From Stigmatella ashevillena (GTDB taxonomy: Bacteria > Myxococcota > Myxococcia > Myxococcales > Myxococcaceae), in contig NZ_JAQNDM010000002.1 in NCBI RefSeq assembly GCF_028368975.1, positions 3,048,007 through 3,112,006 on the forward strand: 64,000 nucleotides of DNA. The letters run 5' to 3'. Shown piece by piece: positions 1 through 64,000 of the stretch. The position numbers and the translations under genes were made by a program. Within the stretch, counting starts at the first letter, position 1; the number at the start of each line of letters is the position of its first letter. The notes under the pieces were generated by a model, which ran no database searches, was not told the DNA's origin, and saw nothing but the letters and a program-made list of their open reading frames with translations.

Positions 1-142
1 TGCGAGCGCTCAGCTCTCGCAGGGCTTCCTCGCCATCCGCCACGGCACGCACCTCATAACCATGGTCGGTGAGCACCAGGGTGAGCACATGGCGGATGGA
101 GGGCTCGTCGTCAGCAACGAGAATGGAGCGAAAGAGAGGCAT
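1..142 (-). CDS. pilR2: PilR2 response regulator, N-terminal 47 residues (partial)
   Basis: The frame reads from an ATG at 142 to the window edge and gives the first 47 residues of a receiver domain. The acidic pair (ADDEP) is present; the phosphorylated Asp lies beyond the edge. It is 49 bases downstream of a histidine kinase gene on the same strand and next to pilD. The M. xanthus pil cluster has a second two-component pair, PilS2/PilR2, at this place, so the name rests on context. The effector domain cannot be seen, so an NtrC type is inferred. Confidence 0.7.
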   Translation of the reverse strand, partial: MPLFRSILVADDEPSIRHVLTLVLTDHGYEVRAVADGEEALRELSAR

Positions 143-191
143 GGGCACCGGGAATCATCCCCCAGCGTCCTGACGCAAGGTAGTTCCCTGC

Positions 192-1310
192 TCAGGCGGC
201 CGTCAGACAGAGGGTAAACCGGGCGCCTCCCTCCGGGCGGTTCTCCGCGACCAGCTTCCCCCCCATGCCCTGCGCCAGGTGGAGCGAGACGGCCAATCCC
301 AGCCCCGTCCCCTTCCCGTCCTTCGTGGTGAAAAACGGCTCGAAAAGACGCGCCATCACGTCGGCCGAGAGGCCCGGGCCCCCATCCTCCACCCTCAACC
401 ACACCTCGCCCCCCTCTCGGAGGGTGGACACCCGCACGGGTCCCTGCCCGCCCATGGCCTGCGCGGCGTTCAAGAGGAGGTTGATGACAATCTGGGAGAC
501 CGGGCCCGGGTCGGCGCGTGCCAGCAGCCCGGGTTCCAGCGCGAAGCTCACCTCCACGCGCGACAGCTCCGGCCCCGCGCGCACCAGCCTCACGCAGGTC
601 TCCGCCACCTGGCCCATGTCCACGGGCGCCAACGGTCCAGAGCGCGGACGCCCCAGATCCAGCAACCCTCGGACGATGCCGTCGATGCGGTGCACCTCAT
701 GATCGATCCGGTCCAGGAAGTCCTTCAGCTCGGGGGTGGTCGCGCGCATCCGCGCCAACGAGAGGTAACCGAGAATCCCCGCCAGCGGGTTGCCCACCTC
801 ATGCGCCACGCCCGCGGCCAGACGCCCCACGGTCGCCAGTCGCTCGGCGGACACCAGTTCCGTCTGGGCGCGCGACAACCGCACATTGGCCTGCTGGAGT
901 GCCTCCAACTGCGAGCGGGTCAAGGCTTGCTCCCGGCGCAGGGCCTCCGCCATCCGGTTCAACGCGCTCTGGATGCGTGAGAGGAGGGGCCCTCCCTGAG
1001 AGATCGGCGTCAAGTCCAGCTCGAGCCGTTCCAACTGCCCCATGGCCCGTTCCGTGGCCCGCAGCGGACGCCCGACGGTGAGATCCAGCACGATGTACGC
1101 CAGGATCACCAACACCATCAGATCCAACCCGAGCGCGAAGGGGAGAAAGCCGCGCAAACGCGTCAGCACCGCTTCCTCGGTGCCTTGGGAAGGCACCCAC
1201 CGGCGCGCCACGTCCATCAGGTAGAGCAACGTGGGCAGCAGGGTGAGCCACGACAGGCCCGTGGCCAGTGAGCCCAGGAGAAACGCCACGCTGGCGATGC
1301 GCCACTTCAT
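192..1310 (-). CDS. pilS2: PilS2-like sensor histidine kinase
   Basis: Membrane histidine kinase of 372 residues. Two hydrophobic segments near the N-terminus (about 7-32 and 58-80) flank a short periplasmic loop. They are followed by a linker or coiled coil, a HisKA domain with the H-box GVAHEVGNPL, and a HATPase domain with N-box NLLLNAAQAM, G1 box DGGPGL, F-box FEPFFTTK and G2 box GTGLGL. All catalytic boxes look intact. The input domain is minimal: there is no PAS domain, unlike the PilS encoded further on. It lies between pilD (16-base gap) and the partial pilR2, so pilD-pilS2-pilR2 is probably one leftward operon. The family autophosphorylates on the His and passes phosphate to its cognate regulator. 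Assignment as PilS2 rests on this position. Confidence 0.8.
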   Translation of the reverse strand: MKWRIASVAFLLGSLATGLSWLTLLPTLLYLMDVARRWVPSQGTEEAVLTRLRGFLPFALGLDLMVLVILAYIVLDLTVGRPLRATERAMGQLERLELDLTPISQGGPLLSRIQSALNRMAEALRREQALTRSQLEALQQANVRLSRAQTELVSAERLATVGRLAAGVAHEVGNPLAGILGYLSLARMRATTPELKDFLDRIDHEVHRIDGIVRGLLDLGRPRSGPLAPVDMGQVAETCVRLVRAGPELSRVEVSFALEPGLLARADPGPVSQIVINLLLNAAQAMGGQGPVRVSTLREGGEVWLRVEDGGPGLSADVMARLFEPFFTTKDGKGTGLGLAVSLHLAQGMGGKLVAENRPEGGARFTLCLTAA

Positions 1311-1326
1311 GGCACCTGGAGATGGC

Positions 1327-2343
1327 TCACGGCAGGCCCCCCACCAGCATCGCGAGATTGGGGGGCAAGACCTCGGTCAGCCAAGGGCCCAGCAACAGGA
1401 TCTCCAGGCCCGCCAGGGCCAACCACGGACCAAAGGGGATGTTCGTCTTGCCCGGGACCCAGTCGACCTCCTGCCCTGCCTCATCCTTCGGCTCGTCCGG
1501 GATGGGCTGGAACAACAAGCAGACGGGAACACCGATCAGGCGGCGCCACCAGGACAAGCCAGGCTTCAGAAACTCCCACGTCATCGTCAGCTCGGGCTCG
1601 GGCGCCTCCTGCTCCTCCTGCCGGGCAGTGCCCTGCCCCTCTGCCCGAGGGCCGGCCCGCCCGGTGAGGGCGATCAACAAGATGCCCACCACCGCGCCCT
1701 GGAACGACGAGAGAAAGAGGATCCCCAGCAACGAGCGCCACGTCAGGAAGCCCCCCAGCATCGCCACCAAGTACTTGTCACCGCCGCCCAACGCCTCCTT
1801 CCCCAACAACTTCCACCCCAGGTACTCCATCAACCGGAAGACCAGGAACCCTACCGCCGCCCCCACCGCCGCATCGCGCAGCGCCTCCGCCCCTTGCACT
1901 CCCGCCAGCCCCACCCCCAGGACAATTCCCGGCACCGTGAGCGAGAAGGGAAGGATCCAATGCTCCAGATCAATAAAGGTGAGCGGGATCAACAAGGTGA
2001 TGAGCACGAGCCCGGACACCAGCTCCCAGGAGACGCCCAAGCGCCGCAGGCAGGCCAGAAAGAGCAGCCCGGTGGCCAGTTCCACCAGCGGATAACGGGC
2101 AGAGATGGGCGCCCCACACCCCCGGCAGCGTCCCCGGAGCACCAACCACGACACGAGCGGGATGTTGTCGTACCAGGTGAGCGTATAGCCACACTTCGGG
2201 CAGCGCGAGCGGGGCCGAACGATGCTTTGGCCAGCGGGGACGCGGGCGATGACGACATTCAGGAAGCTGCCAACGCACAGGCCCACGATGAAGAGCCAGA
2301 TCGCCAGCAACGCAGTCGGAAAGGGGGTCAGCTCCGGGTCCAT
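1327..2343 (-). CDS. pilD: Prepilin peptidase / N-methyltransferase PilD
   Basis: Inner-membrane A24 aspartic protease that cleaves the prepilin leader before the conserved Phe and methylates the new N-terminus. Visible are the cytoplasmic zinc tetracysteine (C48, C51, C73, C76) and both catalytic aspartates, D125 in FIDLEHW and D189 in GGGDK (normally GxGD), set among multiple membrane helices. The C-terminal motif IPFGPWLALAG is present but is pushed away from the preceding helix by an insertion of about 85 mostly polar residues (roughly 208-290). The protein is 338 residues against about 290 in enterobacterial and pseudomonad PilD. It shares its upstream region with the divergent pilA, its main substrate. 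Confidence 0.93.
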   Translation of the reverse strand: MDPELTPFPTALLAIWLFIVGLCVGSFLNVVIARVPAGQSIVRPRSRCPKCGYTLTWYDNIPLVSWLVLRGRCRGCGAPISARYPLVELATGLLFLACLRRLGVSWELVSGLVLITLLIPLTFIDLEHWILPFSLTVPGIVLGVGLAGVQGAEALRDAAVGAAVGFLVFRLMEYLGWKLLGKEALGGGDKYLVAMLGGFLTWRSLLGILFLSSFQGAVVGILLIALTGRAGPRAEGQGTARQEEQEAPEPELTMTWEFLKPGLSWWRRLIGVPVCLLFQPIPDEPKDEAGQEVDWVPGKTNIPFGPWLALAGLEILLLGPWLTEVLPPNLAMLVGGLP

Positions 2344-2377
2344 GATGAGGTTCGCGAGGCTAGCCCTTCCCGCTCAG

Positions 2378-2413
2378 GTGCCCAAATTCGTCGCCGAGTG
2401 CCAAAATTTGTCG
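2378..2413. promoter_or_regulatory. Tandem direct repeat upstream of pilA, candidate PilR enhancer site
   Basis: Two 16-base copies, GTGCCCAAATTCGTCG (2378-2393) and GTGCCAAAATTTGTCG (2398-2413), match at 14 of 16 positions and start exactly 20 bases apart, about two helical turns. They lie 76-111 bases upstream of the sigma-54 -24 element, a usual distance for an NtrC-type activator. The second copy carries TTTGTC, close to the (C/G)TGTC core reported for PilR sites in other bacteria. PilR binding is an inference. Confidence 0.55.
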
Positions 2414-2488
2414 ATCTCGCGGGAAGCCCCTCGATTCCCTTTTCTGCCGATCCGAAAGGATCAAGCCACTTAGCCCCCCTGGCGTGGA

Positions 2489-2504
2489 TGGCGCGACCTT
2501 TGCT
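2489..2504 (+). promoter_or_regulatory. Sigma-54 promoter of pilA
   Basis: TGGCGC-N5-TTGCT matches the -24/-12 consensus, with GG (2490-2491) and GC (2502-2503) separated by exactly 10 bases. Transcription would start near 2515, leaving a leader of about 47 bases before the pilA ATG. pilA in M. xanthus is known to be sigma-54 and PilR dependent, and pilR and pilS are present in this window. Confidence 0.85.
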
Positions 2505-2561
2505 ATGTCTAGAACCCGTCGTTCACCCCCAGTCCTCGCCGACTGTAAGGAGCACCAGATC

Positions 2562-3215
2562 ATGACCCAGACCCGTCGCAACCGTGGCTTTACCCTCATC
2601 GAGCTGATGATCGTGGTCGCCATCATCGGCATCCTGGCGGCCATCGCCATCCCGAACTTCATCCGGTTCCAGGCCCGCGCCCGTCAGTCCGAGGTGAACA
2701 CCAACCTCAAGAGCCTCTTCACGGGTCTGCGCACCCAGCAGAAGAAGCCGCCCGAGAGCATCCGCGCCACCGGCTTCGCCCCCGAGCGTGGCAACCGCTA
2801 CACCTACAAGATTGGCGACTGCGGTGCCACCGAGGACCGCACCAACATCGACGCTGAGCAGCACAACGACGACACCTGCATCGGCGCCGACGTGTTCAAG
2901 TTCGGCACCGGCTTCCCCGACGGTGGCAAGTTCGAGACCATCCAGCTGTCCTCCGCCACCTGGAACGCCAAGGGCACGGCCAACGGCCTGAGCGTGGACC
3001 CCGGCATCGAGGGTGACAACGCGAGCTGGGACTTCCTGGCCTACGCCGCGGGCGACGTGGACAACACCATCGAGAACGACGCGTCCGACAGCTGGTCGAT
3101 CGCCTCCGCGGACGGCAACCTGCAGTCGGTTTGCCCTGCGGTCACCGAGCCCGAGGCCGTTGCCGCCGGCGAGCCGTTCAACATCAGCAACGACGTGAAC
3201 TGCGGCGCCCCGTAA
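2562..3215 (+). CDS. pilA: Type IV major pilin PilA
   Basis: Prepilin of 217 residues, the subunit of the retractile pilus that drives S-motility. The start is ATG 2562, preceded by the Shine-Dalgarno sequence TAAGGAG; it gives a short basic leader (MTQTRRNRG) followed by the cleavage site G|FTLIELM with Glu5 and the hydrophobic alpha-1 helix. An upstream in-frame ATG (2484) lies at or before the promoter and is not used. The globular part carries four cysteines, two mid-protein (GDCGAT, DTCIGA) and two near the C-terminus (SVCPAV, VNCGAP), consistent with two disulfides including the D-region loop. A strong terminator follows. The gene is the first of a pilA-pilA2-pilG-pilH-pilI block. Confidence 0.96.
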   Translation: MTQTRRNRGFTLIELMIVVAIIGILAAIAIPNFIRFQARARQSEVNTNLKSLFTGLRTQQKKPPESIRATGFAPERGNRYTYKIGDCGATEDRTNIDAEQHNDDTCIGADVFKFGTGFPDGGKFETIQLSSATWNAKGTANGLSVDPGIEGDNASWDFLAYAAGDVDNTIENDASDSWSIASADGNLQSVCPAVTEPEAVAAGEPFNISNDVNCGAP

Positions 3216-3242
3216 TTTCGCTTCACAGCACTTCGCTTAGAG

Positions 3243-3280
3243 CAGGCCGGGATGAGCACTCATCCCGGCCTGTTTTATTT
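3243..3280 (+). terminator. Intrinsic terminator after pilA
   Basis: A perfect 14-bp stem (3243-3256 with 3259-3272; CAGGCCGGGATGAG and its complement), with CA at the tip, is followed directly by TTTTATTT (3273-3280). The Shine-Dalgarno sequence of the next pilin begins at 3281, so there is no room for a promoter between terminator and gene. Confidence 0.92.
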
Positions 3281-3295
3281 GAAGGAGGAACTCAC

Positions 3296-3934
3296 GTGCT
3301 CCGGCGTCCCCAGAACGGTTTCACGCTCATTGAGCTGATGATCGTGGTGGCCATCATCGGCATCCTCGCAGCCATTGCCATCCCCAGCTTTCTTCGCTTC
3401 CAGGCCCGTGCCCGGCAATCCGAAGTCAACGCCAACCTCAAGTCGCTGTTCACCGGCATGAGGACCTTGGCCAAGCGGCCTCAAGCGGAGATTCGCGTCC
3501 CCGGTTTTGCTCCCGAACGGGGCAACCGCTACAGCTACTACATGGCCGCCACCTGCACGGCCGCCGAGATCCGCGACACCATCGATGCGGAGCCGCACGA
3601 CAACGACGACTGCATTCAGTCGGACCGGTTCAAGTTCGGACTGGACATGCCGGCCCAGTTCGAAAGGGTCGTGCCCACCACGTTGGAATGGGCCGGCCGC
3701 GCGACCGCCAGCGGCATGGGGGCCCAAGCCGGGCTTTATGGGAACGGCCTCGAATGGGACTTCCTCAGCTACGCGGCGGGCGATGTCGACGGCACGTTCA
3801 CGGACTCCGCGGATACGTGGCTCATCTCCTCATCGGATGGACGGATCCAGCCTGTCTGCCCGAGCTCGTCGGAGCCGTTTGCCACCGCCGCGGGAGAGCC
3901 GTTCAACGTCAGCAACGACGTGGATTGCGACTAG
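3296..3934 (+). CDS. Second PilA-type pilin
   Basis: A 212-residue type IV prepilin paralogous to the one just upstream. The start is GTG 3296, set by GAAGGAGG at 3281-3288. The leader is MLRRPQNG and the mature protein begins FTLIELMIVVAIIGILAAIA. The alpha-1 helix and the segment up to about residue 55 are nearly the same as in PilA. The globular domain diverges but keeps the four cysteines (ATCTAA, DDCIQ, PVCPSS, DVDCD). It may be a minor or alternative pilin co-assembled with PilA. Its only visible route of expression is readthrough of the terminator that ends 15 bases before its start, or a promoter hidden inside pilA. Confidence 0.92.
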   Translation: MLRRPQNGFTLIELMIVVAIIGILAAIAIPSFLRFQARARQSEVNANLKSLFTGMRTLAKRPQAEIRVPGFAPERGNRYSYYMAATCTAAEIRDTIDAEPHDNDDCIQSDRFKFGLDMPAQFERVVPTTLEWAGRATASGMGAQAGLYGNGLEWDFLSYAAGDVDGTFTDSADTWLISSSDGRIQPVCPSSSEPFATAAGEPFNVSNDVDCD

Positions 3935-3955
3935 GCAGGCCAGGGCCTGGCCTGC
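3935..3955 (+). other. Hairpin after second pilin gene
   Basis: The inverted repeat GCAGGCCAG-GGC-CTGGCCTGC begins on the base after the stop codon: 9-bp stem, 3-base loop, no T-tract. It could be an RNA-stabilising or pausing hairpin at the pilin/pilG boundary rather than a classical terminator. Confidence 0.5.
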
Positions 3956-4015
3956 GCCTCTGCTCCAAACCACTCCCCCGTTGGCCGGATCGCGGATAAG
4001 GTATTCGGTACCGCA

Positions 4016-4957
4016 ATGAAGTTGCTCATCCCTCTGACACTCTTCAGCGTGGGACTTGGCGCGGTGGCCGTGTTGTCCGAGCCGCCGCGTGAGCCCCCGC
4101 GGGGCCCTTATCAAGCGCCCCTGCTTCCCCGGCTCGAGATGCTGCGCGTCGTCGGAGCGGGGCAACGCTCGCTCGTGACGGACTACTACTGGCTTCAGGC
4201 CATCCAGGCCGCGGGGCGCGGGGGGCAGAGCCGCGAGAACACGCGTTACCTGGATCTCTTCTACTACTCGGATCTGGTCACGGACCTGGACCCGCAGTTC
4301 CTGAAGGTCTACCTGTACGCGGGCAACACCATTCCCACCAACCTCGGCCGCGAGACGTGGGTGAATACCAACGAGGCGCGGAAGATCCTCGAAAAAGGGG
4401 TGAAGCACTTCCCCAAGGACTCCACCCTGCGCCTGTTCCTGGCCTACAACCTGAGCTACTTCCACAACGAGCATGCCGCCGCCGCGGAGCATCTGCGGAT
4501 TGCGGCCTCGCTGCCCAACGCGAACCGGTACGTGCCCGAAATGGCCTCGCGCATGCTCGCGTTCAACCGCCGCTTCGACGCTGCCCTCGCGCTGGCGGAG
4601 TCCTTCCGGGATTCCGAGCAGGATCCCGAGATGCGTCAGATGTTCGAAGAGCGGGTCCAGGAGATCTACCGGGAGCGGGTCCTCATTCAGGTGGATGACG
4701 CCATCAAGGCCTTCCAGGAACGGGAGAAGCGGCTGCCCCAGTCCATTGGCGAGCTGGTGTCGAAGGGAGATCTCCCCCGCGCACCGCAGGATCCGATGGG
4801 CGGCGTCATCTACATCGCCGAGGATGGGCGCAGCTCCTCGACCTCCAGCACCCTGCGCCTGGAGCCCATCGACTACCGCAAGAAAGCCCTCGAGAAGGAA
4901 GCCAAGGAAGCCAAGGAAGCCGCATCCGCCAACCAGGAAGCACCGAACGCCCCATGA
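4016..4957 (+). CDS. pilG: PilG, TPR-like protein of the pilus ABC module
   Basis: 313-residue protein with an N-terminal hydrophobic anchor or signal (about residues 1-21), a helical TPR-like body rich in Tyr and Leu, and a charged Lys/Glu/Ala C-terminal tail. It sits directly before an ABC ATPase and an ABC permease and downstream of pilA, which is the known setting of pilG in M. xanthus, where pilG, pilH and pilI are needed for pilus formation. It overlaps pilH by 4 bases (ATGA), so the genes are translationally coupled. The biochemical role is unknown; an accessory factor of the PilHI transporter is inferred. Confidence 0.85.
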   Translation: MKLLIPLTLFSVGLGAVAVLSEPPREPPRGPYQAPLLPRLEMLRVVGAGQRSLVTDYYWLQAIQAAGRGGQSRENTRYLDLFYYSDLVTDLDPQFLKVYLYAGNTIPTNLGRETWVNTNEARKILEKGVKHFPKDSTLRLFLAYNLSYFHNEHAAAAEHLRIAASLPNANRYVPEMASRMLAFNRRFDAALALAESFRDSEQDPEMRQMFEERVQEIYRERVLIQVDDAIKAFQEREKRLPQSIGELVSKGDLPRAPQDPMGGVIYIAEDGRSSSTSSTLRLEPIDYRKKALEKEAKEAKEAASANQEAPNAP

Positions 4958-5925
4958 GCGCCAACGACACACTGGCCATTGAGACCCGGGACCTGTCGAA
5001 GACGTATCGGCTGGGATTCTGGATGAACAAACGGGTGCTCGCCCTGCAAGGGCTCACCCTGAACATCCAGCCGGGGCAGGTGTATGGATTGCTCGGCCCC
5101 AACGGGGCTGGCAAGTCCACCACCATCAAGATCCTGATGAACCTCGTCCAGGCGACGAGCGGCTCGGCCGCCATCTTCGGGCACGCGCCGGACTCCAAGG
5201 AGGCCCGCCGCAACGTCGGCTTCCTGCCCGAGAATCCCGCGCCGTACGAGTACCTGACGGGCGAGGAGTTCGTGCGGCTGGCAGGCCAGCTCGTGGGCCT
5301 GAGCGGCCAGGAGCTGGACCAGCGCGTCAAGGAAGTGCTGGGAGCGGTGGGCATGTCCCGGACCGCGGGCCTGCAGATCCGCCGCTACTCCAAGGGCATG
5401 GTCCAGCGCATTGGCCTGGCGCAGGCCATCGTGGGGCGCCCCAAGCTGCTGGTGCTGGACGAGCCGACCAGCGGGTTGGATCCCGTGGGACGGCGAGAAA
5501 TCCGGGACCTCATCCTCCAGGAGCGCGAGCGCGGCACCACGGTGCTCTTCTGCACCCACATCATTCCGGACGTGGAGGCGCTCTGTAACCGGGTCGCGGT
5601 GCTGGTCAATGGACGGCTGGCCCGGGAAGGCAGCGTGCAGGAGCTGCTCACCACGCAGGTGCCGGTGGTGGAGCTGACCATCGAGGGCCTGGGCTTGGAG
5701 GCCGTACGGGGCCTGGGCCATCCGCTCGAACAGGCGCAGGACCTGACCAACCGTATCCTGGTCCGTGCTGGCAACGCACACGTGCAGCCGCTGCTCAAGA
5801 GCGTGCTGGAGGCGGGTGGCCGGGTCACTCAGCTCCAGTCGGCCCGCTTCTCCCTGGAGGATCTGTTCCTCCAGGCGATGAGCGAGGCCCGGCATGGGAC
5901 CGTGGGAGGAGAAATCACATCATGA
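4954..5925 (+). CDS. pilH: PilH, ABC transporter ATPase
   Basis: 323-residue ABC ATPase. It has Walker A GPNGAGKST, a Q-loop region, a signature that reads YSKGM rather than LSGGQ (common in this exporter subfamily), Walker B LLVLDEP, the D-loop GLDP and the H-loop His in FCTHI. About 90 residues beyond the nucleotide-binding core form a C-terminal extension. The start overlaps the end of pilG and the stop overlaps the start of pilI, so PilH and PilI are probably made in fixed ratio as the motor and pore of one transporter. The cargo is unknown. Confidence 0.92.
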   Translation: MSANDTLAIETRDLSKTYRLGFWMNKRVLALQGLTLNIQPGQVYGLLGPNGAGKSTTIKILMNLVQATSGSAAIFGHAPDSKEARRNVGFLPENPAPYEYLTGEEFVRLAGQLVGLSGQELDQRVKEVLGAVGMSRTAGLQIRRYSKGMVQRIGLAQAIVGRPKLLVLDEPTSGLDPVGRREIRDLILQERERGTTVLFCTHIIPDVEALCNRVAVLVNGRLAREGSVQELLTTQVPVVELTIEGLGLEAVRGLGHPLEQAQDLTNRILVRAGNAHVQPLLKSVLEAGGRVTQLQSARFSLEDLFLQAMSEARHGTVGGEITS

Positions 5926-6692
5926 TGCGGCCGTTCCTCGCGCTCACGCTCAATGGCTTCCGGGAGGCCCGCCGCAACCGGGTGACCGTGGTGGTCGGCG
6001 CCTTCGCGTTCGGCCTCCTGGTGGCCTCCACGCTGCTCACCAACCTGAGTGTCTCCACGTTCGACCGGGTGCTCACCGACGTGGGCCTGGGCGTGATGAG
6101 CATCGTCCTGGTGCTGCTCGCCATCTTCCTGTCCAGCGGCATGCTGAGCCGGGAAATCGAGCGCAAGACGCTCTTCCTCATCGTCTCCAAGCCCATCTCC
6201 CGGAGCCTGTTCCTCACCGCCCGCTTCGCGGGGAACATGCTGACGCTGGGGGTGCTGCTGGTGGCCATGGGGGTGCTCTTCTTCGCCCAGGTGGCGCTCT
6301 ATGGCACGCTCATCACCGAGGCCCAGCTCGTGGCCATTGGCATGCTCTTCTTCGAGCTGCTGGTGCTCAGCAGCATCGGCTTCGCGATGTCGAGCTTCTC
6401 CAGCCAGATGGTGTCCGCGACGGTGACGGTGGGCGCGTACTTCGCCGGGCACCTCAGTGGGGACATCTACGAGCTGTCGAGCAAGGCGGAGAGCGCTGCC
6501 TTCCAGTGGCTGGGCAAAGCCGTCTACTACGCGCTGCCCAACCTCTCGCGGCTCAACTACCGCGTCCAGGCGACGTACGAGCTGCCCACCCCCCTGGGAG
6601 AGCTCGTCCCGTCCATGCTCTACGCGGTGGCCTATGCCACGGTGATGATCGTCATCGCGGTCGTCCTCTTCTCGCGCCGCGACTTCAAGTAG
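5922..6692 (+). CDS. pilI: PilI, ABC transporter permease
   Basis: 256-residue integral membrane protein with about six hydrophobic helices, of the ABC-2 type. A conserved cytoplasmic stretch (SGMLSREIERKTLFLIVSK) lies between helices 2 and 3, as in ABC-2 permeases. It overlaps the ATPase gene by 4 bases and is the last gene of the pilA-pilA2-GHI block. It ends 50 bases from the convergent pilR. Confidence 0.9.
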   Translation: MMRPFLALTLNGFREARRNRVTVVVGAFAFGLLVASTLLTNLSVSTFDRVLTDVGLGVMSIVLVLLAIFLSSGMLSREIERKTLFLIVSKPISRSLFLTARFAGNMLTLGVLLVAMGVLFFAQVALYGTLITEAQLVAIGMLFFELLVLSSIGFAMSSFSSQMVSATVTVGAYFAGHLSGDIYELSSKAESAAFQWLGKAVYYALPNLSRLNYRVQATYELPTPLGELVPSMLYAVAYATVMIVIAVVLFSRRDFK

Positions 6693-6698
6693 CCCCTC

Positions 6699-6729
6699 GG
6701 GCCCTGCCGCCTGGCGCGGCAACGGCCCC
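6699..6729. terminator. Possible bidirectional hairpin between pilI and pilR
   Basis: The inverted repeat has an inner 6-bp stem TGCCGC/GCGGCA around CTGGC and an outer GGGCC/GGCCC pair. It lies in the 50-base convergent gap and has no T-tract on either strand, so it may need Rho or act only as an RNA end. Confidence 0.35.
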
Positions 6730-6742
6730 CTGCTGGCAGGCC

Positions 6743-8140
6743 CTACCCGCCTGCCGGCTCGCCTCCATCCTCGCGATCCGACAGGCCGTGCTTGGCCAGC
6801 CGGTACCGAAAGGAGCGGAAGCTCAGGCCCAGCAACTCCGCCGCGCGCGTCTTCACCCCTTCCGAGCGCTGAAGCGCGGCCACGAGGTAGCGCCGCTCCG
6901 CATCATCCAAGTGACGCTCGAGCGAGAAGCCCACCGGCAGCGTCACCTCGCTCACCACCTGAGGCTCTGGCTCACGCTCTCCCCTCAGGGCGGAGGGCAA
7001 GGTGTCCGGCCCCAGCGCGTCGCTGTCGGCGAGCGTGGCCGCGCGCTCCACGATGTTCTGCAACTGGCGCACGTTGCCCGGAAAGGCGTAGCGCTCCAGC
7101 ACCTGCACCGCCTCGGGAGAGAACTCCAGGTTGGGCCGCCCCAACTCCTCGCGCATCTTCGCCAGGAAGTGCCTCGCCAGCAGCCCGATGTCCCCCTGCC
7201 GCTCCCGCAGGGGAGGCAAGTCCACGGTGATGACATTGAGCCGGTAGAGCAGATCCTCCCGGAACCGCCCCGCCTTCACCTCGGCCTCCAGCCGCTTGTT
7301 GGTGGCGGCCACCACCCGAGCCTGAAAGGGCACCTCGGTGGAGCTGCCCACGGGCTTCACCCGCCGCTCCTGCAGCACGCGCAGCAGCTTCACCTGCGTG
7401 GCGAGCGGCACCTCGCCAATCTCGTCGAGGAACACCGTGCCCTCTCCCGCCGAGACGAGGATACCGGACCGGTCCGCCTGAGCGCCCGTGAAGGCGCCCT
7501 TCACGTGACCAAACAGCTCGCTCTCCAGGACGCCCTCGTTCAACGCCGCGCAGTTGACGGGCAGGAACGGAGCGCCAGCCCGGGTGCTGCGCAAGTGGAG
7601 CGCCCGCGCCACCAGCTCCTTGCCCGTGCCACTCTCTCCCGTGATGAGGACGGTGGTCCGGCTGGGGGCCACCTTCTCCACCAGCCCCCAGACCGCCTTC
7701 ATCGACTGGCTCTCCCCCACCCACAGCCCGCCCCGGCCTCCGCTCAGGGAACGGCGCAGTTGCCGGTTCTCCTCGCGCAGCCCTCGTTTCTCCAGGGCCT
7801 TCTGAACGAGCAGCTTGAGCTCCTCGTTGTCGAACGGCTTGCAGATGTAGTCGTAGGCGCCAGCCCTCATGGCCTCCACGGCGGCCGCGGGCGTGCCGAA
7901 GGCGGTGATGAGGACGACCTCGGGCGGGGCAGAGAGCGCGCGGGCCGCCTTGAGCACGTTCAAGCCACTGCCCTGCCCCAGCTTCATGTCCGAGATGACC
8001 ACGTCCACGCCGCTTCCACCCAGCGTCTCGATGGCCGTCTTCTCGTTGCCCGCGAGGCTGACGCGATAACCCACCCGTGTCAGCAGCACCTCGAGGTACT
8101 CGCGCATTGACAGCTCGTCATCCACTACCAGCACGTGCAC
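6743..8140 (-). CDS. pilR: PilR, NtrC-type sigma-54 activator
   Basis: 465-residue enhancer-binding protein. The receiver domain (about 1-115) has phospho-acceptor D51 in VVISDMKLG. The AAA+ domain has Walker A GESGTGKE, the sigma-54 contact loop GAFTGA and Walker B GTVFLDE, with the arginine-finger region intact. A Fis-type helix-turn-helix (KTRAAELLGLSFRSFRYRL) lies near the C-terminus. It should activate the pilA sigma-54 promoter about 4 kb away on the other strand. Its start lies inside the end of pilS (23-base overlap), so kinase and regulator are translationally coupled. Confidence 0.95.
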   Translation of the reverse strand: MHVLVVDDELSMREYLEVLLTRVGYRVSLAGNEKTAIETLGGSGVDVVISDMKLGQGSGLNVLKAARALSAPPEVVLITAFGTPAAAVEAMRAGAYDYICKPFDNEELKLLVQKALEKRGLREENRQLRRSLSGGRGGLWVGESQSMKAVWGLVEKVAPSRTTVLITGESGTGKELVARALHLRSTRAGAPFLPVNCAALNEGVLESELFGHVKGAFTGAQADRSGILVSAGEGTVFLDEIGEVPLATQVKLLRVLQERRVKPVGSSTEVPFQARVVAATNKRLEAEVKAGRFREDLLYRLNVITVDLPPLRERQGDIGLLARHFLAKMREELGRPNLEFSPEAVQVLERYAFPGNVRQLQNIVERAATLADSDALGPDTLPSALRGEREPEPQVVSEVTLPVGFSLERHLDDAERRYLVAALQRSEGVKTRAAELLGLSFRSFRYRLAKHGLSDREDGGEPAGG

Positions 8141-9764
8141 CTTGCATCTCCTCGGCTACCGCCAGTGGCAGCTCCACGGTGAATTCTGTTCCCAACTGGG
8201 GGGATGATGTCACCTGAAGCCTGCCTTCGTGAGCCCTCACGATGGAATAGGCCGTGGCGAGCCCCAGCCCCGTGCCCCCGCTGCGCGTGGTGAAGAAGGG
8301 CTCGAAGATGCGTCCCAGGTGCGTCTCCGGAATGGCCCCCGCCGAATCCCAGACGCGCATCAGGGCCTTGCCGTCCTCCACGGACAAGGACACCCGTGTC
8401 TGGCCCGCCGAGCCCACGGCCTCGAAGGCATTGCGCAGCAGGTTGAGCAGCACCTGGCGCAGCTGGTCTGGATCCACCGAGGCCACGACGGGAGGCAGCT
8501 CCAGGCTCAGGTGAACCCCTCGCCGCAGCGGATCCGTCTGGAGCATCTCCACCGTCTCCCGGATGAGCTCATCCAGGGCGATGGCCCGCCGCTGGGGAGG
8601 CGGCGGCCGGGCAAAGCGCAGGAACTCCTCCACCAACCGCGACAGCCGGTCCGACTCCCGCATCAAGATGTTGGTGAGCCGGACCACGCTGGGGTCCTCC
8701 GCCCCATCCTGGGCCAACATCTGCGCCGAGCCCCGCATCGCCGCCAGCGGGTTGCGAATCTCATGGGCAAGCTGAGCGGCCAGCGTGCCCAGGGCCGCGA
8801 GCCGGTCGGCCCGCCGCAGCTCGTCCTCCGCGCGCCGCAGCGCCGTCAAATCCTGGAAGACGATGAGGCGCGTGGACTGGCCCCCGCCTTCCAGCGGCGC
8901 GAGCGTGAGCCCGAGGATCCGGGGGCCCCGGGGCGTCTCCACCTTCAGCTCGGCGCGAGGCACCCGCTCCAAGCCCCGCAGGCCTGGCAGCAAGGCCTCC
9001 ACGGACATGCTCTTGGCCGTCACGTTGTCCAGCCCCAGGATGCTCAGGGCGGCCCGGTTGATGAAGGTAATCTCTCCTTCCGCCTCGCAGGCGAGCAGTC
9101 CCGAGGGCGTGCTGTCGAGGATCTGTCCATGCAGCGTGGACAGGCGCCGCAAGTCCGCCTGACTGGCCGACAGCCGCCCGCCCGCCGCCAGGAGCTGGCG
9201 GCTCAAGTAGCCTGCCAGCGCGGCGATGAGGAAGTGGGCCAGGACATTGCTGGCGAAGTTGAAGCCCGTGCGCGCCAGCATGGCGGAGGAGGGGGAACCC
9301 CCGAGCCGCACCAGGTGGTTGAGCACGAGCGCGCCGTACATCCCCGAGCAGGCTGCCGCCGTCACGAAGGCGCCCCGCTGAGACAGCAGGATGGAGGCAG
9401 TGATGACCGCCAGCGAGTAGGTGAAGGAGAACGGAGAGTCCGCCCCGCCAGTCAGCGAGACGAGGCCAGAGGCGATAAGAATGTCGCCCGCAACCTGCAC
9501 CGCCGCGGCGGACTTGCCCACCCGCCCGCGCCGCAGCCACAGCCCGTAGATGATGGTGAGAACGTAGACAAGGCCGATGACCGCGAAGGCCAGCGAGTCC
9601 CTGCGCGACAGCTCCTGCGGGGGCGCCGCCAGCAGCCGCAGGGCGGTGACGCCCAGCAGCAGCGTGGTCGCGACTGTCCGGAAGATGGACAGCCACGTCA
9701 GCCGGACCCGCAGGTCGTGCTCGCCCGGGGAAGGGACGAGCCCGAACGCCCTACTTGATGGCAC
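8118..9764 (-). CDS. pilS: PilS sensor histidine kinase
   Basis: Sensor kinase for PilR, about 548 residues. Six hydrophobic helices are followed by a PAS domain, HisKA with H-box LAHEIRNPL, and HATPase with N-box NLLRNAFEAV, F-box FEPFFTT and G2 box GTGLGL. The G1 box is unusual: it reads DSAGAIP where DxGxGIP is expected, so both glycines are Ala. The PilS family senses pilin level in the inner membrane through its helices. The start is unsure: GTG 9764 overlaps the pilC stop by 14 bases and has a poor Shine-Dalgarno sequence. No better in-frame start lies before the first helix. Confidence 0.88.
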   Translation of the reverse strand: MPSSRAFGLVPSPGEHDLRVRLTWLSIFRTVATTLLLGVTALRLLAAPPQELSRRDSLAFAVIGLVYVLTIIYGLWLRRGRVGKSAAAVQVAGDILIASGLVSLTGGADSPFSFTYSLAVITASILLSQRGAFVTAAACSGMYGALVLNHLVRLGGSPSSAMLARTGFNFASNVLAHFLIAALAGYLSRQLLAAGGRLSASQADLRRLSTLHGQILDSTPSGLLACEAEGEITFINRAALSILGLDNVTAKSMSVEALLPGLRGLERVPRAELKVETPRGPRILGLTLAPLEGGGQSTRLIVFQDLTALRRAEDELRRADRLAALGTLAAQLAHEIRNPLAAMRGSAQMLAQDGAEDPSVVRLTNILMRESDRLSRLVEEFLRFARPPPPQRRAIALDELIRETVEMLQTDPLRRGVHLSLELPPVVASVDPDQLRQVLLNLLRNAFEAVGSAGQTRVSLSVEDGKALMRVWDSAGAIPETHLGRIFEPFFTTRSGGTGLGLATAYSIVRAHEGRLQVTSSPQLGTEFTVELPLAVAEEMQGARAGSG

Positions 9765-10992
9765 CGGCGATCGAGAAGATGGGCAGGTACATGGCGATGA
9801 GGAAGCCACCCACCACGCCGCCCAGGAACACCATCAGCAGCGGTTCGATCATCGCCGTGAGACCCGCCACGGCCGCGTCCACCTCGTCATCGTAGAAGTC
9901 GGCGATCTTGTTGAGCATCGCGTCCATGGCGCCCGTGGCCTCACCCACGCCGATCATCTGCACCACCATGGAGGGAAACACGTTGGTCTCCAGCAGCGGA
10001 CCGGCGATGTTCTTGCCTTCGGCGATCTTCCCTCGCACGTAGTAGATGGCCTCTTCGATGGTGCGGTTACCGGCCGTCTTCGCCGTCACGTCCAGCGCGT
10101 CGAGGATGGGCACACCGGAGGAGATCATCGTGCCCAGGGTCCGGGTGAAGCGCGCCACGGCCACCTTGCGAATGACGGGGCCAAACAGCGGCATCATGAG
10201 GATCACCCGGTCGAACACCTTGCGCCCCTTGGGGTTGCGGTAGGTGTAAACGAAGGTGAAGATGAAGGCGACGATGCCGGCCACCATGTGGAGGATCCAC
10301 GCCTGGAGCCAGTTGGACATGTCCACCACGAACTGCGTGGGGCCAGGCAGCTCCGAGCCGAAGTCCTTGAACATCTTCTCGAAGACCGGCGTCACCTTGA
10401 GCAGCAGCAGCGCCGTCACGCCGATGGCCACGCAGATAACGACGCTCGGGTAGGTCATCGCGCTCTTGACCTTGCCCTTGAGCTTCTCGGCCTTCTCACG
10501 GTAGGCCGCCAGACGGTTGAGAATGGTATCGAGGATACCGCCCACCTCGCCCGCGGCGCACAGCTGGATGAACAGCTCGTCGAAGACCTTGGGGTGATCC
10601 TTCAACGCGTCCGCGAAGGTGGAGCCCTGCTCGACCTTGCCCTTGATGGCGAAGACGACCTTCTTGAAGGCCGGGTTCTCCATCTGGCCGCCCAGGATGT
10701 CCAAGCACTGCACCAGGGGCAGACCGGCATCGATCATCGTGGCGAACTGCCGGGTAAAGATGAGGATGTCCTTGCCCGTCACCCCGCTGCCGAACGCGAG
10801 GTTGATCTCCAGCGGCTTCTTCTTGACCTTGACAGGGTTGAGCCCCAAGGACTTCAGGCGTGCGTTGACCGCCTCGGCGTCCCCCGCCTCCATCTCTCCC
10901 TTCTTGGTCTCCCCACCTTTGGTTTTCGCTTCCCAAAGCCACTGGGTGGTCTTCTTGACCGGTGCAGCCTTCTGCAATGCTGGTGCAGCCAT
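9751..10992 (-). CDS. pilC: PilC, inner-membrane platform protein
   Basis: 413-residue GspF-family protein with two homologous cytoplasmic helical domains (about 75-200 and 285-400) and three membrane helices. Recognisable family stretches are DILIFTRQFATMIDAGLPL and the second-repeat FTRTLGTMISSGVPIL, plus a C-terminal membrane helix. A basic N-terminal region of about 60 residues precedes the first domain. It docks the motors PilB and PilT. The ATG has a good ribosome site (GGAGGACACGC before ATG). It is 53 bases downstream of pilT and probably in the pilB-T-C-S-R operon. Confidence 0.95.
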   Translation of the reverse strand: MAAPALQKAAPVKKTTQWLWEAKTKGGETKKGEMEAGDAEAVNARLKSLGLNPVKVKKKPLEINLAFGSGVTGKDILIFTRQFATMIDAGLPLVQCLDILGGQMENPAFKKVVFAIKGKVEQGSTFADALKDHPKVFDELFIQLCAAGEVGGILDTILNRLAAYREKAEKLKGKVKSAMTYPSVVICVAIGVTALLLLKVTPVFEKMFKDFGSELPGPTQFVVDMSNWLQAWILHMVAGIVAFIFTFVYTYRNPKGRKVFDRVILMMPLFGPVIRKVAVARFTRTLGTMISSGVPILDALDVTAKTAGNRTIEEAIYYVRGKIAEGKNIAGPLLETNVFPSMVVQMIGVGEATGAMDAMLNKIADFYDDEVDAAVAGLTAMIEPLLMVFLGGVVGGFLIAMYLPIFSIAGAIK

Positions 10993-11045
10993 GCGTGTCC
11001 TCCGCGGGGAGACGGCACTCTACCGCGTGTCTCAAATTGCCATAA

Positions 11046-12155
11046 CTAACGGCCAGGGGCTCCGCCGCCTGGCCGCTGCACGCCACCGGGGGCGCTGCCT
11101 GCCAGGATGTTGCGCAACTCCTCGGGATCGCTGGAGCGGCCCATGGCTTCTTCCTGGCTGATGAGCCGACGCGACAGGAGCGCCGCCAGCGCCTGATTGA
11201 ACGTCTGCATGCCGTACTTGGCCTGTCCCACCTGCATGGAGGAGTAGACTTGGTGCACCTTGTCCTCACGGATGAGGTTCCGGATGGCGGGCGTGGGGAT
11301 CATGACCTCCAGGGCCAGCACGCGGCCCGGGCCGCCTTGCTTGGCGACCAGCGCCTGGCTCATCACGCCTTCGAGCACGAAGGACATCTGGGCGCGCACC
11401 TGCGGCTGCTGGTACGGCGGGAACACGTCCAGCACGCGGTTGATGGTCTGCACCGCGCTGTTGGTGTGCAGGGTGGCGTAGCAGGTGTGGCCCGTCTCGG
11501 CGATGGTGAGCGCGGCCTCGATGGTCTCCAGGTCGCGCAACTCGCCCACCAGCACCACGTCCGGATCCTGACGGAGGATGTAGCGCAGCGCCGTCTTGAA
11601 GTTGCGGGTGTCCGCGCCCACCTCGCGCTGGTTGACGAGGCAGTTCTTGTGCGGGTGCAGGTACTCGATCGGATCCTCGATCGTCATGATGTGCTCATGA
11701 CGCTCGCTGTTGATCTTGTCGATCATCGACGCCAGCGTGGTGGACTTGCCCGAACCGGTGGGGCCCGTGACGAGGATGAGTCCACGCGGGCGTTTGATGA
11801 GATCCGCCACCACCTGGGGCAAGCCCAGCTCCTGGAAGGTGAGGATCTTGAAGGGAATGGTCCGGAAGGCCGCGGCCACCGCGCCGCGCTGCATGTAGAT
11901 GTTGGCGCGGAAGCGCGACAGCCCCTTCACACCGAAGGACAAGTCCAGCTCGTTGTCCTCTTCGAACTTGTGCTTCTGGGCATCCGTGAGGATGGAGTAG
12001 CAGAGCTGCTTGGTCTCCACCGGCGTGAGGGGCGCCGTCTTCAGTGGCACCAGTTCGCCGTCCACCCGGAGTTGCGGTGGAGAGCCAGTGGTGATGTGGA
12101 GGTCGGAAGCGCCCTTCTCGACCATCGCCTTGAGAAGCTGGTGCAGGTTGGCCAC
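11046..12155 (-). CDS. pilT: PilT, pilus retraction ATPase
   Basis: 369-residue hexameric retraction ATPase. Visible are Walker A GPTGSGKST, the Asp box TIEDPIEY, Walker B VLVGELRD, the His box CYATLHTNSA and the PilT-specific motif AIRNLIRE. The chosen start is GTG 12155, with GAGGG ten bases upstream; this gives MANLHQLLKAMVEKGASDLH, the normal PilT N-terminus. A longer open frame running back into pilB is antisense-style noise. It is 50 bases after the pilB stop. Confidence 0.95.
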   Translation of the reverse strand: MANLHQLLKAMVEKGASDLHITTGSPPQLRVDGELVPLKTAPLTPVETKQLCYSILTDAQKHKFEEDNELDLSFGVKGLSRFRANIYMQRGAVAAAFRTIPFKILTFQELGLPQVVADLIKRPRGLILVTGPTGSGKSTTLASMIDKINSERHEHIMTIEDPIEYLHPHKNCLVNQREVGADTRNFKTALRYILRQDPDVVLVGELRDLETIEAALTIAETGHTCYATLHTNSAVQTINRVLDVFPPYQQPQVRAQMSFVLEGVMSQALVAKQGGPGRVLALEVMIPTPAIRNLIREDKVHQVYSSMQVGQAKYGMQTFNQALAALLSRRLISQEEAMGRSSDPEELRNILAGSAPGGVQRPGGGAPGR

Positions 12156-12205
12156 GGTAAGGAATCCCTCGGAATGCGGTGGGGTACGAAGAAAGCGTTG
12201 AAAGG

Positions 12206-13909
<1,704 letters not shown>

Positions 13910-14015
13910 TCAGGAGCCTCGTTACGATTAGGAAGAACACGCAGGGCCTCTCGGAGCGCGCGGCGCTGGCGAGGGGCTGGTCTCATAGGGACCAACGGTA
14001 GGAAATCCGTTGAGG

Positions 14016-14045
14016 ATTAGATGGAATGGATGCGGGGCCTGTCAA
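14016..14045 (-). promoter_or_regulatory. Sigma-70-type promoter of pilB
   Basis: Read on the minus strand: TTGACA (14045-14040), an 18-base spacer, then TCTAAT (14021-14016). The -35 matches the consensus 6/6 and the -10 matches 5/6. The implied leader to the pilB ATG (13909) is about 100 bases. It fits constitutive motor expression, in contrast to the sigma-54 control of pilA. Confidence 0.65.
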
Positions 14046-14103
14046 GGTAAGCGCCCCAATCGGTCCAGGTGGGCCAAACCATTGAACTGACACGGGAAAC
14101 CCG

Positions 14104-15027
14104 TCAGACGTCTGCCCGGGCAATCACCGTGCGAGCAGCCTCGACATCCCGCTTGATCTGCCCGGTCAGCTCTGCCACGGAGCCAAAGCGCTGTTCGGGC
14201 CGCAGCCGCTCCAGGAACTGCACGCGCAGCTCCTTGCCGTAGAGGTCGCCGCTGAAGTCCAGCAGGTGGGCCTCGATGGTCACCTCGGAGCCGCCAAAGG
14301 TGGGCTTCACGCCGATATTGGCCGCACCCGGGCGCCAGAGGCTGGGCGCCTCGTTCTTCAGGCACACGCGGATGGCGTAGACGCCCGGAGCGGGCCTCAG
14401 CTCGTTCTGGGTGTCCACGTTGGCGGTGGGAAAGCCAATCCCCCTCCCCCTCCCTGCCCCCGTCACCACCGTGCCGTCCAGATCGAAGGGCCGCCCCAGC
14501 AGTCGGCGCGCCGCGCCCACGCGCCCCTCGAGGATGTACTCGCGCACCCGGCTGGAGGAGGCCACGACGCCATCCACGGTGACGGGGGCCACCTTGTGCA
14601 CCCGCGCCCCCCGGCGCAGGGCCGCCTCCGCCAGGGTGTCCACCGTGCCCGCGCGCTTGGCGCCATAGGTGAAGTCACTGCCCACCACCAGGGACTTGAT
14701 GCCCAGCACGTCCAGCAGTGCCTCCTCGAAGGACTCGGCGGAGGTGCGCGCGTACTCACTGGAGAAGGGCTGCACCACCGCGGCGCTCAGGCCACAGGCC
14801 TCGAAGAGCTCCAGTTTGCGCGGCAGCAGGGTGATGAGCTTGGGGGCGAGTTCTGGCTGGAGCACCTTGCCTGGGTGCGGGTGGAAGGTGAACGCGGAGG
14901 CCACGCCGTGGCGGCGCGCCTCCGCGAAGAGGGCCTGGTGGCCCACATGCACCCCATCGAAATTGCCCAACGCGAGCGCCCCTCCGGCCAGCTCCCGCGC
15001 CTCCGCCACCGAGTGGAAGACCTTCAT
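14104..15027 (-). CDS. ribF: Bifunctional riboflavin kinase / FAD synthetase RibF
   Basis: 307 residues, the usual length. The N-terminal FAD synthetase (about 1-175) has the nucleotidyl-transferase motif GNFDGVHVGHQ and the later SSSRVR motif. The C-terminal riboflavin kinase (about 180-300) has GRGIGFPTANV and the metal/ATP motif. It converts riboflavin to FMN and then FAD in the cytosol. It is divergent from trmB with a 79-base gap, too short and unstructured for an FMN riboswitch. The pilB promoter lies just beyond its 3' end. Confidence 0.96.
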   Translation of the reverse strand: MKVFHSVAEARELAGGALALGNFDGVHVGHQALFAEARRHGVASAFTFHPHPGKVLQPELAPKLITLLPRKLELFEACGLSAAVVQPFSSEYARTSAESFEEALLDVLGIKSLVVGSDFTYGAKRAGTVDTLAEAALRRGARVHKVAPVTVDGVVASSSRVREYILEGRVGAARRLLGRPFDLDGTVVTGAGRGRGIGFPTANVDTQNELRPAPGVYAIRVCLKNEAPSLWRPGAANIGVKPTFGGSEVTIEAHLLDFSGDLYGKELRVQFLERLRPEQRFGSVAELTGQIKRDVEAARTVIARADV

Positions 15028-15106
15028 GCCCCCCCGTATACCCTCAACCCCGCGCTTTTGCCCTGTTCAACACCCGCGCCCTCGTGCATAGAGCGCGGCC
15101 CACGCC

Positions 15107-15727
15107 ATGGCCCGTCCCCGCCTGCTGCCCGACCCGGTTGGGCTGAAGTTCATGAATCTGGAAGCGCCGCCGGACTGGGATGCCGAGTTCGGCTTCTCCG
15201 GTCCCCTCGAGCTGGAGATCGGCTCTGGAGCGGGTGGCCACGCCCTGGAGTACTGCCGCCGCCACCCCGAGGTGCGCTACCTGGCCTTCGAGTGGCGCAA
15301 GAAGTACGCCCGCGACACCCAATCGCGCGGGGAGAAGATGGGGTTGAAGAACCTGCGCGTGCTCGAGGCCGACGCCCGCGCGGTGGTGCCGCGCCTGTTC
15401 GCCGCGGGCTCGCTGGCCGCCATCCACCTCCAGTTTCCCGATCCCTGGTGGAAGCGCGCCCACTTCAAACGCGCCATCATCCTGCCGGAGTTCGCCCGCA
15501 TCCTCCTGGACAAGCTGGCCCCCGGAGGCCGGTTCGACATGCGCACGGACGTGGAGGACCGGGGCCAGGCGATGCTCTCCATCCTGGAAGAGGTGGGCTT
15601 CCTCAACCCCCTGGGCCGGGGCGTCTTCCACCCGTACGAGCCCGAAGAGGTCCCCTCTACCCGGGAGCGGCGGTACCTCCAGAGCGGCGAGCCCGTCTAC
15701 CGCGGCCGACTGGTCAAGCCTGGCTGA
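15107..15727 (+). CDS. trmB: tRNA (guanine-N7-)-methyltransferase TrmB
   Basis: 206-residue SAM methyltransferase that makes m7G46 in tRNA. It has the SAM motif LELEIGSGAGG, the acidic residues at AFEWR and LEADAR, and the family signature QFPDPWWKRAHFKRA. No unusual domains. It is followed directly by a response regulator-GGDEF gene on the same strand. Confidence 0.95.
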   Translation: MARPRLLPDPVGLKFMNLEAPPDWDAEFGFSGPLELEIGSGAGGHALEYCRRHPEVRYLAFEWRKKYARDTQSRGEKMGLKNLRVLEADARAVVPRLFAAGSLAAIHLQFPDPWWKRAHFKRAIILPEFARILLDKLAPGGRFDMRTDVEDRGQAMLSILEEVGFLNPLGRGVFHPYEPEEVPSTRERRYLQSGEPVYRGRLVKPG

Positions 15728-15811
15728 TTGCCCAGCAAGGGGGGAGGCTTGGCTTCTCCGGCTTCTCCAGAGAGAATCGGAAGGCTTGCGCGGCAGGAGG
15801 GTTCTCCCAGC

Positions 15812-16858
15812 GTGGGGATGACGCCGGACAGTTCCAACAAGAAGATGCCCGAGGGCGGCCGCCGCGCAGGGAGCGAGGGCGTGGGTCGCACCGTGCTCAT
15901 CGTGGATGACGACCCCGCGCACGTGCAGCATGTGCGCGAGGGGCTGTCCCCCCAGGGCTACCGCTTCCGGGAAGCACGGGACGGCGCCCAGGCCCTGTCG
16001 GCCATCCGCGAGCACCGGCCGGACCTCATCCTCATGGATGTGGAGATGCCTGGGTTGGGCGGGGTGGAGGTGTGCCGCATCGTCAAGGCGAACGCGGGTG
16101 AGGGCGGCTTCGGCTTCATCCCCGTCATCCTCATGACGGCGCGTCAGGCGGCCGGCAAGGTGGAGGGGCTGGAGCTGGGGGCGGATGATTACCTGGTCAA
16201 GCCCTTCGACATGCCGGAGCTGTCCGCGCGGGTGAAGTCCATGCTGCGCCTCAAGGCGCTCCAGGACGCGCTGATCGAAAAGAACCGCGAGTTGGACCGG
16301 GCCAACAAGGAGCTGGCCCGCAAGCGCGAGGAGCTGCTGACGCTCAGCCGCACGGATCCGCTCACCAGCCTGTCCAACCGCCGCTACTTCGAGGAGCGGC
16401 TGGCCGAGGAGTTCGCCCGCGCCCGGCGCTACCGCTCGCCCTTGTCGCTGGTGATGCTGGACATCGACCACTTCAAGCGCATCAACGACACGTACGGCCA
16501 CCCATTCGGAGACGAGGTGCTGCGCGCCGTGGCCCTGGTGTCCCGGACCCGGCTGCGGGAGGTGGACCTGCTGGCCCGCTACGGCGGGGAGGAGCTCATC
16601 GCCCTGCTTCCAGAGACCAGCCCTGTCGACGCCCTGCGGGCATGCGAGCGGGTGCGCGAGGCCATCGAGGCCCTCCAGTTGGACTACCGCGCCAGCGATG
16701 GAACCCTGCAGAAGGTGCGCTGCACGGCCTCCCTGGGGCTCGCCTCCCTGCCCAGCCCCTCCCTGCAAACGGCCGATGAGCTGCTGCGCGCGGCGGACGA
16801 GAGCCTTTACAAGGCCAAGGAAGCAGGCCGTAACCGTGTTCGCCAGCATGAGGAGTAA
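15812..16858 (+). CDS. Response regulator with GGDEF domain (diguanylate cyclase)
   Basis: Receiver domain (phospho-acceptor near D76 in LILMDVEMPG, conserved Lys in LVKPFD), then a coiled-coil linker (about 155-185) and a GGDEF domain. The active-site loop reads GGEEL, with Leu in place of the last Phe. The inhibitory I-site RxxD (REVD) sits five residues before it, so product-inhibited c-di-GMP synthesis is expected. The start is uncertain: GTG 15812 has AGGAGGG at a good distance, ATG 15818 is close by, and a TTG at 15728 would add 28 unlikely residues. No output other than c-di-GMP is visible. PilB and a PilZ-like protein in the window are possible readers of c-di-GMP, which is inference. 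Confidence 0.88.
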   Translation: MGMTPDSSNKKMPEGGRRAGSEGVGRTVLIVDDDPAHVQHVREGLSPQGYRFREARDGAQALSAIREHRPDLILMDVEMPGLGGVEVCRIVKANAGEGGFGFIPVILMTARQAAGKVEGLELGADDYLVKPFDMPELSARVKSMLRLKALQDALIEKNRELDRANKELARKREELLTLSRTDPLTSLSNRRYFEERLAEEFARARRYRSPLSLVMLDIDHFKRINDTYGHPFGDEVLRAVALVSRTRLREVDLLARYGGEELIALLPETSPVDALRACERVREAIEALQLDYRASDGTLQKVRCTASLGLASLPSPSLQTADELLRAADESLYKAKEAGRNRVRQHEE

Positions 16859-16918
16859 CACGAGGGGTGACACCATGTCGCTTTGCGCGGGGCCCGCTTT
16901 GGCCTAGATCGTCACGCC

Positions 16919-17320
16919 ATGCGACCGTCCGTGATGCCGCTGCTCGTGCTGACCCTGCTCGCCCTCACTGGTTGTGGCCGGAGCACCCCCGTGGCGGCGT
17001 ACGAGAACTTCCACGCCCAGGTGCAGAAGCGGGATTACAAACGGGCCTATGCGGCGCTCACCCAGGCCACCCGGGATGGGGTGGCCCAGCGGGCCGAGGT
17101 GGTGAGCAAGGCCTCGGGGGGCGCCGTGAAGGCCGAGCCCTACGAGCTGTTCTTCTCGAATTCCGCGTTGCCTCCAGATGTTACCGAGGTCACGCTGCTT
17201 CGAGAGGAGGGCGACAAGGCAACCGTCCGCGTGCTCTTTTCAGGTCAAACGCGTGAGGTCCGGCTGGTCCGGGAGGCCTCCGAGTGGAAGATTGATTTAT
17301 CAGATTCCATCAAGCCATGA
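16919..17320 (+). CDS. Small lipoprotein, NTF2-like fold possible
   Basis: 133 residues starting at ATG 16919. It has a signal peptide with lipobox LALTGC, so the mature protein is a lipidated envelope protein. The body (AAYENFHAQVQKRDYKRAY, then two beta-rich stretches, ending EWKIDLSDS) has the pattern of the DUF4878/NTF2-like lipoproteins, in which a helix pair precedes a curved sheet. No catalytic residues are visible. Function unknown. Confidence 0.8.
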   Translation: MRPSVMPLLVLTLLALTGCGRSTPVAAYENFHAQVQKRDYKRAYAALTQATRDGVAQRAEVVSKASGGAVKAEPYELFFSNSALPPDVTEVTLLREEGDKATVRVLFSGQTREVRLVREASEWKIDLSDSIKP

Positions 17321-17365
17321 GGCAGGATGCTCCCCTGACCCCTGGCTATCAGGTAACGTGAAACC

Positions 17366-18547
17366 GTGAACGATCGGAAGCCACGGCGGATAGCTCCCGC
17401 AGTCGAGGTCATCCGGCGCCCTGCCGCAACGCAGAGTGCCCCCTCGCCAACGCAGACACCCGCCGTCAGTCCCTCTCCCCGCCCCGTAGCGCCCACCCCG
17501 CGCTCCCCGGTGACGCCCAGCGCACCGGCCGCCCCGAGCGCCCCCATCACGCCCAGCCCCTCGGCCGCAGCGAGCGCCCCGGTCCCTTCCAGCGCCCCGG
17601 TGACACCCAGCGTTTCGCCGAGCGTTTCGCCGAGCGTTTCGCCGAGCGTTTCGCCAAGCCCCAGGCCCACCGTGCCCGTGCCGCGAGGCCCTGTCGCGCC
17701 CCGGGCCCCCGGTGCGGCCCCTGGCTTCGCGCCCCGGCCCATGGGCGGCAGGCCGCCTCCCCGTTCGGGTGCACCCCGCCCTCCGCCCACACCGGAGCAG
17801 ATCCTCTCCCTGGCCCAGCGCGAGCACGTGCCTGCCCGCATCGCCAAGGGCGAACTCGAAGGGAAGATGAAGTGCCGCATCTGGCGCAAGCTCCACGCCG
17901 AGGAGGCCAAGCGCTTCGACCAGGTGTACGCGCTGATGGGACAGCACCCCGGCCTGTCCCTCGGGGACGGGTTTGGCGTCGTACAAAGTGGGATGACCGT
18001 GGCGGAGTTCCTGGCGCGCAAGGAGCGCACCCAGCGCAAGGCCGCCATCAAGCAGGCCCGGGGCGAGGTGGACAACGAGGCGATCTCCGCCTTCCTCGCC
18101 ACGCTCGTGGCCGCCAAGTCGGAGATGGCCGTGGTGCTCGCGGAGCGGACGGTCCTCGACTCGCTCGTTTCAGAGGAGCCCATCTCCTTCGCCTTCGAGC
18201 GGACGGGCCGGATGGAGAAGCTCCAGGTCGTGCTGCTCACGCGCCGCTCCAACTGGGAAAAGCTGCTGCCCACCCTCGAGCGGGACTCCAAGCTGACGCA
18301 GAAGCCCGCCAATGTGGCCCGGCAGCCTGACAAGCGCCCCTACTCGGATCCGCGCCCCTTCCTGCCTCAGGTGGACCAGAAGGTGCGCCTGGTGCTCCGC
18401 AATGGCATCACCCTGACCCAGCCCCTGCTCAAGGCAGGCCGGTTCGATCTGCTCCTGGGACAGGCGGGCAATGAGATCTTCGTGCCCCTCCATGCCATCC
18501 TGCGCTTCGAGCCAGTCTCCCAGGAGCCTGCCCCCGAGGGCGAATGA
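17366..18547 (+). CDS. Proline-rich protein with Hfq/Sm-like C-terminal domain
   Basis: 393 residues from GTG 17366. Residues 1-145 are Pro/Ser/Ala-rich and look disordered, including PSVSPSVSPSVSPS. A charged helical middle part (about 150-290) follows. The last 60 residues read as an Sm fold: VRLVLRNGITL resembles the Sm1 motif of Hfq (NGIxL), GRFDLLL resembles the next strand, and VPLHAILRF resembles Sm2 (KHAI). I see no canonical hfq in this window. An RNA-binding role is an inference from these short motifs. The stop overlaps the start of the cupredoxin gene (ATGA), so the two are coupled. Confidence 0.6.
   Translation: MNDRKPRRIAPAVEVIRRPAATQSAPSPTQTPAVSPSPRPVAPTPRSPVTPSAPAAPSAPITPSPSAAASAPVPSSAPVTPSVSPSVSPSVSPSVSPSPRPTVPVPRGPVAPRAPGAAPGFAPRPMGGRPPPRSGAPRPPPTPEQILSLAQREHVPARIAKGELEGKMKCRIWRKLHAEEAKRFDQVYALMGQHPGLSLGDGFGVVQSGMTVAEFLARKERTQRKAAIKQARGEVDNEAISAFLATLVAAKSEMAVVLAERTVLDSLVSEEPISFAFERTGRMEKLQVVLLTRRSNWEKLLPTLERDSKLTQKPANVARQPDKRPYSDPRPFLPQVDQKVRLVLRNGITLTQPLLKAGRFDLLLGQAGNEIFVPLHAILRFEPVSQEPAPEGE
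17611..17658 (+). repeat. 12-bp tandem repeat, four copies, in coding sequence
   Basis: CGTTTCGCCGAG is repeated three times, with a fourth copy ending AAG. The length is a multiple of three, so it extends the PSVS protein repeat of the disordered tail. Copy number could vary between strains without breaking the frame. Confidence 0.9.
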
Positions 18548-18981
18548 GATCCTCCATGCATTTTTTCTCCAAGCTCATCAAACCCCTGCTGGCCCTGGCG
18601 GCCGCGGGGCTGGCGCTCCAGTCCCAGGGGTGCACCTCGGAGAAAAGCCCCGCGGAGAAAAGCCCCGCGGCCACCTACGCTCCGCCCCCGAAGGCGCGTG
18701 CGCCCGGCGAGGAGCCTCGCGTCATCACCCTCGAGGTGACGGAGAAGGGCTATGAGCCCAGCCCCATCGCCCTCAACAAGGATGAGCCGGTGAAGCTGGT
18801 GGTGACCCGAAAGACGGACCACACGTGCGCCACTGAAATCATCATGAAGGACTACGGCATCAACACGCCGCTGCCGCTGGACACGCCGGTGGAGATCGCC
18901 TTCACCCCGGACAAGACCGGCACCCTGACCTACGGCTGCGCGATGGGTCAGATGATCAGCGGCACGTTCATGGTGGAGTGA
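18544..18981 (+). CDS. Cupredoxin-domain lipoprotein
   Basis: 145 residues. A hydrophobic signal ends at QSQGC, a plausible though weak lipobox. A short linker with a duplicated KSPA unit follows, then a cupredoxin-like domain (about 60-145). Possible copper ligands are His and Cys in DHTCATE and Cys and Met in YGCAMGQM, the pattern of the plastocyanin-like domains of copper and heavy-metal handling proteins. It should sit in the periplasm or outer membrane. Its start overlaps the preceding stop by 4 bases. Confidence 0.8.
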   Translation: MRSSMHFFSKLIKPLLALAAAGLALQSQGCTSEKSPAEKSPAATYAPPPKARAPGEEPRVITLEVTEKGYEPSPIALNKDEPVKLVVTRKTDHTCATEIIMKDYGINTPLPLDTPVEIAFTPDKTGTLTYGCAMGQMISGTFMVE

Positions 18982-19024
18982 GGCCCGGCCCGCCGCCCAG
19001 GAGCGGTGAGGCCAGGCACTTCCA

Positions 19025-21970
19025 ATGAGCAGCGCGGCGGACCTGTTCACACGGCATGTCTTCCTCGACCTCGAAACGACGGGGCTCGACCCGCGCGTGG
19101 ACGAGGTCATCGAGCTGGGGGCCCTCTTCTTCGAACGCGGCCGGGAAGTGCGCCGCATCGCTCGGATGTATGCCCCGTCCCGGCCCCTGCCCATCACCAT
19201 CCGCCGGTTGACGGGCATCGAGGATGCGATGCTCGCCGGCAAGCCCCGCTTCGGAAGCGACCTGGACGAGCTGCGCGAGGCGCTGACCGGCTGGACCGTG
19301 GTGGCGCACAATGCCCCCTTCGAGAAGGGCTTCCTGCCCACGCTGCTGGGCGCCATCCGGGCCCCAGTGCTCGATTCGTGCGAGCTGCTGCACTACCTGC
19401 ACCCAGAGCTGTCCAGCCACTCGCTGGAGGCGATGATGCGCTGGGCCGGGCTCAAGCCGCGCACCACCCACCGCGTGGAGACGGACTGCGAGGCCACCCA
19501 CGCGGTGCTGAGCCGTGCGCTCGAGGGCTGCGTCCGGGAGGGCCGGGCCGACGACATCTCGGACCTGCTCGCCGTCCTGGACCCCCAGGCGCGCGGAGGG
19601 CTGCGGCTGGCCCAGGTGGAGGCAGGAGAAGCCCCGGCGGAGTCGTCTTCGGAAGAGCGCCCCTTGCTGGCGATGCTGCACCGTCTCTGGGAGGCCTGCC
19701 GGGCCACCCCCGTGGCCCTGACGCTGCTAAAGACCGGCGGCTTTCTGCCGGGCCAACCCGAGCGCCTGCGCGCAGGGGGGGCCAAGGCGCCCCCCGAACC
19801 CGAGCCCGAGACGCCCGTGCAACCGGTGCGGGCAGAAGAAGTACAGGCCCTGCTGGGACCTGGAGGCGCGCTGGAGCGCTCGGTGGAGGGGTTCACCAGC
19901 CGGCCCGCGCAGCTCGACATGGCTCAGGCGGTCGCGCGCACCCTCTCCGACGGGGGCCGGCTGGCGGTGGAAGCGGGCACGGGCACGGGCAAGTCGCTGG
20001 CCTACCTGGCCCCGGCAGCGCTGTTCGCCGCACGCAATGGGCGCAAGGTTGGCGTGGCGCCGCACACCAAGACGCTGCAAGACCAGCTCATCGATAAGGA
20101 CCTGCCCCGGCTGCACCGCGCCACGGGCGGCGCCTTTGGCTACGCCCTGCTCAAGGGGCAGACGAACTATGTCTGCCGCCGACGCGCGCTGGATGCCACG
20201 CTGGCGGAGCCGGGAATGCGGCACGAGGCCCGAGCCCCCCGCGCCTACCTGCGGGCCTTCCTGCGCCGCAGCCCGGATGGGGACCTGGACAAGCTGAGCC
20301 ACTGGTTCCGCGAGCGCTTTCCGGTGCTGGGGGCGCTGGTGCCCTCGGTCCGCTCGGAGGCTGCGGCGACCCTGGGCGAGAAGTGTCCGCACCATCGGCG
20401 CTGCTTCTACCACTCAGCGGTGGCCCAGGCGCGGGCCGCCGACGTGCTCGTCATCAACCAGTCCCTGGCGTTCGCTTGGCCGCAGCGCTACCCGAAGCTG
20501 GACCACCTGGTGCTGGACGAGGCGCACGAGGTGGAGGACGTGGCCACCACGGCGCTCACGCTCGAGCTCTCGGACAGCGCCTTCGCCCGGCTCACCGAGC
20601 GGCTCCATGGCCGCGATGGGCGGCATGGCTTCTTCGCGGATCTGCGGCGAGCCCTCGCCGGGACTCGGAAAGCCGAGGGCAAGCTGCTGATGAGCGACGT
20701 GGAGTCCGCCCTCCACACCCTCCTCTCCGCGGCCCGGGATCTGGGGGAGCGGGTGACCGCCCTCTGTGAGCCAGCGGCCACCTCCAGCGAGGACTCGGAC
20801 GAGACAGCCTACGCCCCGGAGCTGCGGGTGACCGACGCCGTGCGGGCCTGGCCCACCTGGGCGCCCGTGCATGAGGGCCTGGGGGACATGCGCGAGGCCC
20901 TGAGGGAACTCCATAAGCTGCTCGCGGTGCGCACCCTGGAGGTGCTCCCCGAGTTGGCGGTGCGGCAACCCGCGCTGGAGCGGGAGCTGTCAGGCGCCGT
21001 CTCCGAGCTGACCGAGCTGACCGGGCTGGCGGAAGAGCTGGCCGGAGAGCCCTCCCGGAGCCGGTGCTATGCGGCCACGGCGGAGCCCAGAAGACATCGG
21101 TGGAGCTTGGGGGCGCAGCCGGTGGACATCTCCTCCTTCGTCTCCACCGATTTCGCGGCGCAGAAGCGGGCGCTGGTGCTCACCTCGGCCACGCTGAGCA
21201 CGGGGCCCGAGAGCCCCTTCGTCCTCAAGCGGCTGGGGCTGCTGGGGCGCAGCGAGACGCCCGCCCCCCAGGTGCTGCGAGCCTCCTCCCCGTTCCAACT
21301 GCACAAGCAGGCCCTCGTGGTGTTGGTGACGGATGCGCCCCGCGCGCACGAGGAGCCGTTCATCGAGTGGGCCGCCATCCGCATCTCCGGGCTCGCCCAG
21401 GTCATGGGAGGCCGGGTGCTGGGCCTGTTCGCCTCCACCCGGCGCATGGAGCGCATCGCGCGAGAGGTTCAAACGCGGCTGGACCCCTGGGGCATCGAGG
21501 TGATGCGGCAGACCCGCGGACACGGCCGCTCCCTGGCGGCACGCCAGGAGCGGGACTCGGGCACGGTGCTGCTGGGAACCAAGAGCTTCTGGCAGGGGGT
21601 GGACATCCCCGGCCGGGGCGTGGCGTGCGTCTTCATCGACAAGCTGCCGTTGGAGCCCGCCTCCCGGCCGCTGGTGGCCGCCCGCGAGGAGACGCTGGCC
21701 CGGGGCGGCAACGAGTACCTGGGTTTCCTCCAGTACCGGATGCCCCGGGCGTTGCTGCTGCTCCGGCAGGGCGTCGGGCGGCTCATCCGCTCCCAGGGGG
21801 ACCGGGGGGTGGTGGTGATCGCCGATCCGGGCCACCCGAGCTACCGCCAGCACCTCCTCGAGGCGCTGGCCGGCTACCGGGTGGAGGCCCTGCCCTGGGC
21901 CCAGGCCCGGCTGAAGCTCCACGCGGGGCTCCAGGAGATGGGGCTCACGGTCGAGCGCCACCGCCCGTGA
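19025..21970 (+). CDS. dinG: DinG-type helicase fused to DnaQ-like exonuclease
   Basis: 981 residues. The N-terminal DEDDh exonuclease (about 10-175) shows DLETTG, AHNAPFEKGF and HRVETD. The XPD/DinG superfamily 2 helicase follows, with Walker A EAGTGTGKS, the DEAH box VLDEAHE, VLTSATLS, SFWQGVDIPG and QGVGRLIRS. The iron-sulfur region keeps C384 (NYVCRR), C454 and C460 (KCPHHRRC), but the position of the fourth ligand (the E. coli DinG C194 equivalent) is T449. Exonuclease-DinG fusions are known in Firmicutes. Likely a 5'-3' DNA helicase or nuclease in repair. Convergent with the HAMP gene, 12 bases apart. Confidence 0.92.
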   Translation: MSSAADLFTRHVFLDLETTGLDPRVDEVIELGALFFERGREVRRIARMYAPSRPLPITIRRLTGIEDAMLAGKPRFGSDLDELREALTGWTVVAHNAPFEKGFLPTLLGAIRAPVLDSCELLHYLHPELSSHSLEAMMRWAGLKPRTTHRVETDCEATHAVLSRALEGCVREGRADDISDLLAVLDPQARGGLRLAQVEAGEAPAESSSEERPLLAMLHRLWEACRATPVALTLLKTGGFLPGQPERLRAGGAKAPPEPEPETPVQPVRAEEVQALLGPGGALERSVEGFTSRPAQLDMAQAVARTLSDGGRLAVEAGTGTGKSLAYLAPAALFAARNGRKVGVAPHTKTLQDQLIDKDLPRLHRATGGAFGYALLKGQTNYVCRRRALDATLAEPGMRHEARAPRAYLRAFLRRSPDGDLDKLSHWFRERFPVLGALVPSVRSEAAATLGEKCPHHRRCFYHSAVAQARAADVLVINQSLAFAWPQRYPKLDHLVLDEAHEVEDVATTALTLELSDSAFARLTERLHGRDGRHGFFADLRRALAGTRKAEGKLLMSDVESALHTLLSAARDLGERVTALCEPAATSSEDSDETAYAPELRVTDAVRAWPTWAPVHEGLGDMREALRELHKLLAVRTLEVLPELAVRQPALERELSGAVSELTELTGLAEELAGEPSRSRCYAATAEPRRHRWSLGAQPVDISSFVSTDFAAQKRALVLTSATLSTGPESPFVLKRLGLLGRSETPAPQVLRASSPFQLHKQALVVLVTDAPRAHEEPFIEWAAIRISGLAQVMGGRVLGLFASTRRMERIAREVQTRLDPWGIEVMRQTRGHGRSLAARQERDSGTVLLGTKSFWQGVDIPGRGVACVFIDKLPLEPASRPLVAAREETLARGGNEYLGFLQYRMPRALLLLRQGVGRLIRSQGDRGVVVIADPGHPSYRQHLLEALAGYRVEALPWAQARLKLHAGLQEMGLTVERHRP

Positions 21971-21982
21971 GCCGCCAGAGCC

Positions 21983-22711
21983 CTACAACCGGGCGCGGAA
22001 CCGGCTCTCCAGCCCCTTGAGGTCCTCCACCCAGTCTCCCTGAATGCCCTGTTGCTTGGCGCGATCCAGCGCGTGCTGAAGCACCAGGACATCGTCCTCC
22101 TGCTGCTTGCGCAGCCCGGCGATCATGTTCCGCGTCGCATCGAAGATGTCCTTCAGCTCGTCCTTCTCGCGCAGGCCGTAGGGCGGCGGGCGAAACTGCC
22201 CCGCGGACACGTCGTTCACCATGCGCCGGATGCGCATGAGCGGCCCAGCCACCCGGTGGGTCAACACGATGGTGGTCAGGGAGATGATGACGATGAACCC
22301 AATCAGACACCCCACGAACACCAGCCACATCAGCCGCTGGCGGCGCACCAATTCCGTGCCCTGCGCGGCGACGGCGGCCCGCTCCGCCTCGTAGCGCTCG
22401 TCGATGGCCCGGGACGTGGCCTGGAGCTGCGCCACGAAGACCGGATCCCCCATCTTCTGGAGCAGCTCATTGGACAGCGTGGCGTTGGACAGCTCTCGGC
22501 TGGCCTGGGCGGCGAGCGAGCGGGCATTCAAGGAGGCACTGGCCTCGTTCACCAGCGCCTGCGCGCTCTGGAAGAGGAAGGCCCCCAGCAGCGCCGCCAA
22601 CACCATCGACACGGAGACCAGGTAGATGGCGAACTTGAACTGGACGCGCGGCTCGATGAGGAAGTTGCGCCACCGGCGCTTCTTGCTGGGATCCTGGGGG
22701 TACTTGGACAT
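21983..22711 (-). CDS. HAMP-domain membrane protein without output domain
   Basis: 242 residues. A basic cytoplasmic N-terminus and two membrane helices (about 25-50 and 128-150) flank a periplasmic helical loop of about 75 residues. A HAMP domain (LTHRVAGPLMRIRRMVNDVSAG) follows, and then only a helical stretch of about 60 residues. No kinase, methyl-accepting or cyclase domain follows the HAMP, so it may signal through a partner. It lies 3 bases after the HEAT-repeat gene, clearly one operon. Confidence 0.8.
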   Translation of the reverse strand: MSKYPQDPSKKRRWRNFLIEPRVQFKFAIYLVSVSMVLAALLGAFLFQSAQALVNEASASLNARSLAAQASRELSNATLSNELLQKMGDPVFVAQLQATSRAIDERYEAERAAVAAQGTELVRRQRLMWLVFVGCLIGFIVIISLTTIVLTHRVAGPLMRIRRMVNDVSAGQFRPPPYGLREKDELKDIFDATRNMIAGLRKQQEDDVLVLQHALDRAKQQGIQGDWVEDLKGLESRFRARL

Positions 22712-22714
22712 GAA

Positions 22715-23446
22715 TCAAGTGCTCCACTCGAAGGTTGACGCGACCTCCTCGATGGCCTTGGGGACCAGCGCCTTGAGGAGTTCCGCGGGTTCGGCTCCGG
22801 CCGCCTGCACTTCCACCTGCCCGAGCAGCGCCAGATCCGGATAGCTGAGACAGAGGATGGCAATGCGCAGGCCCCCTCCCTCGGTGGCTTGGACCTGCGC
22901 GCTGAGCCGGTACCCGGTAATACCGTGCTTCTGGAGGACGCCCTGGGCGGCCTTCTTCGGCTCCTTCCGGGGCGCCAGCTTCGCGCCGCGGAGGACCAGG
23001 CGGCGCTTGAGACGCTCCTCCGTGGCCTTCAACAACTCCGGCGTCAGCTTGCCGGTGGTGTCCTTCACGCCCTCCAGGTCGACATACAAGCGTGGAGGGC
23101 GGGACTGGAAGTCCTCCAACGCCTTGATGGCATCGCGGATGGCCCCCAGGGTGGCCGCGTCCGCCTCGTGGTGCGCCTTCAGGCACTCCAGCCCGGCGTT
23201 CTCCCGGAGCGTCGCCAACCCCTTGGCCGCCGCCGCCCGGACCACCTCGCTGGCGTCCTTGAGCCCGGCGCACAGGGGCCCCACCGCCTCGGGCTCCTCG
23301 GTAGCCCCGAGCACCAGCGCCGCCTGGGAGCGAACACGTGGATCCTTGCCCTTCTCCAACTGCCGGCTCAGGAAGGCCACGCGCGAATCCACCTGCGCCA
23401 AGGCAGGCAGGGTCAACAGCAAGAGCGCGATGAAAAGAAACCGCAT
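22715..23446 (-). CDS. Secreted HEAT-repeat protein
   Basis: 243 residues from ATG 23446. It has a Sec signal peptide (MRFLFIALLLLTLPALA|Q) and two or three HEAT-like helical repeats (about 35-110; LVLGATEEPEAVGPLCAGL and similar). The C-terminal alpha/beta part (about 115-243) is unrecognised but contains paired strand-like stretches. It is probably periplasmic. Co-transcribed with the HAMP protein downstream, so it could be its periplasmic partner (inference). Divergent from alaS with a 179-base gap. Confidence 0.75.
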   Translation of the reverse strand: MRFLFIALLLLTLPALAQVDSRVAFLSRQLEKGKDPRVRSQAALVLGATEEPEAVGPLCAGLKDASEVVRAAAAKGLATLRENAGLECLKAHHEADAATLGAIRDAIKALEDFQSRPPRLYVDLEGVKDTTGKLTPELLKATEERLKRRLVLRGAKLAPRKEPKKAAQGVLQKHGITGYRLSAQVQATEGGGLRIAILCLSYPDLALLGQVEVQAAGAEPAELLKALVPKAIEEVASTFEWST

Positions 23447-23625
23447 GGATGTGCACCACTCTAGCTCGCCTGACCGCACTCGCGGTGAGGAACGCCGAGA
23501 CTTCCCTACCCTCGCCCAGCACGAGGTAACCCCCGGTCCCACCTTCACGCTTGACCGCTGCCCCCCCGGGTACCCAGGGACCAAGAACTCCTGCGAAGCG
23601 GGCTCTTGTGGCATATACCCACACC

Positions 23626-26319
23626 ATGCCTTCCGCCCTGACTGCGTCCCAAATCCGCGAGGCGTTCCTCAAGTTCTTCGAGGAGCGCGGCCACCGCCGT
23701 CTTGCCTCCTCCCCACTGGTTCCCCAGAACGATCCGACCCTGCTCTTCACCAACGCGGGCATGGTGCAGTTCAAGGACGTCTTCACCGGCCGCGAAAAGC
23801 GTGACTACTCCCGCGCCACCACCTCCCAGAAATGCGTGCGCGCGGGCGGCAAGCACAACGATCTCGACAACGTGGGCTACACCGCCCGCCACCATACGTT
23901 CTTCGAGATGCTCGGCAACTTCTCCTTCGGCGACTACTTCAAGGCCGAGGCCATTGCCTATGCCTGGGAGTTCGTCACCCGGACGCTGGGGCTGCCCACG
24001 GACCGGCTGGCGGTCACCGTCTTCAACGGCGAGCAGGGCATCCCCTGGGACGAGGAGGCCTTCGAGCTGTGGGCCCAGCAGGGGGTCGCGCGCGACCGCA
24101 TCCTGAAGCTGGGCTACAAGGACAACTTCTGGGCCATGGGGGACACCGGCCCGTGTGGCCCGTGTTCGGAGATTCACTTCCACCAGGGCGATGACATCCC
24201 CTGTTCCGAGGCGGCCGCGGGTCGGCCGTGCCAAGGCGTGGCGTGTGATTGCGACCGCTGGCTGGAGATCTGGAACCTGGTGTTCATGCAGTTCGAGCGC
24301 AAGGAGAAGGACGCGCCGCTCATCCCCCTGCCCAAGCCGTCCATCGACACCGGGGCGGGCCTGGAGCGCATCGCCTCCGTCGTCCAGGGCAAGCGCTCCA
24401 ACTACGACACGGACCTGTTCCAGGGAATCCTGGGGCGCGTGAGCGAGCTGGTGGGCAAGCCCTACACGCAGGAGGGGGGCGCCTCCCTGCGCGTCATCGC
24501 CGACCACAGCCGCGCGGCCGCGTTCCTCATCTCCGACGGCGTGCAGCCCTCCAACGAGGGCCGCGGCTATGTGCTGCGCCGGATCATGCGCCGGGCCATC
24601 CGCCACGGCTCGCAGCTGAGCCTGGACGAGGTGTTCTTCTTCAAGGTGGTGGATCGCGTCATCGAGCTGATGAGCGATGCCTATCCCGAGCTGCGCGAGG
24701 GCCGCACCTTCGTCCTCGAGGTCTGCCGCCACGAGGAGGAGACGTTCCGGCGGACGCTCGATCGGGGCATGAAGCTCATCGATGAGGGCATCGCCAAGCT
24801 CAAGCAGGCTGGAGCGCAGAAGCTGTCGGGCGCCGAGGTCTTCTACCTGCACGGCACCTACGGCTTCCCGTGGGACCTGACGCAGATCATCCTGCGTGAG
24901 CGCGGCTTCGACGCGGACCTGGACGGCTTCTGGAAGGAGATGGAGAAGGAAGCCGACAAGAACAAGTTCGGCGGCTCGGGCGAGAAGGCGGTCAGCACCC
25001 TCTACCAGACGCTGGCGGAGCGCCTGGGGCCCTCCGAGTTCCTCGGCTACGACGGAGAGGGGCACGAGGGCGAGGGCTCCGTGCGCGCCATCCTCAAGGA
25101 TGGGCACGAGGTCGGCCAGGCCACCGCGGGCGAGACGGTGGAGCTCGTGCTGGACCGCACCCCCTTCTACGGTGAGTCCGGCGGCCAGCAGGGCGACACC
25201 GGGCAGATCACCGGCCATGGCGGCAAGGCCGTGGCAGAGGTGCAGGACGTGCAGCGCCCCGTCCCGGGCCTCATCGTCCACCAGGTGCAGGTGAAGGAGG
25301 GCACCTTCCAGACCGGCGAGATGGTGCAAGCGGGCGTGGACAACCAGCGGCGCAAGTCCATCCGCGCCAACCACTCGGCCACGCACCTGCTGCACAAGGC
25401 GCTCAAGATGGTGCTGGGCGACCACGTGAAGCAGGCCGGCTCCGTGGTGGCCCCGGACTTCCTGCGCTTCGACTTCTCGCACTTCTCCGTGCCCACCCCC
25501 GAGCAGCTCGAGCAGGTGGAGGACCTCGTCAACACCTGGGTTCGGGAGAACACCGAGGCCCAGACGCGCCTCATGAAGCTGGACGAGGCGAAGAAGTCCG
25601 GAGCGGTGGCCATGTTCGGTGAGAAGTACGGGGAGACCGTCCGCGTCGTCACCGTGCACCCCCAGTCCACCGAGCTCTGCGGCGGCACGCACGTGCGGCG
25701 CAGCGGCGACATCGGGCTCTTCAAGATCCTCAGCGAGGGCGGCATCGCCTCGGGCGTGCGGCGCATCACCGCCGTGACGGGCGTGGGCGCGCTCCAGTAC
25801 CTGCGGGAGACGGAGCGCGAGCTGCGCAAGGCGGCCGACCTGCTGAAGACCAGCCCCAAGGAGCTGTCCAAGCGCGTGGAGGCCACGCAGAAGCGCGTGA
25901 AGGAGCTGGAGCGGAAGGTCGAGGAGGTGGCGGTCAAGGCCCAGACGGCCTCCAACAAGGATGTGCTGGAGCAGGCGCGCGAGGTGAACGGCATGAAGGT
26001 GCTGGCCATCCGCGTGGACCCGGCCGATGACAAGATCTACCGCGGGCTGGCCGACCAGCTCCGGGACCGGATCCGCTCGGGCGTGGTGGCCATCGGTGGC
26101 GAGAAGGACGGCAAGGCACTCATCCTCGTGGCCGTCACCAAGGACGTGGTGGAGAAGGGCATCAGCGCGGGAAACCTCGTCCGGGAGATGGCCAAGGAGG
26201 TGGGCGGCAAGGGCGGCGGCAAGGCGGACATGGCGCAGGCCGGCGGTCCGGATCCGTCCAAGCTCCCCGCGGCGCTCGACAAGCTCTATGAGCTGACGAA
26301 GGGCACGGGCGCGGCATGA
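23626..26319 (+). CDS. alaS: Alanyl-tRNA synthetase
   Basis: 897 residues, the full class II AlaRS length. The catalytic domain has FTNAGMVQFKD and the class II motifs. The editing domain has the zinc motif HSATHLLH plus CGGTH, so mischarged Ser/Gly-tRNA can be cleared. A C-terminal oligomerisation region with coiled coil (about 740-800) and the C-Ala domain (GGKGGGKADMAQAGG) follow. The start is ATG 23626, giving MPSALTASQIREAFLKFF; 25 residues of open frame upstream are not conserved in style. The stop overlaps the next lipoprotein start (ATGA). Confidence 0.97.
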   Translation: MPSALTASQIREAFLKFFEERGHRRLASSPLVPQNDPTLLFTNAGMVQFKDVFTGREKRDYSRATTSQKCVRAGGKHNDLDNVGYTARHHTFFEMLGNFSFGDYFKAEAIAYAWEFVTRTLGLPTDRLAVTVFNGEQGIPWDEEAFELWAQQGVARDRILKLGYKDNFWAMGDTGPCGPCSEIHFHQGDDIPCSEAAAGRPCQGVACDCDRWLEIWNLVFMQFERKEKDAPLIPLPKPSIDTGAGLERIASVVQGKRSNYDTDLFQGILGRVSELVGKPYTQEGGASLRVIADHSRAAAFLISDGVQPSNEGRGYVLRRIMRRAIRHGSQLSLDEVFFFKVVDRVIELMSDAYPELREGRTFVLEVCRHEEETFRRTLDRGMKLIDEGIAKLKQAGAQKLSGAEVFYLHGTYGFPWDLTQIILRERGFDADLDGFWKEMEKEADKNKFGGSGEKAVSTLYQTLAERLGPSEFLGYDGEGHEGEGSVRAILKDGHEVGQATAGETVELVLDRTPFYGESGGQQGDTGQITGHGGKAVAEVQDVQRPVPGLIVHQVQVKEGTFQTGEMVQAGVDNQRRKSIRANHSATHLLHKALKMVLGDHVKQAGSVVAPDFLRFDFSHFSVPTPEQLEQVEDLVNTWVRENTEAQTRLMKLDEAKKSGAVAMFGEKYGETVRVVTVHPQSTELCGGTHVRRSGDIGLFKILSEGGIASGVRRITAVTGVGALQYLRETERELRKAADLLKTSPKELSKRVEATQKRVKELERKVEEVAVKAQTASNKDVLEQAREVNGMKVLAIRVDPADDKIYRGLADQLRDRIRSGVVAIGGEKDGKALILVAVTKDVVEKGISAGNLVREMAKEVGGKGGGKADMAQAGGPDPSKLPAALDKLYELTKGTGAA

Positions 26320-26954
26320 GCCTGAGAGCCCCCCTGGCGCCCCTCTTGCTGACGGCGGCCCTCGTGGGGGGCTGTCCGAAGGAGGAGGTGCCTCCCTCGG
26401 AAGACCGCACGCTCTCCAAGTTGCGGGCCGAGGTGGACCGCGTGGGCCGGGGCGGAACGCCTTCGGGTCCTCCGCGGGCCACCGCGGCTGCCGAGGACCC
26501 CCACTCAACCCTCGCGGGCCTGGCCTCGGGCCAGGAGTACACCCAGAAGCAGAAGCTGTTCCCACCCGAGCCGAACGAGACCGTGCACGTGGGCACGGTG
26601 GCCGTGAAGCTCATGGGCCTGGAGGCCTCGCACGGCGTCCAGGGCTCGGGGAAAGTGGCGCTCACCTCCGAGGAGCTGTTCCTGCGCATTCAACTCATCG
26701 CCCAGAACGTGGGGGCAACGGCCACCCCCCTCGCGATGGACCAGGTGAAGCTGGTGGATCCCGCGGGCCAGGAGCATTCCGTGGCCCGGGACGTCCAGAT
26801 CGTCGCCGGCACGCGGGAGTTGCAGCGCACCTGGAGCCCGGAAGAGCGCTCCGAGGTGATCCTCTTCTTCGAAGTTCCCCCCTCGGCCCTGGGTGCTGGA
26901 CTGACGCTGGTGCTTCCCTCCACCAGCGGAGATGTCCGCCTCGCGCTCCAGTGA
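26316..26954 (+). CDS. Lipoprotein with DUF4352-like beta domain
   Basis: 212 residues. The signal peptide has lipobox LVGGC. A low-complexity charged or proline linker to about residue 75 precedes a beta-sandwich-like domain (VGTVAVKLMG, FLRIQLIAQNVG, MDQVKLVDPAG, VILFFEVPPSAL), the strand order seen in DUF4352/telokin-like extracellular domains. Translationally coupled to alaS by a 4-base overlap and followed 21 bases later by the PilZ-Hsp70 gene. Function unknown. Confidence 0.78.
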   Translation: MSLRAPLAPLLLTAALVGGCPKEEVPPSEDRTLSKLRAEVDRVGRGGTPSGPPRATAAAEDPHSTLAGLASGQEYTQKQKLFPPEPNETVHVGTVAVKLMGLEASHGVQGSGKVALTSEELFLRIQLIAQNVGATATPLAMDQVKLVDPAGQEHSVARDVQIVAGTRELQRTWSPEERSEVILFFEVPPSALGAGLTLVLPSTSGDVRLALQ

Positions 26955-26975
26955 ACTCTCCGTGAGGCGTCAACG

Positions 26976-29336
26976 GTGACGGTCGCGCCCAAGCTCATCC
27001 CGCTGCGCATCCGCCTTCCGTACACCACGGACGAGGAGTTCATCGACAAGTACGGCGCCAATGTGGCGCGCGGTGGGGTGTTCATCGCCACCCGGGCGCC
27101 CAAGGAGGAGGGCACCGCGCTGGCCTTCGAGTTCGTCCTCGCCAGCGGCGCGCGTCTGCTGCGGGGCGAAGGCATCGTCGTGAAGGCGCAATTGGACGAC
27201 GGGGGTGGCCGCTCGGGCATGACGGTGCGCTTCACGAAGCTGGACGCGCCCAGCAAGGCCCTCCTGGATCGGCTGGTGGCCCGCCGCAGCGGTGAGCCGC
27301 TCTCGCCGCCCGAGGCCAGTCCCCCCCTCGCGGTTCCCCCTCCGCAAGCGCCGTCGCCTCCCCCTCCCGTCCCTGCTGTCGCCCCCCCTCCCGGACTGAC
27401 CCGCAAGGCCACGGCGCCGACAGCGGCCCCTCCCCGCCCCTCGGGGCCTCCTGCTCCTGTCGCCTCCGCGACCGTGCCCGCGCCGCCTTCCGCGCCCCAG
27501 CCTCCCGCTCCGGCCGAACCGGCGCCCGGGGCCCGCACCGCGCCGCCCGTGGCTCCTCCCGCGGCCCCCGCGCCCCCTCCGGAGCCCTCCCCTCCCCCCG
27601 AAGCCCTTCCCGCCTCCTCACCGGCTCCGGAAGCACCTCGCGCCGAGGCGCCCCCTGCTCCTCCGCCCGAGCCCACCCGCCCGGGGCTCGACACCAAGAG
27701 CCGCCGAAGGTCCGTGCTCGATGTCCCCGCCAGCCTCCCAGTCACCCCGTCCGCGCCCGAGGTGGTGCTGGGCATCGACCTGGGAACGACGCACTCCCGC
27801 GTCGCGGTGTTCCATGAGGGAGAGCCCCGCCTCATCCCCGTGGGAAGCACGGGCGTGCGGGGCATTCCCTCGGTCATGGGGGTGAGCGGCGCGGGACACC
27901 TCCTGATCGGCGAGGCCGCACTGGCGGAATCGGCCCGGGCCCCTCGCCATGCCGCCATCGGCCTCAAGCGCCTGCTGGGACTGCGCGCCAGTTCTCCCCG
28001 GCTCCGGGGCTTCGTGGGGCTGCCCCTGTCCCTGGCGGCGGATGCCTCCGGGGATGCGAGCGTTGAACTCCATGGCCACATCTTCCCCTTGAGCGAGTTC
28101 GCCACTGGCGTGCTGGCGGAACTCAAGGCCGCCGCCAGTGCGTTCCTGGGCCGGGAGGCCACGCGCGCGGTGCTGTGCGTTCCTGCTCACTTCGATGCCC
28201 GGCAGCGGGCGGTCCTGCGCGAGGCGGCCGAGCGCGCGGGGCTCGCCGTCCCGCGCATGATCAACGCGCCCGCCGCGGCGACGCTCGCCTATGGCCATGG
28301 CCGAGGCCTGGCCCGCAAGCGCGTCCTCGTGGTGGACCTTGGAGGCGGAGGGCTCGAAGTCGCCGTCATCCAGGTGACGGGGGATGACCTGGAGGCCGTC
28401 ACGACCGGCTGGGACGCGACGCTGGGCGGCATGGACTTTGACGCGCGCATCGCGGAGGCGCTGCTCGGCGAGCTGCGCGACCGGGGCCTGCCCTTGCCGG
28501 AGCACCCGCTCGACTGGAATCCCCTGCGAGCCGCCGCCGAGACCGCCAAGGTGACCCTCAGCGAGCAGGAAGAGACGTCCGTCCCACTGGCCTCCGGCGC
28601 CGCGGCCCCCCTGAGCCGGGAGCGCCTCGAAGCCCTCACCGCGGACCTCGCGCACCGCGTGACGGAGGTCACCCGGCAGGTGCTGGAATCGAGCGCCCTG
28701 ACGCCTCAAGGCCTCGATGCCGTGGTGCTCGTGGGAGGCCAGAGCCGGGCGCCCCTGGTCCGCAGGCGGTTGGAAGAGAGCCTCGGCGTCCCGGTCCGGG
28801 CGGATGTGGACCCCCTGGGCGCGGCGGCCCTGGGCGCGGCGCTGCTCGGGCGATCCCTGCTGGAGATCGAGTCCGGCAAACCGGGCGCCACCCTCTCGGA
28901 CGTGCTCTCCGTTCCCCTGGGCGTGGCCGACCAGGGAGGAACCCTCCGCCGGGTCTTCGAGCGCAACACCCGGCTTCCGGCGGACAAGACGCTCGTTCTG
29001 CCCGTCACTCCCGGGCCGCTGTCCCTGGCGATCTTTCAGGGCACCTCACTCCAGGCCTCGGACAGCGAATACCTGGGAGAGCTCCGCTTCACCCTCGATC
29101 GCGCGGGAGAGGCCGAGTTTCACTTCTCCCTCTCCCAGGACGGCATCCTCTCCCTGGAAACCACGCTGCCGGGCGCGAAACGGCAGCCGACCCCACTGCT
29201 TTCCGAGAACCTGGACGACGCCGGAAAGGAAGCCCTCTTCGAGGCCCTCTTTGCCCGCTCGCCGCTGACCAGCGAGCCCGAAGCGCGGCCCAGCGGGCTC
29301 TTCTCTGGCCTGAAGAAGCTCTTCGGGAAACGCTGA
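26976..29336 (+). CDS. PilZ-like domain fused to an Hsp70-family ATPase
   Basis: 786 residues from GTG 26976. Residues 5-105 resemble the myxobacterial PilZ-like family (EFIDKYGANVARGGVFIATR), but the RxxxR c-di-GMP arginines are not evident. Residues 108-260 are a Pro/Ala linker. From about 264 there is an Hsp70 actin-like ATPase: phosphate-1 GIDLGTTHSRVAV, phosphate-2 VVDLGGGGLEVAV and adenosine motif VVLVGGQSRAP. A short beta substrate-binding-like region (about 640-745) follows; the helical lid of DnaK is missing and a basic Gly/Leu tail ends the protein. It is not DnaK itself. It is followed by two coiled-coil genes on the same strand that may be partners. Confidence 0.85.
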   Translation: MTVAPKLIPLRIRLPYTTDEEFIDKYGANVARGGVFIATRAPKEEGTALAFEFVLASGARLLRGEGIVVKAQLDDGGGRSGMTVRFTKLDAPSKALLDRLVARRSGEPLSPPEASPPLAVPPPQAPSPPPPVPAVAPPPGLTRKATAPTAAPPRPSGPPAPVASATVPAPPSAPQPPAPAEPAPGARTAPPVAPPAAPAPPPEPSPPPEALPASSPAPEAPRAEAPPAPPPEPTRPGLDTKSRRRSVLDVPASLPVTPSAPEVVLGIDLGTTHSRVAVFHEGEPRLIPVGSTGVRGIPSVMGVSGAGHLLIGEAALAESARAPRHAAIGLKRLLGLRASSPRLRGFVGLPLSLAADASGDASVELHGHIFPLSEFATGVLAELKAAASAFLGREATRAVLCVPAHFDARQRAVLREAAERAGLAVPRMINAPAAATLAYGHGRGLARKRVLVVDLGGGGLEVAVIQVTGDDLEAVTTGWDATLGGMDFDARIAEALLGELRDRGLPLPEHPLDWNPLRAAAETAKVTLSEQEETSVPLASGAAAPLSRERLEALTADLAHRVTEVTRQVLESSALTPQGLDAVVLVGGQSRAPLVRRRLEESLGVPVRADVDPLGAAALGAALLGRSLLEIESGKPGATLSDVLSVPLGVADQGGTLRRVFERNTRLPADKTLVLPVTPGPLSLAIFQGTSLQASDSEYLGELRFTLDRAGEAEFHFSLSQDGILSLETTLPGAKRQPTPLLSENLDDAGKEALFEALFARSPLTSEPEARPSGLFSGLKKLFGKR

Positions 29337-29383
29337 GGCCAGGGCAGGTCCCCGAAGGACGGCCTGAGATAATCTCCGAGGCG

Positions 29384-30388
29384 ATGAGCGAGACCCGCGC
29401 GTTGCGCAACACGCTGGAAGCAACCCAGGCGGAGCTCCGGCGGTCGAAGCTCCACCTCGACAAGCTGCGCAGCCACCACGAGCGGGAGCGCGCCTCTCTC
29501 CAGCAGGCGCTGGAAACAGCGCGGCAGGAGGTGGCGGAGCTTCACCGGCGCCACGAAGAACTCTTGGAGGCGAGAGCGCAACGGCAGGCGGAGGCAGCCC
29601 TGGAGCAGGCCGTGTCCGTCGTGATAGGCCCCCCGGCCACGTCTCCCACGGCGCTCGTCGCGCTCGTCCGACGTCCCGAGCCCTTGGAGCAGGCATTGCC
29701 TGTCCTCTCGCGGCTGACTGGGCTGCCTCCCGCCGATCTGCGGTTGAGGCTCGCCATGATTCTCCCCTGTGTCCTGGTGCGGGTGCCCATGGCCGAGGCA
29801 GACGCGCTGCTGAAGGCGCTCCACGCCGAAGGGTTCCTGGCCGTGAGCAGTGAGGTTCCCTCCCGCTTGGCCGAAGGGCTGATGCTGGTGCGCCGCTTCA
29901 CGCTGACGGACGAGGGACTTCAGCTGGAGGGTCTCCGGGGCCAGCGCCAGCACATGGCCTACGACAGGCTGCGGCTGCTGGTCCGGGGCCGCCGACTCAC
30001 CACCTCGGTAGAGAAGCGGCTGGAGTGGTCTCTTCCCGATCCCCGTCCCCTGGCCGGGCGGAGGGGCTTCGCCGTTCAGGAGCTGACGCAGCACGAGTTC
30101 AAGAAGGAAGAACACAACCCGTTTCTGTGGGCCTATTTCGAAGGTCTCCGGGTGACCTTCCGGCAGGGCACCCAGTTCCAAGGCCTGGGCGACCGGAGAG
30201 GCTCCACCTTATATGAGAGCCTGCAGAACCTGACCGGAGCGCTGCGCCAGCGAGCCACGCAGGCGGTGGTGGACGAACGGCTCATGGGGATGCCGCGCTT
30301 CAGCCTGCCGCTGGTGGAGCAGGAGCGAAGCCAGGAACTCTTCGCGGACCTTCTTTTCCAGGCTGTGAAGCAGCAGGTGTGGCCATGA
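29384..30388 (+). CDS. Coiled-coil protein of unknown function
   Basis: 334 residues. Residues 1-75 are a strong coiled coil (LRNTLEATQAELRRSKLHLDKLRSH). A compact alpha/beta segment (about 85-160; LPVLSRLTGLPPADLRLRLAM) has a spacing reminiscent of ClpS/L7-L12-like folds. The rest is an unrecognised alpha/beta region ending in helices. No signal peptide or membrane helix. It lies 47 bases after the PilZ-Hsp70 gene and overlaps a small coiled-coil gene by 4 bases, so the three form a likely operon. Confidence 0.7.
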   Translation: MSETRALRNTLEATQAELRRSKLHLDKLRSHHERERASLQQALETARQEVAELHRRHEELLEARAQRQAEAALEQAVSVVIGPPATSPTALVALVRRPEPLEQALPVLSRLTGLPPADLRLRLAMILPCVLVRVPMAEADALLKALHAEGFLAVSSEVPSRLAEGLMLVRRFTLTDEGLQLEGLRGQRQHMAYDRLRLLVRGRRLTTSVEKRLEWSLPDPRPLAGRRGFAVQELTQHEFKKEEHNPFLWAYFEGLRVTFRQGTQFQGLGDRRGSTLYESLQNLTGALRQRATQAVVDERLMGMPRFSLPLVEQERSQELFADLLFQAVKQQVWP

Positions 30389-30576
30389 GCGAAGCCCGCG
30401 AGCTGAGTGACAAGCTGTTGGAGGTCCAGAAAGAGCTTCAGCAGGTGAAGGCAGAGTTGGACAGGCAGCGGGCCCAGCATGCGCGCGAGCAGAAGGCCCT
30501 CCAACTTGCCCTGGAGAAAACACGGGAGGAGGCAGCCCGGCTGCGCGAGCGCATCGCACAATGGGAGGAGCCTTAG
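30385..30576 (+). CDS. Small coiled-coil protein
   Basis: 63 residues from ATG 30385, overlapping the preceding stop (ATGA). The whole protein is one heptad-rich helix (LLEVQKELQQVKAELDRQR), resembling the first 70 residues of the upstream protein, so the two could pair. Its TAG stop overlaps the TAA stop of the convergent deacetylase gene in TTAG (30573-30576). Confidence 0.7.
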   Translation: MSEARELSDKLLEVQKELQQVKAELDRQRAQHAREQKALQLALEKTREEAARLRERIAQWEEP

Positions 30577-31586
30577 CGGGCTCCTGCTTCCCGGGGCGTA
30601 TCGGCCTGAGCGAGCGCCCAGCGCGAGATCGCATCCTTGCGCAGGAAGACGACGCCGGGCTGCTTCTGCGCATACGCGATGAACTCACCAAGCGCCTTGA
30701 CCCGGGCGGGTGTTCCACCGATCCGGTCATGGACCGACACCGACATCATGCGCCTGCGGTGCTGCGCCTCGGCGTAGAGCACGTCGAACTCGTCCTTGAG
30801 CTCCTGAGCGAAGGCGGCGGCCGTCATCGCGGGGTTGTCGAACCGGGCGATGTCGTTGTTGCGCAACGTATAGGGGACGACCGCGAACGGCTTGCCGTTG
30901 AGGATGCGAATCGAGGGCTCATCCCGGCTCAAGTCATCGATGTGGTAGCTGAAACCGAGTTCCTGCAAGAGCTTCAGGGTGTGAGGCGTCTGACGCATCC
31001 AGAAGGCATTGAAGCCGAGGGGCCGGGTGCCGGTGGCGCGCTCGATGGACGCGATGTTCGCCAAGTACGAAGCCCGCTCCTCCTCGGGGGTCATCGAATA
31101 CTGAGGCGTCCAGGTCTGGCCATGCGCGGCGGCCTCGTGACCCCGCTCAACGATTTCGCGGGCGAGCTTGGGTTCGAGGTCAACCGCGCGTCCCACCATG
31201 TGAGACGTCACCTTCACCCCGAAGCGATCCCACAGGTCGAGAAGCCGGGGGACGCCTTCCCTCATGCCGTAGGCGTACCAGGTCGGGGTGATGCTGTCCG
31301 GGTACTTCGGTTCGAGCCGCGGAAACGGGCCGTCCGCATGCTCACCCTGGGCCCCCGCCTCGAACTGCATCGACACCGAGATCACCAGCCGGGCGTTCCC
31401 TGGCCAGAACGCGGGACGGTCTCCTGGGGAAGCAGTGCCACGGACCGGAGGCTTGGGGGCCAACGGCGCCTGTTCAGGTTGCGCGGAACCCAAAATGGGG
31501 CTGATCAGGCCCGCGGTCGCGAGCGCTGTGCCTCGTGCCATGACTTCGCGGCGCGACGTCTTCAGCCGATGGAATGCTTCGAACAT
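30573..31586 (-). CDS. Tat-exported polysaccharide deacetylase-family protein
   Basis: 337 residues from ATG 31586, with a strong GGAGGA ribosome site. The N-terminus has a twin-arginine signal (TSRREVMARG plus hydrophobic stretch, cut near GSAQ). The body is a NodB/PuuE-type barrel: VISVSMQFEAG in place of the TFDDG strand, the GHEAAAHG metal-site helix, and MSVSVHDRIGG near the end. This pattern resembles the PuuE allantoinase/peptidoglycan deacetylase branch more than chitin deacetylases, so substrate is open. Divergent from the SnoaL-like gene. Confidence 0.85.
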   Translation of the reverse strand: MFEAFHRLKTSRREVMARGTALATAGLISPILGSAQPEQAPLAPKPPVRGTASPGDRPAFWPGNARLVISVSMQFEAGAQGEHADGPFPRLEPKYPDSITPTWYAYGMREGVPRLLDLWDRFGVKVTSHMVGRAVDLEPKLAREIVERGHEAAAHGQTWTPQYSMTPEEERASYLANIASIERATGTRPLGFNAFWMRQTPHTLKLLQELGFSYHIDDLSRDEPSIRILNGKPFAVVPYTLRNNDIARFDNPAMTAAAFAQELKDEFDVLYAEAQHRRRMMSVSVHDRIGGTPARVKALGEFIAYAQKQPGVVFLRKDAISRWALAQADTPREAGAR

Positions 31587-31738
31587 GAGGTCCTCCTCCA
31601 GGTGCGGCACCCGCGGTGCGTTCACGAGTGACGGAGGAACCATGGCAAAGGTGCTGATGACCCGATACGGCAAGGCCCGAAAACGATCCTTCGCGATTTG
31701 GAAAGAATGGGGCGGGCAGCAATGTGCATTTTGTAGGC

Positions 31739-32275
31739 ATGACGACTCGCCCGATCCTGACTGCCTTTGCCTTCCTCACCTTGCTTTCCACCCCACCCGC
31801 GCTCGCCGAGGACACCCTCCCCCAGCCGAAGAAGCTCACGATCAGCCAAGGCCTGACGCCTGCCCAGGCGCAGCCGCTGCTCCAAGCGGCCCGGCGCTAC
31901 TACGCCTTCTGGAACACCGGGGATGAGGCGTATGCCCAGGCCGCCCTCGCCCCGGATTTCGTCGATCTCAACCTGCCCGAAAGCCGCCCCCAGGGCCCTA
32001 CGGGACCGCTCGTCGCGTCACGCACCTTCCGGAAGGCGGTGCCGGACCTCCAGGTCTCGGTGGAAGAGGTCTGGGTGGCAGGCAATCAGGTCGTCGGGCG
32101 CCTGCGCTTCACGGGCCACTTCACCGGCCTGTTCGGCGACCTCCAGGGCAAGGGCCAGTCCATCCAATTCGACGCCGTGGACATCTACACGGTGAAAGAC
32201 GGCCGCATCGCCGCGAACTGGCACCTGGAGGACAACCTCGCGCTCCTCAAACAGCTCGGCGTGGTCAAACCGTGA
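31739..32275 (+). CDS. Secreted SnoaL-like polyketide-cyclase-family protein
   Basis: 178 residues from ATG 31739; a GTG 15 bases earlier is possible. It has a Sec signal peptide (about 1-23, cut after LAEDT or ALA). The rest is an NTF2-like SnoaL domain (RRYYAFWNTGDEAYAQAALAPDFVDLN, then FRKAVPDLQVSVEEVWVAGNQVVGRLRFTGHF, IAANWHLEDNLALLKQLG). The fold binds small ligands; many members have no known reaction. It faces a LysR regulator gene 13 bases away and shares a 152-base divergent region with the deacetylase. Confidence 0.85.
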   Translation: MTTRPILTAFAFLTLLSTPPALAEDTLPQPKKLTISQGLTPAQAQPLLQAARRYYAFWNTGDEAYAQAALAPDFVDLNLPESRPQGPTGPLVASRTFRKAVPDLQVSVEEVWVAGNQVVGRLRFTGHFTGLFGDLQGKGQSIQFDAVDIYTVKDGRIAANWHLEDNLALLKQLGVVKP

Positions 32276-32288
32276 GGGGAAGCCGCTT

Positions 32289-33233
32289 TCAGTCCGCCGC
32301 TTCGGCCTTGATGCGCCCCCCACCGCCCCACCGGTAGGCCGCGCGCAGCTCTTCGCCCAGGAACTCGACGAAGACCTTCACCTTCGCCGCGACCCCCCGG
32401 GTGTGGGGGTAGATGGCATGGAGGGGCGCTGCCGGCACCCGGTAGTGCGACAGGGCCACTTCGAGCCGCCCTGCCTCGATGTCCGGCCCCACATCCCAAA
32501 TGGACTTGAGCACGAGCCCACCCCCTTCGAGCGCCCATTCGTGCGCCACGTCCCCGTTATTGGTCGTAAGCGGACCCTCGACCCTCACCGTCACCGTCGC
32601 TCCGTCAGCCCCCTCGAACTGCCACTCTGGGTTCGGGGGATCGCCAAACGCGATGCAGCCATGGTGCTTCAGGTCCGCCGGGTGCTCGGGCCTCCCCCTC
32701 TTGGCAAAGTAGGCGGGTGCGCCACACACGACGCGGTGGTTCGGGGCCAAGCGCTTGGCGATCAGGCTGGAGCTGGGCAAGGCCCCAAAACGAATGGCGA
32801 CGTCGTACCCCGCCTTCACGAGATCGGCCACCGTATCCGAGACATCGAGCTGCACGCGAATGCCGGGGTAGCGCTCCAGGAAGTGCGGAATCAAGGGCCC
32901 GAGCTGACGCCGGGCGAAGGCCGCGGTCGAGGTCACCTTCAAGAGCCCACTGGCCCCTTGCTGGCGGGCGCGCGCCTTCTCTTCCGCGTCGCCCAGCTCT
33001 CCCAACAGGTGCACGCACCGCTCGTAGAACTCGGAGCCCTCCTCGGTCAGGCTCAGGCTGCGCGTGGTGCGGTTCACGAGCCGCAGCCCGAGCCGATCCT
33101 CCAAGCGCGCCAGACGCTTGCTGACGACCGCGAGGGACATCCCCAGTTCCCGGGCCGCAGCCGAGAGGCTCCCCGCGGTCGCCACCCGCGTGAAGACGGT
33201 CACGTCCAGCAGGCTGTCGATCGCGGGGGCCAT
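32289..33233 (-). CDS. LysR-family transcription regulator
   Basis: 314 residues. The N-terminal winged helix-turn-helix (about 8-67; FTRVATAGSLSAAARELGMSLAVVSKRLARLE) is followed by the periplasmic-binding-like effector domain (about 95-300; LLKVTSTAAFARRQLGPLI). It belongs to the CrgA/DsdC-like group by its RTTRSLSLTEEG linker. Targets are not known; the facing SnoaL-like gene and the deacetylase beyond it are candidates. It follows an unknown gene by 10 bases on the same strand. Confidence 0.92.
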   Translation of the reverse strand: MAPAIDSLLDVTVFTRVATAGSLSAAARELGMSLAVVSKRLARLEDRLGLRLVNRTTRSLSLTEEGSEFYERCVHLLGELGDAEEKARARQQGASGLLKVTSTAAFARRQLGPLIPHFLERYPGIRVQLDVSDTVADLVKAGYDVAIRFGALPSSSLIAKRLAPNHRVVCGAPAYFAKRGRPEHPADLKHHGCIAFGDPPNPEWQFEGADGATVTVRVEGPLTTNNGDVAHEWALEGGGLVLKSIWDVGPDIEAGRLEVALSHYRVPAAPLHAIYPHTRGVAAKVKVFVEFLGEELRAAYRWGGGGRIKAEAAD

Positions 33234-33243
33234 CCTCGGTGCT

Positions 33244-33828
33244 TCAACCGGGCCTGCCGTACCCCAGGAGCGTATCGCCGTCGAACTCCACCACCCAACC
33301 TCCCGGCAGGGCCAACGCGGAGAGCAGCGCGGAACGGCGGCGCAACAGCTCGAACACCGAAAACTGCTCGGAGGGCGCGTTGCTCAACGAGCCTGGAGGC
33401 ACGATGAGCCAGCCGGAGTCCGCTGCCTCGGGGGCCGTCGCGCGTGCCAACGCCACACGCGTGCTCAGCTCCCAGCCCGGCACCGCCGTCACCTTGTCGG
33501 TGAAGCGAGGAAACTGAGGCTCGACCTCCACCTCTTGCGCCGTCTCCAGCATGCTGCCCTGCACCCGCAGCGTCACCGTGATGTCATCGCGCCACCCACT
33601 CAGCGGGTCCCCGTCGAAGTCGGGCTCCGTCACCACCAGGGCGCCGCCCCGCGGCTCCAGCCGGATGGAGGACCAGCCGAAGCGCAGCGTGCGCCCGGGG
33701 ATCAGCCCTCCGGGCGGCAATTGCGAGAGCACCTCCATCACCCATTCGCCCTGATCTTCCGCGCCATCCGCGCACGTCAGCACCACGTGCACGCCGTGCA
33801 GACTCCGCTCCAGCCGCGCCAACCCCAT
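33244..33828 (-). CDS. Hypothetical protein, beta-rich
   Basis: 194 residues, no signal peptide or membrane segment. It is rich in strand-like stretches (LERSLHGVHVVLTCADGAED, IRLEPRGGALVVTEPDFDGDP, DDITVTLRVQGS). I do not recognise the family; a cytoplasmic immunity-type or envelope-stress role would be guesswork. It is 10 bases upstream of the LysR gene on the same strand, so probably co-transcribed. Confidence 0.65.
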   Translation of the reverse strand: MGLARLERSLHGVHVVLTCADGAEDQGEWVMEVLSQLPPGGLIPGRTLRFGWSSIRLEPRGGALVVTEPDFDGDPLSGWRDDITVTLRVQGSMLETAQEVEVEPQFPRFTDKVTAVPGWELSTRVALARATAPEAADSGWLIVPPGSLSNAPSEQFSVFELLRRRSALLSALALPGGWVVEFDGDTLLGYGRPG

Positions 33829-33906
33829 CTCCGTCCCTCATTTCCAAGAGGAACCCATCGTACAACACAGGTCCCCGGCACATCCGTCCAAGACATCGGA
33901 GGGCGT

Positions 33907-34326
33907 TTATTTCCCGGGCCCCTCCAAGAGGGCTTTTGTCCGGACTCCAGTCTTCGAGACAGCCATCTTCTGCGCCTGCAGTTCCAGCTTCTCCAACCTG
34001 ACCTTCAGCTGGCCCCACTGCTCCAGGGAGAGGCGGTCTGCGGTGACCGCGGCCAGGGTTGCCCGCTTGAGCACCTGACCAGCTTCCAGATCGGCCGCAT
34101 ACGCGACGACCGTCCGGTAATACAGGTACCGGTAGTCAGCGCGCACCTCCTGCGTCGCCGAGTCCAGAAAGCCCTCCAGCTTGGCGCTGGTACTCAACTT
34201 CGAATACTCCTCGCATTTCTTGAAGTATGCCGGGAGGTCCTCAGCCTTCGCGAAGAGGGGGACCAACAGCATGCAGAGCATGGCCATCTGAAGGGCAACA
34301 CTACGGAGGGGGAGGAGGAGGCTCAT
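33907..34326 (-). CDS. Secreted hypothetical protein
   Basis: 139 residues from ATG 34326. It has a signal peptide (about 1-28, ...LVPLFAKA|EDL) and then an all-helical body (YFKKCEEYSKL, YRYLYYRTVVAYAADLEAGQ, LEKLELQAQKM) with one cysteine. No family recognised. It overlaps the upstream membrane-protein gene by 26 bases, so the two are coupled. An open frame reaching further upstream is antisense-style noise. Confidence 0.65.
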   Translation of the reverse strand: MSLLLPLRSVALQMAMLCMLLVPLFAKAEDLPAYFKKCEEYSKLSTSAKLEGFLDSATQEVRADYRYLYYRTVVAYAADLEAGQVLKRATLAAVTADRLSLEQWGQLKVRLEKLELQAQKMAVSKTGVRTKALLEGPGK

Positions 34327-34966
34327 GGGTTGGATCCAGGGGCGGGGGGGAGGTTCTCTCGGAGGGCCCTGCCCCGGACGCACCTCCAAGAGACAGATCA
34401 ATCGTCGAATCGTGCAACATGACGCCATAGGCGAGTGACAGACCGAGGGTGATCATCACCAAGCCAGGGGAGGACGTCTCGAGGGCCGACTTCCGGGCCC
34501 CCTGCTTCAGACTCAGCGAGTAGACAGCCTTGGTGCCCTCCAGCACGATCAAAGCACCCAGCGCCACCACAATGAAGCACAGCAACAAGGCGCCTCCCTT
34601 CACCAGCGCCGCATCCCGGGCACGGGAGAACGCCAGGACCGCCTCCAGCGCTGTGGCCGGAGCCAGGTGTCCATTGCGGTAAGCGCTCTCCGCGGACAGG
34701 TTCGCCCAGGTATAGCTTTCTGAGATGCACTGCGCGAACCAGAGCACCGAGGCCGCAATGAATACGATGACGGCGATGATGACCAGATAGAGAAGTGCCT
34801 TCCCTGCGGACGGAGACCGTGAGGCCTGAAGCGTCCCGTCCGACACGGGCTCCTCCACCGGCTTCGGATTCACCTGCCACACCCTGGCAGACCCTTCGTT
34901 TCCCTCGGGGGCCTGGCCATCGATTGCCACAGTTGATTCTGGACGGGAAAACATGATGAATCTCAT
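34301..34966 (-). CDS. Membrane protein of unknown function
   Basis: 221 residues. A polar N-terminal part (about 1-55) precedes membrane helices at about 58-80 (LLYLVIIAVIVFIAASVLWF), 123-145 and 170-185, followed by a Pro-rich C-terminal tail. A polar segment between the first two helices may be extracytoplasmic. No motif or family recognised. Divergent from the OmpA-like gene (123-base gap). Confidence 0.65.
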   Translation of the reverse strand: MRFIMFSRPESTVAIDGQAPEGNEGSARVWQVNPKPVEEPVSDGTLQASRSPSAGKALLYLVIIAVIVFIAASVLWFAQCISESYTWANLSAESAYRNGHLAPATALEAVLAFSRARDAALVKGGALLLCFIVVALGALIVLEGTKAVYSLSLKQGARKSALETSSPGLVMITLGLSLAYGVMLHDSTIDLSLGGASGAGPSERTSPPPLDPTHEPPPPPP

Positions 34967-35089
34967 GAAACACTCGGAAGACCTTCCGCGCTGTGAAGGC
35001 CTTTACACCTTTGCTGTGATCTCACGCACAGCCAGATAACCGTCGCTCAGACAAATCTTGAGGAGGAATCACGAGCCGCGAGGTTTCCC

Positions 35090-36844
35090 GTGCGTCATCT
35101 TCTCCTGTCCATCCTCTGTCTCCTGAGCGTGTGTATCCCAGCCCGGGAGGCCATCGCCCAGCAGAGACAAGGCTTCCAGCTCAACCGCTACGAGCCAACG
35201 CCTCCGGGTGAAACCTCTCTCATGGTGGATGCGCCCCGGTTCGAAGCGGGCACGTTCGCGGTAGGCCTCTCCCTGAACTACGCCTACAAGCCCCTGGTGC
35301 TGGGCGCGGAGAATGAGAACGGTGAGTTCAAGACGCTTCGCGTGCTGATCGCCCACCAGCTCTTGGGGAGTCTCGACCTCGCGGGCTCATTCTGCGATTG
35401 CGCGACCTTTTCCCTCTCAATCCCTCTCGTTCTCCTGGAGCGGGGGGGCTCCGCGGCCAGCACCTTCCCCTGCGCGAGCCCCACCGGCTCCAGGGCGGCC
35501 CTTGCGATGATCCAGGCCGTTGCCCCTCTGGAGCAGGTCGCTGGCATGGCCCCCGTGAGAGGAATCAGTCCGAGCGATCCACGCCTGGGCATGATGTTTC
35601 GCCTTTATGGCAAACCCGGAAAGACCCCGTTCTTTATCAGCGCCGGAGGCTACCTGTGGATTCCCCTGCGCAAGTTCCTGGAGCGGGGGGCTGCCCATAC
35701 GGGAGACGAGGAAGCCCGCATCCTGCCCAAGCTGGTGCTGGGGGGTTATCGCCGCCGCCTCCACTGGTCGCTCACCGGTGCCTTCTTGCTCCGGCCCGAG
35801 GCGCACCTCGGCACGCTTCCGGTGCCTGATGGAAGTACCGCGGGCTCCGAGGTGCAGGTGGGTGGCAGCCTCCGCTACGTCAGCCCCGGAGGAGCGCTCG
35901 CCATGGGCCCCGAGGTGCAGCTCGGCACCCTGATCAGCCCGAAAGGCCATGCTTTCAAACCTTTCTATACGAGCCTGGAGGCATTGCTGGGCCTCCACGT
36001 TGATCTTTCCCAACGCTTGCAGTTGGGCCTTGCCGCGGGGGCGGGCCTCCTGCGGCAGCCAGGCACCCCCGACTTCCGCTTCCTGTTTCGCTTTGCTTAT
36101 CACTCGCGCCCGGCTGGGCGGATCCGGCCCGTGCCCGTGCGCGCGGTGCTTGAACAGGACCCGGACGGTGATGGTGTCCTCGGCCTGAAGGACCACTGCC
36201 CAGACACCCCGCAGGGGGAACACCCCCATCCGCTGCAACCGGGCTGTCCCGTCCCCGTCCCTGTGCCGCCCCCTGTCTCTGTCTCTGTCCCTGCTCCCGC
36301 CAGCAGCCTTGTGTCTGTCTCTATCGACAGTGCGCCCATCCCACCCGTGGGCGACCGGGATCAGGACCACATCTTCGATGACGTGGACAGCTGCCCCGAT
36401 CAGCCAGGCATTCCCAATCCGGAATCCCAAAAGCACGGATGCCCGGGTCTGGTGGAATTGAAAGAGGGCAAGCTGCTCTTCCGGGAACCCGTCGTCTTCG
36501 CCACCAACACAGACACCCTGTTGGAGGAGAGTTTTCCCCTGTTGCAGGCGATGGCCGATGTTCTTCAAGGCAGCCCGTGGATCAAGCGCGTCCGCATCGA
36601 AGGTCACACCGATGACCAAGGATTCGCGAACTTCAACACCCTCCTCTCCATCCGCCGTGCCCAAGGGGTGATGCGCTGGTTGCAGGCCCAGGGCGTCGCC
36701 CCGGAGCGCATGGAGGCAGAGGGCTACGGCGAGAGCCGTCCCATCACAAGCAACGACACCCCGCAGGGACGCGCCACGAACCGGCGCGTCGACGTCCTGA
36801 TTCTGGATCCATCCCCGGTGCAACCCGCCGAGGCAAACCCGTAA
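35090..36844 (+). CDS. OmpA-family outer membrane protein with TSP3-type linker
   Basis: 584 residues from GTG 35090, with GAGG six bases upstream. Signal peptide (about 1-23), a beta-barrel-like region (about 40-350), two calcium-binding TSP3-like stretches (DPDGDGVLGLKDHCPDTP and DRDQDHIFDDVDSCPDQPG), then a C-terminal OmpA peptidoglycan-binding domain (VRIEGHTDDQG, SIRRAQGVMRWLQ, ATNRRVDV). Between the TSP3 stretches lies a Pro/Val-Ser linker. It should tether the outer membrane to peptidoglycan. It is 26 bases upstream of the AgmC-like gene, probably one operon. Confidence 0.9.
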   Translation: MRHLLLSILCLLSVCIPAREAIAQQRQGFQLNRYEPTPPGETSLMVDAPRFEAGTFAVGLSLNYAYKPLVLGAENENGEFKTLRVLIAHQLLGSLDLAGSFCDCATFSLSIPLVLLERGGSAASTFPCASPTGSRAALAMIQAVAPLEQVAGMAPVRGISPSDPRLGMMFRLYGKPGKTPFFISAGGYLWIPLRKFLERGAAHTGDEEARILPKLVLGGYRRRLHWSLTGAFLLRPEAHLGTLPVPDGSTAGSEVQVGGSLRYVSPGGALAMGPEVQLGTLISPKGHAFKPFYTSLEALLGLHVDLSQRLQLGLAAGAGLLRQPGTPDFRFLFRFAYHSRPAGRIRPVPVRAVLEQDPDGDGVLGLKDHCPDTPQGEHPHPLQPGCPVPVPVPPPVSVSVPAPASSLVSVSIDSAPIPPVGDRDQDHIFDDVDSCPDQPGIPNPESQKHGCPGLVELKEGKLLFREPVVFATNTDTLLEESFPLLQAMADVLQGSPWIKRVRIEGHTDDQGFANFNTLLSIRRAQGVMRWLQAQGVAPERMEAEGYGESRPITSNDTPQGRATNRRVDVLILDPSPVQPAEANP

Positions 36845-36870
36845 AGCCACACCCACCTGGAGAATGTCTC

Positions 36871-39800
36871 ATGCAACGATCATGGTCACGAGATGTGAAA
36901 GCTTGGCTGTGCGCGGTCGCCCTGACAGCGGGTGGGGCTCATGCGGGTGAAGACACCGCACGCCTCTCCGGCGTTCGTCATGCCCTCATCGGGCAGGATG
37001 GAGAGCGTACGGTGAGCACGCAGGAAGTGGTCAACCACTATGCCGCGCTCGCCGCCGATGCCCCCTCGGGGAGCAGAACCCTCCGTCTGGTGGATCTGGC
37101 GATGCTCCCAGGGGTGGGCCGAGGGGATTTGCTCCTCATTCTCCAGGTCCAGGGGGCCACGCTCCATCCGCAGGCGATTCCCACCCCAGAGGGCGAAGTG
37201 CTCGAATTGGGCAGTGCAGGCCGCTACGAGTGGGTGGAGGTCACGGGGGTGGATGCAGACGGGCAGGCGCTGGAAATCCGTGGACGCGGGCCCGGCGGGG
37301 GATTGCGCTCCGCTTACTCCGCCTCGGGGCATGCCCAGGCCGTCTGGGTTCCTCAGTACCAGAAGCTGACCCTCACCCCTCGTGGCGTGCTGACGGCTCA
37401 GGATTGGAATGGCAGCACCGGTGGGGTGGTGGCCGTGGCCGCCGACACCGTGCAGTTGGATGGCACCATCACCGCCCGGGGCAAGGGCTTGCGCGGTGGC
37501 CAAGTCCGCTCCGACGGGGCCACCGTCACCGCCGAGGGAGGGGAAGGCATTCATGGCGGCTTCTCGGCGCCCGGCTCCCGTAGCGAACGCTCTGGCCGAA
37601 GCGCAGCGGCCAATGGTGGCGGACGGGGAATGGCCCCTGGCGCAGGGGGGGGAGGAGGGGCGAATGGACAGGCCCCAGGCAAGGCCTGGAGCGGGCTCGG
37701 CCTTATGGATGTCTCGACGGGTGATCTGGAAACGGCCTGGCGGCTCGATCCTGCCGTCGAGTCCTCTCCAGGGTTCTTCGCGGATGCCGCGGGAGGTGGG
37801 CGCGGCGGCTACGGATGCAGCACGGCCCTGGAGGACCCGCTGGCGACGGCCCCCGGCAATGCCCTCTGGGGTTGTAGTCACCGCGCCGATGCCGGGGGAC
37901 TGGGCGGCAGGCCCGTTCCAGGAGACGCCCTGGAGCGGCTGTTCTTCGGCGGCGGAGGCGGCGCCGGCCATGCAACCGGTGCCAGCACAGGCTCGGGCGG
38001 CCATGGTGGAGGGCTGGTGTTCATCCTGTCGCGGAAGCTCCAGGGCGCGGGGCACATTGAGGCAGATGGTGCCTCGGGAGGCTCCACGTGGCAGGAGGGC
38101 CACATCGCCGGTCCGGGAGGGGGCGGTGGCGGCGGCACGGTCGTGATCATGACCGTGGAGGACTCTTCCAGCATTCAAGTGTCCGCCTCTGGCGGAAGCG
38201 GCGGCGTGCATCACGCGCCGCAAGACTCTCACGAGGGCGCAGGCGGAGGCGGTGGGGGGGGAGGTGGATTCGTGGCGCAGGGGGGCCTCAGGCAGGCAGC
38301 CCATCCGGTGATGGCAGGAGGCCGGGCGGGCAGCACCACGCTGCCTCACTTCAGCACCATGCCGTTCAATGGGGCCACTTCCGGCGGAGAGGGGGTGCTC
38401 ATGCAGCTCCCGGCCTTTGGACCTGAGTTCCCCGCCCCCGTGTTCGACGTCGATCTCCAGGTGAAGCTGGAGCAGGGTGAGCCCCTGCAGCCCAGCTACT
38501 CCACCCTCTCCGTCCATGCCCTGGTCTCCAACCTCGGCCCCGATCTGGCGGAAAACGCGAAGGTGCAGATCCAAATGCCCGAGAACCTTCCCGGGCAGCT
38601 CGCCGGCTGCGACTGCTCTTGCAGCACCGTGGGCACCACTGTCGAGTGCACCCTGCCCAGACTTGCCTCTGGCGATACGGCTTTCATCGAAATCGAGCTC
38701 ACCTTGCTCCCGGGACTGTCCGAGCCACCGGCGATCACCGCCACCGTCTCGGGAGGTGGATTCGACGCCTCAGGTGACAACAATCAAGCGGTGCTCACGG
38801 TGGATTTCAACGGCTGGGTCCATCTGGCGGGAGGCAGTTGCGCAAGCACTGGCACTCATGGGGCCAGCCTGGGAGCACTGGGACTGCTCGTGCCCTTGCT
38901 GCGAAGAAGGAGGCAGCAGCGTCGGCCGCAGCCCTCAGGAACGAATTGCATGGACCCTCGCATTGCGTTTCTAGCAATGCTCTTGTGCGCCCTGCACGTG
39001 CTGGCCGCGCCCGACAACGTCTTGTTGGGCACCGGCCGGGACGGGGGGTTCGTCGCGTCCTCGGCCAACCCGATCATCGACCTCTATGTCCTGGTGACGG
39101 CGCCAAGCAACGGCACGGTGACCAACGACACCACGCCCACGTACGCTGGCACAGCGAAGCTCGGCAGCATCGTCACCGTCCTCGTGAATGGCACCCCCGT
39201 GGGCACCACCATCGCGGGTGCCGGCGCCAGTTGGACCTTCACCCCCACCACGCCGTTACCGGATGGCGCTTACACGGTGAACGCCACGGCCGCGGATGCG
39301 GATGGCAATACCAGCCCCTCCTCCAATGCCAACACCTTCATTGTGGATGACACCGCCCCAGAGGCCCCGGTGGTGACGACGCCCGCGAATGGTTCGCTCA
39401 TCAACAACGCCACGCCAACCTATAGCGGCACAGGAGAGCCGGGCTGCACCATCAACATCATTGTGGATGGCACGTCCGTAGGTACCACTACCGCCAACGC
39501 CAGTGGCACGTGGAGCTTCACCCCCACCGTGCCACTGACGGACGGCTCTCACACCATCAGGGCTACCGCTACCGATGCAGCGGGCAACATCAGCCCCTCC
39601 TCCAATACCAACGCCTTCATCGTGGGTCCCACCGCCCCGGCAGCCCCAGTGGTGACAACGCCTGTCAATGGCTCGACCACCAACGACACTGCGCCGACGT
39701 ACAGTGGCACGGCTGTGCCGGGCAGCACCGTCAATGTCATCGTGGATGGGATGCCCGTGGGCATGGCCATCGCGAATGCCAGCGGCAACTGGGCCTTCAC

Positions 39801-41103
39801 GCCCACCGCGCCGCTGGCCGACGGTCCGCATACGGTCCGGGCCACTGCCACAGATGCGGCGGGCAACACCAGCCCCTCTTCCAATACCAACACCTTCATT
39901 GTGGATGACACTGCCCCGGCGGCCCCGGTGGTGGCGACGCCCGCGAATGGTTCGCTCATCAACGACGCCACGCCAACCTATAGCGGCACGGGTGAGCCAG
40001 GCTGCACCATCAACGTCATTGTGGATGGCACGTCCGTAGGTACCACTACCACCAGCGCCAGTGGCACGTGGAGCTTCACCCCCACCGTGCCACTGACGGA
40101 CGGCTCTCACACCATCAGGGCTACCGCTACCGATGCAGCGGGCAACACCAGCCCCTCCTCCAATACCAACACCTTCATCGTGGGTCCCACCGCCCCGGCG
40201 GCCCCAGTGGTGACAACGCCTGCGAACGGTGCGCTCCTCAACGACGCCACGCCCACCATCACGGGTACCGCCGAGCCCGGAAGCACCGTGACGGTCATCA
40301 TCGACGGCACGGTGGTAGGCACCGCCCCGGTGGATGCAAGCGGCAACTGGACCTACACCCCCACCACGCAGCTGCCCGAGGGCGTGCACACGGTGAGCGC
40401 CACGGCCACGGATGCGGCGGGCAACACCAGCCCCTCCTCCAATACCAAAACCTTCACGGTGGATGCCACGGAGCTCGACACCTTCATCGTCAGCGCCCCG
40501 CCCCTGCAATCCAACTCATCCCTGGCGTCCTTCACCTTCAGTTCCTCCCCCCAGGGAGCCAGTTACGAATGCACCCTCGATGGTGCCGCGTTCGCGCCCT
40601 GCGCCACTCCCCTGACGCTCATGGGATTGGCCGAGGGAGACCACCTCTTGCTCGTCCGTGCTCGCAGTGGCGATGGAACCGTGGATGGCACTCCCGCAAG
40701 CCATGCGTGGACCGTTGATCTGACACCCCCCCCCACCCCAACGGTGGCTTCCCCTTGCGAAGGCGAGTTCCTGGACTCAGCCACTCCCACGTTCGCCGGC
40801 ACGGCCCAGCCCGGCAGCAGGGTGACCCTCTCCATTGGCTGCACGGCCATCGGCACCACCACCACCGATGACCAAGGCCACTGGACACTCACCCCAGAGC
40901 CCCCTCTGTCCGAGGGCAACTATCTGCTCACAGCCACCGCCAGCGACACAGGAGGCACCAGCCTCAGCTCTCCAGGCCGCCGCTTCACGGTTGATACCTC
41001 CCACCCCGGCCAGGGCTGCGCCTCCAGCGGGAACCTCCCCTCGCTGATGGCCATGGCCTGGGTGCTCGGGGCGGCCCTCCGTCGGCGCGCAGCCCGTGAC
41101 TAG
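36871..41103 (+). CDS. AgmC-like surface protein; two MYXO-CTERM proteins joined in frame
   Basis: 1410 residues. Part 1: signal peptide (about 1-25), a beta-rich region, a Gly-rich region (about 235-525; GGGGGAGHATG, GGGGGGGGGG), a DUF11-like beta domain (about 540-645), then a complete MYXO-CTERM tail: Cys657, a short hydrophobic helix and RRRR. Part 2 begins at Met694 (ATG 38950), which heads a second signal peptide (FLAMLLCALHVLAA). It continues through five 93-residue Ig-like repeats and a degenerate domain and ends with a second MYXO-CTERM tail (GCASSG, helix, RRR). No stop codon separates the parts. The stop overlaps gshA's stop in CTAG. AgmC in M. xanthus is linked to gliding, but the role here is inference. 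Confidence 0.85.
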   Translation: MQRSWSRDVKAWLCAVALTAGGAHAGEDTARLSGVRHALIGQDGERTVSTQEVVNHYAALAADAPSGSRTLRLVDLAMLPGVGRGDLLLILQVQGATLHPQAIPTPEGEVLELGSAGRYEWVEVTGVDADGQALEIRGRGPGGGLRSAYSASGHAQAVWVPQYQKLTLTPRGVLTAQDWNGSTGGVVAVAADTVQLDGTITARGKGLRGGQVRSDGATVTAEGGEGIHGGFSAPGSRSERSGRSAAANGGGRGMAPGAGGGGGANGQAPGKAWSGLGLMDVSTGDLETAWRLDPAVESSPGFFADAAGGGRGGYGCSTALEDPLATAPGNALWGCSHRADAGGLGGRPVPGDALERLFFGGGGGAGHATGASTGSGGHGGGLVFILSRKLQGAGHIEADGASGGSTWQEGHIAGPGGGGGGGTVVIMTVEDSSSIQVSASGGSGGVHHAPQDSHEGAGGGGGGGGGFVAQGGLRQAAHPVMAGGRAGSTTLPHFSTMPFNGATSGGEGVLMQLPAFGPEFPAPVFDVDLQVKLEQGEPLQPSYSTLSVHALVSNLGPDLAENAKVQIQMPENLPGQLAGCDCSCSTVGTTVECTLPRLASGDTAFIEIELTLLPGLSEPPAITATVSGGGFDASGDNNQAVLTVDFNGWVHLAGGSCASTGTHGASLGALGLLVPLLRRRRQQRRPQPSGTNCMDPRIAFLAMLLCALHVLAAPDNVLLGTGRDGGFVASSANPIIDLYVLVTAPSNGTVTNDTTPTYAGTAKLGSIVTVLVNGTPVGTTIAGAGASWTFTPTTPLPDGAYTVNATAADADGNTSPSSNANTFIVDDTAPEAPVVTTPANGSLINNATPTYSGTGEPGCTINIIVDGTSVGTTTANASGTWSFTPTVPLTDGSHTIRATATDAAGNISPSSNTNAFIVGPTAPAAPVVTTPVNGSTTNDTAPTYSGTAVPGSTVNVIVDGMPVGMAIANASGNWAFTPTAPLADGPHTVRATATDAAGNTSPSSNTNTFIVDDTAPAAPVVATPANGSLINDATPTYSGTGEPGCTINVIVDGTSVGTTTTSASGTWSFTPTVPLTDGSHTIRATATDAAGNTSPSSNTNTFIVGPTAPAAPVVTTPANGALLNDATPTITGTAEPGSTVTVIIDGTVVGTAPVDASGNWTYTPTTQLPEGVHTVSATATDAAGNTSPSSNTKTFTVDATELDTFIVSAPPLQSNSSLASFTFSSSPQGASYECTLDGAAFAPCATPLTLMGLAEGDHLLLVRARSGDGTVDGTPASHAWTVDLTPPPTPTVASPCEGEFLDSATPTFAGTAQPGSRVTLSIGCTAIGTTTTDDQGHWTLTPEPPLSEGNYLLTATASDTGGTSLSSPGRRFTVDTSHPGQGCASSGNLPSLMAMAWVLGAALRRRAARD
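39085..40479 (+). repeat. Five 279-bp coding repeats (bacterial Ig-like domains)
   Basis: Units begin at 39085, 39364, 39643, 39922 and 40201, with an exact period of 279 bases (93 residues; APVVTTPANGS, ATPTYSGTGEPG, GTWSFTP, ATATDAAGN). Units 2 and 4 are nearly identical in DNA, more alike than neighbouring units, suggesting recent gene conversion or a two-unit duplication. A more divergent Ig-like unit lies at about 40739-41010. Confidence 0.92.
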
Positions 41104-42440
41104 AGCGTGAAGCGCGACAGCAGCGCCTCGGGCCGGGGGTCCTTCTCCCAGGCCTCCAGCACCGCGACCGCGGGCGAACGGCCCGAGGCGGCCACCTGCG
41201 CCAGCGGCTCCAGCAACGGCGCATCCTGGGGGTCCAAGCGCTGCAATCCCCGGCGCGCGATCGCCACCATCTCCGCCGCGAGCCGGTGCAACTCCTGACC
41301 GTTCAAGCGCCCGCCCAACCCCTGCTGGCGCGCCGTCTCGTGGAAGGCCCGGTGCTCGGCGAGGGTCAGCTTCGGCAGCAGCCGCTCGGCCTCCTCCAGT
41401 GCCCCCGCGTCGTACAGCAGCCCTCGCCACAGCGCGCCCAGGGCTCCGGTCATCTCCGCCGAGGCGCAATCGGCCCCGCGCACCTCGATGACCTTCTTGA
41501 GGCGCACCTCGGGAAAGAGCGTGGACAGGTGGTCGGTCCAATCCCCCATGTCCGGAGGCTGGCCTTCGAAGCCTTCCTTCAGGAGCTGGCGGAAGGAGAG
41601 CTTCGGGTAGAGGTACTGCCCCCGCCGGCGCAGGAAGAGCAGCGGCGCGTCCAGCGCCCACTCCACATAGGCCCGGTAGGAGAAGGAGCCATCGAAGAAG
41701 GCCGGCAGGTACCCACAGCGGGTGGGGTCCACCTCGTCCCAAACGCGGCTGCGGTAGGACTGCCACCCCGAGGGCTTGCCCTCCAGGAGCGGACTGTTGG
41801 CGTAGAGCGCCACCATCAAGGGCGACAGCCGGGCCACCAGCACGGTCTTGCGCACACAGTCCGCCTCATCCGCCCAGTCGAAGGAGGCCTGCCCCGTGGA
41901 GGTCATCAACATCATGTTCAGCGCCAGCCGGCCTCGCTCCGGCAGGGTGCGCCGCATCATCTTGTAGCGCGTCTTGGGCATCCACGGCATGTCCGCCGTC
42001 GCGCTGACAGGCCGGTACCCCAGCGCCACCAGCTGCAACCCCAGGGGGCCCGCGGCGGCCTTCGCCTCGGCCAGGTGCCTCAAGTTCTCCGCGTGGGCCT
42101 CGCGCGCGGTGTGGAACGGGCTGCCGGACAGCTCGAGCTGGCCCCCGGGCTCCAGGGACACCGTCTCGATGCCCCGCTGGAGGGCGATGACCGGCGACTC
42201 CGGCGTCTCCCGGAACAGGTCATAGCCTCCCGCGGCCCCCATCTTCTCCAGCAGGGCGCCGATTCCGGACGGACCCTCGTAGGGGACGGGACGCGCGGAA
42301 TCCACCGGGTAGACGAACTTCTCATGCTCGAGCCCCAGCAAGTGCCCGGTCCGGGGTTTCTCCGCGGCCCGGAAGCCCTCTAGGAGCATGTCGATGGAAG
42401 CAATGGGTTCGGGGGCCGCGCGTTTGAGATCCAGGGACAT
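41100..42440 (-). CDS. gshA: Glutamate-cysteine ligase
   Basis: 446-residue GCS2-type ligase that makes gamma-glutamylcysteine, the first step of glutathione synthesis. Family features are GLEHEKFVY (ATP/metal Glu), IETVSLEPGGQLELSG, TSTGQASFDW and the RPIxEVRG-like VIEVRGADC. No partner gshB is visible in the window. Its TAG stop shares CTAG with the stop of the convergent AgmC-like gene, and it is divergent from an EI24-type gene (47-base gap). Confidence 0.93.
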   Translation of the reverse strand: MSLDLKRAAPEPIASIDMLLEGFRAAEKPRTGHLLGLEHEKFVYPVDSARPVPYEGPSGIGALLEKMGAAGGYDLFRETPESPVIALQRGIETVSLEPGGQLELSGSPFHTAREAHAENLRHLAEAKAAAGPLGLQLVALGYRPVSATADMPWMPKTRYKMMRRTLPERGRLALNMMLMTSTGQASFDWADEADCVRKTVLVARLSPLMVALYANSPLLEGKPSGWQSYRSRVWDEVDPTRCGYLPAFFDGSFSYRAYVEWALDAPLLFLRRRGQYLYPKLSFRQLLKEGFEGQPPDMGDWTDHLSTLFPEVRLKKVIEVRGADCASAEMTGALGALWRGLLYDAGALEEAERLLPKLTLAEHRAFHETARQQGLGGRLNGQELHRLAAEMVAIARRGLQRLDPQDAPLLEPLAQVAASGRSPAVAVLEAWEKDPRPEALLSRFTL

Positions 42441-42487
42441 GGCGGCGCCTATATAACGATGATTGACCCTGTCGCTCTCAATTGCGC

Positions 42488-43303
42488 ATGGTGCCCCCGA
42501 TGAATCCCTCCCCCCCTACCCCTCACCTGCCTCCCAGGTCCGGCCTCTCGGACTTTGTCCAAGGCTTGTCATTGCTGGGCCGTGCCCTGGGACTCATCTT
42601 CCGCGCCCCCAAGCTCCTGCTGCTGTCGGCGCTGTGCGCCCTCGTCACCCTGGTGAGCCTGGTGGCCCTGCTGGCCCTCGCCGGGCACTACACGCCGCAG
42701 CTCGTCAGCCACTTCTTCCCCCGCCCGGAGGCCTGGTACGGGCAGGCGCTCTGGTACCTGGTCCTGGTCCTCACCTTCGTGGTGTTCATGGTGGTGGGGG
42801 CCAATACCCTCCCCCCCCTGCTGCTGGCCCCCCTCCAGGACCCGCTCTCCGAGACCACCGAGGAGCTGTGCGGCGGCTACACGTCCCCGCCCTTCACCCT
42901 GGGCGCCTTCTTCCGGGGGCTGACGACTGGGGTCATCCATACCCTGGCCCGCGTCTTCTTCCTGCTCCTGGGGTTGGGGGTGCTGCTGCCCCTGCACCTG
43001 ATCCCCGGGGTGGGCAGCGTGCTGTGGACGGTGCTGGGCAGCCTGTGGACGATGACCTGGATGGCCGGCGAGCACCTGGCCTCGCCCATGACGCGTCACC
43101 TGTACCCCTTCTCCGAGGTGCGCCGGATGCTCCGCGAGCGGCGCGCCCTGTGCCTGGGCTTCGGGGCGGGCATCTACCTGATGCTCTGGGTTCCGGTCCT
43201 GAACACTTTTTTCCTCCCGGTGGCGGTGGTCGCTGGGACCCTCCTGTACCGAGGGCTGATCGCCGCCGGGAGCCTGCCTCCCCCGGCCCCCCCAGCGCCT
43301 TGA
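42488..43303 (+). CDS. EI24/CysZ-like membrane protein
   Basis: About 271 residues. Starts are ATG 42488 or 42500 (the latter gives MNPSPPTPHLPP); no clear ribosome site decides. Four to six hydrophobic helices follow the EI24 pattern (FVQGLSLLGRALGLIFRAPKLLLLSALCAL; HLIPGVGSVLWTVLGSLWTMTW; LCLGFGAGIYLMLWVPVLNTFFLPVAVVAGTLL). The family includes the sulfate-related CysZ, but transport activity is not shown by motif here. Proline-rich ends. Confidence 0.82.
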   Translation: MVPPMNPSPPTPHLPPRSGLSDFVQGLSLLGRALGLIFRAPKLLLLSALCALVTLVSLVALLALAGHYTPQLVSHFFPRPEAWYGQALWYLVLVLTFVVFMVVGANTLPPLLLAPLQDPLSETTEELCGGYTSPPFTLGAFFRGLTTGVIHTLARVFFLLLGLGVLLPLHLIPGVGSVLWTVLGSLWTMTWMAGEHLASPMTRHLYPFSEVRRMLRERRALCLGFGAGIYLMLWVPVLNTFFLPVAVVAGTLLYRGLIAAGSLPPPAPPAP

Positions 43304-43369
43304 AATAAACACCCGCTCCAACTGTCTTCGCCCTGGGAGCCCCCGGGGCGCGGGAACGCATTGCTTTCC

Positions 43370-43381
43370 AGGAACGTTCCT
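43370..43381. promoter_or_regulatory. Perfect 12-bp palindrome upstream of ctpA
   Basis: AGGAACGTTCCT is a perfect inverted repeat in the 235-base gap before the S41 protease gene. It could be an operator for a dimeric regulator; no partner regulator is identified. Confidence 0.4.
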
Positions 43382-43405
43382 CAACGACGTAGAGGAGAGG
43401 ACGCC

Positions 43406-43534
43406 TTGAAGCACCTGAAGACCGTGATTAGGCTTGCCCGGTTGCTCACTGCCCGCTGCGTCCTCAACAACCACCCGAATTCAAAGAGCTTTTCACGCAG
43501 CACCCCGGGGTGCCCGCCACCCCAGCTTGGATGA
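43406..43534 (+). CDS. Candidate 42-residue upstream ORF before the S41 protease
   Basis: TTG 43406 has a strong ribosome site (AGGAGAGG, 43393-43400, 5 bases before) and opens a frame of 42 codons ending TGA at 43532-43534. That is 4 bases before the S41 gene's ATG, which lacks a good ribosome site of its own. The peptide (MKHLKTVIRLARLLTARCV...) is basic then proline-rich. It may be a leader peptide used for translational coupling; it could also be chance. Confidence 0.35.
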   Translation: MKHLKTVIRLARLLTARCVLNNHPNSKSFSRSTPGCPPPQLG

Positions 43535-43538
43535 ACCA

Positions 43539-46500
43539 ATGCCGCGAATGCTTCGCCGGATCATCGCAGTCGCTGTCCTGCTCGGCGCCTGGGCCCTCGT
43601 GGGCGGTGACCGTGCCCCGATTCCCCTCACGATGGGGGCCGCACAGGCCAGCCAAGGCTGGGAAGGTGCCAGCGCCCAGAAGGGGGAGAAGTCCACCCAC
43701 GAGCTGTCCTCCCGCATCTTCACGAAGGTCATCCTCTACGTGAAGGACAACTACGTCGACCCCAAGCGCGTGCGGCCCAAGGAGATGATGATCGCCTCCC
43801 TGGAGTACGTGGAGAAGAGCGTCCCGGACGTGCTCGTCGAGGGCAACGCGGAGACGGGGAAGATCAACCTCAACGTGAATGGCAAGCAGCAAGAGTTCGA
43901 CATCAGCCATGTGGACTCGCTGTGGAAGATGTCCTTCACGCTCAAGGACATCTTCGACTTCATCTCCAAGAACATGCGCCGCATCGAGGACACGCGCGAC
44001 ATCGAGTACGCGGCCGTCAATGGCGCGCTCTCGACGTTGGATCCGCACTCGGTGCTGCTGCGCCCGGAGCTGTACCGGGAGATGAAGCTGTCCACCAAGG
44101 GCGAGTTCGGCGGCCTGGGCTTCGTCATCCAGATGCGCGAGGGCAACCTCACCGTGGTGCGGGTGCTGCCCAAGACGCCGGCGCACCGCGCGGGCATCCA
44201 GAAGGATGACCAGATCAAGAAGATCGGCGAGGAGTCCACGGTCAGCATGGACCTCAACGAGGCGGTGTCCAAGCTGCGCGGCGCGGTGGACAGCAAGATC
44301 GTCATCACCGTGGAGCGCAAGGGCTGGGACAAGCCCCGGGTGATGACGCTGGCGCGCGCCATGATTTCGATCGAGAGCGTGCAGCACAAGCTGCTCTCCC
44401 AGAACGTGGGCTACGTGCGGTTGAAGAACTTCCAGGGCAACACCACGAGGGATCTCGAGGCGGCGCTGGTGGATCTGCGCAAGCAGTCGGAGATGAAGGG
44501 CAGCCCGATGAAGGGGCTGGTGCTCGACCTGCGCGGCAACCCGGGCGGCCTCTTGGAGCAGGCCATCCAGGTGTCCGACACGTTCCTGTCCAGCGGCGTC
44601 ATCGTCGCGACGGTGGGCCTGTCCGACAAGTTGCGCGAGGAGAAGCGGGCCCGGCCCACGGAGGGCGAGGACACCTACCCCATCGCGGTGCTGGTGAACG
44701 CCGGCAGCGCCAGCGCCTCCGAGATCGTCGCGGGCGCGCTCAAGAACCTCAACCGCGCCACCATCATCGGCCGGCAGACCTTCGGCAAGGGCAGCGTGCA
44801 GGTGCTGTACGACTTCCCGGATGACAGCGCGCTCAAGCTGACCATCGCCAAGTACCTCACGCCCGGCGACGTCTCCATCCAAGAGGTGGGCATCGTTCCG
44901 GACATCCAGCTGGTGCCCACGCGCGTCACCGACGAGCGCATCGATGTCTTCGCCCCGCGCCGCTCCATTGGCGAGGCGGACCTGGACCAGCACTTCGGCA
45001 ATCCGGACTCCTCCACGGTGGCCAAGAAGCGCGAGGACGTGCTCAACCGCGAGAAGCCGTGGGAGAGCCTCAAGTACCTGAAGGTGGATCCGAAGCAGCA
45101 GGCCGCCCAGGCCGCCAAGGAGGCCAAGGAAGAGGAGAAGGCCGCCCCCAAGACGGCGCAGAAGGACGCCAAGCACGGCGAGAAGGATCCGCTGATCGAC
45201 GTGGACGTGGCCGGCCAGAGCGAGGACCTGGACGACCAGCTCGACGCGGAGAGCCAGGACGAAATCAAGGAGGACTTCGAGGTCGCCTTCGCCCGGGAAT
45301 TCGTGCTGCGCGCCCCTGCCACCACCCGCCAGCAGCAGTTGCAGCAGGGCAAGGCCTTCGTCGATCAGAAGCGTGCCGACGAGGAGCAGCGCATCAACGC
45401 GGCCCTCTCGGCACTCGGAACCGATTGGAGCGCGGGCCCCACGCCCAAGAACGTCCAGTTGGAGGCCACCTTCTCTCCCTCGGCGGACCAGGCCATCAAG
45501 GCCGGCGAGGAACTGGAGATGGTGCTGACGGCCGAGAACAAGGGCACCGAGGCGCTCAAGCGCGTCCGGGCCTGGACCGAGAGCGACAACGCCTTCCTGG
45601 ATCGCCGGGAGTTCATCCTCGGCGCCATCAACCCCGGGGAGAAGAAGACTTGGAAGGTGAAGGTGCGCCTGCCCAAGGATCTCACCTCGCGCCGCGATGA
45701 CGTGACGGTGAAGTTCTTCGACGACCAGGGCGCGCTGCCCAAGACGCTGGTGAGCGAGCTGGGCTTCGTGGAGCTGCCCCGGCCCTCCTTCTCCTTCAAC
45801 TGGCAGGTGCTCGACACGTGCCAGACGTGCAACGGAGACGGCGTGGCGCAGCGCGGGGAGAGCGTCACCCTGGCGCTGGATGTGACGAACACCGGCACCG
45901 GGCCCGCGCTCGACTCGTTCGCGCAGATCAAGAACGCGGGCGACCCGAACGTCTTCATCGAGAAAGGGCGCTTCAAGCTGGGCGCGCTGTCGCCGGGCGA
46001 GACGAAGTCGGCGCGCTTCCAGTTCGAGGTGAAGAAGCCCTACAAGGGCGACACCTTCCCGCTGAAGCTGGCCATCATCGATGAGCCCCTGGAGGAGTTC
46101 GTCACCGAGAAGCTGGAGCTGCCGGTGCGCGACTCGGCCGTGGCGGCGCTGGAGCCGAAGAAGACGCTGGTCAAGCTGGCGGAGAAGACGGAGCTGGTGG
46201 GGGTTCCCCTGGCGAATGCCCGGCCGGTGGCCCGTCTGAGCTCGGCCTCGGTGCTGACCGCGGAGGCCGTCACCAAGGGCTACTACAAGGTGGCCCTGGG
46301 CGAGGACCGCTTCGCCTTCGTCAAGGCCGCGGACGCCCGCGAGGTGAAGGTGGGCAAGGCCGTGCTGCCCAAGAAGGTGGACTGGCTCACCTCGCTGAAG
46401 CCGCCGGAAATCCACCTGGAGGCGGACCCCTCCAGCGGCGGGCTGATGGCCACCGGGGAGCGCTTCACCCTGTCCGGGTATGTGACGGACCCCAATGGGC

Positions 46501-46748
46501 TCCTGGACGTGTACGTCCTCGTCAATGACCAGAAGGTCTACTTCAAGGCGGTGGACCCCAAGAGCACCGAGCCGAAGAAGCTGACGTTCACCACGGACTT
46601 CGCGCTGAAGGAGGGCAACAACAACGTCCTCGTGGTGGCCCGGGAGACGGCGGACTTCGCCAGCCGCAAGACGCTGGTCATCCGGCGCCGACCGGCCGAG
46701 GTGGCCCAGAAGCTGACCACGCCCACGCAGCCCCAGAAGACGCAGTAG
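43539..46748 (+). CDS. S41 (CtpA-type) serine protease with long C-terminal extension
   Basis: 1069 residues from ATG 43539, with a signal peptide or anchor (about 1-22). The order is: N-terminal part with YVDP, PDZ domain (about 185-260; GGLGFVIQMREGNLTVVRVL), and S41 catalytic domain with the Ser motif AGSASASEI and Lys in TFGKGSVQ. The core resembles CtpA. Unusual is the remaining 550 residues: a Lys/Glu/Asp-rich stretch (about 510-600), then CARDB-like beta domains (one with CQTCNGDG), an SH3-like segment and a further beta domain. Probably periplasmic. The extension may bind substrate or the envelope (inference). An intrinsic terminator follows. Confidence 0.9.
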   Translation: MPRMLRRIIAVAVLLGAWALVGGDRAPIPLTMGAAQASQGWEGASAQKGEKSTHELSSRIFTKVILYVKDNYVDPKRVRPKEMMIASLEYVEKSVPDVLVEGNAETGKINLNVNGKQQEFDISHVDSLWKMSFTLKDIFDFISKNMRRIEDTRDIEYAAVNGALSTLDPHSVLLRPELYREMKLSTKGEFGGLGFVIQMREGNLTVVRVLPKTPAHRAGIQKDDQIKKIGEESTVSMDLNEAVSKLRGAVDSKIVITVERKGWDKPRVMTLARAMISIESVQHKLLSQNVGYVRLKNFQGNTTRDLEAALVDLRKQSEMKGSPMKGLVLDLRGNPGGLLEQAIQVSDTFLSSGVIVATVGLSDKLREEKRARPTEGEDTYPIAVLVNAGSASASEIVAGALKNLNRATIIGRQTFGKGSVQVLYDFPDDSALKLTIAKYLTPGDVSIQEVGIVPDIQLVPTRVTDERIDVFAPRRSIGEADLDQHFGNPDSSTVAKKREDVLNREKPWESLKYLKVDPKQQAAQAAKEAKEEEKAAPKTAQKDAKHGEKDPLIDVDVAGQSEDLDDQLDAESQDEIKEDFEVAFAREFVLRAPATTRQQQLQQGKAFVDQKRADEEQRINAALSALGTDWSAGPTPKNVQLEATFSPSADQAIKAGEELEMVLTAENKGTEALKRVRAWTESDNAFLDRREFILGAINPGEKKTWKVKVRLPKDLTSRRDDVTVKFFDDQGALPKTLVSELGFVELPRPSFSFNWQVLDTCQTCNGDGVAQRGESVTLALDVTNTGTGPALDSFAQIKNAGDPNVFIEKGRFKLGALSPGETKSARFQFEVKKPYKGDTFPLKLAIIDEPLEEFVTEKLELPVRDSAVAALEPKKTLVKLAEKTELVGVPLANARPVARLSSASVLTAEAVTKGYYKVALGEDRFAFVKAADAREVKVGKAVLPKKVDWLTSLKPPEIHLEADPSSGGLMATGERFTLSGYVTDPNGLLDVYVLVNDQKVYFKAVDPKSTEPKKLTFTTDFALKEGNNNVLVVARETADFASRKTLVIRRRPAEVAQKLTTPTQPQKTQ

Positions 46749-46777
46749 GCCGCGGCTCAACCCCCTCGGCCAGTGAC

Positions 46778-46828
46778 CGGGCGGCTCTCCGGAGGTTCAC
46801 ACCTCCTCAGGGGGCCGCCCGTTTTATT
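46778..46828 (+). terminator. Intrinsic terminator after the S41 protease gene
   Basis: The outer stem CGGGCGGC (46778-46785)/GCCGCCCG (46814-46821) encloses an inner stem GGAGGT/ACCTCC with loop TCAC. TTTTATT follows at 46822-46828. A good rho-independent terminator for rightward transcription. Confidence 0.85.
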
Positions 46829-46909
46829 GACGCTCTTGGCCAGCGCACGTTAGCGTCCTGCCGGATGGGCGCCCGTTGCCGGCGCGCGCGCCTGGGAGGC
46901 GATTTGAGG

Positions 46910-47815
46910 ATGCAAGCGTTCAGTCGATGGTGGGCCCTCGCGACGCTCTTGTCGGGGGCCACCGCGTACGCGGACGACAACGATTTGCGGATCGAGAAGC
47001 TCGGCAATCCGGCCGCGGAGGTCACCGCAGGCCTCCCCACGGGGAACTCGAACTTCCAAGCCTTCGCCCGGACCTTCGGCGCGGCCATCACGTCCACGAA
47101 CCTGATGCCCCCGGAGACGCTGGGGCACTCGGGCTTCAACCTCAACCTGGAGCTGTCCGTCATCAATCTGCCCGATGACGTGCTCATCCCCACCGAGGGG
47201 GACCAACCGGGCTCGGTGCTCCTGCCGTCGCTCCATGTCCGCAAGGGCCTGCCCTTCTCGCTGGAGCTGGGCGCGCGCGTGGGCTGGGTGGAGAAGAGCA
47301 GCATCATCGCCGCCTCGGGCGAGCTGAAGTGGGCCATCAACGAGGGCTTCACGTACCTGCCGGACATCGGCGTTCGGGGCCACGTCACCCGCCTGATGGG
47401 CGTGAGGGATCTCGGCCTCACCGCGGCCGGGTTGGACATCGGCGTGGGCAAGCAGTTCCCCGTCGGGGGCATGGTGACGTTCACCCCCTACGGCGGCCTG
47501 GACCTCACCTTCGTCGGCGCCGACTCGCGCAACCTCGACTTCAACCAAGACCGCTCCTACGACGACTCGCTGGGAAGCGACTCGCGGGCGGCGCTGGTGG
47601 ACACCGCCACCTACAAGGACGTGAGCCTGGGGGACAACCTCAACCAGCGCATCTACGGCGGCGTGCGGTTCATCGGGGGCGTGCTGCAACTCGGCGCGGA
47701 GTTCTCCTACACGCGCCTGGGCAGCGTGAAGCTGGACCCCACCAACGACGACAGCGAGGGCCGGGGGCTGCCCGGCGTCATCACCTTCAACACCTCGTTC
47801 GGCCTGGATTTCTAG
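46910..47815 (+). CDS. Outer membrane beta-barrel protein
   Basis: 301 residues from ATG 46910, with signal peptide (about 1-22, ...ATAYA|DDN). Alternating amphipathic strands (FNLNLELSVINLP, FSLELGARVGWV, VTFTPYGGLDLTFVG, LQLGAEFSYTRLG) end in the C-terminal aromatic NTSFGLDF, typical of barrel proteins inserted by BamA. No family name. Its TAG stop shares CTAG with the convergent GDPD stop. Confidence 0.82.
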   Translation: MQAFSRWWALATLLSGATAYADDNDLRIEKLGNPAAEVTAGLPTGNSNFQAFARTFGAAITSTNLMPPETLGHSGFNLNLELSVINLPDDVLIPTEGDQPGSVLLPSLHVRKGLPFSLELGARVGWVEKSSIIAASGELKWAINEGFTYLPDIGVRGHVTRLMGVRDLGLTAAGLDIGVGKQFPVGGMVTFTPYGGLDLTFVGADSRNLDFNQDRSYDDSLGSDSRAALVDTATYKDVSLGDNLNQRIYGGVRFIGGVLQLGAEFSYTRLGSVKLDPTNDDSEGRGLPGVITFNTSFGLDF

Positions 47816-48537
47816 GCCGCGCCCTTCAGGCCCTCGCGGACCACGCGAGGCCGGTTGGTGATGAGGTAGGAGATCCCCATCGCCTCCAGGGCCTGGGCAC
47901 GCTCCGGATCATCCACCGTCCACACCGCCACGCGCAGGCCCGCGGCATTCCATTCCGCCACCCGCTCGGGCGTGCACGCCTCGTGGAAGGGGTGCACCGA
48001 GTGTGAGGACACCAGGGGGTTCAGCAGGTACGCCTGCGGGCTCCAAGGCTTGTCCGGATCGATCAGGAAGCCCCGGCGCAGGGAAGGCGCCGCCGCGGCG
48101 AGCCGGAACAAACACCACGGGTTGAAGCTGGACACCACCACCCGCCCGGCCAGCCCTCCCTGGGTGACGAGCTTGGCCACCTTGTCCGCCAGCCCTCCAT
48201 CATTGAAGCGGTCGCACTTGAGCTCGATGTTGATGAGGAAGTGCGCGGGCAGCGCCTCGACCACCTCCTCCAGGAGCGGAATCCGAGCGGGGGCAAAGCC
48301 GAGGGCGCTGCCCACATCCGCCCGCTGGAGCTTCCAGTAGGGCGTGGTGCGCACCTCCCAGGGCAGTCCGGCGAGCCGGTCCAACCGGTCATCGTGGCAG
48401 ACCACCACCTCGCCCGAGCCGCAAACCATGGCGTCCAACTCCACCCCGTCCGCCCCTTGCTTCACCGCCTCGGTGAAGGCTTCCAGGGTGTTCTCGGGGG
48501 CGTCGGCGCTGGCGCCTCGGTGGGCAAGCAGGAGCAT
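47812..48537 (-). CDS. ugpQ: Glycerophosphodiester phosphodiesterase
   Basis: 241 residues without signal peptide, so cytosolic (UgpQ type). Active-site residues are His and Arg in LAHRGAS, the ENT motif, Glu and Asp in VELDAM and His in CHDDRLDR. The later metal Glu (LINIELKCD) is present. It hydrolyses deacylated phospholipid headgroups to glycerol-3-phosphate. Convergent overlap with the beta-barrel gene. Confidence 0.92.
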   Translation of the reverse strand: MLLLAHRGASADAPENTLEAFTEAVKQGADGVELDAMVCGSGEVVVCHDDRLDRLAGLPWEVRTTPYWKLQRADVGSALGFAPARIPLLEEVVEALPAHFLINIELKCDRFNDGGLADKVAKLVTQGGLAGRVVVSSFNPWCLFRLAAAAPSLRRGFLIDPDKPWSPQAYLLNPLVSSHSVHPFHEACTPERVAEWNAAGLRVAVWTVDDPERAQALEAMGISYLITNRPRVVREGLKGAA

Positions 48538-48647
48538 GCCCGGCAGTCTGCGTCAGAACCGCTCCGGGTGCAGGGGGAAGTGCGCCCGCCCGTCCTCCAC
48601 GGACAGTTGGCTTGCCTCGCCCCAGGGTTTGCTGCACTGTGAGAAGC

Positions 48648-48863
48648 ATGGGGCTGGGCCTCGGAGAATTCATCGTCCTCGCGTTCGTGCTGTTGGTGGT
48701 CTTCTCCGCCTCCCGCATGGGCCAGCTCGGCAACGCCGTGGGCAAGTTCGTCTACTCGTTCCGCAAAGCCTCCAAGGGTGAGGACTTCGTGGACGTGAAG
48801 CCCCTGCCCCCCTCCCGGCGCGGCACCATCGACGCGGACTACACCGACTCCAAGCGGGGCTAG
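48648..48863 (+). CDS. tatA: TatA/E-like twin-arginine translocase subunit
   Basis: 71 residues from ATG 48648. An N-terminal hydrophobic helix (LGEFIVLAFVLLVVFSAS), then an amphipathic basic helix (MGQLGNAVGKFVYSFRKAS) and an acidic or polar tail. The hinge Phe-Gly of canonical TatA is Phe-Ser here. No tatB or tatC gene is next to it. The window encodes at least one Tat-signal protein, the deacetylase at 30573-31586. The stop shares CTAG with the convergent unknown gene. Confidence 0.78.
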   Translation: MGLGLGEFIVLAFVLLVVFSASRMGQLGNAVGKFVYSFRKASKGEDFVDVKPLPPSRRGTIDADYTDSKRG

Positions 48864-49630
48864 GTCCCCACGCCGCCCTGCCGCTTGCCCACGCCCTCTT
48901 CCAGCAGGCGCGCGGCCTGCTCGCGCAGGGACACGTGCACGGAGGTGTCGTGTGCCAACTCGGCCAGGTCCGTGGCGTTGAGCAAGGGGACGATCTTCGC
49001 CCCCACTTCAGGCGGCAGGTAGGGGTTGAAGACGAGCGCGCGGCGCACCAGGTGGCGGGCGGACCACCTGGGCGACTTCCAGATCTCCACCAAGGGCTCG
49101 GGCCGGGCCGGGCGGCGCGCCGCCATGCGCACCACGAGCGGCTCGGTGAGGCGCGGGTTGAGCAGGGCGTTGCTCACCACGGAGGGGTTGCTCATCGTCA
49201 CCAGCCGAGCGAGCAGGTCCGGATCCCTCGTGAGGCGGGCCTGCTGCTTGAGGTGCCCCAGCGACTGGGAGAAGACCTTCGCATCCGACTTGGCCGCCGC
49301 CCGCGCATCGAACTGCTTCTGCGCGGGCCCCTCGGCGAAGAGGTCCGCCACCGTCTCCAGGGACTGAACCTCGGCGAGCCGCCGCAGGGAGTCCGCATAG
49401 GGAATCTGGGCCGCTTCCAGGCCCAGCGCCGCCGTGACGGCCGAGAGCACATGGGTGGCGGGCTCCCAGCCCGAGCGGGCCAGGGTGATGAGGTGGCCGA
49501 CGAACTCGTTGGCATCGAGCGGATCATGCCGGGCGAGCTCGCGCGCCACCGCCTTGCGGAGGATCTCCGCGCTCCCGCTCAACCCGTGCAGCCGCAGCGC
49601 GAGGTTCCTGGCCTGTTCCCGGGTGGGCAT
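48860..49630 (-). CDS. Helical repeat-like hypothetical protein
   Basis: 256 residues, no signal or membrane segment. Ala/Leu-rich amphipathic helices spaced like HEAT or leucine-rich-variant repeats (NALLNPRLTEPLVVRMAARR; ARHLVRRALVFNPYLPPEV; LLNATDLAELAHDT). The pattern NP.LT...v resembles DUF2336/LRV-type solenoids. Function unknown. It lies 13 bases downstream of the zinc-ribbon protein gene on the same strand, so likely co-transcribed. Confidence 0.7.
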   Translation of the reverse strand: MPTREQARNLALRLHGLSGSAEILRKAVARELARHDPLDANEFVGHLITLARSGWEPATHVLSAVTAALGLEAAQIPYADSLRRLAEVQSLETVADLFAEGPAQKQFDARAAAKSDAKVFSQSLGHLKQQARLTRDPDLLARLVTMSNPSVVSNALLNPRLTEPLVVRMAARRPARPEPLVEIWKSPRWSARHLVRRALVFNPYLPPEVGAKIVPLLNATDLAELAHDTSVHVSLREQAARLLEEGVGKRQGGVGT

Positions 49631-49643
49631 GGCGTGCGCCTCG

Positions 49644-52355
49644 CTAGGGCTTGCCGCTCTCCTCGGGCACCGCCTCCATCTTCACTTCGAGCCGGAGCTG
49701 ACCGAGTTCCTGCGGATAGTCGTGGTAGAGGACGATGAACGGAGCACGCGCCCCCGGAGCAATCGTGGCGGCCGCCGCATCCAGCTGCGTGCGCAGCTGC
49801 GCCGCGGAGTCCTCGTGGGTGACGCCGTAGAGCTCCTCGGGGGTGGGCACCTTCCCAGCGAGCCCCTCCGTGGCCTTCACCCGCTGGCCACCGTCATAGA
49901 GCGCGGAGCGGACCTTGATGCGCACGGGCTTCGAGGAGCGGTTCTCCACCTCTCCCCGGACATAGAAGACCGCTCCGCCCCCGCGCGTGTCGTAGAGGCC
50001 ATTCGAGACGTTGCGCGCCACGAAGTCGCTGGGCGTCACGAGCTCCAGCAGGGTCGAGGGAGACAAGGCCGCGGCATCCACCCTCCCCTCCTTTAGATAG
50101 ACGCTGCCCACCGCGGTGAGGGCCAGCAGCAAGCCGCCAGCGATGGTGAGGTAGGCCACCTGCCCGGTCACCTGCTGCGCGGCGCTCGGCTTGCGCCGCT
50201 CGGGGATGCCCATGTCCGCCGGACGACCGGCGGGACGCGCGATGGAGGGCGCCCCCAGGCTCGGTGCGGGCAGGGACTCCTGGACCGCGGGCAGAGACTC
50301 CTGGGGTGGCACATCCAGCAGCGAACCCCCGCCCTGGGCGCTCCCGGTCTCCAGACCTGGAATCTCCTCCTGCATTCCCCGGGGCGGCAGATCGAGCCGC
50401 GAGCGCCCCGTGTCCGTGGGGCTGATGACCTGATGGCCCTTGTTGGTCTCGGTGAGGAATCCCTGGGACGGGTCCGCCGAGCCCAGCAACTGCCGGCCCG
50501 TCTCCGTCGGCGAGAACCGGGGCTCCGCCGCCTGGGCGAACGGATCCGGAATGCCAGAGGTGTGGGCCGCCTGGGCGAATGGGTCCGGAATGCCAGAGGT
50601 GTGGGCAGCCTGGGCGAACGGGTCCTCCGGAGGCGCGGCGTCCGCCGCGGCGCTGGCGAAGGGGTCTTGGAACGGCACGGCAGGCTCGGCGGGTGGGCCG
50701 GAGCCTCCCCCCATCTCATCGTCCCCGAGCATCCCGAACTCCATTGGTCCGGGAGGGGCGAAGGCGGGAGCGGGGGCAGCAGGGCTCTCCGCGGCGCCAA
50801 AGGGGCTGGCGAACTCGTCGAAGTCCGCGGGCATGGGCGCCGACGACCGAGGTGCAAGGCTCGGAGCGGGCCGCGCCGGAGCCGCCGGAGCGGGGGGCAC
50901 GGCGCTGGGCCCCGGGCGCCCCTTCAGGGCCGCGGGCACGGGCGCGGAGAGCTCATCGTGCGAGGGGGCACTCAGATCCACCCCCACCGAGCCGAACGGA
51001 TCGTCCTCCGAGAAGGAGAACGAGGCGGGAGCGGGCGCCGCCACGGGGGCGGGGGCCGGCTCCGGCTCCGCATGGAACCCCAGGTCGGACGTGGGCGCTC
51101 CCAGGTCGATGTTGGAGGGACCGAACGGGTCCTCGTCCATGAAAGGCATCGCGGAGGTCGGGGCCACGGGGGCAGGAGGCGCCACCGGGGGCACGGGGGC
51201 CGGCCGGGCCACGGGGGCCGAGACGGCGGCGGAGCTGGTGGGAACCGGGAACGGTGTCGGCCGCACGCCGCCCTGCGGAGGCGCGCTGGCGGGCGCAACG
51301 ACAGGAGCAGGACGTCCCGCCGGGACCGAAGCCACCCCAGTGGACGAGGGGCGCCGGGCCGCCACGGGCGCGGGCTTGGGCGGAGGCGCCGCCACGGGAG
51401 GCGGAGGCGCCGGGAACCGGGGCCCGGCATCGAACAACTCCGGCGCGGGGCCCAGGTCGGGGGCAGGCTCGCTCAGGTCCGTGTCCACCGAGCCGAAGGA
51501 GCCCTTGTCCCCGAAGCCGAACGAGGCACTCATCCCCCCCACGGCCCCTGCCCTGCCAGGAGGCGCGGCGGCGGGGGGCACCGAGGTGGGCGCATCCAGG
51601 GGAAGCTCGGGCAGGGGCGCGGAGGGAGCCGCCCCGGGGTTCGCGAAGAATTCGGCGAACAGGTCCGCCGCGGGAGGAACCTCGGGCGGAGGCGCAGCGG
51701 GCTTCGGAGCGGGCCGGGCGACCGCCGGCAGGGAAACCGACGAACTCCGGGCGCCCGCGGGGGCCTTGGGCCCTGGCGCAATGGCGGGAGCCGCCGCAGG
51801 CCCCCGGCTGGCGGCCACCCCGGGCGGCGAGGCGTCCGCGGACGGCTTGAACGGCGTGGCCCCGGGGCGCCCCGCCCCTTGCAACGGGCTGGGCGTCTTG
51901 ACGGGGGGAACGGGGTCCAAGGGAAGCGGGGGCAGGGACGGCACCGGCGGCCGTGCCTCCGGCGGGACCTGAATGGGCAGGACGCGGGTCGTCTCGTCGT
52001 GGACCTCACCCTCCATGCCCGAGTCCATGGCATTCCAGGGACTTGGCGGCAGCCGAGCCGCCTGAGGGGCAGGCCCGGTCCGGCTCGCTTCAACCCCCTC
52101 GGCGAAAAAGCCGGGGCGGGTGGAATGGCCCGGCTTGGGCTCGGGGGCGGTCCCGAAGCGCTCGAAGGGGTCGAAACCCCCGTCCGCGGGGCCGGGGACG
52201 GGAGGTGAGGACGCACCGGGGGTAGCTCCCGCCGGGGCGCGGGAGACACGGAACGTATGCTGGCACTTCGTGCAGCGGACCTTGACCCCCTTCTCCGTCA
52301 CCTTCTCGTCAGGGATCTTGAATCGCGTCTGGCACTGCTCGCACTGGACGATCAT
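49644..52355 (-). CDS. Zinc-ribbon (MJ0042) protein with disordered linker and DUF3426-like end
   Basis: 903 residues. An N-terminal zinc ribbon (MIVQCEQCQTRFKIPDEKV, then VRCTKCQHTFRV) is followed by about 640 residues of Pro/Ala/Gly/Asp-rich low complexity, then one membrane helix (about 725-747; YLTIAGGLLLALTAVGSVYL) and a beta domain (about 770-895) with FYVRGEVENRSSKPVRIKVR, the strand pattern of DUF3426. The linker repeats short motifs (DPFG...DL.AP..DL at least three times; DPFAQAAHTSGIP twice). It is presumably tethered with the zinc ribbon in the cytosol and the beta domain in the periplasm. Role unknown; proteins of this build occur in myxobacterial motility and polarity machines, which is inference. 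Confidence 0.85.
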   Translation of the reverse strand: MIVQCEQCQTRFKIPDEKVTEKGVKVRCTKCQHTFRVSRAPAGATPGASSPPVPGPADGGFDPFERFGTAPEPKPGHSTRPGFFAEGVEASRTGPAPQAARLPPSPWNAMDSGMEGEVHDETTRVLPIQVPPEARPPVPSLPPLPLDPVPPVKTPSPLQGAGRPGATPFKPSADASPPGVAASRGPAAAPAIAPGPKAPAGARSSSVSLPAVARPAPKPAAPPPEVPPAADLFAEFFANPGAAPSAPLPELPLDAPTSVPPAAAPPGRAGAVGGMSASFGFGDKGSFGSVDTDLSEPAPDLGPAPELFDAGPRFPAPPPPVAAPPPKPAPVAARRPSSTGVASVPAGRPAPVVAPASAPPQGGVRPTPFPVPTSSAAVSAPVARPAPVPPVAPPAPVAPTSAMPFMDEDPFGPSNIDLGAPTSDLGFHAEPEPAPAPVAAPAPASFSFSEDDPFGSVGVDLSAPSHDELSAPVPAALKGRPGPSAVPPAPAAPARPAPSLAPRSSAPMPADFDEFASPFGAAESPAAPAPAFAPPGPMEFGMLGDDEMGGGSGPPAEPAVPFQDPFASAAADAAPPEDPFAQAAHTSGIPDPFAQAAHTSGIPDPFAQAAEPRFSPTETGRQLLGSADPSQGFLTETNKGHQVISPTDTGRSRLDLPPRGMQEEIPGLETGSAQGGGSLLDVPPQESLPAVQESLPAPSLGAPSIARPAGRPADMGIPERRKPSAAQQVTGQVAYLTIAGGLLLALTAVGSVYLKEGRVDAAALSPSTLLELVTPSDFVARNVSNGLYDTRGGGAVFYVRGEVENRSSKPVRIKVRSALYDGGQRVKATEGLAGKVPTPEELYGVTHEDSAAQLRTQLDAAAATIAPGARAPFIVLYHDYPQELGQLRLEVKMEAVPEESGKP
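50530..50628 (-). repeat. 39-bp tandem repeat in the zinc-ribbon protein gene
   Basis: Two full copies and a partial third with period 39 (starts 50530, 50569, 50608) encode DPFAQAAHTSGIP in the linker. A whole number of codons, so slippage would keep the frame. Confidence 0.85.
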
Positions 52356-52506
52356 CGGTCAGGTTCGGCAGTATAGGCGGCCAGCCCCTTCTCTGCGAGC
52401 AAGCATCCGTGCCAGCTTGCTCTCCCGATCCCTCTCCACTACACGAGGGGCTGCTTTTTCCGACGCTACACGCGCAACGCTTTCGGACGTGGGCGGAGAA
52501 CCGAAC

Positions 52507-53193
52507 ATGAGCGAAGCAGAGCAGGCAAGCGCTCCGAGCAAGGAGCCGAAGGTCATCAAGCGGTACACCAACCGGAAACTCTACGACACCGTCGAGAGCC
52601 GGTACGTGACGCTCGATGAGATCGCCGCGATGATCAAAGAGGGCGTCGAAGTGCGAATTGTCGATAATCGCACAAAGGAGGACCTCACCTCCGTGACGCT
52701 CGCCCAGATCATCTTCGAGGAGGAGAAGAAGAAGAACCAGATGCCCCTGGCCGTGCTGCGGGAAATCATCCGCCACCCGGGCGAATCCATCTCCGGCTTC
52801 ATTCAGAAGGAGGTCTCGCCCCGCGTGGCCTCCATCCGCGAGGAGGCGGGCTCCCGCGTGGCCTCCATCCGCGAGGAGGCCGAGTCCCGCCTGGACAAGC
52901 TGCTGCGCCGCGACGAGAAGCGGGGCGACGAGGCCATCCCGGGCGAAGAGCCCGTGGCCCCCACCGACGAAGAGGCCCAGGCCTCCGGGGTCATCAGCCC
53001 CGCGGAGCTGCTCAAGGCCAGCCAGCGGGCCTTCGAGGACTGGCAGCGGAAGATCGACGATCGCGTCAAGCAGGTCGTCGAGAACCTCACCGGCAACCTG
53101 CCCGCGCTCGGCCGCGACATGCAGTCCCTGCTTCAACGGCTCGAAGAGCTGGAAAAGAAGCTCGACGAGATCGAGAAAAAGCCGAAATCTTGA
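52507..53193 (+). CDS. phaR: PhaR-type polyhydroxyalkanoate regulator with phasin-like tail
   Basis: 228 residues from ATG 52507. The N-terminal PHB/PHA accumulation regulator domain (about 15-75; VIKRYTNRKLYDT...SRYVTLDEIAAMI) is DNA-binding in PhaR proteins. It is followed by a repeat of SPRVASIREEAGSRVASIREEAESR and a C-terminal helical coiled coil (FEDWQRKIDDRVKQVVENLTG, ...LLQRLEELEKKLDEIEKK) that resembles phasins. PhaR in other bacteria binds PHA granules and represses phasin genes. No PHA synthase is in the window. The stop is 28 bases from the convergent parA stop. Confidence 0.8.
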   Translation: MSEAEQASAPSKEPKVIKRYTNRKLYDTVESRYVTLDEIAAMIKEGVEVRIVDNRTKEDLTSVTLAQIIFEEEKKKNQMPLAVLREIIRHPGESISGFIQKEVSPRVASIREEAGSRVASIREEAESRLDKLLRRDEKRGDEAIPGEEPVAPTDEEAQASGVISPAELLKASQRAFEDWQRKIDDRVKQVVENLTGNLPALGRDMQSLLQRLEELEKKLDEIEKKPKS

Positions 53194-53221
53194 GCGCCCG
53201 CGTCGGCCCCTTCCCTGGGGC

Positions 53222-54028
53222 TCACGCGACCCGCGGCGGCCGTCCCTTCCCCTGACTGGAGGCGGCCGCCTCGTAAACCTCGCGCGCGATGGCATCGAGC
53301 ATCTCCGCCCCCTTGCTCCGGGGGGAGTACTCCCAGATGGTCTGGCCGTGGCTCTGCGCCTCGTCGATCTTGACGTTGAAGCCCAGGGGCGTGGCGGCCA
53401 GCGAGTCCGGAAAGTAGGTTTTCAGCCGCTCGAGGATGGCATCGGCCAGCGCCGTCTTCCGGTAGAGCGTCGGCACCACCTTGGTGACGCGCAGCTCGGG
53501 GCACCCCTCCTCCTGCCCCACCTGGCGGACCGTCTCCACCATCTCCGCGCACCCATCGAGTGACAGGTACGTGAGCGCCACGGGAATCACCACCTCCGTG
53601 GAGGCCACCAGGACGTTGCGCGTGGTGAGCCCCATGGACGGCGGCGCATCGAAGACGAGGGCCTGGTAGCCCGCGGCCTCCGCCGGGGCGAGCCGGTCGG
53701 CCAACCGCCGGGCGCGGCGCCCGTCCGCGGCCACCGCGACGGGAAAGTCCGCCATCTCCTTATAAGAGGGCAGCACACTCAGCCCTTCGATGGCCGAGGG
53801 CTGCACCACTTCCTCCAGGCGCACGTTCTCGCCGGTGAGCAGGTGAAAGACGTTGCGCGGCAGCGTGCGCACGTCCACCCCCAGGGACTTGCCCGCATGC
53901 CCCTGGGTGTCCATGTCCACCAGGAGCACCCGCATCCCACATTCCCGGGCCAGCCACGCGGCGGTATTCACCGCGAGCGTCGTCTTGCCGGTGCCACCCT
54001 TCTCGTTGATGAACGCGATCCGCCGCAT
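53222..54028 (-). CDS. ParA/MinD-family ATPase
   Basis: 268-residue ParA-type ATPase with deviant Walker A EKGGTGKTT, including the signature Lys; switch I DMDTQGHAGKSLG; Walker B LVFDAPPSMG; and NVLVAST. No N-terminal helix-turn-helix and no ParB gene nearby, so it is a cargo-positioning ParA rather than a chromosome-partition one. It lies 30 bases after a small phasin-like coiled-coil gene on the same strand and next to the convergent phaR. The cargo may be a PHA granule; see findings. Confidence 0.85.
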   Translation of the reverse strand: MRRIAFINEKGGTGKTTLAVNTAAWLARECGMRVLLVDMDTQGHAGKSLGVDVRTLPRNVFHLLTGENVRLEEVVQPSAIEGLSVLPSYKEMADFPVAVAADGRRARRLADRLAPAEAAGYQALVFDAPPSMGLTTRNVLVASTEVVIPVALTYLSLDGCAEMVETVRQVGQEEGCPELRVTKVVPTLYRKTALADAILERLKTYFPDSLAATPLGFNVKIDEAQSHGQTIWEYSPRSKGAEMLDAIAREVYEAAASSQGKGRPPRVA

Positions 54029-54058
54029 GGCTCACCGCTCCTGGAAGCGACTGCGAGG

Positions 54059-54358
54059 CTATTTCTTGCGCTCATCCAACAGCGTGTCGAGCTTGCTCTC
54101 GACCGAGGTGAGCACCTGCTCCAGGTCCTCTACCCGGCTGCGCAGCTGCTTCAGGTCCTCGGTGGAGGGCAGGTTCATCGCCGACAGCGCCGAGCGCAGC
54201 GCCGCATCCAAGGTCCCCTTGGCCGCCAGCGAGCGTGAGACGAGCGTCTGCACCGTGGCAACGAACTTGTCGTTGGACAGGAGCTGCTGGGCAATCTTGC
54301 CGATGCGCTCCTCGCCCGTCTCCACCAGCTTCTTCATCACCGGATTGTTCTTGAGCAT
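54059..54358 (-). CDS. Small phasin-like coiled-coil protein
   Basis: 99 residues from ATG 54358. All helical (MKKLVETGEERIGKIAQQLLSNDKFVATVQTL), ending in a coiled coil (TEDLKQLRSRVEDLEQVL...SKLDTLLDE). The pattern of an amphipathic body plus coiled coil resembles phasins and the C-terminal half of the PhaR-type protein. It is directly upstream of parA, so it may be the adaptor between ParA and its cargo. No signal peptide. Confidence 0.7.
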   Translation of the reverse strand: MLKNNPVMKKLVETGEERIGKIAQQLLSNDKFVATVQTLVSRSLAAKGTLDAALRSALSAMNLPSTEDLKQLRSRVEDLEQVLTSVESKLDTLLDERKK

Positions 54359-54477
54359 GGACGTCGGGATTCCTCGCGTTCGGGGCCAGGAGGGCGCCAG
54401 GGGCCAGAGAGAAACCACGCACTGTGGGGGGGGGCAACGCGACGTGTCAAGCAAGCTAAATCAATGAGGCGACTGCG

Positions 54478-54506
54478 TTGACAGGCCGCGGGGCCATCCT
54501 TACGGT
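54478..54506 (+). promoter_or_regulatory. Candidate sigma-70-type promoter of the ArsA-like pair
   Basis: TTGACA (54478-54483), a 17-base spacer, then TACGGT (54501-54506), a weak -10 (3 of 6). The implied start near 54513 leaves only a few leader bases before ATG 54520, so a nearly leaderless mRNA is possible. Confidence 0.45.
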
Positions 54507-54519
54507 TTGCCGCTCCTTT

Positions 54520-55434
54520 ATGGCCGGCCTGCTCGACAAACGCCTGTGGATCGTCTCTGGCAAGGGCGGTGTGGGCAAGAGCACCGTCTCCGCCGCGCTC
54601 GCCTTGCGCTCTGCCCGCGCGGGGCGCCGCACGCTGGTGTGCGAGGTGAACACCCAGGAGCGCGTGAGCCGCTTCCTGGAGCATCCCCCCGCGGGGCCTG
54701 AGATCCAGCTGTTGGAGGACAACCTCTGGGCGGTGGACGTGCGGCCCCAGGAGGCCATGCGCGAGTACGCGCTGATGACGCTGCGCTTCGAGACCCTCTA
54801 CAAGACGGTCTTCGAGAACCGCCTGGTCCGCTACTTCCTGCGCTTCATCCCCTCTCTCCAGGAGCTGGTGCTGCTCGGAAAGATTCTCTTCCACCTCCAG
54901 GAGAAGCTCCCCGACGGCACGGACCGCTTCGAGACCATCGTCCTGGACGCGCCGGCCACCGGCCACGCCATCACCTTCCTCAACGTGCCCCAGGTGCTGC
55001 TGCGCACGGTGCCCCCGGGCCCCCTGGCCCGCGAGGCCCTGAAGATGCGCGACCTGCTGGTGGACCCGCGCATCACCGCCGCGGTGCTCGTGGCCCTGCC
55101 CGAGGAGCTGCCCGTCAACGAGGCGCTGGAGCTGCACGCCGCACTGCGGGACCGGGTTCAAATCCGCACCCACGCGGCCGTCCTCAACTCGGTCTTCTCC
55201 GAGCGCTTCACCGATGGAGACCTGCAGGCCCTGGCGGGCTACCCGGAGCTGCACGCCGTGGCCAAGACGCAGCATGACCGCGCCGCGCTGGCGGTGCTCG
55301 CCGGCACGAAGCTGGAGCGCAACCTCCACGTGCCCGTCTACCCCGTGCCCCGGCTCTTCGTGCCCGCCTTCGGCCGGGCCGCCATCGAGGAAATCATGAA
55401 ACACCTCGAGCCCCTGGTGACCGGAACCCCATGA
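54520..55434 (+). CDS. ArsA/Get3-family ATPase, first of pair
   Basis: 304 residues from ATG 54520. Deviant Walker A GKGGVGKST with the signature Lys; switch I VLDAPATGHAITFL. About 300 residues, a single ATPase unit (not the double E. coli ArsA). Helical middle part (about 95-150) with hydrophobic patches. The stop overlaps the next start by 4 bases. The family binds tail-anchored or metalloid cargo in other organisms; no arsenic resistance genes are nearby, so arsenite transport is unlikely. Confidence 0.85.
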   Translation: MAGLLDKRLWIVSGKGGVGKSTVSAALALRSARAGRRTLVCEVNTQERVSRFLEHPPAGPEIQLLEDNLWAVDVRPQEAMREYALMTLRFETLYKTVFENRLVRYFLRFIPSLQELVLLGKILFHLQEKLPDGTDRFETIVLDAPATGHAITFLNVPQVLLRTVPPGPLAREALKMRDLLVDPRITAAVLVALPEELPVNEALELHAALRDRVQIRTHAAVLNSVFSERFTDGDLQALAGYPELHAVAKTQHDRAALAVLAGTKLERNLHVPVYPVPRLFVPAFGRAAIEEIMKHLEPLVTGTP

Positions 55435-56549
55435 GCCCCTCGCCCCTGAGTCCCGCGCTTGCCCAGAAGCGCGTCCTCATCTGTGTCGGCTCCGGAGGCG
55501 TGGGAAAGACGACGGTCGCCGCCACCCTGGCCCTGCGAGCGGCGGTGGATGGCCGCTCCAGCCTGGTGTGCACCATCGATCCGGCCAAACGGCTCGCCAA
55601 CGCCCTGGGCCTCTCCGCCCTGGGCAACACCGAGACCCAGGTGCCCGCCATCGTCCTGGAGGGGCTGGGCGTCAGCCCTCGGGCCAAGCTGTACGCGATG
55701 ATGCTGGACATGAAGCAGACCTGGGATGAGCTCATCTCCCGGTTTGCCCCTCCCGAACAGCGCGAGCGCATCCTCGCCAACCGGTTCTACCAGTCGCTCT
55801 CCACGGCCCTGGCCGGCAGCCAGGAGTACATCTCGCTGGAGAAGCTGTGGGAGCTGCGCCGCCGCAGCGAGTACGAGCTCATCGTCCTGGACACACCGCC
55901 CACCGCGCACGCCATGGACTTCCTCGATGCGCCCAACCGCATCCTGGACTTCCTGGACAACGAGGCGGCCAAGTGGCTGCTCACCCCCGCCCTCAAGGCC
56001 GGCAAAGTCGGCCTGTCCCTCTTCAACCTGGGCAGCAGCTACGTCACCAAGGCGCTCTCCAAGTTCACCGGCGTGGAGACCCTCCAGGAGCTGTCCAGCT
56101 TCATGCTGGCCCTCTCCTCCATGAACGAAGGCTTCCGGGAGCGCGCGCGCGGCGTGCGCGAGCTGCTGAAGGACGCCCAGACGGGCTTCGTGCTCGTCAC
56201 CGGCCCCCACGTGGAGCGGCTCGACGAGGTGCTGCACTTCCAGGCGCTGCTCAAGCAGAACCAGATGGAGGTGCTCGCCGTGGTGGTGAACCGCATCCAC
56301 CCCATGCCCCCTCAGCGGCTCTGGGAAGACGCCGCCCGGCTGGCCCCGGGCCGACGGGCCAAGATGGAGCAGACCCTGGCCGAGCTGAAGAGCCTGGCCG
56401 AGCAGGATGCCCTGGGCATCGCGCAAATCCAGAGCGCCTGTCCCCAGACGCCCATCATCCAGGTGCCCCGCTTCGACTTGGACGTGCACGATCTCAACGC
56501 CCTGTGGCACACCGGACGCTTCCTGCTGGGAGATGAGCGGCTGGCCTGA
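55431..56549 (+). CDS. ArsA/Get3-family ATPase, second of pair, signature Lys missing
   Basis: 372 residues, ATG overlapping the upstream stop. The Walker A reads GSGGVGKTT: the signature Lys is Ser (TCC). Switch I VLDTPPTAHAMDFL is normal. A helical region (about 190-265) could form the cargo cap of a Get3-like dimer. Paired with the first ATPase, which has the Lys, so a heterodimer is suggested. Confidence 0.85.
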   Translation: MSPSPLSPALAQKRVLICVGSGGVGKTTVAATLALRAAVDGRSSLVCTIDPAKRLANALGLSALGNTETQVPAIVLEGLGVSPRAKLYAMMLDMKQTWDELISRFAPPEQRERILANRFYQSLSTALAGSQEYISLEKLWELRRRSEYELIVLDTPPTAHAMDFLDAPNRILDFLDNEAAKWLLTPALKAGKVGLSLFNLGSSYVTKALSKFTGVETLQELSSFMLALSSMNEGFRERARGVRELLKDAQTGFVLVTGPHVERLDEVLHFQALLKQNQMEVLAVVVNRIHPMPPQRLWEDAARLAPGRRAKMEQTLAELKSLAEQDALGIAQIQSACPQTPIIQVPRFDLDVHDLNALWHTGRFLLGDERLA

Positions 56550-56731
56550 CCCCTGGGTGCCCCCCGAGTGTTCTCTGTCCATCGACTCGGGAAGCCGGAT
56601 GCCCTCGGACGCATTAAGCTGCGGCCCACGGACGCGGCGGAACTCCCGCGGGGCCGCCACTGTCAGAAACCCAGGTGGCGCAACACGGGCGTGAGAGGGC
56701 CGAATCGGTGAACGTGACTCAGAGGACGCAC

Positions 56732-57880
56732 ATGTCAGGCACGTGGCGACGGTGGGTGTGGGTGGGTGTGGTAGGCCTCATGGGATTGGCGGGGTGCCGC
56801 ACAACGGGAAGTGGGACACGCCCGGAGGCCGCCGAGCCCGTGACGCGGCACGAGGTGGAGTTCGAGCCGGTCACGGTGACGGGTGACCTCGAGCTGGAGC
56901 GCCTCAACGCCGAAGAGCTGTTCGCGGGGGGCACCTCGGCCTTCGCGGCGGAGGACTTCAAGCAGGCGGCGCGATACTTCGGGCGGCTGGCGGACTTCCA
57001 CCCCGACAGCGGCCACCGGCGGCAAGCCCTCTACAACGCGGGGCTCGCGCACCAGCGCCTCAAGGAGTGGGAGGAGGCCTACCAGCGCTTCTCCGAGCTG
57101 GCCGACGCGGCCACCGGCCAGGGCGAGGCCCTCGACGCCGCCTTCCGTCTGGCCGAGACGCAGTACCACCTGGAGCGCTTCGAGGAGGCGGCCGCCCAAC
57201 TTCAGGTGCTCGCCGGACGGCCGGATCTCCCGCCGGGACGGCGCGTGGAAGCCCAGGTTCAGCTGGGCATCTGCCAGCTGGAGGCCGGGCAGCGCGAGAA
57301 GGCCGAGGACTCGCTGCGCAGGGCGGTGAGCGACTACGAGGAGATGGCGGACAAGGACTTGGTGGACAAGTACTTTCCCGCCCAGGCCCACTTCTTCGTC
57401 GGGGAGATCTACCGCCTGAACTACGAGGACGTGCGGTTGGATCCGCTCAAGGGCAGCGACACCCTGGCCAAGGATCTCAACTACAAGGCCGAGCTGCTCC
57501 TGTCCGCCCAGGGCCACTACCTGCGCTCCATCCGCGTGGGCAACGGCTACTGGGCCACGGCCTCCGGCACGCAGATCGGCGCGATGTACGAGAACATGTA
57601 CAGCCAGATGGTGAATTCGCCCGCCCCGCCGGAACTCGACGGCGAGGAGGCCGTCATCTACCGGCAGGAGCTTCGCAAGAAGATCCGCGTGCTGCTCACC
57701 AAGTCCATCAACGTCTACGAGCGGACGCTGGAAGCCGCCGAGCGCATCGGCTCGCAGAACGCCTTCGTGGACCGAACCCGCGAGAGCCTGCGCAAAGTGA
57801 AGGAGCTGCTCCTAGCGGACGCGGAAGCCGATCCCGAGGCCGCTCCGCCTCCGGCCCCGGCCTCCAAGCCTCACTCCTGA
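56732..57880 (+). CDS. TPR lipoprotein
   Basis: 382 residues from ATG 56732, chosen by AGAGGA upstream. Lipoprotein signal peptide with lipobox GLAGC. Several tetratricopeptide repeats (about 70-230; AEELFAGGTSAFAAEDFKQAARYFGRL, then QALYNAGLAHQRLKEWEEAYQRF and AAFRLAETQYHLERFEEAAAQL), then a helical C-terminal part. It could be an outer-membrane scaffold; similarity to the gliding lipoprotein GltE/AglT is only architectural. The M48 protease follows 67 bases later. Confidence 0.83.
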   Translation: MSGTWRRWVWVGVVGLMGLAGCRTTGSGTRPEAAEPVTRHEVEFEPVTVTGDLELERLNAEELFAGGTSAFAAEDFKQAARYFGRLADFHPDSGHRRQALYNAGLAHQRLKEWEEAYQRFSELADAATGQGEALDAAFRLAETQYHLERFEEAAAQLQVLAGRPDLPPGRRVEAQVQLGICQLEAGQREKAEDSLRRAVSDYEEMADKDLVDKYFPAQAHFFVGEIYRLNYEDVRLDPLKGSDTLAKDLNYKAELLLSAQGHYLRSIRVGNGYWATASGTQIGAMYENMYSQMVNSPAPPELDGEEAVIYRQELRKKIRVLLTKSINVYERTLEAAERIGSQNAFVDRTRESLRKVKELLLADAEADPEAAPPPAPASKPHS

Positions 57881-57947
57881 CGCGGGGAAGGACTCCCGGG
57901 GTCCGCTGGGCAGGAGGAGCGCCGCTGGCATAGCCTCCGGGCTCCCC

Positions 57948-59153
57948 ATGGAGCCCCTCTTCGAGCCCATCTTCACGCCCGAGCAGCTCGCCGAAATCAA
58001 GGCGTACTACCTGCCGCACTACATCCGCAGTGCCGTGAGCCCCCTGGTGACGCTGGCCCTCCTGGCGTTCCTGCTCGGGGGGTTGAACCGCCCCTTCTAC
58101 CAGGGCGCCCAGGCCCTGGCCTCGTGGATGGGCCGCCGGGGGGCCTTCCTGCGCACCGCGCCCGTCAGCCGCATCCTCGTCCGGGCGATGGACCGGCTCT
58201 GGGGCGAGCCCGGCTGGGGAACGGCCCTGCTCTTCGCCCTCTTCATCGACCTGTTCTCCAAGGTGCTCTACGCCCCGTCCGACGTGTACTTCGACTACCT
58301 GCTCGAACACCGTCACGGCATGTCGGCGCACACCCCCCTCACCTACGCGGTGGACACCTTCAAGTCGTGGAGCATCTCGGCGGTGGCCGCCGCCACGATG
58401 GTGCTCGGCCTCTACGGCCTGGCGCGCCGACTCCGGAACTGGTGGCTGGTACTGGGGGTGCCCGTGGCCCTGCTCATGCTGGTGTCCGCGGCGATCGATC
58501 CCTACCGGAAGCGGGTCTACTTCGATCAGACCCCGTTGGAGGCAGGGCCCTTGCGCACCCGCATCACCGGGTTGATGGCCCGCGCGGACATCGCCTTCGC
58601 GGACGTGACGGTGGAGAAGACGTCCGTCGCCTCCAAACGGGTGCAGGCCTACTTCGCCGGCCAGGGCCCCACCCGCACCATCGTCCTCAATGACGTGCTG
58701 CTCAAAGAGTTCACCGAGGACGAGATCCTCGCGGCGGTTGCCCACGAGGCAGGTCACGTGAACGAGCCCCAGTGGCCCGGCCGGATCGCCGCGGCCTGCT
58801 GTCTGGTCGGGTTGCTCTTCGTCATCGACCGGCTGCTCCGGCTGGCGGCGGCCAGGCGCTGGTTTGGCACCACCCAATTCGCGGACATCCGCACCCTCCC
58901 CCTGCTGTCGGTGCTCTTCTTTCTCCTCATGACGACCGCCAAGCCCGTCTCGGGAGCGTTCTCCCGGGAGCGAGAGCGAGAGGCGGACCGCTACGCGCTG
59001 CGGCTCACGGGCGACACGGCCACGTTCCGGCAGATGCTGGTCAAGGCCGCCCGGGTGAACAAGATGGACCCCGAGCCCCCCCGGTGGGTCATCCTCAAGG
59101 GAATGAGCCACCCTCCCATCGGCGAGCGCGTCGCCGCCCTCCCCGGACCGTGA
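57948..59153 (+). CDS. M48-family zinc metalloprotease (Ste24-like)
   Basis: 401 residues with several membrane helices and active site VAHEAGHV (HExxH) plus the third ligand region EREREADRYAL, as in Ste24/HtpX-type enzymes. The catalytic motif is intact. It acts on the inner membrane, probably on membrane or lipidated proteins (inference). Downstream of the TPR lipoprotein. Confidence 0.92.
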   Translation: MEPLFEPIFTPEQLAEIKAYYLPHYIRSAVSPLVTLALLAFLLGGLNRPFYQGAQALASWMGRRGAFLRTAPVSRILVRAMDRLWGEPGWGTALLFALFIDLFSKVLYAPSDVYFDYLLEHRHGMSAHTPLTYAVDTFKSWSISAVAAATMVLGLYGLARRLRNWWLVLGVPVALLMLVSAAIDPYRKRVYFDQTPLEAGPLRTRITGLMARADIAFADVTVEKTSVASKRVQAYFAGQGPTRTIVLNDVLLKEFTEDEILAAVAHEAGHVNEPQWPGRIAAACCLVGLLFVIDRLLRLAAARRWFGTTQFADIRTLPLLSVLFFLLMTTAKPVSGAFSREREREADRYALRLTGDTATFRQMLVKAARVNKMDPEPPRWVILKGMSHPPIGERVAALPGP

Positions 59154-59157
59154 CCCC

Positions 59158-59198
59158 CGCCGGTGGAGAGCCCCCCTCCCGGGCCCTCCCCACCGGCG
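59158..59198. terminator. Possible bidirectional hairpin
   Basis: CGCCGGTGG (59158-59166) pairs with CCACCGGCG (59190-59198) around a G/C-rich loop, between the M48 protease stop and the convergent TPR chaperone gene's stop. No T-tract. Confidence 0.35.
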
Positions 59199-59213
59199 TC
59201 AGAAGGCCGCGGG

Positions 59214-59702
59214 CTACGCCTGGGGCGTCCCTCCCTTCAGACGCTCCACCGCCACGAGCGTGATGGCCTTCACCAGCGCCCGAGCACGCCGACCGGCCGC
59301 CGTCTTCCCCTGAGGGTCCGCCTCCACGGCGAGCGAGATGTCGGTGAACCCCTGCCGCTTGCCCTGCCGCAGATACAGCTCGCCCCGGTGGGCCAACGCC
59401 ACGGGGTGGCGCGGATCCTGTTCCAGGGCCGCGCTGTACTCGGTGAGGGCCTCCTCCAGCCGTCCCAGCTTCTGGTACACGGTGCCGAGCGCGGCCCGGC
59501 TGGCGGCATCCTTCGGGTTCCCCGCGACGAGCCCCTCGAAGAGAATGCGCGCCTCCTCGTAGCGCCCCACGGCGGCCAGCTCGCACCCCACCTGCGCGAT
59601 GGCCTTCGCCTCCGCGAAGGTCATCCCCTCCACCTCGGCCCAGGTCATCTCGCCGCGTGCGAAGGCCTTCAGCTTCTCCGCGGTCTCCTTCTGAAGCTCC
59701 AT
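59214..59702 (-). CDS. TPR protein resembling SycD-type type III secretion chaperones
   Basis: 162 residues from ATG 59702 (GGGAG upstream); ATG 59738 would add 12 residues. Three TPR-like repeats (about 35-140; QVGCELAAVGRYEEARILFEGLVAGNP and RAALGTVYQKLGRLEEALTEYSAALEQDP), the SycD/LcrH translocator-chaperone pattern. It lies 42 bases after the gene of a translocator-like protein on the same strand. No needle-complex genes are in the window. Confidence 0.75.
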   Translation of the reverse strand: MELQKETAEKLKAFARGEMTWAEVEGMTFAEAKAIAQVGCELAAVGRYEEARILFEGLVAGNPKDAASRAALGTVYQKLGRLEEALTEYSAALEQDPRHPVALAHRGELYLRQGKRQGFTDISLAVEADPQGKTAAGRRARALVKAITLVAVERLKGGTPQA

Positions 59703-59744
59703 CGTCGCGTCTCCCGCGTATTTAATGATGCGTCCCATGGCGGC

Positions 59745-60809
59745 TCAGGCCCGGCCCATGTTCTGGATGGCCGTCTTCGCCATCTCGTTGAACTTGGAGG
59801 AAAGGGTGCTCATCAGCTCGAACATCTGCTTGCGCTTCTCCATCAGCTTCTGAAGCCGCAGGTTGAGCTGCTCCATCGACGTCTCCAACTTGGCCGCGCG
59901 CGTCGGGTCCTTCGAGCCCAGCGTGGCGCGCTCCTCTCGAAGGCTCGCCATCTCCGACATCACCCCGAGCAGCTCATCGTCCGTGTCGCGGGTGATCGCC
60001 ATCAGAATGGCCTGGAGTTTCTCCTCCATGCCCATGTTCGGGTTGTCGAGGATGTCCCTCAGGTTCCCGGACTCTCCGCAGCCCGGCATCGGCCGGGGCA
60101 AGGGCGCCGGAGGCGGAGCGCAGTTCCCTGGGCCCCACGGCTGTCCGGACGGAGGAGGCCGCGCCACCGGAGGAGCACCCGGCGTCGGCGAAGCCCACCC
60201 GCCCCCCTGGAGCGCGAGGTCCTCGTTCACCTTCTTCAGGGCCTTCTGGATGTCCTGCTGGCTCAGGGTGCCGTCCGGCTTGCCTCCCTTGTTCGCGGTG
60301 TCCACCACGTGGCGGTACTCGGGGTGCTGGAGAAAGAAGCGGGCCGCGTCCCGCAGCTCCGGGGACAGCCTGGGGTTGGCGGCGGCCTCCTGAAGCGTCC
60401 GCACATTGAACCGGCCATCGTTCTTCTGGCTCTGGAGCGTGTCGAAGACGCTGAAGTTGGCGGCCAGGGTGCTCAGCGCGTCCCGGTACGAGACCGCCAG
60501 CGGATCCAACGGCCCCGCACGGGAAGACACCGGCGCGCTGGGCCGGGGGCTCGCATAGCCCGCGCCCATGGGGGCCCCGTCCTGGCTCGGACAGAACTCG
60601 GTCTGCGCCGGAGGATTCTTCGTCAGCTCGGAAGCCACCCCCGCCATGCCGCTGGCCGCCATCATCACGTTGCCGGTCATCGCCCCGGCCGCCGTCTTGA
60701 TGGATTGGGTCAGCAGCGGGGGCAGCCCCAGCGCATCACCTGCGAGGTCGACCACCGTCGCCACCGGCCCGGCGAGGGTGTTCAACGCGTCCTTGATGAA
60801 ATCGAGCAT
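59745..60809 (-). CDS. HrpF/NolX-like type III translocator domain protein
   Basis: 354 residues from ATG 60809. The hydrophobic N-terminal part (about 1-65; LGLPPLLTQSIKTAAGAM) is followed by a HrpF/NolX-like domain (about 100-190; FSVFDTLQSQKNDGRF, NPRLSPELRDAARFFLQHPEY, GGKPDGTLSQQDIQKALKK) with two EF-hand-like DG loops, a Pro/Gly linker and a C-terminal helical coil (about 250-354; ILDNPNMGMEEKLQAILM, LNLRLQKLMEKRKQMFELM). Next to a SycD-like chaperone gene. Secretion route unknown; another interpretation is a cytoplasmic coiled-coil protein. Confidence 0.7.
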   Translation of the reverse strand: MLDFIKDALNTLAGPVATVVDLAGDALGLPPLLTQSIKTAAGAMTGNVMMAASGMAGVASELTKNPPAQTEFCPSQDGAPMGAGYASPRPSAPVSSRAGPLDPLAVSYRDALSTLAANFSVFDTLQSQKNDGRFNVRTLQEAAANPRLSPELRDAARFFLQHPEYRHVVDTANKGGKPDGTLSQQDIQKALKKVNEDLALQGGGWASPTPGAPPVARPPPSGQPWGPGNCAPPPAPLPRPMPGCGESGNLRDILDNPNMGMEEKLQAILMAITRDTDDELLGVMSEMASLREERATLGSKDPTRAAKLETSMEQLNLRLQKLMEKRKQMFELMSTLSSKFNEMAKTAIQNMGRA

Positions 60810-61015
60810 GTCCTCTTTCCGCGCGGCCGAAAGGGGCAGGGATTTGCCAGGTGCCACGCGGGGTCGAACCCCACCGATTGCAGCGGGAATGCCGCGCCCC
60901 CGAGGCTCCGGACCGCCAGCGAATCCGGTCGGTTAGCCTGCTTCTCAACGCCCCCATGTCCCGGCCCCCGGACGGTGGCGTCCACGGCGCGGGATTGTGA
61001 TTAGAGTCCCCGCGC

Positions 61016-61468
61016 ATGCGCACCCTGGGCCTGGACTTGGGCACCAAAACCATCGGGGTCGCCGTCTCGGACGGGCTCGGGCTGACGGCCCAGGCCCTCA
61101 CCACCGTGCGGCGCACCAACCTCAAGGCGGATCTCGCGGCACTGGCCGGACTGGCGCGCGAGCACGAGGCCTCCCGCATCGTGCTGGGCCTGCCCCTCAA
61201 CATGGACGGCAGCGAGGGCCCCCGCGCCGAGGCCTCCCGGAAGTTCGCGGACACCCTGAGCCAGACGCTCGAGCTGCCCGTGGAGTTCTGGGACGAGCGC
61301 CTGTCCACCGTGGCCGCCGAGCGCACGCTCCTGGAGGCGGACCTCACCCGCGCCAAGCGCAAGCAGGTCATCGATCAGATGGCCGCCCAGTTCATCCTCC
61401 AGGGATGGCTCGACGCGCACCGCCTGGCCACGGACACCCACGCCGATGACTACGACCCGGAGTCTTGA
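61016..61468 (+). CDS. ruvX: RuvX/YqgF Holliday-junction resolvase-like nuclease
   Basis: 150 residues, the usual length. RNase-H-like motifs LGLDLGTKTIGVAVSD, VLGLPLNMDGSEG, the WDERLST acidic motif and the final helix with Asp/Gln. In other bacteria it processes 16S rRNA 5' ends or resolves junctions. The next gene starts on the base after its stop codon. Confidence 0.95.
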   Translation: MRTLGLDLGTKTIGVAVSDGLGLTAQALTTVRRTNLKADLAALAGLAREHEASRIVLGLPLNMDGSEGPRAEASRKFADTLSQTLELPVEFWDERLSTVAAERTLLEADLTRAKRKQVIDQMAAQFILQGWLDAHRLATDTHADDYDPES

Positions 61469-62431
61469 GTGAACAAGCACCTCCTCCGCCTCATGATGCT
61501 GTCGAGCGCCCTGGTGCTGATGACGGGGCGCGGGGCACACGCGGAGCCTCGCCGAAGGGTGATTCCCATCGAGTACGACTTCGTCGCGGTGAGCTTCAGC
61601 CCCGATGAGCGCTCGCTCGCCATCCTGTCGGAGTCGAGCATCACCCTCTACGACGTGGCCACGGGCAAGAAGGGCCGGACGCTCGAGCTGAAGAGCGACT
61701 CCCTCTCCTCGCCGGGCACCTTCAGCCCCAATGGGCAGATGTTCGCCGCCGCCTGCTCCGTGATGCGCTCCACCCTCGTCGAGCAGGTCTGCATCTGGCG
61801 AACCTCCACCGGAAAGACGCTGCCGGCCTGGGGCGGCACCCCCGACCCACTGAAGGCCGACGACATCGCCTTCGCCCCCAATGGAAAGGAGCTGGTGACC
61901 TCGGCCGATGGAGACATCACGGTCTCCCATCTGAACCTCGACAAGGAGCGCACCTTCCCCGGCCAGGCGTTCGGTCTTCCCCTCAAGGGGGGCTGGATCG
62001 CGGTCGCCCACCAGGACGGCCCCATCTCCGTGAACCTGCTGGCGACCGGCAAACCGCTGCGAACACTCGAAGGAACGAACCCCGCCACGGAATTCACCGT
62101 GGATTCGCAGGGCAAATGGATCGCGGGGTGGGTGGGAGGCTCGGCGATCACCCTCTACAACGCCGCCACGGGCGCCCGGTCCGGAGAGGTGTCCCCGGGC
62201 CCCATGGCCCTCTCCTCCATCGCCTTTCTGGCCTCCGGACGCCAACTGGCGACGGTGGACGCGGGGCAGGTCCGCTTCTGGGCCGTCCCCTCCGGCCAGC
62301 TCACGGCCACTCTCCCCTATGACGGAGAGCTGCTCGCGCTCTCCCCGCAGGGACGGTGGCTCGTCACCCGCAAGCCCCAGCAACCGGAGCTTCACCTCAT
62401 CCCGGCCACCGCCACGCCCCCTCTCCCCTGA
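61469..62431 (+). CDS. Secreted WD40/beta-propeller-like protein
   Basis: 320 residues from GTG 61469, immediately after the ruvX TGA (no gap). Signal peptide (about 1-24, ...ALVLMTGRGAHA|E), then WD40-like blades (VSFSPDERSLAILSESSITLYDVATGK; IAFAPNGKELVTSADGDI; IAFLASGRQLATVDAGQVRFW). Four to six blades, incomplete for a classical seven-blade ring unless some blades are degenerate. Function unknown; translationally coupled to ruvX. Confidence 0.82.
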   Translation: MNKHLLRLMMLSSALVLMTGRGAHAEPRRRVIPIEYDFVAVSFSPDERSLAILSESSITLYDVATGKKGRTLELKSDSLSSPGTFSPNGQMFAAACSVMRSTLVEQVCIWRTSTGKTLPAWGGTPDPLKADDIAFAPNGKELVTSADGDITVSHLNLDKERTFPGQAFGLPLKGGWIAVAHQDGPISVNLLATGKPLRTLEGTNPATEFTVDSQGKWIAGWVGGSAITLYNAATGARSGEVSPGPMALSSIAFLASGRQLATVDAGQVRFWAVPSGQLTATLPYDGELLALSPQGRWLVTRKPQQPELHLIPATATPPLP

Positions 62432-62444
62432 CCACCCGGCCGAA

Positions 62445-63986
62445 TCAGCGGCGGCGATAGAGGTGCACGGGCGGCGCGAAGCCGTCCAGTTCCTCGTAGA
62501 CCACCCCATCCAGCGTCAGGGTGCGGCCCTCCAGGCGGACGCCGGGATCCTTCATCAGCCCGCCGCCCTCGAAGCGCACGAGGTACCCGGGCTGGGCGTC
62601 CGCGAGGCGCTGCCGGAAGGTGTCCCAGCGCATGCGGGCCATGCGCATCTCGGGCAGCCCGGAGAAGAAAGCGACCTGGATGTCCAGGTAGCCCTCGTCC
62701 GTGTCGAGCGCCAGGGCGCCCCCCTTTGCGGCCACCTCCTCCTTGATGAAGCGCGCCACCTGCCGCACGGCCTGGGGATTGGTGGAGGTGGGGCTCACGG
62801 GCCGCAAGCCATCGCGCGGACCGCCCTCCGCCCGGAAAGTGTAGAGCCCCAGCGCCACGGGCATTCCCACCGCGAGCGCCATGGCCAGCCCCGCCACCGC
62901 CCGGCGCACGCCCCGTCCCCGCTCCCCCACGCACACCCAGAAGCCGGACAGGACAAAGGGCAGCAACAACACCACTTGAAGGGCCGTGAAGCGCCCCAGC
63001 GGCACGAAGTTGAGCAGCACCGCGGCCCGGCAGGTGTAATAGGCGGTGGGCACCAGCGCCGCGAGCACCAGCCACCGCAGCTCGGGCCGCTCCTTCCACG
63101 CCTTCACCATGCCGGCCGCGCCGAACAGCGCCACCCCGGGCGTGAGCGTGAAGAACGCGATCGCGGGCCAGAACACGAGCGCCTGCGCCCGGAACACCCA
63201 CTGCTTCGCCCCTCCCGCGGCGCTCTCGCTCCAGCGCTGGTGAAACTCATCGATATAATGGATGGGGAACAGCGGGCTGCCGTGCGCCAGCTCATTGCCC
63301 TGCATCCAGGCGAGCGGAAACGGCAGGCAGAGCAGCCCGAAGGTCACCGCCATCGTGATGCCGGAGATCCGATCCGGGCGCCACAAGAGCGGCATCACCG
63401 CCAGCAGCGGGATGTACATCCACGCGTCGTAGCGCATGGCGCACGCGAGGTTGAGCACCATGGCCGCGCCGAACAGCGGCCCGAAACGGCCCTCCTCCAA
63501 CGCCTGCGCGAAGAGCGCGAACACCCAGAGCATGAAGAAGAGCGACACCGCCTCGCTCCCCGCGGTGGTAGAGAACTGAAGGTGCATTCCCCACACCGAG
63601 AAGCCCAGGCACGCCCAGACGCCCGCCTTCCAGCCAAAGAAGCGGCGCGTCAGGGCAAACAACGGCAGCACGGTGAGCACGCCGAAGAGCAGGCTGATCG
63701 CCCGGCCCGCATGCTCCCGGTCCAGCACCGAGAGCGCGGCGCCCACGAGGTAGAAGTGCAGGGGCCCGAACTGCAGGGCCCCGTCCTGGAAGGACTCGAT
63801 GAGGTGGGGGGCCCGAAGCCAGCGCTCCGCCAGCTCCGTGCGCACCACCGCGTCCCCGTAGAAGTTCTCGTTGACCGGGAACACCACCAGCCGGGGCACC
63901 AGCGCCGCCACCAGCAGCAGCCCGAGCAGCCATCCCCGCCCCGGCTCACGTTCCAAGGCAGGCCCCTCTTCCCGAGAGGAACCCAC
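62445..63986 (-). CDS. GT39/ArnT-type membrane glycosyltransferase
   Basis: 513 residues from GTG 63986, although the frame stays open to the window edge, so the start may lie outside. Multiple membrane helices (about 11-13) with the N-terminal acidic loop NENFYGDAVVRTEL, where the catalytic Asp sits in GT39 enzymes, and a C-terminal periplasmic soluble tail (about 400-513). The family moves a sugar from a polyprenyl phosphate donor to an envelope acceptor; the specific sugar cannot be told. Confidence 0.83.
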   Translation of the reverse strand: MGSSREEGPALEREPGRGWLLGLLLVAALVPRLVVFPVNENFYGDAVVRTELAERWLRAPHLIESFQDGALQFGPLHFYLVGAALSVLDREHAGRAISLLFGVLTVLPLFALTRRFFGWKAGVWACLGFSVWGMHLQFSTTAGSEAVSLFFMLWVFALFAQALEEGRFGPLFGAAMVLNLACAMRYDAWMYIPLLAVMPLLWRPDRISGITMAVTFGLLCLPFPLAWMQGNELAHGSPLFPIHYIDEFHQRWSESAAGGAKQWVFRAQALVFWPAIAFFTLTPGVALFGAAGMVKAWKERPELRWLVLAALVPTAYYTCRAAVLLNFVPLGRFTALQVVLLLPFVLSGFWVCVGERGRGVRRAVAGLAMALAVGMPVALGLYTFRAEGGPRDGLRPVSPTSTNPQAVRQVARFIKEEVAAKGGALALDTDEGYLDIQVAFFSGLPEMRMARMRWDTFRQRLADAQPGYLVRFEGGGLMKDPGVRLEGRTLTLDGVVYEELDGFAPPVHLYRRR

Positions 63987-64000
63987 CGGCAGGGACGGCG

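What the first reader, a model, noticed from the sequence alone, without database searches (positions are those of the whole stretch)
36871..41103. One gene encodes two secreted MYXO-CTERM proteins end to end
Residues 657-680 form a complete MYXO-CTERM tail (Cys, short helix, RRRR). Met694 then begins a second Sec signal peptide, and the gene ends with another MYXO-CTERM tail. The sorting signal and new export signal in the middle argue that this is either a fused gene that lost its stop codon, or a polyprotein that is cut by the myxosortase and signal peptidase into two surface proteins at a fixed ratio.
Basis: partly seen in the sequence, partly recalled or inferred. Interest (0 to 1): 0.75.

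Follow-up and report, generated by a model that had tools for sequence, protein, structure and literature searches.

The report
Two fused myxobacterial surface-protein genes
One myxobacterial gene carries two surface proteins end to end, joined through the anchoring signal of the first and the export signal of the second; it looks like a fairly recent gene fusion, but relatives keep the same kind of joint, so the product is probably cut into two proteins.

Summary
ORF 36871-41103 (1410 aa) has an internal MYXO-CTERM (Cys657 to Arg681), a Sec signal peptide from Met694, Ig repeats and a second, weaker MYXO-CTERM. It is a mosaic: an AgmC_N-like/DUF11 MYXO-CTERM adhesin joined to an AgmC-derived Ig MYXO-CTERM protein, directly downstream of a TraB-like OmpA gene, in a ~7.3 kb stretch not found at this place in congeners. 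The whole junction was found only here among 195 phylum genomes. In genome G008 the OmpA gene is followed by a separately terminated relative of the first half's tail. So this joint is probably a lineage-specific stop loss. The layout itself is conserved: in 22 of 22 decidable relatives of the first half, MYXO-CTERM, signal peptide and an OmpA-type protein share one frame, a type noted for one protein, MXAN_5598, by Guo, Haft and Wall 2025; two named records carry the same parts split at the junction. The genome encodes myxosortase MrtX. Likeliest mechanism: the precursor inserts as a membrane hairpin, MrtX cuts at the internal Cys and signal peptidase after Ala712, giving two anchored proteins. 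Cleavage is inferred, not shown.

The parts
35090..36844 (+). TraB-like OmpA-family gene (584 aa, GTG start), stop 26 nt before the fused gene; the likely partner protein
   Evidence: OmpA Pfam 69.9 bits; NF033763 TraB 150.5 bits, cut-off 700; 49% over 618 aa to the OmpA gene of G008
36871..36945 (+). first signal peptide, residues 1-25 (site AHA|GE by eye)
   Evidence: sequence; not scored by any predictor; hydropathy below 1.5
36871..38838 (+). first protein up to the tail: AgmC_N-like region (about residues 10-271 and 338-515) and DUF11 (528-644)
   Evidence: NF047640 164.4 bits, cut-off 275, and DUF11 28.8 bits, cut-off 24.6
38839..38913 (+). internal MYXO-CTERM, Cys657 to Arg681
   Evidence: TIGR03901 22.3 bits, 16.3 bits, cut-off 20
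38914..38949 (+). linker QQRRPQPSGTNC; contains AGGA (38937-38940) 9 nt before the ATG at 38950
   Evidence: sequence; start and AGGA scan; first part aligns with RQRRARNS of the G008 gene
38950..39006 (+). internal signal peptide, residues 694-712 (site VLA|APDN by eye)
   Evidence: 71% over 49 aa to the start of AgmC-type gene G000:C2:6137528
39007..41016 (+). second protein: about 30 aa of AgmC N-terminus, then Ig repeats (six Big_13 stretches); the AgmC_N domain is missing
   Evidence: PF19077 317.6 bits, six stretches; NF047640 25.8 bits over residues 7-81 only
41017..41100 (+). terminal MYXO-CTERM-like tail, Cys1383 to the end
   Evidence: TIGR03901 11.9 bits, below cut-off 20
33829..41100 (.). 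stretch of about 7.3 kb present here but replaced by 31 bp in congeners G001 and G003; holds the OmpA gene, the fused gene and two minus-strand genes
   Evidence: blastn and tblastn; third-position G+C of OmpA and fused gene 0.74-0.80 against 0.92-0.94 in two flanking genes

Best explanation
An in-frame fusion of two adjacent MYXO-CTERM surface-protein genes, in a cassette with a TraB-like OmpA gene. Step 1 (inferred): the precursor is exported by its first signal peptide; the internal MYXO-CTERM helix stops transfer with its Arg tail in the cytoplasm. Step 2 (inferred): the second signal peptide re-inserts the chain, so tail and signal peptide form a hairpin whose basic loop is cytoplasmic. 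Step 3 (inferred from MrtX biology in M. xanthus): MrtX cuts beside Cys657, signal peptidase I cuts after Ala712, and MrtX acts again at Cys1383. Result: an AgmC_N/DUF11 adhesin and an Ig-repeat protein, both lipid-anchored at the surface, working with the OmpA protein in the manner of TraA with TraB. Shown here: one open frame, the signals, the presence of MrtX, the unfused and fused relatives. Not shown: expression, cleavage, localisation.
For: Joint and signals. MrtX in the same genome: NF040593 440.4 bits, cut-off 180. All 22 decidable of 26 other first-half relatives (E<=1e-40, 195 genomes, at most 5 candidates scored per genome) have MYXO-CTERM, signal peptide and OmpA in one frame; 4 run off a contig. 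With L116, L131 and L170 that makes 25 of 25 joints read. Named scan: 60 loci, 42 fused by a rule, 17 standalone, 1 (L195) cut by its contig start. Two of the 17 (L185, L230) have the MYXO-CTERM adhesin as a separate upstream gene ending in TGA, 68-69% to the adhesin of fused L208 over about 1555 aa, and the OmpA 67-69% to fused L214, so the two parts work as separate chains there. G008: OmpA gene plus a separately stopped DUF11/MYXO-CTERM-like gene.
Against: No homologue with the window's own joint, so no conservation argues for it directly. The window joint keeps ATG with AGGA, unlike the conserved family (0 of 18 joints has 4 or more Shine-Dalgarno bases before an ATG; 3 of 18 do before a GTG or TTG inside the signal peptide), so it may be young and not selected. 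The second tail is a weak profile match (11.9 bits). The G008 relative's MYXO-CTERM is also weak, 13.8 bits. Cleavage at an internal MYXO-CTERM has not been tested anywhere that I saw (Guo et al. propose it).
Confidence: 0.6

Rival explanations
1. Recent stop-codon loss with no function: a neutral fusion, perhaps of a decaying cassette, whose product is one misprocessed protein or is not made.
For: Unique to this genome among 195 searched; OmpA and fused gene have atypical third-position G+C; same place empty in G001 and G003; retained ATG and AGGA.
Against: 1410 codons stay open with all four signals; the layout equals a conserved one.
Confidence: 0.2
2. Two proteins made by independent initiation: ribosomes also start at Met694, and the fusion is only a by-product.
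For: AGGA 9 nt before ATG at 38950; Met694 is where the AgmC-type gene's own start region lies.
Against: Ribosomes that start at 36871 meet no stop before 41101, so the long precursor must be made as well. In relatives such as L131 no ATG, GTG or TTG was found in the scanned linker.
Confidence: 0.12
3. Assembly or sequencing error: a base error removed the stop or shifted the frame between two adjacent or overlapping genes.
For: One assembly only; in another frame a TAG follows soon after the joint, so a one-base error could hide an overlap like the four-base traA/traB overlap (PMC3325183 passages).
Against: No frame break in third-position G+C; the genome is in two contigs, 100% complete. No reads were available.
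Confidence: 0.08

Closest known systems
MXAN_5598 of Myxococcus xanthus (adhesin, internal MYXO-CTERM, OM barrel, OmpA)
   Same: Large adhesin, internal MYXO-CTERM, then a second exported part in the same frame; Guo, Haft and Wall propose that the N part is processed (Discussion read). The first half of the window protein is 38-44% identical to adhesins of this layout.
   Different: The second part here is an Ig-repeat MYXO-CTERM protein, not an OmpA-type barrel; the OmpA protein is a separate gene upstream. The own-genome MXAN_5598 counterpart is another gene, L116, 5105 aa, between ftsA and ftsZ.
TraA/TraB of M. xanthus
   Same: A MYXO-CTERM surface protein paired with an OmpA-family protein encoded next to it (PMC3325183 passages); the upstream gene's best NCBIfam match is TraB.
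   Different: 150.5 bits against a TraB cut-off of 700; order is OmpA first; no TraA domains found; no evidence for outer-membrane exchange.
AgmC (adventurous gliding motility protein family, NF047640)
   Same: Second half has the AgmC N-terminal signal region, Ig repeats and a MYXO-CTERM-like tail; first half has an AgmC_N-like region.
   Different: First half below the AgmC_N cut-off (164 of 275 bits); second half lacks the AgmC_N domain (25.8 bits).
MrtX/MYXO-CTERM sorting
   Same: Tripartite tails and a MrtX gene in the genome.
   Different: One of the two tails is internal and followed by a new signal peptide.

Membership tests
MYXO-CTERM (TIGR03901), internal tail | profile score at or above 20 bits | tested here: inconclusive
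   22.3 bits, 16.3 bits
MYXO-CTERM (TIGR03901), internal tail | Cys, hydrophobic helix, Arg cluster | tested here: met
   sequence, (peak 1.59)
MYXO-CTERM (TIGR03901), terminal tail | profile score at or above 20 bits | tested here: not met
   11.9 bits
MYXO-CTERM sorting | myxosortase MrtX encoded in the genome | tested here: met
   L144, 440.4 bits, cut-off 180
MYXO-CTERM sorting | cleavage at the Cys and surface anchoring | not testable with these tools
   needs experiment
MXAN_5598-type fusion | internal MYXO-CTERM followed in frame by a signal peptide | tested here: met
MXAN_5598-type fusion | OmpA-type barrel after the joint | tested here: not met
   Ig repeats instead; so not filed as a member
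AgmC | AgmC_N domain above cut-off 275 | tested here: not met
   164.4 bits (N half), 25.8 bits (C half)
TraB (upstream gene) | NF033763 above cut-off 700 | tested here: not met
   150.5 bits
TraB-like OmpA protein (upstream gene) | C-terminal OmpA domain | tested here: met
   PF00691 69.9 bits

The most novel reading that the evidence does not exclude
Myxobacteria use a general membrane-polyprotein format: a C-terminal sorting tag and the next protein's signal peptide form a removable hairpin joining two exported proteins, kept across genera for adhesin/OmpA pairs and re-used here to join two anchored adhesins so that both arrive at the same place and in equal number.
Probability: 0.45. Interest if true: 0.75.

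Novelty: new variant of a known kind. Interest (0 to 1): 0.55.

Why it matters
If processed, this would be a bacterial counterpart of signal-peptidase-cut polyproteins, with a sortase-like enzyme making the other cut. The conserved adhesin/OmpA joints, and the two records in which the same parts are split at the joint, turn a remark about one protein (MXAN_5598) into a testable family with natural controls. They also make the open question of whether MrtX acts on internal tags directly testable in M. xanthus. The window gene itself shows the joint taking a new partner.

Tried and rejected
Considered and set aside: (a) reading the second half as an OmpA partner, rejected because Pfam and NCBIfam show only Ig-type repeats. 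(b) The window gene as the local MXAN_5598 counterpart, rejected: that is L116 between ftsA and ftsZ. (c) G079 as a second case of the joint: its match covers only the tail side and is the ordinary terminal tail of another protein with a stop right after it, without a second half. (d) Hydropathy as proof of the signals: too weak. (e) MYXO-CTERM tails of the partner genes in L168 and L169: seen by eye, no profile match.

Led nowhere: the first named-genome scan with the first half found no relative; paper searches for bacterial polyproteins gave nothing on this (listings only); AgmC search returned 0 papers; Haft 2024 and Sah 2020 are not held, so prior mention there cannot be excluded. No structure prediction was run.

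Limits of counts: searches scored only a few candidates per genome (5, 6, up to 23). The fused/standalone sorting is a script rule, checked by eye on the printed joints. One search covered 49 genomes and missed G008; over 195 found it.
Full report
Check. The window is part of contig C2 of a 10.95-Mb genome in two contigs. The ORF at 36871-41103 is open over 1410 codons. Its internal tail, Cys657 to Arg681, scores 22.3 bits against TIGR03901 in the genome search and 16.3 bits in hmmscan of the half protein; the curated cut-off is 20. The signal peptide from Met694 is supported chiefly by its likeness to the start of an AgmC-type gene elsewhere in the genome, 71% over 49 aa. The final tail is weak, 11.9 bits. 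Hydropathy gives no strong support of its own.

Base rate in the same genome. Of the 42 other TIGR03901 matches listed, I fetched 40. In 34 the match lies within 26 aa of a stop; 4 are noise-like; 2 are internal and run straight into a signal peptide. These two belong to frames of 2115 aa (L115) and 5105 aa (L116), both continuing into an OmpA-type protein. L116 lies between ftsZ (434.9 bits) and ftsA (485 bits), the position reported for MXAN_5598 by Guo, Haft and Wall (PMC11980579; abstract, passages and part 1 of 2 of the Discussion seen).

The two halves. The first half matches AgmC_N below its cut-off (164.4 of 275 bits) and DUF11. The second half has the first residues of AgmC, lacks the AgmC_N domain, and has six Big_13 stretches. 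Directly upstream is an OmpA-family gene whose best NCBIfam match is TraB, below cut-off.

Relatives of the first half. In 195 phylum genomes 26 other matches reach E 1e-40, at 38-44% identity. I fetched all 26. Four frames run off a contig (L147, L149, L154, L156). In the other 22 the MYXO-CTERM, a signal peptide and an OmpA-type protein follow one another in one open frame. Three further cases came from other searches: L116, L131 and L170, the last in another family of the phylum. In several, the Arg cluster runs almost directly into the hydrophobic core of the signal peptide (for example ARRRGAVAAALLAVLPVSALAQ in L124). In the scanned linkers of 18 joints, none has a Shine-Dalgarno match of four or more bases before an ATG; three do before a GTG or TTG within the signal peptide; L131 has no start codon there at all.

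Named genomes. A scan with the joint alignment gave 60 loci. By a script rule 42 are fused, 17 are standalone OmpA genes, and one (L195) is cut by its contig start. The fused ones include records titled Myxococcus, Corallococcus, Pyxidicoccus, Archangium, Hyalangium and Citreicoccus. In two of the 17 (L185, Myxococcus vastator; L230, a record titled Comamonas sp., a title I doubt) an adhesin gene lies just upstream and ends with TGA shortly after its MYXO-CTERM-like tail. These adhesins are 68-69% identical to the adhesin part of fused L208, and the OmpA parts 67-69% identical to fused L214. By NCBIfam the L230 tail scores 17.1 (TIGR03901) and 16.4 bits (TIGR03382, cut-off 15.85), the L185 tail 15.0 bits (TIGR03382). 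So the parts exist as separate proteins with the boundary at the joint.

Relatives of the cassette. The OmpA gene has close relatives in few genomes (5 of 195 at E 1e-44, own included). In G008 (L157) it is 49% identical over 618 aa and is followed by a gene whose DUF11 and tail region is 42% identical to residues 528-666, stopping about 20 residues past its Arg region; no second half was found in 19 kb. Its tail scores 13.8 bits. In G006 (L168) and at a second place in G008 (L169) the OmpA gene is followed by a separate Ig-repeat gene 43-45% similar to part of the second half. In G189 (L170) an OmpA protein of this kind is the C-terminal part of a fused frame. The partner of this OmpA type thus varies.

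Place. In the stretches fetched around gshA from six congeners, neither half nor the OmpA gene has a match. In G001 and G003 the flanking genes are 31 bp apart, so about 7.3 kb is extra here; in G002 about 1 kb lies between them; in the other three the left neighbour was not found. Third-position G+C of the OmpA gene and both halves is 0.74-0.80 against 0.92-0.94 for two flanking genes, which suggests acquisition or fast change.

The joint itself. A 115-aa query across it gave 20 matches in 12 of 195 genomes; only the window's own spans it. Eighteen others cover only the signal-peptide side, and one (G079) only the tail side, an ordinary terminal tail. The linker keeps AGGA 9 nt before ATG. 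I conclude that this fusion arose in or near this lineage by loss of the first gene's stop. I do not know when.

Mechanism. The genome has MrtX (440.4 bits). In M. xanthus MrtX cleaves the TraA tail and sorts it to the surface (PMC11980579). The Arg cluster would sit in the cytoplasm, from where the next signal peptide can insert, giving a hairpin that MrtX and signal peptidase can remove. This step is inference. Independent initiation at Met694 may add to the second product. My weights: processed precursor 0.60, neutral stop loss 0.20, mainly re-initiation 0.12, sequence error 0.08.

Known or new. Internal MYXO-CTERM tags were called rare and one case, MXAN_5598, was discussed. In the papers held I found no report of the window's layout: searches with MYXO-CTERM/myxosortase (14 papers listed), MXAN_5598 (2 listed) and polyprotein terms. 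Haft 2024 and Sah 2020 are not held, so this is not proof of absence. I rate it a new variant of a known kind.

Noticed in passing
L116:2847-18161 (G000:C2, minus): A 5105-aa open frame between ftsZ and ftsA: very large adhesin, internal MYXO-CTERM, signal peptide, OmpA-type protein; counterpart of MXAN_5598 by position.
   Followed up: partly
window 33907-34428 and 34301-34966, minus strand: Two overlapping minus-strand ORFs in the same extra stretch, without matches at this place in congeners; the second has a 53% match over 143 aa about 4 kb upstream of the OmpA gene in G008 (L159:2964-3392).
   Followed up: partly
L170 (G189), frame of 2484 aa: The window's OmpA type occurs fused behind an Ig-repeat adhesin and MYXO-CTERM-like tail in another family of the phylum.
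   Followed up: partly
L230 and L200: Records titled Comamonas sp. KCTC 72670 carry typical Myxococcus-like adhesin/OmpA genes; the title is probably wrong or the strain misnamed.
   Followed up: no
G006: Contig lengths 70054 and 438654 equal those of Hyalangium versicolor H56D21 records, so this congener is probably that strain.
   Followed up: no
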